Positions 1 through 40,214 of a stretch of DNA of 40,214 nucleotides are shown in pieces. The position numbers and the translations under genes are program-made. Location: positions 1 through 40,214 of the forward strand of contig JANJTN010000084.1 of NCBI GenBank assembly GCA_024711065.1. The letters are read 5' to 3'. Within the stretch, counting starts at the first letter, position 1. Every line of letters starts with the position of its first letter. Source of the DNA: a bacterium. Lineage in GTDB: Bacteria > Bacteroidota > Ignavibacteria > Kapaibacteriales > Kapaibacteriaceae. Under the pieces are notes generated by a model that did not search any database, was not told the origin of the DNA, and saw only the letters and a program-made list of their open reading frames with translations.

Positions 1-434
1 CGGAAGCTGAATGGGAGTTCGCTGCCTCGGCGGGGGATACCACATCATTATATGCCGTAGACGATCCGGTAGACGGATACCGTCAGGCCGACTATGAGAG
101 GGTGATCAAGCAGATCAATCAGTATGCCTGGACAGAGGACAACACGGGCGGAGCCTTTGGATCTCCGCAGCCGGTGGGTCGCCTGAAGCCCAATGGTTAC
201 GGTCTGCACGATATGATCGGAAACGTCCAGGAGATGGTCGAAGACACGTGGTTATCCTTTTCCGCTGAACCAGCAACCGATCCACTGGTACTTGTGCCTG
301 AACAGTATCGTGTTGCTCGTGGCTCGAGCTTCGGCCACTTGCTGCTGCAGAACCACTCGCTACGGTACCGAGAGACCGTTCGATGGGCGGTAGGCAGTCC
401 GTCGGTAGGATTCCGACTTGCTCGAACTCCGTAA
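1..434 (+). CDS. FGE/SUMF1-like protein, C-terminal part (cut by window edge)
   Basis: The reading frame is open from the window edge (codons from base 3) to a TAA at 432-434, so only the last ~144 residues are present. They match the C-terminal half of the formylglycine-generating-enzyme sulfatase-activating fold: an EAEWEFAASAG stretch at the start, a GLHDMIGNVQEMVED stretch in the middle, and a final VGFRLART strand. Family knowledge: active FGE enzymes carry two copper-binding cysteines in a GGS..C....C.RYR segment. Here the equivalent segment reads RGSSFGHLLLQNHSLRYR and has no cysteine, so enzyme activity is unlikely and a structural or ligand-binding role is inferred. It is a tandem paralogue of the next gene. 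The N-terminus, and so any signal peptide, lies outside the window. Confidence 0.85.
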   Translation, partial: EAEWEFAASAGDTTSLYAVDDPVDGYRQADYERVIKQINQYAWTEDNTGGAFGSPQPVGRLKPNGYGLHDMIGNVQEMVEDTWLSFSAEPATDPLVLVPEQYRVARGSSFGHLLLQNHSLRYRETVRWAVGSPSVGFRLARTP

Positions 435-498
435 ACGCATTGTGCATCTTGGCCAGTCATAGACCAATAGATGATCCATGAGACATACAGGGAATAGG

Positions 499-1656
499 AT
501 GAAGCAACGTATCTCGAATATGACAGCACTGACAACGCTTATGTGCTTGCTGTCCTTGGCCGCACTGTCATCATCATGCAGTGGCGAAGACACCTCCGGC
601 CCAAGCGGAGGTCGGACCTACTCTGTCAGTGGCACGGTCACAACGAGTGATCCCGGTGAATCTGTAGCCGGTGTTCTGCTTACGATCGATTCACGATCGG
701 CTCTAACGGACTCACTCGGTGGCTACAAGATCGACTCCGTTCGAGCAGGCACCTTTGCGATAATGCCATCTAAACAAGGTCGCGAGTTCACACCCACCAC
801 TCGGCAAGTGACGATCACTGACGCGGACGTCAACGGCCTGGACTTTGTCATGAGCAATCCCAATCGGATTCCTGGAGATTCCATACAGATGGTCCTGATT
901 CCAGCAGGAACATTTATGATGGGCACGGATGCAGCCTACGACAAGCTGCTACCAGTTTCTAGCCCCAAGCATCAGGTAACACTGACACGGTCCTTCTGGA
1001 TGGGCATCCACGAAGTCACGCAGGCGCAGTGGCACCGTGTCATGACCGAGAATCGCAGCCAGTTCAAAGGAGATGTACTCCCGATCCAGGATGTCCTGTT
1101 CTACGAAGCCTTGGAATTCTGTAACCGGCTGTCAGAACTGCACGGCTATGAAAAGGTCTATTCGAATATTGGAAATAGTGTCGAAGTCAATCAGACAGCT
1201 GACGGCTACCGTCTCCCGACAGAGGCTGAGTGGGAGTATGCAGCGTCGGCAGGTGATACATCGATATGGTATGGAGTCGACGATGTGGCACCGGATGCCA
1301 CCAGAGAAGAGCTCTCAGCACTCACAGCATCCCAGTTTCGATTTGCCTGGTTGTACGATAACTGTGCCATTGACGGCGTGCGGCAGCCGCATGCAGTAGG
1401 CACGCGCGAACCGAACGCGTGGGGCCTGTATGACATGATCGGCAACATGATGGAATGGGCGGTTGATAATTATTCCGTGTACACTTCTGATGGCGTCATT
1501 GATCCACTGGTCTTGACCGGCAAAGGCTCAAGGATGATACGTGGTGGAACCTACACATCGACTTCACCGCGATATGAATCACTCAGGGGAAGAAACAGCT
1601 TTCCTGCTGGGCTCAATGATCAGATGTTCGGCTTCCGCATCATCCGGTACGATTAG
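499..1656 (+). CDS. Lipoprotein with carboxypeptidase-regulatory-like and FGE-sulfatase domains
   Basis: About 385 aa. I chose the ATG at 499 because an AGGG lies just before it and the protein then begins MKQR; an in-frame ATG at 478 is an alternative. A hydrophobic stretch ends in a lipobox-like LSSSC, predicting an outer-membrane or periplasmic lipoprotein. Residues ~40-115 look like a carboxypeptidase regulatory beta-sandwich (SVSGTV...GVLLTI...GGYKI...AGTFAI). The rest is an FGE-sulfatase fold: LIPAGTFMMGTD, MGIHEVTQAQW, YRLPTEAEWEYAA, GLYDMIGN, FGFRII. The position of the catalytic cysteines reads RGGTYTSTSPRYESLRGR, with no cysteine, so catalysis is not expected. It is a tandem paralogue of the preceding partial gene and shares no obvious operon partner of known function. 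The domain call is sure; the role is unknown. Confidence 0.88.
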   Translation: MKQRISNMTALTTLMCLLSLAALSSSCSGEDTSGPSGGRTYSVSGTVTTSDPGESVAGVLLTIDSRSALTDSLGGYKIDSVRAGTFAIMPSKQGREFTPTTRQVTITDADVNGLDFVMSNPNRIPGDSIQMVLIPAGTFMMGTDAAYDKLLPVSSPKHQVTLTRSFWMGIHEVTQAQWHRVMTENRSQFKGDVLPIQDVLFYEALEFCNRLSELHGYEKVYSNIGNSVEVNQTADGYRLPTEAEWEYAASAGDTSIWYGVDDVAPDATREELSALTASQFRFAWLYDNCAIDGVRQPHAVGTREPNAWGLYDMIGNMMEWAVDNYSVYTSDGVIDPLVLTGKGSRMIRGGTYTSTSPRYESLRGRNSFPAGLNDQMFGFRIIRYD

Positions 1657-1664
1657 AACCAGAT

Positions 1665-1850
1665 ATGGCAAGGAATTACATCATAGCAGTACTCTTGGCT
1701 GTGCTCTTCGCATTGCATGGCTCAGGCCTTGTGTACGCACAAGGCAAGCAGACGCTGCCACAATACATTCCGCCCAGGCAGCAAGTGACATCTGATGTGC
1801 TTGTCGAATCAAGCAGCCCTAATGGACCACCGTTTCCCGCGTTCAAGTGA
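1665..1850 (+). CDS. Small secreted peptide (61 aa), unknown function
   Basis: It starts 8 nt after the stop of the preceding lipoprotein gene, so it is probably co-transcribed. The first ~26 residues form a good signal peptide: MARN, then a long hydrophobic core, then VYA before QGKQ. The remaining ~35 residues are rich in P, Q and S and show no recognisable domain. I do not recognise the family. The signal peptide and close spacing favour a real gene, but a 61-aa frame could also be the remnant of a truncated exported protein. Confidence 0.45.
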   Translation: MARNYIIAVLLAVLFALHGSGLVYAQGKQTLPQYIPPRQQVTSDVLVESSSPNGPPFPAFK

Positions 1851-1877
1851 CCACCACAAACGCCTCCCGGAAACGGT
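1829..1877. other. 9-bp inverted repeat after the small secreted ORF
   Basis: ACCGTTTCC at 1829-1837 pairs with GGAAACGGT at 1869-1877, separated by 31 nt. No T-run follows, so it is a weak terminator candidate. It lies between the end of the plus-strand genes and the end of the TonB receptor gene on the other strand. The rest of 1851-1946 shows nothing else. Confidence 0.25.
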
Positions 1878-1946
1878 CTCCAAACGAGATTGAAGACTGG
1901 CGGTGTCAGGGTTCAAGTCGGTGGCCGACCCACTGCTTCCTACAAG

Positions 1947-4286
1947 CTAGAATTCCACGTTGATGCCGATGGATGGCAGCACGCCGATACTGGTGTTCTG
2001 CACCACTTGTCCTGTACGTTGATCGAACTGATTGCCCGACACGTTCTGGCGTCCGGTCACGTTCTGCACGTCGATGTAGGTGATCAACTGCCAGCCCGAG
2101 AAGAACCACCGCTTGTCCACGCGCAGGTCCACGGCGTAGAAGAAGGGGAGTCGGTCGCCTTGGTTGTAGTAGGCAAAGTCCAGTGAGCCCACCGGGAAGC
2201 CGGTTTCGGCGGCGCGTTCCGGCGTGGTGATGTAGGGCGTGGTGGGCAAGCCCTGCGAGGCGCGGACCTTGCCGCTGATCTCCCAGAAGTTGTCCGGACG
2301 CCACCCCAGAGCAAGGGTGCTGATGAACGGCGTATCGAAAGCACCGAGACGTGTGGTCTGGTCGTCGGCAATGAACTCGGTGCGGTTCAACGACAGGCTG
2401 AGCAGGCCGTACAGAGGCAGATCGGCGCTCAGCTTTTTCTGGATGAAGAGCTCTACACCATACGCCGTTCCGGTGCCGCTGTTGGCAAGGGGCTCCAGTC
2501 CGAATGGAATGTCGTTGTTGATGTCGTCGAATCCGGCCGGTGCCAGCACGGCTTGTGGACGAAACAACCGCACCGGATAGGCCGAGTAGGCTTTATAGTA
2601 GCCTTCGATCTGGATCTTCAGGTCGGTGCGCGCGATCCACTCCCAGCTGATCACGCCCTGGTCGGCTCGCAGCGGCTTGAGCGTGGAGGTATTGCTCGGG
2701 TCGCCGATCAACCAGATGTACTGTGGCGCCTGATAGTACTGTCCACCCGAGATCGAGAACGTCATGCCCTCGGCAACACCGAATTGCAGCGATCCGCGGG
2801 GCGACGCCACCACGTTCTGCGCGAGGTAGTTGAAGCCGTCCACCCGACCACCTACTGACAATTTCCATTGCGAAGCGAACTGCCACGTCGCCTGGGCGTA
2901 GACACCGTACTTTAGGGCGGTAAAGGCCGTATCCACCGTCAGCGGACGAGGTGTTCCGATCGAGTCCAGGCGAGCGTATCCCGGCACGACCACGTCGTAC
3001 TCCAGCGCGCTGGCATACTTGCCGATCACGCCGCCAGCGAGTTCCAGGTCGGTATCCGGCAACCACACCAGATCGGCCCGGAGCGAGTTCTCGCCCTCGC
3101 GCGAGTTGGTCTGAAAGACCACGTTGGCCAGACTGTCCTGCTGTACCGTGTTGAACACGCTGAAGGTGCGGCCAAGGGTGACGGTGTAGAATCCCTGGTC
3201 GAAGAGCCGGCGCCAGGTCAGTCCGGCAAAGTATTGATTCTGGGAAGGGGCTGTTACACGGCTGTTATCGTAGAGGTTGTCTTCCGTGTTGTTGAACTTC
3301 ACCTGGTCGAGGGCGCCAATGGCCACGAACGACAAGGCGTTGCGGTCATCAAGATCGTAGGTGAGCTTGGTAGAAAAATCCCAGTACTCCGGGATGAAGC
3401 CGAATCCCGCCAGGCCGAAGATCAGGTCCAGATAGCTGCGTCGGGCCGCTACAAAGAACGTCCCCCGATCACCGATCGGGCCTTCACCGATGGCGCTGAA
3501 GCCCGTGGTGCTCAGGTTCAGCTCGCCGGCCAGACGGTCTTGATTGCCCTTGCGGAGGCCCAGCGACGTGACCGACGACAGACGGTCGCCGAAGCGCGGT
3601 CCAAAGCCCCCTGTCGAAAGCGAGACCTCTTCGACGAGATCCACGTTGATCAGCGACAGCGGGCCGCCGGTGGACCCTTGGGAGCCGAAGTGGTTGATGT
3701 TGGGCACCTCGATGTTGTCCACCAGGAACAGGTTCTCAAAGGGGGCTCCCCCACGCACCGCCAGGTCGTTGCGTCCGGCCGCCGTTACGGCCACGCCCGG
3801 CAGCAGGGCGATAGCGCGCACCACGTCTTCCTGCACGCCCGGAGCTCGACGGACCTCTTCGGCGGTGAGCAGGTTGGTGGAGGTCACCGTCTGCACGTCC
3901 TTGCGGAAGGCATCGGCGGTGACCACGGCGCCTTCGAGTTCAACGGTGCCTTGCGTCATCCGCACACTCACCGTGACCGGCTTGCCCGGACTCACCACCA
4001 GGTCGTTGTACTCCACGGCATCATATCCGAGTGCGGTCACACGCAGCGTGCGGAGTCCGGCGGGCACGTCCTTGATCGTGAAGCGTCCGGTGCTGCCGCT
4101 GATAGCCCCTTTCGTGGAGTTCACCACGCGGATCGTAGCGCCGATCACCGGGCTTTGGGTCACGGCGTCGGTCACTTCGCCGACGATCGTTCCTGTGGCA
4201 ACATCGGTGGTATCCTGTGCTATCGACAAGGACGGGAAGGAAATGATCGCTAGAAGAGCGATGACAACGCGTGCAGTCGTGGTCAT
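1947..4286 (-). CDS. TonB-dependent outer-membrane receptor with carboxypeptidase-regulatory-like N-terminus
   Basis: About 779 aa. The start is the ATG at 4286-4284, which gives MTTTARVV and a signal peptide ending near SIAQ; the frame stays open further upstream, but only through repeat DNA. Residues ~30-110 form a carboxypeptidase regulatory-like domain (GTIVGEVTDA...PVIGATIRV...GRFTIKDVPAG). This is followed by a plug domain (~130-235) with AVRGGAPFENLFLVDNIEV and then a long beta-barrel ending in Phe, as usual for outer-membrane barrels. This architecture is typical of Bacteroidota-type receptors that import ligands with TonB-ExbBD energy. No SusD-like partner lies beside it, so the substrate cannot be named. 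There is no Shine-Dalgarno sequence: the bases before the ATG are a heptamer repeat. Confidence 0.93.
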   Translation of the reverse strand: MTTTARVVIALLAIISFPSLSIAQDTTDVATGTIVGEVTDAVTQSPVIGATIRVVNSTKGAISGSTGRFTIKDVPAGLRTLRVTALGYDAVEYNDLVVSPGKPVTVSVRMTQGTVELEGAVVTADAFRKDVQTVTSTNLLTAEEVRRAPGVQEDVVRAIALLPGVAVTAAGRNDLAVRGGAPFENLFLVDNIEVPNINHFGSQGSTGGPLSLINVDLVEEVSLSTGGFGPRFGDRLSSVTSLGLRKGNQDRLAGELNLSTTGFSAIGEGPIGDRGTFFVAARRSYLDLIFGLAGFGFIPEYWDFSTKLTYDLDDRNALSFVAIGALDQVKFNNTEDNLYDNSRVTAPSQNQYFAGLTWRRLFDQGFYTVTLGRTFSVFNTVQQDSLANVVFQTNSREGENSLRADLVWLPDTDLELAGGVIGKYASALEYDVVVPGYARLDSIGTPRPLTVDTAFTALKYGVYAQATWQFASQWKLSVGGRVDGFNYLAQNVVASPRGSLQFGVAEGMTFSISGGQYYQAPQYIWLIGDPSNTSTLKPLRADQGVISWEWIARTDLKIQIEGYYKAYSAYPVRLFRPQAVLAPAGFDDINNDIPFGLEPLANSGTGTAYGVELFIQKKLSADLPLYGLLSLSLNRTEFIADDQTTRLGAFDTPFISTLALGWRPDNFWEISGKVRASQGLPTTPYITTPERAAETGFPVGSLDFAYYNQGDRLPFFYAVDLRVDKRWFFSGWQLITYIDVQNVTGRQNVSGNQFDQRTGQVVQNTSIGVLPSIGINVEF

Positions 4287-4317
4287 GGGGAATGGGGAAT
4301 GGGGAATGGGGAATGGG
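4285..4317. repeat. Heptanucleotide tandem repeat (ATGGGGA)n
   Basis: Four full copies of ATGGGGA plus a partial fifth. On the minus strand the array reads as ATTCCCC-type units directly before, and overlapping by two bases, the ATG of the TonB receptor gene. It therefore occupies the ribosome-binding-site position. Confidence 0.95.
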
Positions 4318-4352
4318 TGGCATAACACCTGCGGAATGTGCACAAGTTCCCA

Positions 4353-4383
4353 TTGTACGGGCACATACGGTCGATGATCTTTG
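4353..4383 (+). promoter_or_regulatory. Candidate Bacteroidota-type promoter for purN
   Basis: GATCTTTG at 4376-4383 is one mismatch from the -7 consensus TAnnTTTG. A TTG at 4353-4355 lies 20 nt upstream, near the expected -33 spacing. The purN start is 36 nt downstream. Confidence 0.3.
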
Positions 4384-4419
4384 TGGTCGATGGACCGAAG
4401 AGCTGAGCAGCAAGGGCCG

Positions 4420-5034
4420 ATGAGAGTGGCGATCCTGGGGTCGGGTGCGGGGTCGACCACACACAGTGTGCTGGTTCACGAGGCATCACAGCCGCCGGGA
4501 GCGTGCCCGTATCATGTCTGCCGGGTGATCTCCTCAAAACCGGAAGCCGGGATCCTGCAGGTTGGTGCGGCGTTTGGCATCGAGACCGTGGTGGTGCCCT
4601 ACGAGCCCCCTTCCACTTTCGGAGCGCGGTTGATCGCGGAGTTGGAGCGCGCCCAGGTGGAGATCCTTGTGCTGGCCGGTTTTCTGCGGCTGTTGCCGGA
4701 AACGGTGATCCACGCCCTTGATGGACGGGTGATCAACACGCATCCGGCGTTGTTGCCTAAGCATGGTGGCGCAGGGATGTACGGGCTGAACGTTCACCGT
4801 GCCGTGCTCGAGGCCGGCGAGAAAGAGACCGGCGTCAGCGTCCACTGGGTCACCGAACACTTCGATGAAGGTGCCGTGATCGCCCAGGAGCGGGTACCGG
4901 TGCTGCCGTCCGACACGCCGGAAGCCCTTCAGAACCGGGTGAAACAAGTGGAAGGGGGCTTTCTGGCTACCATGATCGAGCGCATAGCCAGGGACCGGGA
5001 GACCGTGCCGGGCCAGAAAAATTTCCATGGTTGA
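4420..5034 (+). CDS. purN: Phosphoribosylglycinamide formyltransferase (PurN)
   Basis: 204 aa, the usual PurN length. It transfers the formyl group of 10-formyltetrahydrofolate to GAR in step 3 of cytoplasmic purine synthesis. The start at ATG 4420 gives MRVAILGSGAGS, the expected first strand, and is preceded by AAGGG; in-frame ATGs further upstream would add a non-homologous tail. The catalytic triad is visible as Asn106 and His108 in VINTHPALLPK and Asp149 in the FDEGAVIAQ loop. A GMYG loop (119-122) and HRAVLEAG follow. It is divergent from the TonB receptor and separate from purM, which lies 10.9 kb downstream. The octamer AGCCCC(C/T)T occurs twice within it (4604, 4953). Confidence 0.95.
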   Translation: MRVAILGSGAGSTTHSVLVHEASQPPGACPYHVCRVISSKPEAGILQVGAAFGIETVVVPYEPPSTFGARLIAELERAQVEILVLAGFLRLLPETVIHALDGRVINTHPALLPKHGGAGMYGLNVHRAVLEAGEKETGVSVHWVTEHFDEGAVIAQERVPVLPSDTPEALQNRVKQVEGGFLATMIERIARDRETVPGQKNFHG

Positions 5035-5133
5035 AAACTTCCCTGTAACTCTGTCCCACGTCTCCGAGTTGAACCAGTTGGCGGTTTCTCGCAGGATCTT
5101 GAGTCTGGATGACTGCGGGCGCAAAGTTTCCGC

Positions 5134-5160
5134 TTGACTATGAATGACGAATTGGTCATT
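5134..5160 (+). promoter_or_regulatory. Possible operator or promoter upstream of the surface-protein gene
   Basis: TTGACT at 5134-5139 resembles a -35 box, but no good -10 follows. AATGAC (5143-5148) and GTCATT (5155-5160) form a 6-bp inverted repeat with a 6-nt spacer. This is the AT-richest part of the 240-bp gap between purN and the surface-protein gene. Confidence 0.25.
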
Positions 5161-5172
5161 TTACGACTTCGT

Positions 5173-5201
5173 TACCCCGCCGCATTGGCGTTGCGGGGGT
5201 A
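5173..5201 (+). terminator. Stable hairpin between purN and the surface-protein gene
   Basis: TACCCCGC (5173-5180) pairs with GCGGGGGTA (5193-5201) with one bulged base. An inner CGC/GCG pair closes an ATTG loop. It could be the purN terminator, although the following bases are only moderately T-rich, or a stabilising 5' leader structure for the highly expressed downstream gene. Confidence 0.4.
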
Positions 5202-5274
5202 TTGATTGTGTTTACCCCGACGTTGAATCGACATTTACTGCACCATTATTCACGTACTCACTACTGAGGTTTTC

Positions 5275-8200
5275 ATGAGCAGAAGATTTCTACTTCTTGC
5301 CCTCATTTGCAGCCTGTTCGGTGTTGGAGTGGCCGTTGCTGCAGACGGGAAGGATGGAGAGGAGATCCAGCGGAAGAGCGGGGCGCGTAACCCTGTTGCT
5401 TCCTATCCTCTGCCGTTCGTCCTTGCTGCGGACAACCCACGCACGCAGCCGCCGATCTCGACAGGTTATTACTTCGTGGATTCGGACGACGACGCTGCCG
5501 ACTTCTGGCGTCCAGACCCGTCGCAGTTCGTAGACACGCTCACCGAGGTGGCAACGTGGCGCCGGATCGTTTCGGGCCCGGGACAGTTCCCGGAGTCCTA
5601 CTGGACCGACCCGACGCAGAACAATTTTGGTGGTCATGCCTATTTCCGGAACCCCGGAAACAGCCAGGACTCGACGGACGACGCCTTCGCAGGCCCGATC
5701 TCGATCGGCTTCCCGTTCTACTTCAACGGGGTACGGTACGACTCGTTCTACGTGTCGACCAACGGTCTGATCGCCCTGACCAACCGCCGCTACTTCTATG
5801 AGTACGACGAGTTCGGCTACCCAACGCAGAAAGCCCTTGTGGAAGTCTCGCCGGGTGTGTTCTCGGCCTACGACCCGGCTTCGGACGATACGCGTGCCCG
5901 CTCCGGCAATGGCATGACGGATAACACGGCCGACAACTATGGCTATCAGTTCGTTGCCTGCGGTAACGCTCCGACCAACGCCACGGCCGGTATCCGGACG
6001 CGCACCAACACCATGTTGCAGGAAGCGAACCTCGCTGCCTGGAACTTCACGGTCAACGGCCAACGCTGCCGTCCGGCCCTGATCGCCCCGGCATGGGACG
6101 ACCTTCAGGTGTCGGTGTACAATGACGACCTGAGCGAAGTGGACGACTTCTCGCGCGTGTACTACAAGCGCTCGCCGGCCAACGACAAGCTCATCATCTA
6201 CTACGTGAACCTGACCCCGATCCGCGGCAAGACCGCCGTGGTCGGTGGCGTTCAACACAACGTAACGTTCGGTGCCAACAACCGTCCGGGCCAGGGCGAG
6301 CACTATCGCTTCAGCCTGCAGGTGTCGCTGAACCGCTTCGACAGCTCGGTGGTGGTACAGTATGAGCGTTTCTTCGGTATCGCTCCGCGCGCTGCTCTGC
6401 AGCCGCACGCAGCCACGGTGTGGATGCGTTGTAACTCCACGGTCGGTGTGACCGGTCCGTCGCGCCGCCTGAACTGGGCCGGCTTCCCGGCCGCCATGCC
6501 GTCGAATACCACGCTGGACTACAATGCTGTGAAGTACACGCAGTCCACCGAGTATCTCTACAACGTGCAGACGGATCCGCAGGGCGGCATTCGTGCCATC
6601 TCCAAGCGGAACGACGACAACACGACGCCGAAGGACTTCCTGGCGATCAAGTTCAAGCAGTGGAAGAACATGCTTCGCGTGATCCAGGTGTACTATCGTA
6701 CACACCCGCTGAACGCAAATGCTCCGCTGGACTTCTCGGTGGTGATCCCGTCGGCAGAAGCCAACAACTACGAGATCCTCGCCGGCGAAACGCGCCTTGG
6801 CACCATTCAACCGGTGGCCATCGTGCAGAACCTGACGAACGACGTTCAAGGCCCGCAGGGCGTGAACTACGTGAAGCAGGGGATCAACTTCAAGGTGCGC
6901 TTCCGCATCCAGAACGAGGCAACCGGCAAGATCGTCTATAACACGTCGAAGTCGGTGAACGACGGTGCCCTGAAGGACACGTTGCTCTCTGGTATCGTTC
7001 TTACGGACATCAACGGCGTTGCTCGCCCGTACACGGCAGGCCACTTCGTGAAGCCGTACGAATTCGTTCGTGTGACCTTCCCGCCGTTCGAACCCAACCC
7101 GTTCATCGACGACCAGATCGGCCGTCTGTTCACGTCGGTCGTGGCTGAGCCGCGCGACTCGAACAACGTGCTGTTGGGCGACGAGTGGCCGTTCGACGAT
7201 ACCACGGGTATCCGTCTGTTCGCCATGCGCCGTCTGAACGACTTCAACGACAACGTCACGGAGTACCACCTGGTGGGTGGTGCTGCCATGCCGTCCGTAC
7301 TCAAGTGGGTGAACATCGAAACGGACGTGGTCGACGGCGACGAGATCACGAACAACCCGCCGCCGCCGCGCGGCACGTTCCAGGCTGCCAACTCGACCAT
7401 CTTCGGTCTGAAGTCGCCGGTCATCCGCATGAACCGCGTGAACCTTGGTAACCTCGACATCCCGGCCTTCGGCTCGTATGGTGGCGACGAACTCCGTTCG
7501 TTCCCGATCAACCTGCTCAACAAGAAGCGTCCGGTACTGTCGATCTCCTATCAGCGTGCCGGTAAGCTCACCAACATCGGTCGGGGCTTCTCCGATAACC
7601 GTCTGATCGGTCCGGAACACCAGGTGAACCTGCGTGCGGTGAACGGCTTTACGCCGGGCTATCGTAACCCGGACAAGCTGCTGGTGGAATTCGCCGAGCC
7701 GAGCAAGGATGGTATCAACGGCATCACCAACCTGAAGAAGTGGGTGCTGGACGTTCAGAACCTGAGCAACGACTACCTGCAGCCGTACCAGATCTGGGGC
7801 GGTGGTGGTTATGCTCGTGGCTATTCGCTCACGAACCGCAACCTCCAGGCAACGAACAGCTATGTTCCGCCGGAAGGTGGTCTTCGTGAGGACCTGTTCG
7901 ACGACGGTAAGGACTTCGAATACTACAAGATCACGCTGCCGATCCCGGATACGGTGGTCAACTGGGTGAACGAAGGTGCTCGTAACTTCCGCTTCCGTCT
8001 CAGCGTGCAGGCCGTGAACAACTCGGCACCGCCGATGCCGGCCGACGACGAGGACAACTTCTTCATCGATAACGTGAAGATCCTGTTCCCGGAAGAAGTG
8101 ACCGACGTTGAATTCTCGAACATCCGCCTGATCTGGCCGTACACGCTGGCTCCGGCATCGCAGGCTACCCGCATCCCGATCCGCGTGAAGCTGTCGAACA

Positions 8201-10008
8201 ACACGGATATCGCCGCTCCGGCCTTCTCCGTACGTCTGCAGATCAAGCCGGCCGGTGATGAGTCCCGCCAGATCTATTGCCGTACCATTACGGTTCCGTA
8301 CCTGGCTGGTAACCGCGAAGTGATCCTGCCGTTCCCGGACGCTAACTTCCGTCAGACCACGCCGGGCCGCTACAAGGTCACGGGTCGCATCTTCTTCCCG
8401 GGCAACGACCTGGATACGCTGAACGACTCGACGTTCACGGACTTCGAGATCGCCTTCGGTGATGCCTTTGCCTATGAGACGAACCCGGATCGCGCTACGA
8501 ACGACGTTCCGAAACTGGCCTTCTCCGGTGTGACCGGTAAGGGTCTGAACCACCGTGGTTCGAACGGTGGCGGTAACGGCGCCGTGTGGGGTCAGCTTGC
8601 TGGTCCGTCGCGTCAGTACACCATGGGCAATGCCTGGGGTCAACACCCTGGCGCACTGTCTGCCGACGACATGTACGGCGCCGACGCCGGTAACGCCTCG
8701 GGTCAGATCGGTATGCGATTCACGCTGTTCTCGCAGGACACGGTGATCGGCTACCAGGCCTACTGGGGTGAACTGAACCAGGACATCCTGAACATCGCCT
8801 TCTCGTTGTATCCCGACCAAGGCGGCGTGCCGAGCAACGACCGCGTTCCGAACTCCCGCATCACGCGCAAGCGTGGTGAAGACGAAACGGACGACACGCC
8901 GGAGCCGGTGTTTGGCAAGTACGTAACGTACCTGCTCGCCGAGCCGGTGGTGCTTGCTCCGGGTGAGTATTGGGCAACCGTCCTCCAGGCTGGTACGGAA
9001 GGCTATGAACTCGGTGCTTCCGAAACCCGCATGGGTATGGTAACCACACTGTACTCGGACATTCCGACGTTCGGTATCGGTAACCGTACGCTGATGATCG
9101 ACAAGAACTTCCGTTCGCGTGCCCGTTCCGGCGCGCTGCTGAACGACAACCGCTTTGCCTATGAACTCACGGGTGGGTCCGGCGACTGGTCGCCGTTCAT
9201 GCCTACGATCGGCAACCCTGGTTATCCGCACCTGAACGCCGAAGGTGTCAGCCTCGGCTACCCAACGTTCACTCGTGGCACGTGGATCCCGATGCTGCGT
9301 CCGTACTTCGGTACGCGTTCGTTTGCCAATCCGCCGGTCTACGTGGAGTGTGTGGTTCCTGTGGAACTCACGTACTTCGATGGCAAGCCGCGGACGGCTG
9401 GTGTTGACCTCTTCTGGGAGACCGCATCCGAGAAGAACAACGAAGGCTTCAATGTGGAACGCCGCGCTCTGAAGGAGACCACGGATCTTGTCTCCGGCAA
9501 AACGGGCCTGAGCTGTGTGGATCAAGCAGGCAGCATCGACGATGCTCCGTGGACCAAGATCGGCTTTGTCTCCGGTACGGGTAACTCCACGGAGTCCGTG
9601 AACTACAAGTTCTTTGATGCCAACGTGGCTTCGGGTCACACCTACCAGTATCGCCTGCGCCAGGTGGACTTCGACGGTCGCGAAAGCTTCTCGAACGTTG
9701 TGAATGTGGTGTTCAGCGATAACAACGCTGTAGCCCTGCACGACAACTTCCCGAACCCGACGAGCGACATGACCACCTTTGCCTTCCGCATTCCGTATGC
9801 TTCGGACGTGAAACTTGAAGTGTACGACGTGATGGGCAACCTGGTGAATACGGTGTTCGACGGCATGGTGGCTGGCCAGAACGGCGAGTATCGTGTTGAG
9901 TGGAACGGCCGCAATGCCGCTGGTTACGAAGTGGCTTCTGGCACCTACGTCTACAAGCTCACTGCTGGCGACGTGGTGCTGTCGAAGAACATGACGGTGG
10001 TACGCTAA
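5275..10008 (+). CDS. Large T9SS-secreted surface protein with extreme codon bias
   Basis: 1577 aa. The start at ATG 5275 has GAGG five bases upstream. A signal peptide (MSRRF, hydrophobic core, AVAA) is followed by a region with IGFPFYFNGVRYDSFYVSTN, typical of large exported Bacteroidota proteins. Most of the body has no domain I recognise. Near residue 1365 begins a segment with VPVELTYFDGK, WETASEKNNEGFNVER and YRLRQVDFDG, usual before T9SS tails. The last ~90 residues are a type-A sorting domain (NFPNPTSDMTTFAF, LEVYDVMGN, ASGTYVYKL, final VVR). Export by the type IX system to the cell surface is inferred. Codon use is strikingly restricted: no in-frame TTA, CTA or TCA from 5290 onward, and dominant CGT, GGT, CTG and AAC. 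This suggests a very abundant surface or S-layer-like protein. The widespread AGCCCC(C/T)T octamer is absent from the gene. Confidence 0.93.
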   Translation: MSRRFLLLALICSLFGVGVAVAADGKDGEEIQRKSGARNPVASYPLPFVLAADNPRTQPPISTGYYFVDSDDDAADFWRPDPSQFVDTLTEVATWRRIVSGPGQFPESYWTDPTQNNFGGHAYFRNPGNSQDSTDDAFAGPISIGFPFYFNGVRYDSFYVSTNGLIALTNRRYFYEYDEFGYPTQKALVEVSPGVFSAYDPASDDTRARSGNGMTDNTADNYGYQFVACGNAPTNATAGIRTRTNTMLQEANLAAWNFTVNGQRCRPALIAPAWDDLQVSVYNDDLSEVDDFSRVYYKRSPANDKLIIYYVNLTPIRGKTAVVGGVQHNVTFGANNRPGQGEHYRFSLQVSLNRFDSSVVVQYERFFGIAPRAALQPHAATVWMRCNSTVGVTGPSRRLNWAGFPAAMPSNTTLDYNAVKYTQSTEYLYNVQTDPQGGIRAISKRNDDNTTPKDFLAIKFKQWKNMLRVIQVYYRTHPLNANAPLDFSVVIPSAEANNYEILAGETRLGTIQPVAIVQNLTNDVQGPQGVNYVKQGINFKVRFRIQNEATGKIVYNTSKSVNDGALKDTLLSGIVLTDINGVARPYTAGHFVKPYEFVRVTFPPFEPNPFIDDQIGRLFTSVVAEPRDSNNVLLGDEWPFDDTTGIRLFAMRRLNDFNDNVTEYHLVGGAAMPSVLKWVNIETDVVDGDEITNNPPPPRGTFQAANSTIFGLKSPVIRMNRVNLGNLDIPAFGSYGGDELRSFPINLLNKKRPVLSISYQRAGKLTNIGRGFSDNRLIGPEHQVNLRAVNGFTPGYRNPDKLLVEFAEPSKDGINGITNLKKWVLDVQNLSNDYLQPYQIWGGGGYARGYSLTNRNLQATNSYVPPEGGLREDLFDDGKDFEYYKITLPIPDTVVNWVNEGARNFRFRLSVQAVNNSAPPMPADDEDNFFIDNVKILFPEEVTDVEFSNIRLIWPYTLAPASQATRIPIRVKLSNNTDIAAPAFSVRLQIKPAGDESRQIYCRTITVPYLAGNREVILPFPDANFRQTTPGRYKVTGRIFFPGNDLDTLNDSTFTDFEIAFGDAFAYETNPDRATNDVPKLAFSGVTGKGLNHRGSNGGGNGAVWGQLAGPSRQYTMGNAWGQHPGALSADDMYGADAGNASGQIGMRFTLFSQDTVIGYQAYWGELNQDILNIAFSLYPDQGGVPSNDRVPNSRITRKRGEDETDDTPEPVFGKYVTYLLAEPVVLAPGEYWATVLQAGTEGYELGASETRMGMVTTLYSDIPTFGIGNRTLMIDKNFRSRARSGALLNDNRFAYELTGGSGDWSPFMPTIGNPGYPHLNAEGVSLGYPTFTRGTWIPMLRPYFGTRSFANPPVYVECVVPVELTYFDGKPRTAGVDLFWETASEKNNEGFNVERRALKETTDLVSGKTGLSCVDQAGSIDDAPWTKIGFVSGTGNSTESVNYKFFDANVASGHTYQYRLRQVDFDGRESFSNVVNVVFSDNNAVALHDNFPNPTSDMTTFAFRIPYASDVKLEVYDVMGNLVNTVFDGMVAGQNGEYRVEWNGRNAAGYEVASGTYVYKLTAGDVVLSKNMTVVR

Positions 10009-10037
10009 GCGTCCATCGCTTCCAGTCTGATCAAGAT

Positions 10038-10080
10038 CGAGCCCCTTGCACGCGAGTGCAAGGGGCTCGTTTCGTTTCGT
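10038..10080 (+). terminator. Strong terminator built from an inverted pair of the dispersed octamer
   Basis: A perfect 13-bp stem (10038-10050 with 10057-10069) with a 6-nt loop CGCGAG is followed by a T-rich tail TTTCGTTTCG. It lies 29 nt after the surface-protein stop. Each arm contains one copy of the octamer AGCCCCTT (10040-10047 and its complement at 10060-10067). Confidence 0.9.
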
Positions 10081-10083
10081 GGG

Positions 10084-10091
10084 TATCTTTG
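10084..10091 (+). promoter_or_regulatory. Candidate -7 promoter box for kdsD
   Basis: TATCTTTG matches the Bacteroidota -7 consensus TAnnTTTG exactly and ends only 5 nt before the kdsD ATG. Transcription would start at or very near the start codon, giving a leaderless mRNA. No clear -33 TTG is visible; that position lies inside the preceding terminator. Confidence 0.45.
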
Positions 10092-10096
10092 CCCTG

Positions 10097-11083
10097 ATGT
10101 CCAACGATCAACCCACCAACGAGCGGCTGGCCAGGGCCAGCGCCATGATCGATCTGCAGATCGCGGCGTTGTTGCGCACGCGAGATCATCTCGATCAACA
10201 CTTCCTACGCGCGATCGATCTACTGGCTGCGGCCTCCAAGACGGTCACATCGGGTCTAGGCAAGTCGGCATTCATTGCCCGAAAAATGGCCGCTACCATG
10301 GCTAGCGTGCGTTTGCCCGCTACGTACCTGCACCCTGTAGATGCCTTACACGGCGATTCCGGGATCCTGGATCCGAGTGATGTTCTGGTTGCCTTCTCCA
10401 AGAGTGGCGAGACCCCAGAGGTGATCCGACTGGTGGCTCTTGCCCAGGAGTTGGGCCTCCGGGTGGTTGTGGTCACGTCGCGCCCACAAAGCACATTGGC
10501 GCAGGTTGCCGACGCCTCGGTAGTGGCGCTGATCGAACGTGAACTGGATGCCGATGACCTCCTGCCAACGGCTTCCACAACGTCGGCGTTGATGATGGCC
10601 GATCTTCTGGCGATCGGCACCCTCGAGGCCGCCGGTGGCGCCGAGGAGCGTCTGCGCCGGTCTCATCCCGACGGTGCGATCGGGGCAACGCTGTATCGCA
10701 CCATCAGCGAAGTGATGCACTCAGGATCGGCGTTGCCGCGCGTACCTCCCGGTAGCACACTGAGCGCAGCACTGGTAGAGCTTACCGCAAAAGCCCTTGG
10801 GATCGTGTGCGTGCTTGATGAAGACGACGCCTTGCTGGGTATTCTGACCGATGGCGACGTCCGCCGTCTGGCAGCCTCGGGGTCGGACCTCAGTCGGTTG
10901 GCTACGGACGACGTGATGACGCGCACTCCGATGAGCGTGCAGGCCGGTCACACGTTGCGTTCGGCGTTGGAGATCATGGAGCGCGGCGAACGCCAGATCG
11001 GTGTTCTTCCCGTGCTGGAGGGCAGCCGTTGCGTAGGCGTGATCCGCGTGCACGACATCGTGCGCCTGAACCTTACCCGCTAG
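10097..11083 (+). CDS. kdsD: D-arabinose 5-phosphate isomerase (KdsD/KpsF family)
   Basis: 328 aa. It interconverts ribulose 5-phosphate and arabinose 5-phosphate, the first step towards Kdo for lipopolysaccharide, in the cytoplasm. The start at ATG 10097 gives MSNDQPTNER; an extension upstream would run into the terminator. The N-terminal SIS sugar-isomerase domain shows SGLGKSAFIARKMAATMAS, HPVDALHGDSG and AFSKSGETPE. Two CBS domains follow (VMHSGSALPRVPP...ILTDGDVRR and DVMTRTPMSVQAG...RVHDIVR). Length and domain order are those of the KpsF/KdsD/GutQ family. It is convergent with rodZ, with 12 bp between the stop codons. No other Kdo gene is nearby. A GutQ-type role is possible but less likely. 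Confidence 0.92.
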   Translation: MSNDQPTNERLARASAMIDLQIAALLRTRDHLDQHFLRAIDLLAAASKTVTSGLGKSAFIARKMAATMASVRLPATYLHPVDALHGDSGILDPSDVLVAFSKSGETPEVIRLVALAQELGLRVVVVTSRPQSTLAQVADASVVALIERELDADDLLPTASTTSALMMADLLAIGTLEAAGGAEERLRRSHPDGAIGATLYRTISEVMHSGSALPRVPPGSTLSAALVELTAKALGIVCVLDEDDALLGILTDGDVRRLAASGSDLSRLATDDVMTRTPMSVQAGHTLRSALEIMERGERQIGVLPVLEGSRCVGVIRVHDIVRLNLTR

Positions 11084-11095
11084 CAGCGACGTCGA

Positions 11096-12130
11096 CTACC
11101 GCGGCTGCGACGGACGCACATCCGGATTCTGCGTTGGCGCCGGCGTGATCAGCGGGATCGATCGGCGATCGCGCGAAGCCGAGCGTTGCCGCTGACGTGG
11201 TGGTGGCGCAGAGGTCCGCTGGCGCTGCGGACGAGCAGGCGATGCCTGCGGCTGTGCAGCCGGTTGTCCCACAGGACGTGTAGAGCTGATGACCTCTTTG
11301 CGGGTGATCACCACCTCGCGTACAGCCTGCCCCATTTGGCCAAACAACGGCAAGGCCTGATCGTTGCGGTAAAAACGCACAGCTCCGGCATTGCTCAGTG
11401 AGAACTTGAAGCGTTCAGCTGCGCGCCAGGAATGCTCTTCACCGGGCAGCAGCGTAAGCTGTTGTGTTCGGGTGCCATCCATCGTGATCGTTAGCCATGC
11501 AGTATCGGAGATCTCTACGCGCAGCTCCATGCTGTCGGCCAGCGAAGCATCCTCTTCCATCAACGAGTCTACCAAGCCCCCTACATCGATCTCGTTCTGC
11601 GGACCGGTGGCCGCACTGTCGGAGTCGCTCGGACCCGAGAACAGCCACCACGCGGCGGCGATCACGAGCAGCAGGGCAATGGCCGCGGCGATGATCACGA
11701 GCCCTTTGGGGCGCTCGCGGAAGAAACTCGGCGGAGCCATCTCCTTCAGCCGATCCACCCCTTCCGTCAGCGCTTTGCCGGCCTTTTGAGCACCGGCCGA
11801 GAAGGCTTGACCAGCCACCTGTACAGTAGAAGCCAACAGATCCGGACGCTCCGGTTCCGGTGGTTTGGATCGAGGGATGCGGTCTGGTGCGGACTCGTCG
11901 ATATCGAACACATCATCCATCAGCGCATTGATCTCGCGCAGGGGAATTCCCAGGGCCGATGCCAGGGTTCTCACGAACGATCGCACATAGACGGCCGGCA
12001 ACACGTCGTACGCTCCGCGCTCGAGAGCCTGGATATACGGCTCCCGTATCTTCGTCACGATCGCCAGATCGCGCACGGAGAGATTCTGACGCTCACGCTC
12101 TGCACGGAGCCGTTGTGCCAGTGCATCCAT
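11096..12130 (-). CDS. rodZ: RodZ-like helix-turn-helix membrane protein
   Basis: 344 aa. An N-terminal Xre-type HTH (residues ~5-65: LRAERERQNLSVRDLA, KIREPYIQALERGAYDVLP) lies on the cytoplasmic side. A linker and one transmembrane helix (~143-165) follow, and the periplasmic part contains a DUF4115-like beta domain (WLTITMDG, LLPGEEHSW, GAVRFYRND). The last ~70 residues are rich in P, Q and R and probably disordered. RodZ links MreB to the cell-wall elongation machinery; the architecture supports this family but MreB partners are not in the window. I chose ATG 12130 because it starts just before the HTH; the frame stays open upstream without a better start. It is divergent from the membrane-protein gene at 12200. 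Confidence 0.85.
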   Translation of the reverse strand: MDALAQRLRAERERQNLSVRDLAIVTKIREPYIQALERGAYDVLPAVYVRSFVRTLASALGIPLREINALMDDVFDIDESAPDRIPRSKPPEPERPDLLASTVQVAGQAFSAGAQKAGKALTEGVDRLKEMAPPSFFRERPKGLVIIAAAIALLLVIAAAWWLFSGPSDSDSAATGPQNEIDVGGLVDSLMEEDASLADSMELRVEISDTAWLTITMDGTRTQQLTLLPGEEHSWRAAERFKFSLSNAGAVRFYRNDQALPLFGQMGQAVREVVITRKEVISSTRPVGQPAAQPQASPARPQRQRTSAPPPRQRQRSASRDRRSIPLITPAPTQNPDVRPSQPR

Positions 12131-12199
12131 TAAGGCATCGCCGGGTTGAAGTCGAAATCCACGCCAACTCCTAAAATGCTGGTTTTTACGGTATGAACA

Positions 12200-12781
12200 A
12201 TGGTCGCCGACCCCACACCCTCTGAGTGGACCATGGCCTTGCACGCTGCCTACGTGGCCTTCGTGTTCGGCGTGCTGTTCTTCGGGGCCCTGGCCTTCCG
12301 GCAGATCCTGGATGATCTGGCGGTGAAGGGGCTGGCCATGGGCGAGGATCGGGACAGTTTTCTGGACGCTGCCTGGGTTGTGGTGATGGCTGCCGGCTGG
12401 ATCGGTGTTGGCATCCTGGGCCTGATCTGCTACGGACTGCTGCCCCCATCGATCTATGCCTATGCCGTTCCCATGGTGATCGGGGTCCAAGTGTTGCAGC
12501 TGACCTTGCGACTGGTGTTCCAGCGTACCCAGGTCAAAACCCGTGGACTGGTGGTCCGGTCCGTGTTGTTCGACCGGGTCCGCGCGGTAGACTACACCGA
12601 GATCGTGGTCGTCCGCTTCGTACCGGGACGCTTCTGGACCGAGGTGTGGATCGGTCTACCCGCCGAGGAAGTGGGGTTTCGTATCTTTTCATTTTCCGGC
12701 GAGGCCGTAGAACGCCTCCTGCGCAGTGCCACGACCGCTCCGGTACTGTGGAGTGCACCATCCGTGTCTGAACACCCCTAA
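12200..12781 (+). CDS. Integral membrane protein, unknown function
   Basis: 193 aa. Three hydrophobic segments are visible: one near residues 14-32, one around 58-80 (VVVMAAGWIGVGILGLI) and one around 86-106. The C-terminal ~85 residues are soluble, with alternating short strands (TRGLVVRSVLF, YTEIVVVRFVPG) that could form a PH-like fold, but I see no diagnostic motif. It is the first gene of a co-directional run; the AtuA-family gene starts 15 bp after its stop. It shares a 69-bp divergent region with rodZ. I do not recognise the family. Confidence 0.8.
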   Translation: MVADPTPSEWTMALHAAYVAFVFGVLFFGALAFRQILDDLAVKGLAMGEDRDSFLDAAWVVVMAAGWIGVGILGLICYGLLPPSIYAYAVPMVIGVQVLQLTLRLVFQRTQVKTRGLVVRSVLFDRVRAVDYTEIVVVRFVPGRFWTEVWIGLPAEEVGFRIFSFSGEAVERLLRSATTAPVLWSAPSVSEHP

Positions 12782-12796
12782 TTCGACCCCGATACC

Positions 12797-14155
12797 ATGA
12801 AGTCTTCCATCCGCATCGCCTCTGGACAGGGATTCTGGGGCGATCTGCAGAGCGCCCCCTTGCAACAGGTCTCCCGTGGACCGATCGACTATCTGGTGAT
12901 GGACTACCTGGCCGAAGTCACGATGTCCATCCTCCAGAAGCAGCGCATGCGGGATCCGGCCATGGGCTATGCCCGCGACCTGATCGACGTCTGCAACGAC
13001 GTGCTGCCGTACCTTGTTGAGCGCGGTATCAAGCTGATCACCAACGGTGGCGGCGTGAACCCCCTGGCCGCGCGAGACAAGATCTTCGAGCTGGCCAGAA
13101 CAAAAGGCATCACCGGACTGAAGGTCGGCGTGATCATGGGGGACGACATCCTGCCGCGCATAGACCAGATCCTGGCCGATGGTCATGAACTTCGCCACAT
13201 GGAGACCGGCGAGCCGATCGCCGATGTCCGCGACCGCCTGTTGAGCGCCAACGTGTACACCGGCGCGTGGCCTATCGTGGAAGCATTGCGGCAGGGGGCT
13301 GACATTATCGTCACCGGGCGCACTACCGACACGGGTCTGACGCTGGCACCGATGATCCACGAGTTCGGCTGGGAAGCCGACGACTGGAACATGATGGCTG
13401 CCGGAACCGTTGCCGGCCACATTAACGAGTGTGGGGGCCAAGCCACGGGCGGGAACTTCCTGGGCGACTGGCGATCGGTTCCGAACCTGGCCGATATTGG
13501 CTTCCCGATCATCGAAGCCTTTCCCGATGGTTCCTTTGTGGTAACCAAGCACGAAGGCACCGGCGGCATGGTCACACGTGAGACCGTCGCCGAACAGCTG
13601 TTGTACGAGATCGGCGACCCTGCCGAATACATCACGCCCGACTGCGTGGCCGATTTCACCAGCATTCACCTCGAAGACCTCGGGTCCGACCGTGTGCGTG
13701 TGCATGGTATCACCGGACGCCCAAGCACGCCGTTCTTCAAGGTCAGCGCCAGCTATCTGGACGGTTATGTGGCCTTTGGATCGCTCACGTACTCCGCCCC
13801 GGAGGCTCTGGAAAAGGCCCAGGCGGCCGACCGTATCCTGCGGCAACGCCTCGACGCCCTGGGGCTGTCGTTCGATGAGGTCCGCACGGAGTTCATCGGG
13901 ATGAATGCCTGTCACGGAGCTCTTGCCAAAGCCATCGAACCCAACGAAGTGATGATGCGCATCGGCGTACGGGGTCCGGACCGACAGGCCGTGAGCCGCT
14001 TCGGCATGGAGATCGCTCCTCTGATCCTGACCGGTCCTCCGTCGGTTACCGGCTTCTCTGGTGGACGCCCCAAGCCCAGCGATGTGGTAGCCTATTTCCC
14101 AGCGCTGCTGGACAAGCGCGTGGTGGAGATGAGCGTGCATGTTGAGTCGCTCTAG
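12797..14155 (+). CDS. AtuA-family protein (DUF1446)
   Basis: 452 aa, the usual length of the DUF1446 domain. Family signatures: SGQGFWGD near the N-terminus, DYLAEVTMSIL, NGGGVNP, VYTGAWPIVEAL, GADIIVTGRTTDTGLTL, EGTGGMVT, TGRPSTPFFKVSASY and GFSGGRPKP. AtuA was named from acyclic terpene catabolism in Pseudomonas. Its biochemical activity is not firmly established, and homologues occur far outside terpene degraders. Nothing else from that pathway is present here, so terpene use should not be assumed. It follows the membrane-protein gene by 15 bp and overlaps the DUF2279 gene by 17 bp, indicating translational coupling. Confidence 0.88.
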   Translation: MKSSIRIASGQGFWGDLQSAPLQQVSRGPIDYLVMDYLAEVTMSILQKQRMRDPAMGYARDLIDVCNDVLPYLVERGIKLITNGGGVNPLAARDKIFELARTKGITGLKVGVIMGDDILPRIDQILADGHELRHMETGEPIADVRDRLLSANVYTGAWPIVEALRQGADIIVTGRTTDTGLTLAPMIHEFGWEADDWNMMAAGTVAGHINECGGQATGGNFLGDWRSVPNLADIGFPIIEAFPDGSFVVTKHEGTGGMVTRETVAEQLLYEIGDPAEYITPDCVADFTSIHLEDLGSDRVRVHGITGRPSTPFFKVSASYLDGYVAFGSLTYSAPEALEKAQAADRILRQRLDALGLSFDEVRTEFIGMNACHGALAKAIEPNEVMMRIGVRGPDRQAVSRFGMEIAPLILTGPPSVTGFSGGRPKPSDVVAYFPALLDKRVVEMSVHVESL

Positions 14156-15119
14156 GCGTACCCTGCTGGTGTTGGTGGCGGCACTCAGCTGCCTGCCGTT
14201 GTGGTCTCAGGACTCCCTGCGGCTGCGTCCGGAGGAGTTCCGCTATGCCGACGATCCCCGTGTGACCTTCCTGGGCAATACACCCAAGCGTGAGACCGAT
14301 CTGGATCTGTGGCCAACGTTGGGGATGAGTGTTGCCTACGGCGGGCTGGTCACGTTCTTCCACTTCAACCAGGCCAATGCCTGGTGGCGCGATCCCGCCG
14401 GCGAATTCAAGGTGATCGAAGACATCGAGTACGCCAGAGGGCTGGACAAGCTCGGCCATGCCTATAGCGGCTACCTGATGACCACGCTCTGCAACGATAT
14501 GTTGCTGGAGAGTGGATTCAGCCGCGAGCCCGCCGTGTGGATCGGTGCCGGGATGGGACTCGCCTACATGATGTACGTGGAGGTCAGCGACGGATATGCC
14601 CAAGACTGGGGATTCTCTCCCTCAGATGCCTATGCCAATGTTGCCGGTGTGTCCTTCAATCTGCTGCAGCACTATATCCCGTTCCTGGAGAACTTCACCC
14701 CCCGCTGGAGCTACATTCCGCCGTCGTGGTCGGGCGACGCCGACATCAACCATCGTCCCAAGACCTTCATCGACGACTATAACGGCACCACCTTCTGGCT
14801 GGCCTGCAACGTGAACAACCTTCTGCCGGCAGCCGCCGATCCCTACTGGCCGGATTGGATGATGCTCTCGGTGGGGTACGGCATTCGTAATTATGCGACG
14901 GACGACGGCAACGGCGAGCCCTTGCCGGTAACGCGGAGGTTCCTGGTTGGCCTGGACTACAACTGGGTGAAGATCCTTCCAGAAGCCCAATTTGGGTTCT
15001 TCAACTACCTGCGTCAGTTCCTGAACTACATCCGCCTGCCCGGTCCTACCCTCGAGATCGGTGATGATGGCGTCCGCTTTGGCCTGCTGTACCCCTTTGC
15101 CATTGTGGTGCCCCTGTGA
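14139..15119 (+). CDS. DUF2279 (YfiM-like) exported protein
   Basis: 326 aa. The start at ATG 14139 lies inside the end of the AtuA-family gene (17-bp overlap). A signal peptide is visible (MLSRSRRT, hydrophobic core, LWSQ). The core matches the DUF2279 pattern: DKLGHAYSGYLMTTL, DGYAQDWGFSPSDAYANVAG, and several aromatic-rich segments. The C-terminal half has alternating amphipathic strands (RFLVGLDYNWVKILPEAQFG). Periplasmic or outer-membrane location is inferred. Function is unknown for the family. Its stop codon overlaps the glycosyltransferase start (GTGA). Confidence 0.82.
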   Translation: MLSRSRRTLLVLVAALSCLPLWSQDSLRLRPEEFRYADDPRVTFLGNTPKRETDLDLWPTLGMSVAYGGLVTFFHFNQANAWWRDPAGEFKVIEDIEYARGLDKLGHAYSGYLMTTLCNDMLLESGFSREPAVWIGAGMGLAYMMYVEVSDGYAQDWGFSPSDAYANVAGVSFNLLQHYIPFLENFTPRWSYIPPSWSGDADINHRPKTFIDDYNGTTFWLACNVNNLLPAAADPYWPDWMMLSVGYGIRNYATDDGNGEPLPVTRRFLVGLDYNWVKILPEAQFGFFNYLRQFLNYIRLPGPTLEIGDDGVRFGLLYPFAIVVPL

Positions 15120-15877
15120 AGCCCCCTTCACCACCGAAACCACTGTTGAGCCTGATCATCCCGGTGCTCAACGAAGAGAAGCTGCTGGAGGGTACGCTGG
15201 CGACCTATTCCGCGGCGTTGCGCGACCGACACCAGGCCGAGTTGATCATTAGCGACGGTGGGAGCACGGATCGCACGCTGGAGATCGCAGATCGGTTTGC
15301 CAACGTGGTGGTACGGCATACCGCGGAGCATCGGCAGACGATCGCCGAGGGACGCCACGCCGGCGCTGTGGTGGCCCGTGGCTCGGTGCTGATCTTCATC
15401 AACGGCGACACGGTCCCGGCCGATGTGGACCGCTTCTTTCAGACGATCTCCGACTTTGCCCAGCGCACAGGGCCCTATCAGCGGGCGTCGGCATTGGCCT
15501 GTCCGGTGCACGTAGGGCCTCACGAACGGCAACCACTGGATGCCGTGTTCCACTCCCTGCAGAACGGCTATACCAGACTGCTGAACCTGTTTCGGCTGGG
15601 TGCCGGAAGGGGAGAGTGCCAGGTGGTGCGCAAGGACGTGTACGATCTGGTAGGGGGCTATCGCACCGACCTCGCTGCCGGTGAGGATTTTGACCTGTTC
15701 GCACGGATCGGCCTTAAAGCCCGCGTTCGTTTTGCGCCGGAGCTCCTGGTCTATGAGTCGCCCCGGAGGTTCCGCAAGTTTGGATATCTTCGCATCCTCT
15801 ACTGGTGGTCCTTGAACGCGCTGAGCGTCCTGTTTACCGGCCACTCTTCCTCCGACGAATGGGAACCGGTACGGTGA
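15116..15877 (+). CDS. Family 2 glycosyltransferase
   Basis: 253 aa. It starts with GTG at 15116, overlapping the preceding TGA by 4 bp. The GT-A fold is clear: LSLIIPVLNEEKLLEGTL, then ISDGGSTDRTLEIA for nucleotide-sugar binding. The metal-site position reads FINGDTVP, so the usual DxD is NGD here. A later GGYRTDLAAGEDFDLFARI supplies the probable catalytic acidic residues. A hydrophobic C-terminal stretch (RILYWWSLNALSVLF) may lie on the membrane. It probably transfers a sugar to a lipid or envelope acceptor, but donor and acceptor cannot be read from the sequence. Its second to fourth codons contain one copy of the octamer (15120-15127). Confidence 0.88.
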   Translation: MKPPSPPKPLLSLIIPVLNEEKLLEGTLATYSAALRDRHQAELIISDGGSTDRTLEIADRFANVVVRHTAEHRQTIAEGRHAGAVVARGSVLIFINGDTVPADVDRFFQTISDFAQRTGPYQRASALACPVHVGPHERQPLDAVFHSLQNGYTRLLNLFRLGAGRGECQVVRKDVYDLVGGYRTDLAAGEDFDLFARIGLKARVRFAPELLVYESPRRFRKFGYLRILYWWSLNALSVLFTGHSSSDEWEPVR

Positions 15878-15896
15878 CCCCCTTGCGCAGTACACC

Positions 15897-16892
15897 ATGA
15901 GTATCGACTACAAGTCCGCCGGCGTGAACATCGAAGCCGGAGAAGCGCTCGTTGACCGCATCAAGCCCTTCGTGAAGCGCACGCGCACGCCGCAGGTGCT
16001 GTCCGAACTGGGCTTGTTCGGCGGGTTCTACGACGCCTCGTTCCCGGAGTTTGAGCATCCCGTGCTGGTGTCGAGCACCGATGGTGTGGGCACCAAACTC
16101 AAAGTGGCCGTGATGGCCGACAAGCACGACACAGTGGGACAGTGCCTGGTGAATCACTGTGTGGACGATATCCTGGCCTGCGGAGCTCGCCCGCTGTTCT
16201 TTCTGGACTACTTCGCCACGGGACGTCTCTCTACAGACACCGCTGCCGACGTGATCACCGGTATGGCCCTGGCTTGTGAGCAGAATGGCTGTGCCCTGCT
16301 CGGCGGCGAGACCGCCGAAATGCCCAGCATGTATGCCGATGGTGAGTACGATGTGGCGGGCACGATCGTTGGCGTTGTGGAACGGTCCCGCATTCTGAAC
16401 GGAAGCCGCATCAACGTGGGTGATCATCTGATCGGCCTGCCATCCACGGGTCTGCATACCAACGGCTACTCGCTGGCCCGGGCAGCACTCTTCCCGAAGT
16501 ACCGGATCGATCAGCATCTTGATGAACTCGGCACCAGTGTGGCCAACGCGCTGCTGGCCGTACACCGTTCCTACCTGAACGTGGTGATGCCGCTGTTGAA
16601 CGATGATCTGATCCATGGACTCTCGCACATCACCGGCGGAGGGATCGTTGGCAATACGTCGCGGATCCTGCAGCCCGGCCAGCGTCTGGAGATCGACTGG
16701 AACAGCTGGGAGCTGCCGCCGATCTTCCGGGTGATCCAGCAGGCCGGACAGATCTCCGACGACGAGATGCGCCACGTCTTTAACCTCGGCATCGGGATGA
16801 TCGCCGTGGTCGCCGAAGACCAGGTGGCCACGGTGCTGGACCGCTGGTCCGCCGAACAGCCGGTGGTGCTTGGCCGCATCGCCTCCGTCTAG
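15897..16892 (+). CDS. purM: Phosphoribosylformylglycinamidine cyclo-ligase (PurM)
   Basis: 331 aa. It makes AIR from FGAM with ATP, step 5 of purine synthesis, as a cytoplasmic dimer. Signatures are DYKSAGVNIEAGEALVDRIK, STDGVGTKLKVA, NDIL-equivalent VDDILACGARPLFFLDYFA, GCALLGGETAEMP, GLPSTGLHTNGYSLAR and ITGGGIVGNTSR. The length is normal. It sits 19 bp after the glycosyltransferase and 12 bp before recQ, so it is probably part of one transcript with genes unrelated to purine synthesis. purN is elsewhere in the window. No octamer copy lies in this gene. Confidence 0.96.
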   Translation: MSIDYKSAGVNIEAGEALVDRIKPFVKRTRTPQVLSELGLFGGFYDASFPEFEHPVLVSSTDGVGTKLKVAVMADKHDTVGQCLVNHCVDDILACGARPLFFLDYFATGRLSTDTAADVITGMALACEQNGCALLGGETAEMPSMYADGEYDVAGTIVGVVERSRILNGSRINVGDHLIGLPSTGLHTNGYSLARAALFPKYRIDQHLDELGTSVANALLAVHRSYLNVVMPLLNDDLIHGLSHITGGGIVGNTSRILQPGQRLEIDWNSWELPPIFRVIQQAGQISDDEMRHVFNLGIGMIAVVAEDQVATVLDRWSAEQPVVLGRIASV

Positions 16893-16904
16893 GACGCCGA
16901 GCCG

Positions 16905-19535
16905 ATGTCTGCACGGCTCGATACTGCCCGATCCATCCTTCGAAGCACCTTCGGATTCGAGTCGTTCCGCCATGGCCAGGAAGAGATCATCCAGGCCGTC
17001 CTGAGCGGACGCGACGTACTGGGCGTGATGCCTACCGGCGGCGGAAAATCTCTATGCTACCAGGTTCCGGCCTTGTCTCTGCCGCATTGTACGCTGGTGG
17101 TCAGCCCCCTGGTAGCCTTGATGACCGACCAGGTTGGCCGGCTGAAAGCACTCGGCGTGGCAGCCGCTGCCCTGCATGCCGGGCTTACGCATGGCGACGT
17201 GAATGCCATTATGTTCGAAGCCCATGCCGGACGCCTGAAGCTGCTCTACGTAGCCCCCGAGCGGCTGGAAAGCGCAACGTTCCGTTCGCTCCTGTCCACC
17301 ATTCCGCTTAGCCTGGTGGCAGTAGACGAAGCCCATTGCATCAGCGAGTGGGGGCACGACTTCCGTCCGGCCTATCGCTCCATCCCACGGTTGTTCGACG
17401 ACCGACCGCGAGTTCCCGTGATCGCCCTAACGGCAACCGCTACGCCGGATGTGCGCCGAGATATCGCCGACGCGTTAGCCTTGCGCGACCCTGTAGAGAT
17501 CGTGCGCGGATTCGATCGCTCCAACCTTGCGTTTCGCGTAGAGGTCACTCCGCACAAGATCGAAGCTATCGCCCGTGAAGCACTGGCGCATCCCGACCAA
17601 TGCGTGCTGGTCTATGCCGGGTCTCGCCGACGTGTAGACGACATTGCCTCGGAACTCGCCAAGCGCAAGATCGCCGCAGCCGCCTATCATGCCGGTAAGA
17701 CCCCGGCCGAGCGGACCGACGTTCAGGACCGCTTCCTGCGTGGTCAACTGACCGTCCTCGTAGCTACGAATGCCTTTGGCATGGGCATCGACAAGGCCGA
17801 TGTCCGCCATGTGATCCATGCCGACCTCACACTCACGCTCGAAGCCTACTACCAGGAAGCCGGCCGTGCCGGCAGGGATGGGCGGCCGGCAACCTGCACG
17901 CTGCTCTATCAAACGCAGGATCGGCGCTTGATGGACTTTTTCATCACCTCCACCTATCCCGAACGCGGAACGATCCTGGCGGTGCTCAATGCACTCTATG
18001 ACCGAGCGGGTGTTGGGGTAGGGGGCTCCACCACCGAGGCCGTCCACGCCGACGCTGCCTCGCTGGCGGCCGATCTGCATCTGCCGGTCGGTCACGTATC
18101 CGGCGTGTTGTCGCTCCTGCAGCGATCCGGCGTCATCCTGTCCACCGGCGCTCAGGGAAGGGCTACGCTGCGGATGCGCAGCAGCACCGAGCGCTTGCGC
18201 GAGTTCGTAGACCATGCGCCGGCCGAGCGTGCTCGGGCCGTAGAGGTGCTCGGGCGTTTGCTTAGCGGCTCGTCGTTCGACCATCCGGTGTCCTTTGATG
18301 TGAACGCGGTGTTGCGCCGTAGTGGCATCACCTTGGCCGAATTCTCCGACGCGGTCCGCTCGCTCCACCTGGCGCGGATCCTGCAGTACACTCCACCCGA
18401 AGGGGGCGGAGGGATCGTGTTGCTCCGCCCACGTCCACCGCGCGGCGTGATACCGGTCGACATGGCCGATCTGGCGCGGCGGCGTGATCACGCGCTGAGC
18501 AAACTCGATCGCATGATCCAGTACGCCGAGTCGCCTCAGTGCAAACGCAATCTGATCCTGAACTACTTCGGCGATGCCGATGTGCGAGGCACCTGCGGCC
18601 GCTGTTCCTCCTGCACCGGCAGTCATCGGGTGAAGGGGGCTGGGGTGGATGCCGACCTGCTCGTTCACGTGGTCCGCGCCGTGCACGAACTGGGCGGCTC
18701 GTATGGACGCAATGTGGTGGCCGACCTGCTGACCGGGACCATTACGCCCCGCATCGTGGATCTGGGATTGTCTCAGGCCGAAGCCTGGGGGGCCGCTTCG
18801 GCAAAGGATCGCGCCGAAGTGATCCATGCCATCGATGCAGCCATCCACCGTGGACTGATCGTGCGCTCCAGCGGTGAGTATCCCACCATTGCGCTTACCG
18901 CTGCCGGCCGTGACCTTGGCATGCCGCTGCCGCGTCAGCGCCGCTTCCGCAAGACCCACCTTGCCGAGGAAGCCGACCCGTCCGTTGCCACCGCACTGAT
19001 GGCCTGGCGCGAACGCACGGCCCATGCCATGCATCAGCAAGCACAGACGCTGTTGTCGAACGATGCCGTAGCAGCCCTCGCAACAGACGCGCCGCAGCGA
19101 GAGGCAGACCTGCAGCCCGGACGCCATGGTAGCGGACTGATGTTGGCCCAGTATGGTGCAGAGATCATCGGCGTGATCGCCGGCGTCCGCCGATCACGGG
19201 TCGATGCGATCCCCAAGGTCCGTCTGGACAACGACGTCATGCAGGTGCTGAAGGCCGTACGTCCGGGCCGTTCCGTGATGGATGTGGCTCGAGCCCTGCG
19301 GATCACGCCGGCAGCTGCCGCACGCAACCTGCAACGGGCTCTGGAAGCCGGTGCCGACCTGCAACGGGGCGAGTTGGTGCCGGATGATCTCTTCGCCGAG
19401 GTCATGGACTACCTCCGTGACCATCGCTATGCCAAGCTGCGTCAGATACGCGAAACAGTGGGTGCGGACGTTGATATGCCTACCTTGCGGGTTGCCATGG
19501 CCTTTGCCCGACGCGAATTGTATGGAGTAGCCTGA
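16905..19535 (+). CDS. recQ: RecQ-type DNA helicase with extended C-terminus
   Basis: 876 aa, well above the ~600 of E. coli RecQ. It is a 3'-5' helicase of recombination and repair. Motif I is MPTGGGKS with Lys48; the DEAH box is at 141-144, followed by the aromatic-rich loop CISEWGHDFRPAY. Motifs V and VI are visible (ATNAFGMGIDKADVR, YYQEAGRAGRDG). The zinc-binding cysteines follow as CKRNLILNYFGD plus CGRCSSC. The RQC winged helix (GGSYGRNVVADLL) and an HRDC-like domain (VATALMAWRERTAHAM) come next. The final ~100 residues carry a second HTH-like segment (SVMDVARALRITPAAAARNL) and another helical repeat. The start at ATG 16905 gives the usual RecQ N-terminus. The stop is 6 bp before the protease gene. 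Confidence 0.94.
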   Translation: MSARLDTARSILRSTFGFESFRHGQEEIIQAVLSGRDVLGVMPTGGGKSLCYQVPALSLPHCTLVVSPLVALMTDQVGRLKALGVAAAALHAGLTHGDVNAIMFEAHAGRLKLLYVAPERLESATFRSLLSTIPLSLVAVDEAHCISEWGHDFRPAYRSIPRLFDDRPRVPVIALTATATPDVRRDIADALALRDPVEIVRGFDRSNLAFRVEVTPHKIEAIAREALAHPDQCVLVYAGSRRRVDDIASELAKRKIAAAAYHAGKTPAERTDVQDRFLRGQLTVLVATNAFGMGIDKADVRHVIHADLTLTLEAYYQEAGRAGRDGRPATCTLLYQTQDRRLMDFFITSTYPERGTILAVLNALYDRAGVGVGGSTTEAVHADAASLAADLHLPVGHVSGVLSLLQRSGVILSTGAQGRATLRMRSSTERLREFVDHAPAERARAVEVLGRLLSGSSFDHPVSFDVNAVLRRSGITLAEFSDAVRSLHLARILQYTPPEGGGGIVLLRPRPPRGVIPVDMADLARRRDHALSKLDRMIQYAESPQCKRNLILNYFGDADVRGTCGRCSSCTGSHRVKGAGVDADLLVHVVRAVHELGGSYGRNVVADLLTGTITPRIVDLGLSQAEAWGAASAKDRAEVIHAIDAAIHRGLIVRSSGEYPTIALTAAGRDLGMPLPRQRRFRKTHLAEEADPSVATALMAWRERTAHAMHQQAQTLLSNDAVAALATDAPQREADLQPGRHGSGLMLAQYGAEIIGVIAGVRRSRVDAIPKVRLDNDVMQVLKAVRPGRSVMDVARALRITPAAAARNLQRALEAGADLQRGELVPDDLFAEVMDYLRDHRYAKLRQIRETVGADVDMPTLRVAMAFARRELYGVA

Positions 19536-19541
19536 GTCCCC

Positions 19542-22500
19542 ATGCCGACCGTTGTTCGACGATTCCTGATCCTCTGCTCGCTGATCCCGCTATGTCTGGC
19601 TTCGGCCCAGGCGGCCGATCGGTACCTGGTTCGTCTGGCTGGCACGCCGTCGGCGTCTCTGCGTGCCGCCATCGTAAACCGCATCGTACCAACCTCCGTG
19701 CTTACGGCGAAACCTGCCGAACGCACCATGTCGGCCGAACAACAGCAGGCCCTTGCGGCGGCGGCACAATGGGTGGTGGTCGAGGTCACCTCCGACCAGG
19801 CCGCCCGGCTGATGGAAGACCCCGCCGTGCTGGACGTGCACCCGAACACCCGTCTGCGCCTGCACGAAAGCCCCCTGACCAACGACAGTCTGGCTGCCGA
19901 CCAGTTCGCCCTGCATCGCATCAACGCGAAAGGGGCTTGGACACAAGCCACCGGCGATGGTGTTCTGGTGGGCGTTGTCGATACCGGTATCGACTGGGAG
20001 CATCCCGACCTGGTGAACCGACTTGCGGTCCGAACCGCCGAGGACGCTAATGGGAACGGGCGGTTCGAGCCGTGGCCCAGCAGTGTGGTGGTGGATGGTG
20101 TTACGGGCGACTTGAATGGCGTGGATGATGATGGCAACGGCTACGTTGATGATGTGATCGGGTTCGACTTTGTAGACCAAGACGTGCGCAACCTGGGCGA
20201 CGACCGTGACCGCGACCCAGTGCCGTTCGACGAGCAGGGGCACGGCACTTCCGTTGCCGGCGTGATCGCTGCCGAAGCCAATAACGGCATCGGGATCGCC
20301 GGACTGGCCTACGACGCCCGCGTGGTGACCCTGCGAGCCTTCGACGCAACCGGTAACGCCGAAGAGGATGACGTGGCCGCGGCGATCATCTATGGAGCGC
20401 TCAACGGTGTGCGCGTGATGAACCTGAGCTTTGGCGATGGTGTGGATGCACCGGCCATGCACGATGCCATTCGGTTCGCTGCCAGCATGGGGGTTACCCT
20501 GGTCGCATCCGCCGGAAATTCGGGTGGTGTTTCTCGCCAGTTCCCTGCGGGATATGACGACGTGATCACCGTGGCGGCTACCAATGCCGATGATGCCCGG
20601 GCTCCATTCTCCAGCACCGGATCGCTGGTGGATCTATCGGCACCCGGACAAAGCATCGTGACCACCGCCGTCGGAGGTCGCTATCGAACGGTGAGCGGAA
20701 CATCCTTTGCTGCACCGTATGTAGCTGCCACGGCAGCCATGCTGCTGCAGCAACGTCCACAGCTCACACCACCGGAACTACGTGCCGTGCTGACGGCGTC
20801 GTCACGCGACCTGGGCGAACGCGGTTGGGACGGCGACTTCGGCGCCGGACGTCTGGATGCCGATGCGGCACTGCGGTTCGTGGGCTCCGGCAACGTAGCG
20901 ATCACTTCGCCGATCAACGAGTCCACGGTCCAGCTGTTCAACGCTACCGATGCCGTTCCGGTGGTGGGTTCGACCACAACGCCGCTCTTTGACCGATGGG
21001 AACTGCTGCTGGGGCGGGGAGCCGAGCCGGCCACGTGGACGCTCCTGGCCGAGGGCGTCCAAGCCGTGCGAGACGGTCAGCTGGGCGAACTCACTCGCTC
21101 GCGCACCAGCGACGATACCTATACGATTCGTCTTCGCATTGCCCTGAAGGACGGCCGGTCGCTGGAGTCGCGCCGGCGGGTCCGCGTGGTGCACAGCGAC
21201 ACCCTTCGCATCGACTCGATCGAGGTGGTACCGGCCTGGCGCGACGACCGCCGGGTGGCCGTGGTCACGGTGCGCACAAGTCAACCGTCGTTCTGCCGCA
21301 TCACGGCAGAGAACAGCTTTACCTCGGCTTCGTTCACCGACCAAAAGCGCCGCACCCGCCTGCACAGTCTTGCCGTAGACCTCGACCCATATTCGACGTC
21401 GGGTACGGCCAACATCGAGGTCTGGGCTGGATCGGATACGGTGCAGCGCGACGTGCCGCTGGCTGTTGCCAACGAAGCCGTGCCCACGACCGGTTGGACC
21501 GACAAAGCCGGAGCCGAGTTTGCCGGATACGTGCTGAACGATGTGCGCGACATCTACGGCAACGGCAAGGACATGTTCGTGATGAGCGATCTGCGGTCAG
21601 GGGGCTTTGGACCAGCACTCACGGTGGGGCGCGACGGCATCGGATGGGGCTATCAGGACAGTACCACGGATGTGTGGATCCCACGCGGCATGGGCGATGC
21701 CAACGGCAATGGACGTCTGGAGGTCTTCTGCCACGTGGTCGGCCGCGCCCGGTTGTACGAGGCCGCCGAGGTGGGAGGCAATCCTTTTGCCACGGTCATC
21801 TTCGACAACAACGACGGACGCAACAACGCTGCCGGCATGGCGGACATCGACGGCGACGGACGCGAAGAACTATTGATGTTGTCCGATTCCGGCGTGGTGG
21901 TGATGACGTGGAACAACGGCAGCTTCGTCCGTATGGGGCTGGCCGCCAATCCCACGCCGCCGCAGCCGGGAACCATCGGCAACCGCGTAGATGAGATCAG
22001 TGTGGGTGTTGGCGACTTCGACGGCGACGGCCGCACGGAGATCGCCTTTGGCGACACGGACGGCGACCTGATCGTGAGCGAGTTCACCGGTGCCGGATTC
22101 GAAACCGACGTCATCGTCGAAGGCGAAGGGGCAGGGGGCTCGGGCTACGTTGCTGTGGGAGACGTGAACGGCGACGGCCTACCGGACATCGTGCACGGGG
22201 TTCCGGACGACCCGTATGCCGGACGCGATGGCGAGTACGGTCGGCAGGTGTGGACCTACCGCGTCTATACCAACCGCAACGGCGAGTATGACGTGCTGTG
22301 GCAGGACCACTTCTATGGCGTCCGCTACGGCATCGGCTTTCGCAACGGCGTTGGCACCGGCGAGATCGACGATAAGCCGGGCGACGACGTAGTGATCTGT
22401 GTGTTCCCGCACCTCTATGTCTTCGGCTGGAGTCAGGGATCCATGCAGCCCTTGCAGTACCGCTCGGACGTGGTCTCTCCACGCTTTCTGGTCCACGACT

Positions 22501-23795
22501 TCGACGGCAACGGCCGGAACGAGCTCGGCTTTGGAGTGACCGTCCCGGAAGTGGGCTCGATGACGTCGTTCGACTTTGTCGAATATGCTGCCGATCGGGA
22601 TCGGCTACCAACGCCGGCAGGCCTGCGGGGTAGGATCGAAGGCGATACCTCGGCCGTGCTGTCCTGGGCTCCTGCCGAAGGTGCTGCGTATTACCGGATC
22701 TTCATGGCTACGAGCAGCAACGGACTGTTCCGGGAGATCGACACATCGCGACTCGTCTACAAGCAGATCGACTCGCTCAAACGCGACCTCGGCTACCGAT
22801 TCCGTGTGAGTGCCATTGCCGCCGACGGTGGTCCGGATGAAAGCTTTCGCTCCAACATTGTGGATCTCTTCATCGACGACGTGCGCGGTGAGATCGTAGA
22901 GCACACAGACACCCTCACGCTTCGGCAACTCCGGCAGGGTGCGTCGGTTGTCGTGCGGTACAACAAGCCCCTTACCGAATCGGGGACCCCGCCTGCGGCC
23001 TTTACGCTTGCTGATGGTAACGGGAGCGTGTTGATGGCCCAAACGGTGACCCTGGCCGGAGACAGTACCTATGTGATCACCTTCGGAGCCACGTCCAGCT
23101 CATCCGGCGCATGGACCCTCTCGGCGAGCCCCATCCCGGATCGGAACGGATATCCCACGCAGGCATTCGGCAACGGGATGGTCGTGATCGATACGCGGCC
23201 AGCGCCCATGCCGTTGTATCTGGCACAGTTGGTAGTGAACGGGACCTCCAGCATCACCCTGTCGTATTCGGAACCGGTGGATGGTTCGGCCCTGGTGGCC
23301 GGCAATTATCGACTGGCGCCGCTCGGCAGCGTTGACCGCGTGGAGCGGGTGGACGATGTGCGCGTGCAGGTCTCCTTTGGCCAGAGCCCGCCTCTGGCAG
23401 CTCTAGGTAGCACCTATAGCATCACAGCGTCGAACATCACAGCGGCCTCCGGTACGCCGATCGCCACAGATGGCGGTAACACCATGTCCTTTGTGTTGAC
23501 CTCGCCGGGACTGGATGATGTGTACGTGTACCCGCATCCGGTGAGGATCAACACCGATGGCGCTGCAACGTTCGCCAACCTCACACAGCAGGCCGAGATC
23601 CAGATCCTGGACCAGCGCTTCCTGCAGATCCGTGTGATCCGCGAGGTGGATGGCAACGGCGGAGCATCGTGGGATCTGCGGGACGCCTCGGGCACGCCGG
23701 TCCCACCGGGACTGTACTTCTACAAAGTGGTCGGGACGAGTACGACCGGCCAGAGTGCCGAGTCCGGACTCAAGAAACTGATGCTTACGCGGTAA
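19542..23795 (+). CDS. T9SS-secreted subtilisin-family (S8) protease with FG-GAP repeats
   Basis: 1417 aa. The signal peptide ends near ASAQA and is followed by an inhibitor-like propeptide. The peptidase S8 domain (~140-430) has the complete triad: Asp147 in VVDTGID, His234 in GHGTSVAG, Ser388 in SGTSFAAP, with oxyanion Asn326 in SAGNSGG. A Ca-binding-like acidic insert (~168-225) is rich in D, G and N. After an Ig-like region come FG-GAP/VCBS-type repeats (GDANGNGRLE, ADIDGDGREE, GDFDGDGRTE, GDVNGDGLPD), then a fibronectin III-like domain (GDTSAVLSWAPAEGAAYYRIF). The T9SS type-A tail begins at PHPVRINTDG and ends in KKLMLTR. Extracellular, probably cell-surface proteolysis is inferred. Its end overlaps convergent mpl by 11 bp. 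Confidence 0.94.
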   Translation: MPTVVRRFLILCSLIPLCLASAQAADRYLVRLAGTPSASLRAAIVNRIVPTSVLTAKPAERTMSAEQQQALAAAAQWVVVEVTSDQAARLMEDPAVLDVHPNTRLRLHESPLTNDSLAADQFALHRINAKGAWTQATGDGVLVGVVDTGIDWEHPDLVNRLAVRTAEDANGNGRFEPWPSSVVVDGVTGDLNGVDDDGNGYVDDVIGFDFVDQDVRNLGDDRDRDPVPFDEQGHGTSVAGVIAAEANNGIGIAGLAYDARVVTLRAFDATGNAEEDDVAAAIIYGALNGVRVMNLSFGDGVDAPAMHDAIRFAASMGVTLVASAGNSGGVSRQFPAGYDDVITVAATNADDARAPFSSTGSLVDLSAPGQSIVTTAVGGRYRTVSGTSFAAPYVAATAAMLLQQRPQLTPPELRAVLTASSRDLGERGWDGDFGAGRLDADAALRFVGSGNVAITSPINESTVQLFNATDAVPVVGSTTTPLFDRWELLLGRGAEPATWTLLAEGVQAVRDGQLGELTRSRTSDDTYTIRLRIALKDGRSLESRRRVRVVHSDTLRIDSIEVVPAWRDDRRVAVVTVRTSQPSFCRITAENSFTSASFTDQKRRTRLHSLAVDLDPYSTSGTANIEVWAGSDTVQRDVPLAVANEAVPTTGWTDKAGAEFAGYVLNDVRDIYGNGKDMFVMSDLRSGGFGPALTVGRDGIGWGYQDSTTDVWIPRGMGDANGNGRLEVFCHVVGRARLYEAAEVGGNPFATVIFDNNDGRNNAAGMADIDGDGREELLMLSDSGVVVMTWNNGSFVRMGLAANPTPPQPGTIGNRVDEISVGVGDFDGDGRTEIAFGDTDGDLIVSEFTGAGFETDVIVEGEGAGGSGYVAVGDVNGDGLPDIVHGVPDDPYAGRDGEYGRQVWTYRVYTNRNGEYDVLWQDHFYGVRYGIGFRNGVGTGEIDDKPGDDVVICVFPHLYVFGWSQGSMQPLQYRSDVVSPRFLVHDFDGNGRNELGFGVTVPEVGSMTSFDFVEYAADRDRLPTPAGLRGRIEGDTSAVLSWAPAEGAAYYRIFMATSSNGLFREIDTSRLVYKQIDSLKRDLGYRFRVSAIAADGGPDESFRSNIVDLFIDDVRGEIVEHTDTLTLRQLRQGASVVVRYNKPLTESGTPPAAFTLADGNGSVLMAQTVTLAGDSTYVITFGATSSSSGAWTLSASPIPDRNGYPTQAFGNGMVVIDTRPAPMPLYLAQLVVNGTSSITLSYSEPVDGSALVAGNYRLAPLGSVDRVERVDDVRVQVSFGQSPPLAALGSTYSITASNITAASGTPIATDGGNTMSFVLTSPGLDDVYVYPHPVRINTDGAATFANLTQQAEIQILDQRFLQIRVIREVDGNGGASWDLRDASGTPVPPGLYFYKVVGTSTTGQSAESGLKKLMLTR

Positions 23796-25212
23796 GGATC
23801 GATCGCAGCGATCCCACGTTCCCATTGCTCAGGATGGCGATCACATCACCTTCGCGGGCATGTTGTTCCAGCCACGGTACCACGTCGGCACCCCACGATG
23901 GATCCGTGGCCCGGTCGGGCGAGAGACTCAGAGCCGGGATCGCTTGTTGGCCCAGATCGGCTACCAGCTGTGTGGTGTTCAAACGATCTTCTACGGAATA
24001 CCGCTCCGGTCTGTTCACCGGTCCCACACACACGGAAGCCGCTCCGGCAAAGCAGGCAGCCAATTCGTGCTGAAAGAAGGCACGCGTGGTAGTGTTAGAG
24101 CGGGGCTCGAAGATCACGTGCAGACGCGACTGCGGATACTGCTGGGCCAGCGCCTGGATCGTAGCTCGGATCGCCGTTGGGTGGTGCGCAAAATCGTCGA
24201 CCACCGTACACGACTGCCAGGTACCGATCACCTCCAAACGTCGTTTGGGCGGTTGGTAGGCGGCGATCGCCAGGCGTGCTTCGTCGGCGGTCACTCCCGC
24301 TTCCACACAGGCCAGAACGGCCATGGTGGCATTGCGCAGGTTGTGGTCTCCCGTCATGGAAAGCCTAAACGTGCCAAGGGGCTCGCCTTCTCGCTGCAGT
24401 GCCCACGTACTCCCCTCCGACGAGCGTTCCTCCACGGTGATCTGAATCGTGGCTTCGGGACCGAACCCCACAAGATGCACCGGTGCCGGAGCCCCCTTCA
24501 CCGCATCGACGGCTACCGGGTCATCGGCGTTCACGAACAGGCAGCCGGTGCGGGGGACGATGCGGATCATTTGCTGGAAGGACCATACGATATCGTCGAT
24601 CGAGTCGAAGATGTCGGCATGGTCGAACTCGATGTTATTGATGATCGCAATGGTGGGACGGTAGTGCACGAACTTGGACCGTTTGTCGAAGAAGGCCGTG
24701 TCGTACTCGTCGCCTTCACTCACGAACACGCCGGCATGCGTGTTGTTGATCTCGGCCGGGACGGCGCGGCACCCGCTGCGAAAGCCATAAGGAACACCTC
24801 CGATGAGGAATCCCGGACGTCGACCGGCGTGTTCCAGGATCCAGGCCGTCATGCTACTGGTGGTGGTCTTGCCGTGAGTGCCCGTGCACACAATGGAGGT
24901 GTTACGGTCGATGAAGTGGGTTCCGATGAAGCCGGCCATGGACGTCATGGGCAGGCGGTGATCCAGCACGGCCTCCAGTTCGGTGTTCCCTCGGCTGATC
25001 GCATTGCCCACGACCACCAGATCCGGGGCCATTCCGAGTAACCGATCGCCATCGAAGCCGTTATGCCAACGGATGCCCGCAGCGGACAGTACGTCGCTCA
25101 TAGGTGGATAGACGCCTTCGTCGCTGCCGGTGACGTGATATCCGGCTTCGGCGCAGGCAACAGCCACAGAGCCCATGGCCGTGCCGGCGATACCGATAAA
25201 GTGCAGGTGCAT
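23785..25212 (-). CDS. mpl: UDP-N-acetylmuramate:L-Ala-gamma-D-Glu-meso-DAP ligase (Mpl)
   Basis: 475 aa. It re-attaches recycled murein tripeptide to UDP-MurNAc in the cytoplasm. I prefer Mpl to MurC because of MHLHFIGIAGTAMGS, DEGVYPPMSDVL and GNAISRGNTELEAVL, which are Mpl-like. The ATP loop GTHGKTTT is at 111-118. EGDEYDTAFFDKRSKF, NNIEFDHADIF, GDHNLRNA and DDFAHHPTAI are Mur-ligase signatures. The start at ATG 25212 gives the normal N-terminus; the frame stays open upstream but runs into the divergent gene. It is divergent from the BNR-repeat gene (75 bp apart) and convergent with the subtilase gene. It implies DAP-type peptidoglycan. Confidence 0.93.
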   Translation of the reverse strand: MHLHFIGIAGTAMGSVAVACAEAGYHVTGSDEGVYPPMSDVLSAAGIRWHNGFDGDRLLGMAPDLVVVGNAISRGNTELEAVLDHRLPMTSMAGFIGTHFIDRNTSIVCTGTHGKTTTSSMTAWILEHAGRRPGFLIGGVPYGFRSGCRAVPAEINNTHAGVFVSEGDEYDTAFFDKRSKFVHYRPTIAIINNIEFDHADIFDSIDDIVWSFQQMIRIVPRTGCLFVNADDPVAVDAVKGAPAPVHLVGFGPEATIQITVEERSSEGSTWALQREGEPLGTFRLSMTGDHNLRNATMAVLACVEAGVTADEARLAIAAYQPPKRRLEVIGTWQSCTVVDDFAHHPTAIRATIQALAQQYPQSRLHVIFEPRSNTTTRAFFQHELAACFAGAASVCVGPVNRPERYSVEDRLNTTQLVADLGQQAIPALSLSPDRATDPSWGADVVPWLEQHAREGDVIAILSNGNVGSLRSILTA

Positions 25213-25238
25213 AGCTGAAACGAGCGAGTAGAAAGTGG

Positions 25239-25246
25239 TATCTTTT
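25239..25246 (+). promoter_or_regulatory. Weak -7 box candidate for the BNR-repeat gene
   Basis: TATCTTTT is one mismatch from TAnnTTTG and lies 41 nt before the ATG at 25288, inside the 75-bp divergent region shared with mpl. No -33 TTG is evident. Confidence 0.25.
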
Positions 25247-25287
25247 CGGACGTTCAAAATAGGCAACGTCCCCATTCGGAGTCTTCC

Positions 25288-26628
25288 ATGTCCCTTCGTT
25301 CCCTTGTTCTCTTTGCCCTGATCGTTGGCGCTTCCATGCCCGCAGCAGCCCAGTTCTGGGAATCCACCGATGGCCCGCCTGCCAGCGTGACGTGCCTGAT
25401 CACGGACGCGCAAGGATACGTGTATGCCGGGACGCCCTTCAGCGCTGTGTATCGCACCACGGATCTCGGATCGACCTGGGAGCGCAAGGACAAGGGTATC
25501 GACGACGGGATCTCGGACTTCAAGGCGATCAATCAGCTTGCGCTGGGAAAGGACGACGTGCTGTTTGCTGCGGTGAATGGACTGGGCATCCTGCGGTCGA
25601 CCGACCATGGCGACAACTGGACGAAGCTGGACATCGGGATCACGATCTCGCCAACGGCCCGACTGAGCGTGAGCACGAAGCTGTTGCCGTTCTCCACGCA
25701 GGTGTTTGTGGGGTACGACGCGGGTGCTTCGAGCCTGTTCCTCCGATTCTCCGAAGATGGTGGTGACTCGTTCATCGAGATCCCAAAGAGCAACCTGCCT
25801 GGTGCCATGTCGTCCATCTTCGAAACCTTTCTCTCGCCGAATTCCGACAAGATGTTCATTCTGGTGAGCTACAACAAGGGTCTCTACCGTTCCAGCAACC
25901 GCGGCACGTCGTGGACGAGGATCGATTCGGATCCGCAATCCGGCGAGTCGAACGACAACTTCCTGACGATGCGGGCGGCGCCCAATGGTCATCTCTATAT
26001 CGGCCGAAATGCTCTTGCCGGTTCGGCAAAGTCCGAGAACGCCGTGGTGTTGCGTTCCACCGATGATGGGGAGAAGTGGGAATACAAGCTGGATGGTTGG
26101 GACAATCGCGATGTGACCAACAACAAGGTCACCGGTATCGCCTTCGGGAAGAACAATGAGGTATGGGCGATCACACAACTGAGCTCTGGTGTTTTCTATT
26201 CGAGCAATGGCGGCGACAACTGGATCAGCCGCAACGAAGGGCTCCCTGGCGGTGGCAGTGGCAATGGGGTCACGGTCACCAAGGACGGTCACATTTTCGC
26301 GGCTCCAACGGGTGAGGCGGTGCATCGGCACCTGAGTACATCCTCGGTCGGCGAGTCCATCCCGTCTGTTGTTCGTACAGCATCGGTATCTCCGAATCCG
26401 GCACGTGACGTGGTACACGTCCGGTTCACGCTAGCGTCGGATGCCGTGGTGATGGTAGAGTTATTCTCATCGGACGGTGCATCCGTTGCAGCTCCGTATC
26501 ACCAACTGTTGACCGCCGGCGAACATCAGCTGATGTTCCCCACGTCGGACCTAGCCAGTGGCGTATACGCGTGGACGGTACGCTCCGGAGGAGCGGCACA
26601 GTCCGGCGTGCTGTCGATCGTTCGGTAG
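25288..26628 (+). CDS. T9SS-secreted BNR/sialidase-like beta-propeller protein
   Basis: 446 aa. The signal peptide ends at PAAAQ. Repeated BNR/Asp-box-like motifs indicate a beta-propeller: YRTTDLGSTWERKD, LRSTDHGDNWTKLD, LRFSEDGGDSF, YRSSNRGTSWTRID, LRSTDDGEKWEYKL and FYSSNGGDNWISRN. The tail from SVSPNPARDVVHVRF through ASGVYAWTVRSGG to LSIVR is a T9SS type-A sorting domain. Asp-box propellers occur in sialidases and in Ycf48-like or sortilin-like proteins; no sialidase active-site arginine set could be assigned, so enzymatic activity is not claimed. Surface or extracellular location is inferred. The stop codon is directly followed by the heptamer repeat. Confidence 0.9.
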   Translation: MSLRSLVLFALIVGASMPAAAQFWESTDGPPASVTCLITDAQGYVYAGTPFSAVYRTTDLGSTWERKDKGIDDGISDFKAINQLALGKDDVLFAAVNGLGILRSTDHGDNWTKLDIGITISPTARLSVSTKLLPFSTQVFVGYDAGASSLFLRFSEDGGDSFIEIPKSNLPGAMSSIFETFLSPNSDKMFILVSYNKGLYRSSNRGTSWTRIDSDPQSGESNDNFLTMRAAPNGHLYIGRNALAGSAKSENAVVLRSTDDGEKWEYKLDGWDNRDVTNNKVTGIAFGKNNEVWAITQLSSGVFYSSNGGDNWISRNEGLPGGGSGNGVTVTKDGHIFAAPTGEAVHRHLSTSSVGESIPSVVRTASVSPNPARDVVHVRFTLASDAVVMVELFSSDGASVAAPYHQLLTAGEHQLMFPTSDLASGVYAWTVRSGGAAQSGVLSIVR

Positions 26629-26720
26629 GCTGTGAGCTGTGAGCTGTGGGCTGTGAGCTGTGAGCTGTTGCTGTGAGCTGTTGCTGTTGCTGTGAGCTGT
26701 TGCTGTTGCTGTGAGCTGCT
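26629..26720. repeat. Degenerate GCTGTGA/GCTGTT tandem repeat filling a convergent gap
   Basis: The gap between the BNR-protein stop and the stop of the opposite-strand lipoprotein gene consists almost entirely of 7-mers GCTGTGA (one GCTGTGG) mixed with 6-mers GCTGTT, about 13 units. It ends at the TGA of the lipoprotein gene. Confidence 0.93.
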
Positions 26721-27133
26721 CACTTGACGTTGGTGACGAACCACTTGCCATCCTGTAGGATGGTCGAGAACGTGACGTCGCGGATGTAATCCACTTTTGC
26801 CCTCACGGTGTGCGAGCTGGCGCTGAGTGTGTCAACGGCAGACGACGTGATCGGCTTGCCCGCCATGATCACGCGCCAGCGCTCGAGATCATCGGCCAGT
26901 TCGTAGCGTTCGAGCGCCAGGAATTTGCGGCCCGTGGGATGCCGCATCAGCTCGGTGACCGCCGTAAGGTTATTCGTATCGAGCTCGGCCTTCCAGAGAT
27001 AGACCACGCCTTCGGCGGACTGTTGATTGCGCTCGATCACGCGGGTGCGAGGCGAGCCCCCTCCGATCACGAAGAGTTCGCAACCGGTCAGCAGGAGCGA
27101 GGCGATCAGCAGAGTAGGGAAGGAGCGCATCAT
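26720..27133 (-). CDS. Small lipoprotein, unknown function
   Basis: 137 aa from ATG 27133; a second ATG at 27130 is equally usable. The first ATG overlaps the TGA of the preceding hydrolase gene (ATGA), so translation is probably coupled. The signal peptide MMRSFPTLLIASLLLTGC has a clear LLTGC lipobox, and the +2 residue is Glu. The mature ~118 residues have a helix-plus-strands pattern (AVTELMRHP, LERWRVIMAGKPI, AKVDYIRDVTFSTILQDGKWFV) similar to DUF4878 or NTF2-like lipoproteins, but this is a guess from layout. It is the last gene of the rpoD-rimM-trmD-hydrolase block. Confidence 0.8.
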   Translation of the reverse strand: MMRSFPTLLIASLLLTGCELFVIGGGSPRTRVIERNQQSAEGVVYLWKAELDTNNLTAVTELMRHPTGRKFLALERYELADDLERWRVIMAGKPITSSAVDTLSASSHTVRAKVDYIRDVTFSTILQDGKWFVTNVK

Positions 27134-27978
27134 GACTGAAGGTGGCGAATGGTGTGCTTGACCACTTTCACGAGCGAACCAGTGATGGACTCGAGAGGGT
27201 GGGTGATGCCAAAAGTATGGGTCGAACCCTCGACTTCGATGAGCGAAGCGCGGCCGTTGGAATCCTTGATCAGCCGACGGACTTCGGCGATGTTCACCGT
27301 CATGTCCGTCTCGGCATGGATGAACAGCATCCGGCTGCCCAGCACTTCGCACGCCGTGATCAATCGAAGGCGCTCCTCGTTGGACTCGAGGTCTTCCAGG
27401 TAGCTGGCGTTCATGCGAAGCGTTTGTCCGGTGCGGCTATGCTCCACTTCGAGATAGCCCTGTTCGATCCAATGCGTGCGTTGCCGTTCGGAATGCCGGC
27501 CCCATTTGCCAACGCTGTTCCAGCCGATCACGGCACCGATGTTCTCGGCGCGTTCCACCAGCTCGCGTCCGACCACCTGGGCGATGCCGCCACCGCGGCT
27601 GTGGCCGATCAGGTGCACCTTGCCCGTCATCCGGCTGCGCCAGGGGGCAAAGACCTCGTGGTAGGCCAGGGCGGCCAGTACGTCGTGGGCTTCGTCCACT
27701 TCTCGCGAGAGAGTGTTCTGGGCAAAGTCTTCCAGGCTGACCACGCGATCGCTGGTGCCCTGCATGCCGTTCAAGCTGAAGTCTACGCGCACCACATGGA
27801 ACCCGGCCTGGGCCAGTGCCTGGGCTGCCGGCGGCCAGAACGCCCAGTTGCGAAAGCCTTTGAAGCCATGCAGCAGGATCACGGTGTCGCTGGTAGCGGT
27901 GGTAACCGACGGCGTGAACGTAAGGTGGTTCTCGCGCCCGAATCGGTTCATGATCGAACAGGTGACTTCGGCGATCAC
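27130..27978 (-). CDS. Alpha/beta-hydrolase family protein
   Basis: About 282 aa from GTG 27978, which overlaps the trmD stop as GTGA and has AAGGAG upstream. ATG 27951 (273 aa) is the alternative; the numbering below uses that ATG. It has the alpha/beta-hydrolase pattern: VILLHGFKGFRNW (oxyanion strand), nucleophile Ser118 in LIGHSRGGG, acid in FIHAETDMTV, and His in VEGSTHTFG. The sequence resembles dienelactone-hydrolase or prolyl-oligopeptidase-like esterases, but the substrate is unknown. It is cytoplasmic, since no signal peptide is seen. Overlaps on both sides (trmD and the lipoprotein gene) show operon membership. Confidence 0.88.
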   Translation of the reverse strand: MIAEVTCSIMNRFGRENHLTFTPSVTTATSDTVILLHGFKGFRNWAFWPPAAQALAQAGFHVVRVDFSLNGMQGTSDRVVSLEDFAQNTLSREVDEAHDVLAALAYHEVFAPWRSRMTGKVHLIGHSRGGGIAQVVGRELVERAENIGAVIGWNSVGKWGRHSERQRTHWIEQGYLEVEHSRTGQTLRMNASYLEDLESNEERLRLITACEVLGSRMLFIHAETDMTVNIAEVRRLIKDSNGRASLIEVEGSTHTFGITHPLESITGSLVKVVKHTIRHLQS

Positions 27979-28682
27979 AGGGGGTGGTCTCCTTCGAGTA
28001 GGTCCGGACGGCGCTCTTGCGTCTTGATCCGCGCTTGTTCTGCACGCCAGGCCTTGATGCGGCCATGGTCGCCGCTGAGCAGGATCTCCGGTACCGGAAG
28101 CCCCCTGAACTCTGCCGGCTTGGTGTACAACGGTGGGTCCAGCAGGCCGTGCATGAAGGAATCCTCCAGCACCGACTCGGCGTCGCTCACCACACCGGGT
28201 ACCAGTCGCACGACGGCGTCGGTGAGGACAGCGGCAGCGAGTTCTCCGCCGGTCAGGACGTAGTCGCCCACCGAGATCTCGCGCGTCACGAGCACGTCGC
28301 GGATCCGTTGGTCGATGCCCTTGTAGTGTCCGGCCAGCAGGATCAGGTTGCGTGTGGTGGACAGCTGATTGCAGATGGATTGATCCAGGCGCTCGCCATC
28401 GGGGCACAGGAAGATCACATCGTCGTACGTCCGTTGCTGCTGCAGCTGCTCGATACAGTCGAACACTGGCTCACACTGGATCACCATGCCGGCGCCACCG
28501 CCGTACGGCGTATCGTCGATATGCCGGAACCGGTCCTTGGCGTGATCGTGCAGGTTGTGGACGTGGATCTCTACGAGGCCCTTGGTCTGACCGCGGCCAA
28601 CGATGCTGGTGCTGAGGAAGTTGCCGAACATCTCGGGGACGGCGCACACAATGTCGATCCGGAGAAGGGGCTCAGGTGTCAT
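27975..28682 (-). CDS. trmD: tRNA (guanine37-N1)-methyltransferase (TrmD)
   Basis: 235 aa, the usual length. It methylates G37 of tRNAs with SAM and prevents +1 frameshifts. Signatures: RIDIVCAVPEMFGNFLSTSIVGR, DDTPYGGGAGMVIQCEPV, LLAGHYKGIDQRI and EISVGDYVLTGGELAA of the trefoil knot, and EDSFMHGLLDPPLYTKP. The start at ATG 28682 has GGAG seven bases upstream and lies inside the end of rimM (11-bp overlap). The usual neighbours rpsP and rplS are absent here; rpoD and a hydrolase flank the rimM-trmD pair instead. One octamer copy lies in the first codons (28665-28672) and one near the end (28099). Confidence 0.96.
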   Translation of the reverse strand: MTPEPLLRIDIVCAVPEMFGNFLSTSIVGRGQTKGLVEIHVHNLHDHAKDRFRHIDDTPYGGGAGMVIQCEPVFDCIEQLQQQRTYDDVIFLCPDGERLDQSICNQLSTTRNLILLAGHYKGIDQRIRDVLVTREISVGDYVLTGGELAAAVLTDAVVRLVPGVVSDAESVLEDSFMHGLLDPPLYTKPAEFRGLPVPEILLSGDHGRIKAWRAEQARIKTQERRPDLLEGDHPL

Positions 28683-29220
28683 GCTGCTCTCCGGGTTGTG
28701 GTTTATCGATATCGATCAGGCCGTCGGGAACGTCCACCGTGATCCGGCGGGCCTGCACATCCACGTCCAGCACCGTATGATCAAGCACGGGAAGCGGGAT
28801 GGTGCTGCCATTGGGCATGGTGATCACCCAGACGTCGTTGGCCGGCAGCAACCACACTTCGGTCACGGTACCCAGGAGAGCCCCTTGCCGATCGATGGCC
28901 TGGCATCCTTCGATGCTGCCGATATCGAACCGGTTGGCCGGGGTCACGCCCACGTCGGCCGAGCGGACGTAGACCGCTTTGTCGATCAAGGCGGAGGCGG
29001 CCTCTGGCGTGTCGACTCCCTGAAAGCGGATCACGATGCGTTCGCCGCGCTGCTGGTAGTCGGCGATCGGCATGGGCGTGGTGAACTCTCGGCTGAAGCC
29101 TACGCCAACCGTGCTTCCGGACGCCAGGGTGGCGGTTAGGCCGGTGGTGTCGGACAGCAACAACGACCCGTCGACCCCGTGGGTGCGGGACAGAACGCCG
29201 AGATATTCCTCGTACTGGAT
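28672..29220 (-). CDS. rimM: Ribosome maturation factor RimM (start codon atypical)
   Basis: About 182 aa if translation begins at the ATC at 29220-29218. RimM binds S19 and helps 30S head maturation. The conserved N-terminal strand reads YLGVLSRTHGVDGSLLLSD, equivalent to the family VGKI..PHGIRGE motif. The first ordinary start codon, TTG at 29163, lies after its HGVDG part and would remove it. No in-frame ATG, GTG or TTG occurs between the rpoD C-terminal codons and that point. Directly before the ATC is GGGGTGATCCC, a good anti-16S match at normal spacing. PRC-barrel features (GSIEGCQAIDRQGALLGTVTEVW, VWVITMPNGSTIPLPVLD) follow. It overlaps trmD by 11 bp and starts 4 nt after the rpoD stop. 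The family call is firm; the start is not. Confidence 0.88.
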   Translation of the reverse strand: MQYEEYLGVLSRTHGVDGSLLLSDTTGLTATLASGSTVGVGFSREFTTPMPIADYQQRGERIVIRFQGVDTPEAASALIDKAVYVRSADVGVTPANRFDIGSIEGCQAIDRQGALLGTVTEVWLLPANDVWVITMPNGSTIPLPVLDHTVLDVDVQARRITVDVPDGLIDIDKPQPGEQHDT

Positions 29221-29224
29221 GGGA

Positions 29225-30088
29225 TCACCCCAGATAGGAGCGCAACGCTTTCGAGCGCGAGGCGTGCCGGAGGCGGCGGATCGCCTTCTCCTTGATCTGG
29301 CGAACGCGTTCGCGGGTCAGGTTGAACTTCTCGCCGATCTCCTCAAGGGTCAGGGCCTGATGGTCGTCCAGCCCGAAGTACAATCGGATCACTTCGGCTT
29401 CGCGCTCGCTGAGCGAGTTGAGCACCTGTTGCACTTCCACACGCAGTGACTCGCGCATCAGCTCGGAGTCGGGCGGTGGTTGTTGGTCGTTCGGGAGAAT
29501 GTCGAGCAGGCGGTTGTCTTCGCCGTGCACGAACGGAGCGTCCACCGACAGGTGGCGTCCGGAGATCTTGATCGTTTCGGAGATCTCCGAGATCGACATA
29601 TCCAATTGCTCGGCCAGCTCGGCGGCGGTTGGTTCGCGCTCGTACTGCTGTTCCAGCTCGGAGAACTTTTTGCCGATCTTGTTCAGAGCGCCTACGCGGT
29701 TCAGCGGCAGACGCACGATCCGGGACTGCTCGGCCAGAGCCTGCAGGATGGACTGACGGATCCACCACACGGCATAGGAGATGAACTTGAAGCCGCGGGT
29801 CTCGTCGAAACGCTTGGCGGCCTTGATCAGACCCAGGTTGCCTTCGTTGATCAGGTCACCGAGCGAAAGGCCCTGGTTCTGATACTGTTTGGCTACCGAC
29901 ACCACGAAACGGAGGTTGGCCTTCACCAGGCGTTCCAGGGCGAGGGCTCCTTCGGTGCCGCCGCGCTTGATCGCCTGCGCCAGCACGATCTCGTCATCAC
30001 CGGTCAGAAGCTCGACGCGGCCGATCTCCTGAAGGTATTTGTCGAGTGACTGGCTTTCCCGGTTCGTGTACTGTTTGGTGATCCTCAT
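29225..30088 (-). CDS. rpoD: Primary RNA polymerase sigma factor (RpoD/SigA, short Bacteroidota type)
   Basis: 287 aa. Region 1.1 and the non-conserved region are missing, as in primary sigma factors of Bacteroidota and relatives. Region 1.2 reads [20 protein letters not shown]. Region 2 has [24 protein letters not shown] and [11 protein letters not shown] for -10 recognition and melting. Region 3 and a [20 protein letters not shown] region 4.2 HTH with [15 protein letters not shown] follow. It would recognise -33 TTG and -7 TAnnTTTG promoters, examples of which appear in this window. The ATG at 30088 gives the standard [13 protein letters not shown]-terminus. Its stop lies 4 nt before the proposed rimM start. 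It sits 91 bp downstream of ctpA, which leaves room for its own promoter. Confidence 0.96.
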
Positions 30089-30179
30089 AGACGAAGTGCA
30101 TCCTTGGCGTTAGATCTTGATTTGGCAAGGCGTTACCGACGCTTCACAAGCGGGGATAGTGCCGGCACGAACCACAAAT

Positions 30180-31805
30180 CTACTGATCTTCGGCCGAATC
30201 ACCGCTAAGGACGCTGCGATAACGGCCATTGGACAGCACGTCCGCAGCCGAGCCTACGGCGGGGTCGTAGGGGAGCAGCCGGCGGAACAGTTCGTCTTCA
30301 GTTAGCCAGCGGCTGGCCACTTCCGCTTCTAGGAGCTGCATCACCAGGTCGGCATGGGTCTTCAGGGCCGACTGCAGGTCCTTGCGCAAGGCCGTCCTGG
30401 CCTGGACCATGGCCTTCCGGGCAGCCGCGCCAACGCCGGTGGAGTCGGCATGGTCGATGGACCTCTGCAGCGCCTCCAGAGCGGTGCCTTGTCGATCGGC
30501 CGGCAGGGAGTCTACAAATCCGTACAAGCCGTTCATCAGTGTGGGACCGATGGTAAGGGGCTCGGGCATCGAGTCCTTCCGGCTGGTGAGCCGCGTGGCG
30601 TAATCGGCGAACACCCAATTGGAGTAGAGTTCCTGGATCGCCGGAGGGAACATCTCTTCGGTTACCAGCAGCTCAGGGATGATGCCCTCGCCGGTAACCA
30701 TGTTCCGGCCGTTACGCGACGTGAACGGACCGGTTCTGATCAGAAAGCTGTCCACCCGGATCCGGCGCTGGGGACACCGTCCGGACGGCGTGTAGTACCG
30801 TGCGGTGGTCAGCTTGAGGGTGGCATCAAACGGAAGGCTGCGTACCGTTTGTACGAGCCCCTTTCCAAACGTTTGCGTACCAACGATCACACCCCGATCG
30901 TGATCCTGGATCGCCCCGGCCAGCACCTCTGAAGCGCTGGCGCTGCGTTCGTTTACGACCACGGCCAGGGGAAGGGTGGGGAACAGGGGATCCACCGTAG
31001 AGGCATACTCTCGGATGGCACCCAGGCGGTCGCGCGTGGTCACGATCATCGCGCCTTTGGGGAGAAAGATTTGGGCAACGTCGACGGCGGATTCGAGCAG
31101 GCCGCCGGGGTTGCCGCGAAGATCCAGGATCAGTCCAGAAAGCGGTCCGCCATAGACCAGGCGGTCCAGAGCGTCGCGCATGTCGCGTCCGGCCGATCGC
31201 GAAAAGCTGGTCATGCGCACGTAGCCGATGTTGCCGGGCAGGCGCTCGACGTGGGTGATGTTCTCGACCGGGACCCTGGCGCGAGTGGCGGTGACGGTGA
31301 ACGTGTCGGCCCGACCGTAGCGTACCACCGAAAAGGTGGCTGTGGTGCCTTCGGTGCCGCGCGTAAGCTTGCGGACGGAATCCATGGTGGCCGTGTCGAT
31401 CGCGACCCCATCGACGGCCACCAGGCGGTCGCCGCGCCGAAGTCCGGCATTGGCTGCCGGCTGCCCAACCCGGACGTCTACGATCATCACGGCATCGGCG
31501 CGCTTGGCCAGGGAGAATCCGAAGCCCACGTACGATCCGGTCGACAAGCGGCTTACCGACTCGTTCTCCGAACCCACGGTATACTCCGAATAGGGATCGA
31601 GTTCGGCGAGCATGCCCCGAATGCCGGCTTCGATGACCACTTCGGGGTCGGTCTGGTCTACATACTCGGTGGTGATCTCGCGAAAGACCGCCCCGAAGGT
31701 CTCCATGGACCGGCCCAGCCGGCCATAGTACTGATCACTGGTCTGGGCGTGGACGCCAATGGCGCCAACAAGGAACAGCAGGATCAGGGGCAGGGGGCTT
31801 TTCAT
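30180..31805 (-). CDS. ctpA: S41-family C-terminal processing peptidase (CtpA-like)
   Basis: 541 aa. The signal peptide ends at GVHAQ, so it acts in the periplasm. Order: an N-terminal helical region with ELDPYSEYT, a PDZ domain (~90-170: GFGFSLAKRADAVMIVDV, GLRRGDRLVAVDG), then the S41 core with LILDLRGNPGGLL. The Ser/Lys dyad is Ser290 in NERSASASEVLAG and Lys315 in QTFGKGLVQT, 25 residues apart as in known CtpA/CtpB proteins. About 150 residues follow the core, mainly helical. It may process envelope proteins; its substrate is unknown. Its ATG overlaps the glyS stop as ATGA, so it is translationally coupled to glyS. Confidence 0.94.
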   Translation of the reverse strand: MKSPLPLILLFLVGAIGVHAQTSDQYYGRLGRSMETFGAVFREITTEYVDQTDPEVVIEAGIRGMLAELDPYSEYTVGSENESVSRLSTGSYVGFGFSLAKRADAVMIVDVRVGQPAANAGLRRGDRLVAVDGVAIDTATMDSVRKLTRGTEGTTATFSVVRYGRADTFTVTATRARVPVENITHVERLPGNIGYVRMTSFSRSAGRDMRDALDRLVYGGPLSGLILDLRGNPGGLLESAVDVAQIFLPKGAMIVTTRDRLGAIREYASTVDPLFPTLPLAVVVNERSASASEVLAGAIQDHDRGVIVGTQTFGKGLVQTVRSLPFDATLKLTTARYYTPSGRCPQRRIRVDSFLIRTGPFTSRNGRNMVTGEGIIPELLVTEEMFPPAIQELYSNWVFADYATRLTSRKDSMPEPLTIGPTLMNGLYGFVDSLPADRQGTALEALQRSIDHADSTGVGAAARKAMVQARTALRKDLQSALKTHADLVMQLLEAEVASRWLTEDELFRRLLPYDPAVGSAADVLSNGRYRSVLSGDSAEDQ

Positions 31806-33226
31806 GCGTGAAGACGACGGCGGATCTCCGATTCGAGTGCATCCACGGACAGGCGGATCTGTTGCATCGAGTCCCGTTCGCGAAGCGTAACGGTACCGTC
31901 AGACAGCGTCTCCCCATCGATGGTTACGCAGAACGGTGTTCCCACCTCGTCCTGACGCCGATAGCGCCGCCCGATCGCACCACTCGTGTCGTAGTCTACC
32001 CGGAACGAACGCTGTAGGTCGCGGTAGATGGCTTCGGCAGCTTCGGGCATGCCGTCCTTGTTCACCAAGGGGAAGACGGCGGCCGTTACGGGTGCCAGCC
32101 ATGGCTGGAATCGCATCACGGCACGGGTTTCCACCTTGCCGTCGCCGGTGGGGACCTCTTCTTCGGCGTAGGCATCGCACAACACGGCCATGAACGTGCG
32201 CGTTGCTCCCACAGCGGTTTCGATCACATACGGCACGTAGCGGTCCTTGGTGGCCGTATCCACGTACTCCAGCTTCTTGCCGGAGAACTCCTGATGGCGG
32301 TTCAGATCGAAGTCGGTGCGGGAGTGGATGCCCTCTACTTCGCCCCATCCGAACGGGAAGAGGTATTCGATGTCTTCGGCGGCCGCGGCATAGTGGGCCA
32401 GCTTGTCGTGCGGCTTGCGGCGCAGCCGCTCCTCGGAGATCCCCAGGCGGCGGAACCATTCCCACCGTTCCTGACGCCAGTACTCGAACCATTCGCCCTC
32501 GGTGCCGGGCGGGATGAAGAACTGCATCTCCATCTGCTCGAACTCGCGGGTGCGGAACAGGAAATTCTTGGTGTTGATCTCGTTACGGAAGCTCTTGCCG
32601 ATCTGGGCGATACCGAAGGGCGGCTTCATTCGAGCCGAGTCCATCACGTTCTTGAAGTTCACGAAGATGCCCTGGGCGGTCTCCGGACGCAGGTACACCT
32701 TGTCGTCGGCCGACGCTACCGGACCCACATGGGTCTCGAACATCAGGTTGAAGTTGCGGACCTCCGTCCAGTCCATCGTGCCGGAGACCGGGTCCTTGAT
32801 CTCGTTGTTCACGATGATGTTGTAGAAGTCCTCGTTGGACTCCGCCTTACTCAGCTGCTCGGCGATCTCGGCGGCCTGGGCTGTCTTGTTCTTGTTGGCC
32901 AGCTTCTGAATGTGGTCCTCGATCAGGTTGTCGGCCCGGTACCTGGCTTTCGACGTCTTGTTGTCGATCATCGGGTCCGAGAACTGCTGCACGTGCCCCG
33001 AGGCCTCCCACACGCGTGGATGCATCAGGATGGAGGCATCGATGCCCACCACGTCCGTGCGGTAGGTCATGGACCGCCACCAGCTCTCCTTGATGTTGCG
33101 CAGCAGCTCCACGCCAAGGGGCCCAAAATCCCAGCAGCCGTTCAGGCCGCCGTAGATCTCGGACGATTGAAAGACAAAGCCCTTCCGCTTGGACAGGGAC
33201 AGGATGGCGTCGATGGTGGTTGTCAT
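31802..33226 (-). CDS. glyS: Glycyl-tRNA synthetase, single-chain type
   Basis: 474 aa. It charges tRNA-Gly in the cytoplasm. It belongs to the homodimeric class II type, not the split alpha/beta enzyme. Signatures: KRKGFVFQSSEIYGGLNGCWDFGPLG, motif 1 region VVGIDASILMHPRVWEASGH, motif 2 with RPETAQGIFVNF and IAQIGKSFRNEI, TREFEQMEMQFF, and motif 3 IETAVGATRTFMAVL. An anticodon-binding domain with WLAPVTAAVFPLV ends the protein. I chose ATG 33226, giving MTTTIDAILSLSK; the frame continues upstream across the divergent promoter without homology. It is the first gene of the glyS-ctpA pair and is divergent from dsbD. Confidence 0.96.
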   Translation of the reverse strand: MTTTIDAILSLSKRKGFVFQSSEIYGGLNGCWDFGPLGVELLRNIKESWWRSMTYRTDVVGIDASILMHPRVWEASGHVQQFSDPMIDNKTSKARYRADNLIEDHIQKLANKNKTAQAAEIAEQLSKAESNEDFYNIIVNNEIKDPVSGTMDWTEVRNFNLMFETHVGPVASADDKVYLRPETAQGIFVNFKNVMDSARMKPPFGIAQIGKSFRNEINTKNFLFRTREFEQMEMQFFIPPGTEGEWFEYWRQERWEWFRRLGISEERLRRKPHDKLAHYAAAAEDIEYLFPFGWGEVEGIHSRTDFDLNRHQEFSGKKLEYVDTATKDRYVPYVIETAVGATRTFMAVLCDAYAEEEVPTGDGKVETRAVMRFQPWLAPVTAAVFPLVNKDGMPEAAEAIYRDLQRSFRVDYDTSGAIGRRYRRQDEVGTPFCVTIDGETLSDGTVTLRERDSMQQIRLSVDALESEIRRRLHA

Positions 33227-33232
33227 AGACGG

Positions 33233-33240
33233 CAAAGTTC
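33233..33240 (-). promoter_or_regulatory. Candidate -7 promoter box for glyS
   Basis: On the minus strand this reads GAACTTTG, one mismatch from TAnnTTTG, and ends 6 nt before the glyS ATG. A TAAGTTTA on the plus strand at 33253-33260 in the same divergent gap is a weaker candidate for dsbD. Confidence 0.35.
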
Positions 33241-33287
33241 GCGCCGTAGGCGTAAGTTTACAAGGTACAACCTCGTCAGCCCCCTTC

Positions 33288-35327
33288 ATGAAGCAGTCTA
33301 TCGTTCGCACGCTCTTCTTCCTCAGCGCCTCAGCGCTGATGCTGATGGCCGCTACGGCCTTTCGTCCGGCACCACAGGACAAGCAGCACATCCACTTCAA
33401 GATCGACGATGTGAAGGGGGCTGCCGGTGACGTGGTCTGGGTCACGATCAAGGCCCGCACGGACAAGCACTGGCATACCTATTCCACCAAGCACATCGAG
33501 AACGAATACGGTCTCGGCCCGATCGAAACGACCATCGAGCTCACATCGAAGGCACTCGGAAAGGTGGACGGAGCCATCAAGGTGCCCAAGCCCCATGTGG
33601 AATTCGATGAAGGCTTCGAGGTCGATATCGAAACACTCGAGGGTTCCTGGGAGTGGAAGGTGCCGGTGCGGCTGGACAAGAAGCTGAAGCCCGGCAAGAC
33701 CAAGGGCAGCTTCGAGGTCGGCTACCAAATGTGCGACACCACCAGTTGCCTGCCGCCAGATGCGCAGACCGTGAATTTTACCGTGGAGGTGTTGGCCGCA
33801 GCCGAAGGCGCTGCACCAGACGCCACATCGGTTGCCGACGCCGAACCCCCGCCCACAGCTGGAGGAGCGGCCCCTACCGGCGACAAGACCCAGGTAGCAG
33901 CGGCCGGTGCAACACCGCCCCCTTCCGACTCGCAGACGGAACTTGATACTGAGAAGTCGAAAGGTCTTCTCAGTTTCTTTTTCTACGCCATGGGCATTGG
34001 CTTCCTGGCCCTGCTCACGCCATGTGTGTTCCCGATGATCCCCATCACGGTGAGCTTTTTTACCAAGCGCAACGAAAAGGAGCGCTCCAAAGCCATTCGT
34101 GATGCCTTTGTGTACGGTCTTGGCATCATCAGCACCTTTACACTGATCGGCATCGTGTTCTCGGTGCTGTTCGGTGCGACCTCCGTCCAGGACCTGGCCG
34201 CCAACCCGTGGTTGAACCTGGGGATCGGTGTGCTGTTCGTGGCACTGGCCTTCAACCTCTTTGGAGCCTTCGAGATCCAGGTGCCCACGGGCATCATGAA
34301 CAAGCTGAACAAGAAGGCACAGGGCACGGGCGTCTTCTCCGTCCTGCTGATGGGGCTGGTGTTCTCGCTCACGTCGTTCACGTGCACCGTGCCGTTTGTG
34401 GGCACGCTGCTGCTGACGGCAGCCGGCGGCGATTTTCTGTATCCGGCCGTTGGCACCCTTGGGTTTGCCACAGCCTTCGCTATTCCGTTCTTCTTCCTGG
34501 CGCTGTTTCCGTCGCTCCTGGTAGCACTGCCGCGGGCAGGGGGCTGGATGAACAACCTCAAGGTGGTGATGGGCTTCCTCGAGATCGCCGCCGCCGTCAA
34601 GTTCTTCAGCACGGCGGAATTCGTCTGGGGCATAGGCGTTCTTCCCCGCGAAGTCTTCCTGGCGATCTGGGTCGGGGTGGTCTTCCTGATCACGCTATAC
34701 ATCCTGGGCCTGTTCGAGATGAAGTTGGATTCCAAGGTCGAAAAGGTGAGCGGTCTGCGTGCCTTCTTTGCCGTGATCTTTGCCGCCCTGGGTTTCTACT
34801 TTTTGAATGGCATGATGGGCAAGCCCCTTGCCGCCGATCTCGAAGCGTTGCTGCCACCGGATAACTACGAGATGCTGATCAGTGGATCCCCTTCGGCTTC
34901 CGCGGCGCCGACAACGAACACCACAGGCGGCAGCATGGAAGCCAAGATCCAGAAATCTATGGGACTGGACCACAGCGCATGGCTTACGGACCTGAACGAT
35001 GCCAAGAAAGTAGCCAAGGAGACCGGGAAGCCCATCTTTATCGACTTCACCGGGTTTGCTTGCACGAACTGTCGGCTAATGGAGAAGAACATGTTCCCGC
35101 GGGCATCCGTGCAGAGCCGCTTCAACGAAATGGTGCTGGTCCAGCTCTTTACCGATCGCAAGGAAGAGCCTTATATCACCAACCAGAACATCATGCGGGA
35201 ATACGGCACCGTGGCCAATCCGCTGTATGTGATCCTGAAGCCTGATGGCAGCTATGTGGCGCAGTCGGCGTTCACGCGTGACGAAGCAGCGTTCCTGGCC
35301 TTCCTCGATCGAGCCTTTGATTCCTGA
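33288..35327 (+). CDS. dsbD: Thiol:disulfide interchange protein DsbD
   Basis: 679 aa. It carries electrons from cytoplasmic thioredoxin across the inner membrane to periplasmic thiol proteins. The start at ATG 33288 gives MKQSIVRTLFF and a signal peptide; longer frames upstream overlap the glyS promoter. The N-terminal domain has Cys149 and Cys154 in MCDTTSCLPP. A P/A-rich linker (~170-222) leads to eight membrane helices with Cys246 in TPCVFPMIP and Cys366 in SFTCTVPF. The C-terminal thioredoxin domain has Cys592 and Cys595 in FACTNC. All six redox cysteines are present. An octamer copy sits 2 nt before the ATG in place of a Shine-Dalgarno. GNAT follows 17 bp downstream. Confidence 0.95.
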   Translation: MKQSIVRTLFFLSASALMLMAATAFRPAPQDKQHIHFKIDDVKGAAGDVVWVTIKARTDKHWHTYSTKHIENEYGLGPIETTIELTSKALGKVDGAIKVPKPHVEFDEGFEVDIETLEGSWEWKVPVRLDKKLKPGKTKGSFEVGYQMCDTTSCLPPDAQTVNFTVEVLAAAEGAAPDATSVADAEPPPTAGGAAPTGDKTQVAAAGATPPPSDSQTELDTEKSKGLLSFFFYAMGIGFLALLTPCVFPMIPITVSFFTKRNEKERSKAIRDAFVYGLGIISTFTLIGIVFSVLFGATSVQDLAANPWLNLGIGVLFVALAFNLFGAFEIQVPTGIMNKLNKKAQGTGVFSVLLMGLVFSLTSFTCTVPFVGTLLLTAAGGDFLYPAVGTLGFATAFAIPFFFLALFPSLLVALPRAGGWMNNLKVVMGFLEIAAAVKFFSTAEFVWGIGVLPREVFLAIWVGVVFLITLYILGLFEMKLDSKVEKVSGLRAFFAVIFAALGFYFLNGMMGKPLAADLEALLPPDNYEMLISGSPSASAAPTTNTTGGSMEAKIQKSMGLDHSAWLTDLNDAKKVAKETGKPIFIDFTGFACTNCRLMEKNMFPRASVQSRFNEMVLVQLFTDRKEEPYITNQNIMREYGTVANPLYVILKPDGSYVAQSAFTRDEAAFLAFLDRAFDS

Positions 35328-35344
35328 TCCGGTAGGAGTCCACG

Positions 35345-35797
35345 ATGACGATCGAGATCAGCCCCTTGACCGAGGATCGATTCCGGGTCTTCATCGACCT
35401 GCTGAACGCCCTGGCCGACTATGAAGAGCTGGAGCGTCCGGATGCCGACGCCGTTGAGCGGCTACGGAGTGACGCCTTTGCGTCGCGTCCGCGATTCCAT
35501 GCCCTGATCGGCTATGCCAATGGCGTCCCGGTAGGCTACGCCATCTGGTTCGAGACCTATTCCAGCTTCCTGGCCAAGCCTACCATGTACCTGGAAGACC
35601 TCTTTGTGCTGGAGGAGCACCGCGAGCATGGTGTGGGCAGTGCCTTGTTCGACCATGTCTTACAGCTGGCGCGCGAGCGCGGCTGTGGCCGGATGGAATG
35701 GCAGGTGCTGGACTGGAACCAGCTGGCGCGAGACTTCTACCACCGCCGCCACGCCCAGTGGATGCAGCAGTGGCTGCCGTACCGGATCACACTGTAA
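35345..35797 (+). CDS. GNAT-family N-acetyltransferase
   Basis: 150 aa, typical of compact GNAT enzymes. The start at ATG 35345 has TAGGAG seven to eight bases upstream. The acetyl-CoA-binding motif A is YLEDLFVLEEHREHGVGSALF (EHREHGVGSAL matches the Q/R-x-x-G-x-G/A loop). The core resembles the spermidine/diamine acetyltransferase-like subgroup (TYSSFLAKPTMYLEDLFV, WNQLARDFYHRRHAQ). The substrate could be a polyamine, an amino acid or another small amine; it is not determined. It follows dsbD by 17 bp and overlaps convergent panC by 11 bp. An octamer copy lies at codons 6-8. Confidence 0.92.
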   Translation: MTIEISPLTEDRFRVFIDLLNALADYEELERPDADAVERLRSDAFASRPRFHALIGYANGVPVGYAIWFETYSSFLAKPTMYLEDLFVLEEHREHGVGSALFDHVLQLARERGCGRMEWQVLDWNQLARDFYHRRHAQWMQQWLPYRITL

Positions 35798-36644
35798 CGA
35801 CCAGGTTGTCGATCAGCCGTGTGGTACCCAGCTTGGCGGCGATCAGCAACGCCACACGGTCGCCCGTGGCGTACGCCTCTTGTTCCTGAAGGGTGTCGGC
35901 GTCTACCGCCACCGCATAGTCGATCTCGAACTCTGGAACGTGACTGATCACGAGGGTCATGGCATGCTCTATCGCTTGACGGGAGATCGTGTCTTCCGTC
36001 TCGGACAGCAGGTCCTGCGCGGCGAGCAATGCGCGGTAGATCGTGGTTGCCTTGTTGCGCTGATCGGCGGACAGGTAGACGTTCCGTGAGCTCATCGCCA
36101 GGCCGTCGTCTTCGCGGACAGTTGGCATCACGGTGATCTTCACGGGCAGGAACAGGTCGCGCACCATGCGCTTGACCACCAGCGTCTGCTGATAATCCTT
36201 CTGTCCAAAGAAGGCCTCGGTCGGCCGCATGGCCTCGAGGAGTTTGCACACCACGGTGGCTACACCGTCGAAGTGACCGGGACGACGAGCCCCTTCCAGA
36301 ACTTCGGTAACACCACCCACTCTGATCGATGTGGTGAAGCCCTCGGGATACATTTCGGCGACGGAAGGGGCGAAGACATGCGTGCCACCATGAGCACGGA
36401 TCGTAGCGATGTCGCCATCGAGGTCCCGCGGATAGGCATCATAATCTTCATGCGGTCCAAACTGCGTGGGGTTCACGAAGACCGAGGTCACCGTGAGCGC
36501 ATGGCGTTCCGCCGAAGCCGCGATCAAGGACCCGTGGCCGTTGTGCAGCGAACCCATGGTGGGCACGCAGCCCACGGAACGCCCTTGCTGCCGAGCCGTC
36601 TCGGCGATCTGCTGCATCTCTGCCACGCTCGTGATCACGTGCAT
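35787..36644 (-). CDS. panC: Pantothenate synthetase (PanC)
   Basis: 285 aa, the usual length. It joins pantoate and beta-alanine with ATP in coenzyme A synthesis. The HIGH-like motif is PTMGSLHNGHGSLI, the KMSKS-like motif is MSSRN. SVFVNPTQFGPHEDYDAYPRD, FDGVATVVCKL, and FFGQKDYQQTLVVKRM are further signatures. The start at ATG 36644 gives MHVITSVAEMQQ; the open frame upstream is only repeat sequence. A minus-strand TATCTTCG at 36677-36670 may be its -7 box, and the heptamer array at 36685-36740 covers the region just upstream of that. Its end overlaps the GNAT gene by 11 bp. Confidence 0.95.
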   Translation of the reverse strand: MHVITSVAEMQQIAETARQQGRSVGCVPTMGSLHNGHGSLIAASAERHALTVTSVFVNPTQFGPHEDYDAYPRDLDGDIATIRAHGGTHVFAPSVAEMYPEGFTTSIRVGGVTEVLEGARRPGHFDGVATVVCKLLEAMRPTEAFFGQKDYQQTLVVKRMVRDLFLPVKITVMPTVREDDGLAMSSRNVYLSADQRNKATTIYRALLAAQDLLSETEDTISRQAIEHAMTLVISHVPEFEIDYAVAVDADTLQEQEAYATGDRVALLIAAKLGTTRLIDNLVVTV

Positions 36645-36684
36645 GTCACATTTCCCCAGGGTGAATGCACGAAGATAGCGGTTA

Positions 36685-36740
36685 GCTGTTGGCTGTGAGC
36701 TGTTGGCTGTGAACTGTTGGCTGTGAGTTGTTGGCTGTGA
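36685..36740. repeat. Heptanucleotide tandem repeat (GCTGTTG/GCTGTGA), 8 units
   Basis: Eight exact-length 7-mers alternate GCTGTTG and GCTGTGA (two units carry one or two changes), a 14-bp higher-order unit repeated four times. It lies in the 138-bp divergent gap between panC and the DUF547 gene, about 40 bp from the panC ATG and 42 bp from the DUF547 start. Confidence 0.95.
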
Positions 36741-36782
36741 GCGGCTGGTGTCAAGAATTCGATTCGAGTGGAGGTTGTAGTG

Positions 36783-37547
36783 ATGATGTGCATCATGGTG
36801 GTCGTGTTTCTGGTGGCGTTGGTGCCGCATGCTGCCGGACAGAGGGCGGCGCCGATCACGGGTGTGGACCCGATGGTGGATGTGATCGATCATGGCCGGT
36901 TCGATTCGTTGTGGCGTGCATCGAAGCGCTTTGGCAAGATCGATACACGAGGTGTGCAGAGTGAGTGCTACCGCACATACCGGGCAGCATTGGCAGGTGC
37001 GCAGCCGCAACGGTACCTGCCGGAGTCGCAAACAGCCTTCTGGGTGAATGCCTACCTGGCCTGCCTGATGGAGGTGATGGATCGTCGGGTAGGATATCGC
37101 AGTACGCGGTGGGACTCTCTGTTCCGGTACCGAGACACGTTCCAGATCGCCGGTGAGGCGTGGACCCTGGCGTCGATGGGGGAGCGGATCGTGCAGATCG
37201 CCGGTACCGTCCGCGCCCGTGCGTTCCTGGCTACCGGCAGCAGCGCCGAAGCCCCCTTCCCGGCCCATGCGTGCTATGCGGCCACGGTGCGACGGGAGCT
37301 GCGGGAACAGGTTCGCAAGCTCTGCCGCAGCGAGCAGTACGTGTTGTTCGATCCGGCCGGCAAGACGCTGCAGCTGGCGCGTATGTTCGAGTCGTGGGCC
37401 GAAGGGATGAAGCATGAAGGGGGCTCGGTGGTCGACTTTCTACTGCCCTGGGTCAGCGAGGCCACGGCAGCGCAACTGGCGTTGGCCGAACCGGGTATCC
37501 ATGTGGAATACTCGGACCGTATTGAACGCTGGCGCCGACGGCGATAA
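36783..37547 (+). CDS. DUF547 exported protein
   Basis: 254 aa. I chose ATG 36783 because GGAGG lies eight bases upstream; in-frame GTG 36768 and ATG 36795 are alternatives. A hydrophobic N-terminus (MMCIMVVVFLVALVPHAAGQ) forms a signal peptide. The DUF547 signature is QTAFWVNAYLACLMEVM, matching the family FWIN.YNA pattern. ACYAATVRRELREQVRKLC, KTLQLARMFESWAEG and VDFLLPWV follow the family order; the fold may be cysteine-protease-like but catalysis is unproven. Two octamer copies lie in this gene (37250, 37418). ilvE starts 27 bp after its stop. Confidence 0.87.
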   Translation: MMCIMVVVFLVALVPHAAGQRAAPITGVDPMVDVIDHGRFDSLWRASKRFGKIDTRGVQSECYRTYRAALAGAQPQRYLPESQTAFWVNAYLACLMEVMDRRVGYRSTRWDSLFRYRDTFQIAGEAWTLASMGERIVQIAGTVRARAFLATGSSAEAPFPAHACYAATVRRELREQVRKLCRSEQYVLFDPAGKTLQLARMFESWAEGMKHEGGSVVDFLLPWVSEATAAQLALAEPGIHVEYSDRIERWRRRR

Positions 37548-37562
37548 CCCGATCACCCGCCG

Positions 37563-37570
37563 TAAGTTTG
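37563..37570 (+). promoter_or_regulatory. Candidate -7 promoter box for ilvE
   Basis: TAAGTTTG matches TAnnTTTG exactly and ends 4 nt before the ilvE ATG. No Shine-Dalgarno lies between, so a leaderless or nearly leaderless transcript is suggested. No -33 TTG at the expected distance is visible. Confidence 0.45.
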
Positions 37571-37574
37571 TGAG

Positions 37575-38636
37575 ATGAACATTCCTGTCGATCCCGCTAT
37601 CGCCCCCCGCCTCGACGAAGCTGCTGTGCGCTCCGGCGCCCTGAGCAACGTGCCGAGCGATCACATGTTCCTGGCCGAGTACGCCCACAACGAGTGGCGT
37701 AAGGCGCGGATCCAGGGGTATCGTCCGATCCCGATGAGTCCCTTTGCTCTTGGTATGCAGTATGCCCAGAGTGTGTTCGAAGGCATGAAGGCGTATCGGT
37801 ACGAGGACGATCGGATCGCGATCTTCCGTCTGGACCGTCACGGTGAGCGGTTCAACCGATCGCTGAAGCGCATGTGGATGCCGGAAGTGCCGTTGGAGTT
37901 GTTCCGAAGCGCGTTGCAAACGTTGGTCGATGTGGATCGGGGCTGGGTTCCCGAGGGACCCGACAGCACCTTGTATCTCCGTCCGTATGTCTTTGCCACG
38001 GAAGAGCGCGTTGGCTTGAAACCGGCCGACGAGTTTCTGTTCATGGTGCTCACGGCTCCGTTCCGTCCGAACTTTCCCAAGCCCCTTCGCGTCAAGGTCG
38101 AGCGATCCTACGTCCGCGCCGCACCAGGCGGCACGGGTGCCACCAAGTGTGCCGGCAATTACGGCGGGGCGATGTATGCCACCGCGCAGGCACGCGAAGA
38201 AGGCTTTGACCAGATCCTGTGGACCGATGCGCTCACGCATACGACCATTGAAGAGTCGGGCGCAATGAACGTGATGTTCATGATCGACGGTGTGCTGGTA
38301 ACCCCGCCGCTGAGTGATACGATCCTGGATGGCGTTACGCGCGACTCGATCCTGACGTTGGCGCGCGAGGCCGGACTGCCGGTGGAAGAGCGATCCGTTT
38401 CGGTGTTGGAGCTCAAGGAGGGGATCCCTGCCGGACGGGTCACCGAGGCGTTCGGCGTTGGCACGGCCGCGATCGTAGCGCCGATCGGCGTGATCGGCAT
38501 CGACGGACAGGATGTGCCGCTCACGGTGCACGACGGCTGCGCGATGTTCACGTTGAAGAAGATGTTGAACGATATCCGTTTCGGGCGGGTGGAGGATCGG
38601 CACGGTTGGATGACCGTTGTCGAGCCGCGCGCATAA
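37575..38636 (+). CDS. ilvE: Branched-chain-amino-acid aminotransferase
   Basis: 353 aa. It is a PLP enzyme that interconverts Leu, Ile and Val with their 2-oxo acids. Class IV fold with the longer eukaryote-like BCAT form: MSPFALGMQYAQSVFEGMKAYR, STLYLRPYVFATE, and the PLP lysine, Lys191, in GGTGATKCAGNYGG. EESGAMNVMFM, TPPLSDTILDGVTRDSIL and EAFGVGTAAIV bind the cofactor phosphate and substrate carboxylate. The start at ATG 37575 gives the normal length. It follows the DUF547 gene by 27 bp but has its own exact -7 box. Confidence 0.95.
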   Translation: MNIPVDPAIAPRLDEAAVRSGALSNVPSDHMFLAEYAHNEWRKARIQGYRPIPMSPFALGMQYAQSVFEGMKAYRYEDDRIAIFRLDRHGERFNRSLKRMWMPEVPLELFRSALQTLVDVDRGWVPEGPDSTLYLRPYVFATEERVGLKPADEFLFMVLTAPFRPNFPKPLRVKVERSYVRAAPGGTGATKCAGNYGGAMYATAQAREEGFDQILWTDALTHTTIEESGAMNVMFMIDGVLVTPPLSDTILDGVTRDSILTLAREAGLPVEERSVSVLELKEGIPAGRVTEAFGVGTAAIVAPIGVIGIDGQDVPLTVHDGCAMFTLKKMLNDIRFGRVEDRHGWMTVVEPRA

Positions 38637-38668
38637 CGGAGTCACCACTGTTTTACTTGGAGGATACG

Positions 38669-39076
38669 ATGAAGGTTGTCGCTGGATTGGCCCTTGTGCT
38701 GCTTCTCGCCGGTTGTGGATCGTCGGCACCGGTGGTGCGGACATTGAACATGAACCCATGGGAGGTGGTGCAGATCGGCGCTACGTCGCTCGAGGACCTG
38801 AGCTCAGAGATGCGTCCGACCATGGTGTTCGACACCACGAAGATGCAGGTGGCTGGCACCACCGGCTGCAATTCCTATTCGGGATCGTACACGATGGATG
38901 AGTTCGGTGTGGAGATCGGACCGGTGGCGGCTACGAAGAAGGCCTGTCCGGACATGAAGACCGAAGATCTCTTCCTGAAAGCTCTGAGCGAAGTGGCCCG
39001 TATCGACCTGGGCGAAGACGGCATCAAGATGTTCGATGCTTCCGGGGTCGAAGTCATGAAGGCCGAGGCCAAGTAA
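38669..39076 (+). CDS. META/HslJ-domain lipoprotein
   Basis: 135 aa. I chose ATG 38669, with GGAGG seven bases upstream; it gives MKVVAGLALVLLLAGCGSS, a clear lipobox LLAGC. The mature part has the META/HslJ pattern: FDTTKMQVAGTTGCNSYSGSY, then VAATKKACPDMKTEDLFLKAL. In this family the GCN..SG.Y motif and the later TKKAC motif form the domain core. HslJ is linked to novobiocin and heat tolerance in E. coli, but the role here is unknown. It is probably in the outer membrane or periplasm. recG starts 10 bp after its stop. Confidence 0.9.
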   Translation: MKVVAGLALVLLLAGCGSSAPVVRTLNMNPWEVVQIGATSLEDLSSEMRPTMVFDTTKMQVAGTTGCNSYSGSYTMDEFGVEIGPVAATKKACPDMKTEDLFLKALSEVARIDLGEDGIKMFDASGVEVMKAEAK

Positions 39077-39086
39077 GCACTGCCTG

Positions 39087-40214
39087 ATGCCCGACGAACG
39101 GACCACGCCATCGCCGAAACGTACACTGCCGTTGCAGTACGTCAAAGGCATCGGTCCGAAACGTGCCGAGGCATTAGCCAAAGAAGATATTGTGACACCC
39201 GGCGATGTTCTTCGCCGGGTGCCACGTGGGTATGTGGAGCGAAGTGCGGTACCGACAATCACTGCACTGTTTGATAGGATCCGCACCCCGTCCATCTGGA
39301 AGCCTGACGCTCCAACCCCGGAACATGTTACCGGAGAAATTTCCCTGATCGCCACGGTGGTCGATGTGGCCGAGAAGACCGTGGGGAGGGGACGTTCCAT
39401 GCTCACAGCTACGGTGGCCGACGGTTCTCCGAAATCGGCGCGCCTGGTGTTCTGGAATGCCATCGGCTACTTCAAGAAGGTCCTTCAGCCGGGTGCGACC
39501 TTCGTGGTCAGCGGCCTGCCCGAGTACGACTCTCGTTGGAATCAGCTCACTTTCAGTCATCCGGAACTCGAACGGATCGACGCCGAAGAGATCGCCTCGT
39601 TCGAGGGCGGTGGGGTACTGCCAAAGTATCCGATGACCCAGGGACTGCGCAACGCCGGCATCACCATGCGCTTGATGCGTTCGCTGGTGGAGCAGGTGAT
39701 CGACGAAGCGCTGTCTGAAGTGCACGAGATCCTGCCCTCGTCGCTGCTCAAACGTCATGGTCTGATGGATCGCCAGACCGCCTTTCGGGAGTTGCACTTC
39801 CCAACGTCCATGCAGGCCGTCGAGATGGCTCGCCGCCGCATGAAGTTTGAGGAGCTTTTCGAATTCCAGCTGTTCCTGGCCACGCGCAACCGCTCACGGA
39901 AGTCGCCGGAACGCGGACTAAAGATGGACGCCAAGAGTCCACAGGCCCGCGCCCTGGTGGACCGACTACCCTTTGAACTGACCAACGCCCAGAAGCGGGT
40001 GATCCACGAGATCATGCACGATATGACCGACGGGATCCCGATGAACCGTCTGCTGCAGGGCGACGTTGGCTCCGGCAAGACGATCGTAGCGCTGCTCTGC
40101 ATGCTCAACGTGGTCGACAACGGCTTCCAGACCGTGATCATGGCCCCCACGGAGATCCTGGCCGAACAACATTATCGGGGCATCACGCGCTGGCTGGCCG
40201 ACTCAGGCATTGAA
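39087..40214 (+). CDS. recG: ATP-dependent DNA helicase RecG, N-terminal part (cut by window edge)
   Basis: 376 codons are present and the frame is open at the window edge. RecG reverses stalled forks and branch-migrates Holliday junctions. The start at ATG 39087 gives MPDERTTPSPKRT, followed by an HhH-like QYVKGIGPKRAEALAKEDI. The OB-fold wedge domain follows (DVLRRVPRGYVERS, LIATVVDVAEKTVGRGRSM, ARLVFWNAIGYFKKVL). The linker includes FPTSMQAVEMARRRMKFEELFEFQ, then helicase motif Q (FELTNAQKRVIHEI), Walker A GDVGSGKT, and motif Ia APTEILAEQHY. The DEAD box and helicase domain 2 lie beyond the window. Confidence 0.96.
   Translation, partial: MPDERTTPSPKRTLPLQYVKGIGPKRAEALAKEDIVTPGDVLRRVPRGYVERSAVPTITALFDRIRTPSIWKPDAPTPEHVTGEISLIATVVDVAEKTVGRGRSMLTATVADGSPKSARLVFWNAIGYFKKVLQPGATFVVSGLPEYDSRWNQLTFSHPELERIDAEEIASFEGGGVLPKYPMTQGLRNAGITMRLMRSLVEQVIDEALSEVHEILPSSLLKRHGLMDRQTAFRELHFPTSMQAVEMARRRMKFEELFEFQLFLATRNRSRKSPERGLKMDAKSPQARALVDRLPFELTNAQKRVIHEIMHDMTDGIPMNRLLQGDVGSGKTIVALLCMLNVVDNGFQTVIMAPTEILAEQHYRGITRWLADSGIE

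Follow-up and report, generated by a model that had tools for sequence, protein, structure and literature searches.

The window analysed here, that is the whole 40,214-nt stretch of DNA (contig JANJTN010000084.1, assembly GCA_024711065.1, family Kapaibacteriaceae), contains two co-directional genes separated by a gap of 88 nt: a gene encoding a surface protein whose C-terminus comprises a FlgD_ig domain and a sub-threshold match to a type IX sorting tail; and a gene encoding a KpsF/KdsD-like protein (Table 1). The gap harbours a hairpin, CGAGCCCCTTGCAC-GCGA-GTGCAAGGGGCTCG, the two arms of which (10038-10051 and 10056-10069) are 100% complementary. The stem starts 29 nt past the TAA of the surface-protein gene (10006-10008) and ends 27 nt upstream of the ATG of the SIS + CBS gene.

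Table 1 Coordinates of the features at the locus and of a dispersed palindromic element found elsewhere in the genome.
Feature	Position	Strand	Remarks
Upstream gene, surface protein of ~1,559 aa	5329..10008	+	Mechanical ORF starts at 5275
Hairpin, very probably an intrinsic terminator	10038..10069	+	Stem of 14 perfect pairs, tetraloop GCGA; compensatory changes at the same site in relatives
ARGGGGCT copy in the 5' arm, reading AGCCCCTT on the + strand	10040..10047	-	Extended consensus TGCAAGGGGCTCG
ARGGGGCT copy in the 3' arm, AAGGGGCT	10060..10067	+	Extended consensus TGCAAGGGGCTCG
T-rich tail TTTCGTTTCG	10070..10079	+	Terminator scan
Downstream gene, SIS + CBS domain protein, KpsF/KdsD-like sugar-phosphate isomerase	10097..11083	+	
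ATCCGGGATTACTCATCCCGGAT-like palindromic element	L067:1010, L125:3889, L094:2212, L045:8858-8906		

The RNA fold of positions 10009-10090 reached -37.6 kcal/mol (z = -5.6; 0 of 200 shuffled sequences were equally stable), and the stem is followed directly on its 3' side by TTTCGTTT, with six T in the first eight bases, although the T tract is broken by CG. The site shares with intrinsic terminators the stable, GC-rich, perfect stem at less than about 100 nt past a stop codon, the short loop, the adjoining T-rich tail and compensatory change in evolution (see below), and differs from them in the interruption of its T tract. An Rfam search of the window gave no match, the hairpin corresponding to no catalogued RNA. 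The first-pass annotation, made from the sequence alone, had described this element as a terminator located after the surface-protein gene, with a 13-bp perfect stem containing an octamer in each arm: the position, the T-rich tail and the strong compensation between the arms of the orthologous hairpins support the terminator; the placement, the perfect pairing and the octamers in both arms were confirmed; and the length of the stem has to be corrected to 14 bp.

Hairpins of this type were also counted in a genome sample of 1.41 of 2.56 Mb, in which a home-made dicodon scorer called 1,208 genes (92% coding); sample statistics refer to these 1.41 Mb, and counts for the whole genome were obtained by pattern searching. 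Past stop codons, perfect hairpins with stems of at least 8 bp number 54, compared to 1.6 in shuffled regions; between divergent genes they are less common (1.2 vs 0.2 per kb). Given this enrichment, and the four or more T in the eight bases following 22 of the 54, the genome appears to use such terminators.

The orthologous gap was read in 13 relatives of the same family, using the downstream SIS + CBS (KpsF/KdsD-like) gene as the synteny anchor; in the relatives with a hairpin, the upstream gene ends in a tail similar to that of our genome (...LTAGDVVLSKNMTVVR). A strong hairpin followed by T-rich sequence is present between the same gene pair in 12 of the 13 relatives compared, the exception being G010, with no hairpin in the orthologous gap. 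Most of the relatives have T-rich tails 3' of the orthologous hairpin (e.g. TTTTTTGTTT, TCTTTTTTTG). In the alignment of the 13 stems (our genome plus 12 relatives; the left arm of G006 looks shifted by one base), 94.8% of the cells pair and 11 of the 14 pairs have changed on both sides, giving a covariation score of 0.565, compared to 0.235 in shuffled alignments and at most 0.237 when the alignment was slid. The loop varies among relatives and the stem is preserved by compensatory change, indicating that the RNA structure has been kept in evolution.

We conclude that 10038-10069 is very probably an evolutionarily conserved intrinsic transcription terminator, termination itself being attributed from the known class to which the element would belong. 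RNA polymerase would transcribe the GC-rich palindrome, the nascent RNA would fold into a stem of 14 bp capped by a GNRA loop, the T-rich tail would lead to transcript release, and the surface-protein transcript would end at the hairpin, just ahead of the co-directional KpsF/KdsD-like gene. The same co-directional arrangement, the short gap (88 nt) and the CG within the T tract would also suit a stem that serves the processing or stability of an mRNA spanning both genes, or a DNA palindrome bound by a protein; such roles are very improbable given the T-rich tails of most of the orthologous hairpins (TTTTTTGTTT, TCTTTTTTTG and similar) and the combination of a variable loop with a compensated stem, as for an RNA hairpin. 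Our main reading, to which we assign a probability of roughly 0.83, is that of an ordinary Rho-independent terminator in which the octamer is largely incidental, terminators being no general home of the motif in this genome.

The octamer belongs to a dispersed motif. The window contains 17 copies of it, on both strands, and 40 copies of the wider core A[A/G]GGGGCT. In the 1.41-Mb sample, AAGGGGCT occurs 557 times (29 expected) and AGGGGGCT 714 times (22 expected; third-order Markov model in both cases); because they have their flanks in common, both words are taken as one motif with core A[A/G]GGGGCT and wider consensus KGNARGGGGCTNG, of which both stem octamers are full copies. The single octamer was discarded as too narrow a definition, AGGGGGCT being even commoner and having the same flanks. 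The core has 1,271 copies in 1.41 Mb (about one per 1.1 kb) on both strands, 89% of them coding and in all six frames; by length, the whole genome is estimated to contain about 2,300. The 1,130 coding copies compare with 69 after synonymous codon shuffling; with this 16-fold excess and the use of all six frames, an origin of the motif in codon usage was rejected. The motif is confined to one family, its copy number differs several-fold between close relatives, and it is near background in some genera of the family. The dispersed motif of the first-pass annotation was borne out, as a family-restricted motif overrepresented genome-wide and, within genes, 16-fold over codon shuffle. Searches of the open-access literature on the octamer, its variants and uptake sequences in Bacteroidetes/Bacteroidota returned no account of the motif.

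Each arm's octamer is one copy of this family-specific motif and, because a perfect stem makes the octamer of one arm force that of the other, the inverted pair counts as one event, not two. Within the aligned stems, the octamer is present in both arms in our genome, G003 and G004 and in a single arm in G005, these four belonging to the same genus, and is absent from the other nine of the 13. The stems lacking it include: the AAAAAGCCTTCCGCA stems of G001 and G002, which belong to the same genus as our genome; the C4-5/G4-5 stems of G008, G009, G006 and G012, without an exact motif copy; and the CGAACCCCTTGCCG/CGGCAAGGGGTTCG stem of G013, from a motif-poor genus, which has the same 14-bp architecture and is one base off the motif. 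By sequence comparison, what is conserved at the site is the putative terminator, with the octamer as an optional component of its stem, and stems with C runs also occur where the motif is not enriched; the comparison thus speaks against a part of the octamer in the function. A C4-5/G4-5 terminator stem is at most a substitution or two away from the motif. The terminator probably came first, the motif being there because the stem happened to match it or was tuned to it; this order is the most economical, because the corresponding stems of relatives in motif-poor genera come close to the motif.

The first-pass annotation had further pointed to the recurrent use of uptake sequences in terminator stems in Neisseria and Haemophilus, and had called the single case here suggestive. 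Convergent pairs with a gap of 3-30 nt number 18 genome-wide, compared to 14.5 expected (P = 0.21); in the sample, pairs 8-50 nt apart comprise 14 convergent and 12 divergent ones (11.5 and 11.4 expected). The 10 convergent 3-30 nt pairs of the sample include seven intragenic pairs, the 10038-10069 pair, one pair over a stop codon (L081) and one past tRNA-Phe. A perfect partner exists for 3 of the 108 gene-end motif sites, two of the three being the 10038-10069 hairpin itself, and for 1.2% of random gene-end positions; with one mismatch allowed, 8 of 108 had a partner (6.6 expected). Inverted pairs are thus hardly enriched at gene ends, which comes close to the outcome named in the annotation as refuting its reading. 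Just one of the 54 strict terminator-like hairpins carries the motif. A relaxed scan (GU pairs, one mismatch and loops up to 12 allowed) found it in 7 of 209 hairpins (2.9 expected) and in 4 of 61 T-tailed ones, or 5 of 62 with 10038-10069, counted separately because the scan absorbed its tail into the stem (0.85-2.1 expected). The motif excess in T-tailed hairpins is mild (P between 0.002 and 0.06 depending on the null), and some co-option of the motif into terminators is possible. Recurrent use, that is an excess of close inverted pairs at gene ends, was not observed, the mild excess appearing under relaxed criteria only, and recurrent use in the manner of Neisseria and Haemophilus is not supported by the 18 vs 14.5 pairs or by the 1/54 strict and about 5/62 relaxed hairpins.

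The pair past tRNA-Phe belongs to a hairpin (L045 8791-8824) whose two arms each contain the motif and which closely follows the tRNA gene (8704-8777); its 32-nt AGCCCCTT...AAGGGGCT stretch recurs unchanged in G001 and with a one-base difference in G005.

Close convergent pairs exceed the single-site prediction in several relatives (67 vs 21 in total, motif-site counts of the relatives being estimated with a ratio taken from our own genome), most clearly in G006, G007 and G012. In the motif-rich genomes, convergent pairs number 54 and divergent ones 40 (P = 0.18; a hand count over genomes with full or near-full listings, G007 left out, restricted to pair types visible to both patterns); being nearly equal, they give no pointer to terminators specifically. 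The dispersed motif inverted in both arms is shared with the DUS terminators of Neisseria (GCCGTCTGAA inverted pairs) and with the USS terminators of Haemophilus and other Pasteurellaceae (AAGTGCGGT), the latter signal also being dispersed at about one copy per kb, mostly intragenic and on both strands. In contrast to those systems, in which about 55% (Neisseria) and 17-29% (Pasteurellaceae) of the high-confidence terminators carry the uptake sequence (PMC1852404), the motif is found in about 2-8% of the terminator-like hairpins here, and inverted pairs are in no clear excess. It is against this background (17-55% in the known cases; PMC1852404), and against the 18 vs 14.5 convergent pairs of our genome (P = 0.21), the seven of 10 sampled pairs inside coding sequence and the similar convergent and divergent counts (54 vs 40, P = 0.18), that a Neisseria- or Haemophilus-style co-option, in which the lineage recurrently makes terminators from inverted uptake-signal pairs, has to be weighed. 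The full-consensus arms at 10038-10069, the second case past tRNA-Phe, the mild motif excess in T-tailed hairpins and the close inverted pairs at about 3-5-fold over random in G006, G007 and G012 would fit it; we consider it unlikely, and retain the ordinary terminator.

The hairpin had also been taken as adding to an uptake-signal reading of the dispersed motif. It adds little: since the terminator is kept in relatives that lack the motif there, the inverted pair in it is no evidence for an uptake signal here, and the step from hairpin to uptake signal is a weak one, the result removing one leg of the argument. The uptake reading rests on density, consensus, frame independence, lack of strand polarity, family restriction and same-strand spacing. 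Hundreds to thousands of copies on both strands, unexplained by codon usage, are as in uptake sequences, and no orientation bias was observed: between neighbouring sites within contigs, orientation alternates 770 times and repeats 365 times. Same-orientation pairs within 500 nt are depleted (84 vs about 273 expected), compared to 299 opposite-orientation pairs, and five other frequent octamers lack this depletion. Since same-strand copies avoid each other and opposite-strand ones do not, each orientation would seem to be read separately.

DNA uptake in Haemophilus and other Pasteurellaceae works through type IV pilus machinery. Unlike in that family, no match to an N_methyl pilin (N_methyl being a short model, which makes this negative less than absolute) or to an above-cut-off T2SSE ATPase was found in our genome and 22 relatives, and the type IV pilus machinery with a ComP-type pilin receptor typical of uptake sequences was consequently not seen. 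ComEC and DprA are present in our genome, and also in motif-poor relatives. Riemerella (Flavobacteriaceae) is capable of natural transformation, for which a transposon screen retrieved ComEC, DprA, ComF and RecA together with proteins unlike known machinery (PMC8459023), so competence is compatible with missing pili. We tentatively propose, at slightly less than even odds, that a hitherto undescribed uptake-like signal, KGNARGGGGCTNG, specific to the family, has the octamer as its core, in a lineage with ComEC, DprA, a type IX-like sorting domain and no detectable type IV pilus; same-strand copies avoid each other over about 500-700 bp, opposite-strand copies do not, and a few conserved putative terminators, at 10038-10069 and past tRNA-Phe, carry it in both arms.

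Signals of the Chi or KOPS type are typically polar along replichores. The dispersed motif could be such a Chi-like or chromosome-organising signal, with the hairpin copy there by chance, a possibility that concerns the motif and not the terminator; in favour are the G-richness and asymmetry of the motif and the occurrence of ComEC and DprA in motif-poor relatives too, yet neighbouring sites mostly alternate in orientation (770 vs 365) and copy number differs several-fold between closely related species, which makes this explanation improbable. Chi/KOPS-type polarity in particular was judged unlikely from the same alternations. For the uptake-like signal, the stronger evidence is the family-restricted, frame-independent overrepresentation and the orientation-specific spacing of a motif now sharpened to A[A/G]GGGGCT (wider KGNARGGGGCTNG). 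If it is indeed an uptake signal, sequence-selective DNA uptake would exist in a lineage other than Neisseriaceae and Pasteurellaceae, and apparently in one that lacks type IV pili. The interest of the locus lies in the dispersed motif rather than in an ordinary terminator.

Several minor observations were made on the motif and on other repeats. Convergent motif pairs at 100-200 nt are about twice as frequent as expected (52 vs 27). In the genome sample, the motif spans the stop codon of 20 genes (TAAGGGGCT), and the 25 nt directly past stop codons contain about double the expected number of single copies. Other overrepresented words, mostly intergenic, include GCTAGAC and ATTCCCC runs (period 7, 79-86% intergenic); CAGCTCACAG is also overrepresented in the sample. 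A dispersed palindromic element made of ATCCGGGATTACTCATCCCGGAT-like units, with stems of 13-27 bp, occupies several intergenic regions (Table 1), and an intergenic tract at L027:1-180 consists of repeated CATCCCGAACGAGCGCAGCGAGGAGGGACCCC-like units.
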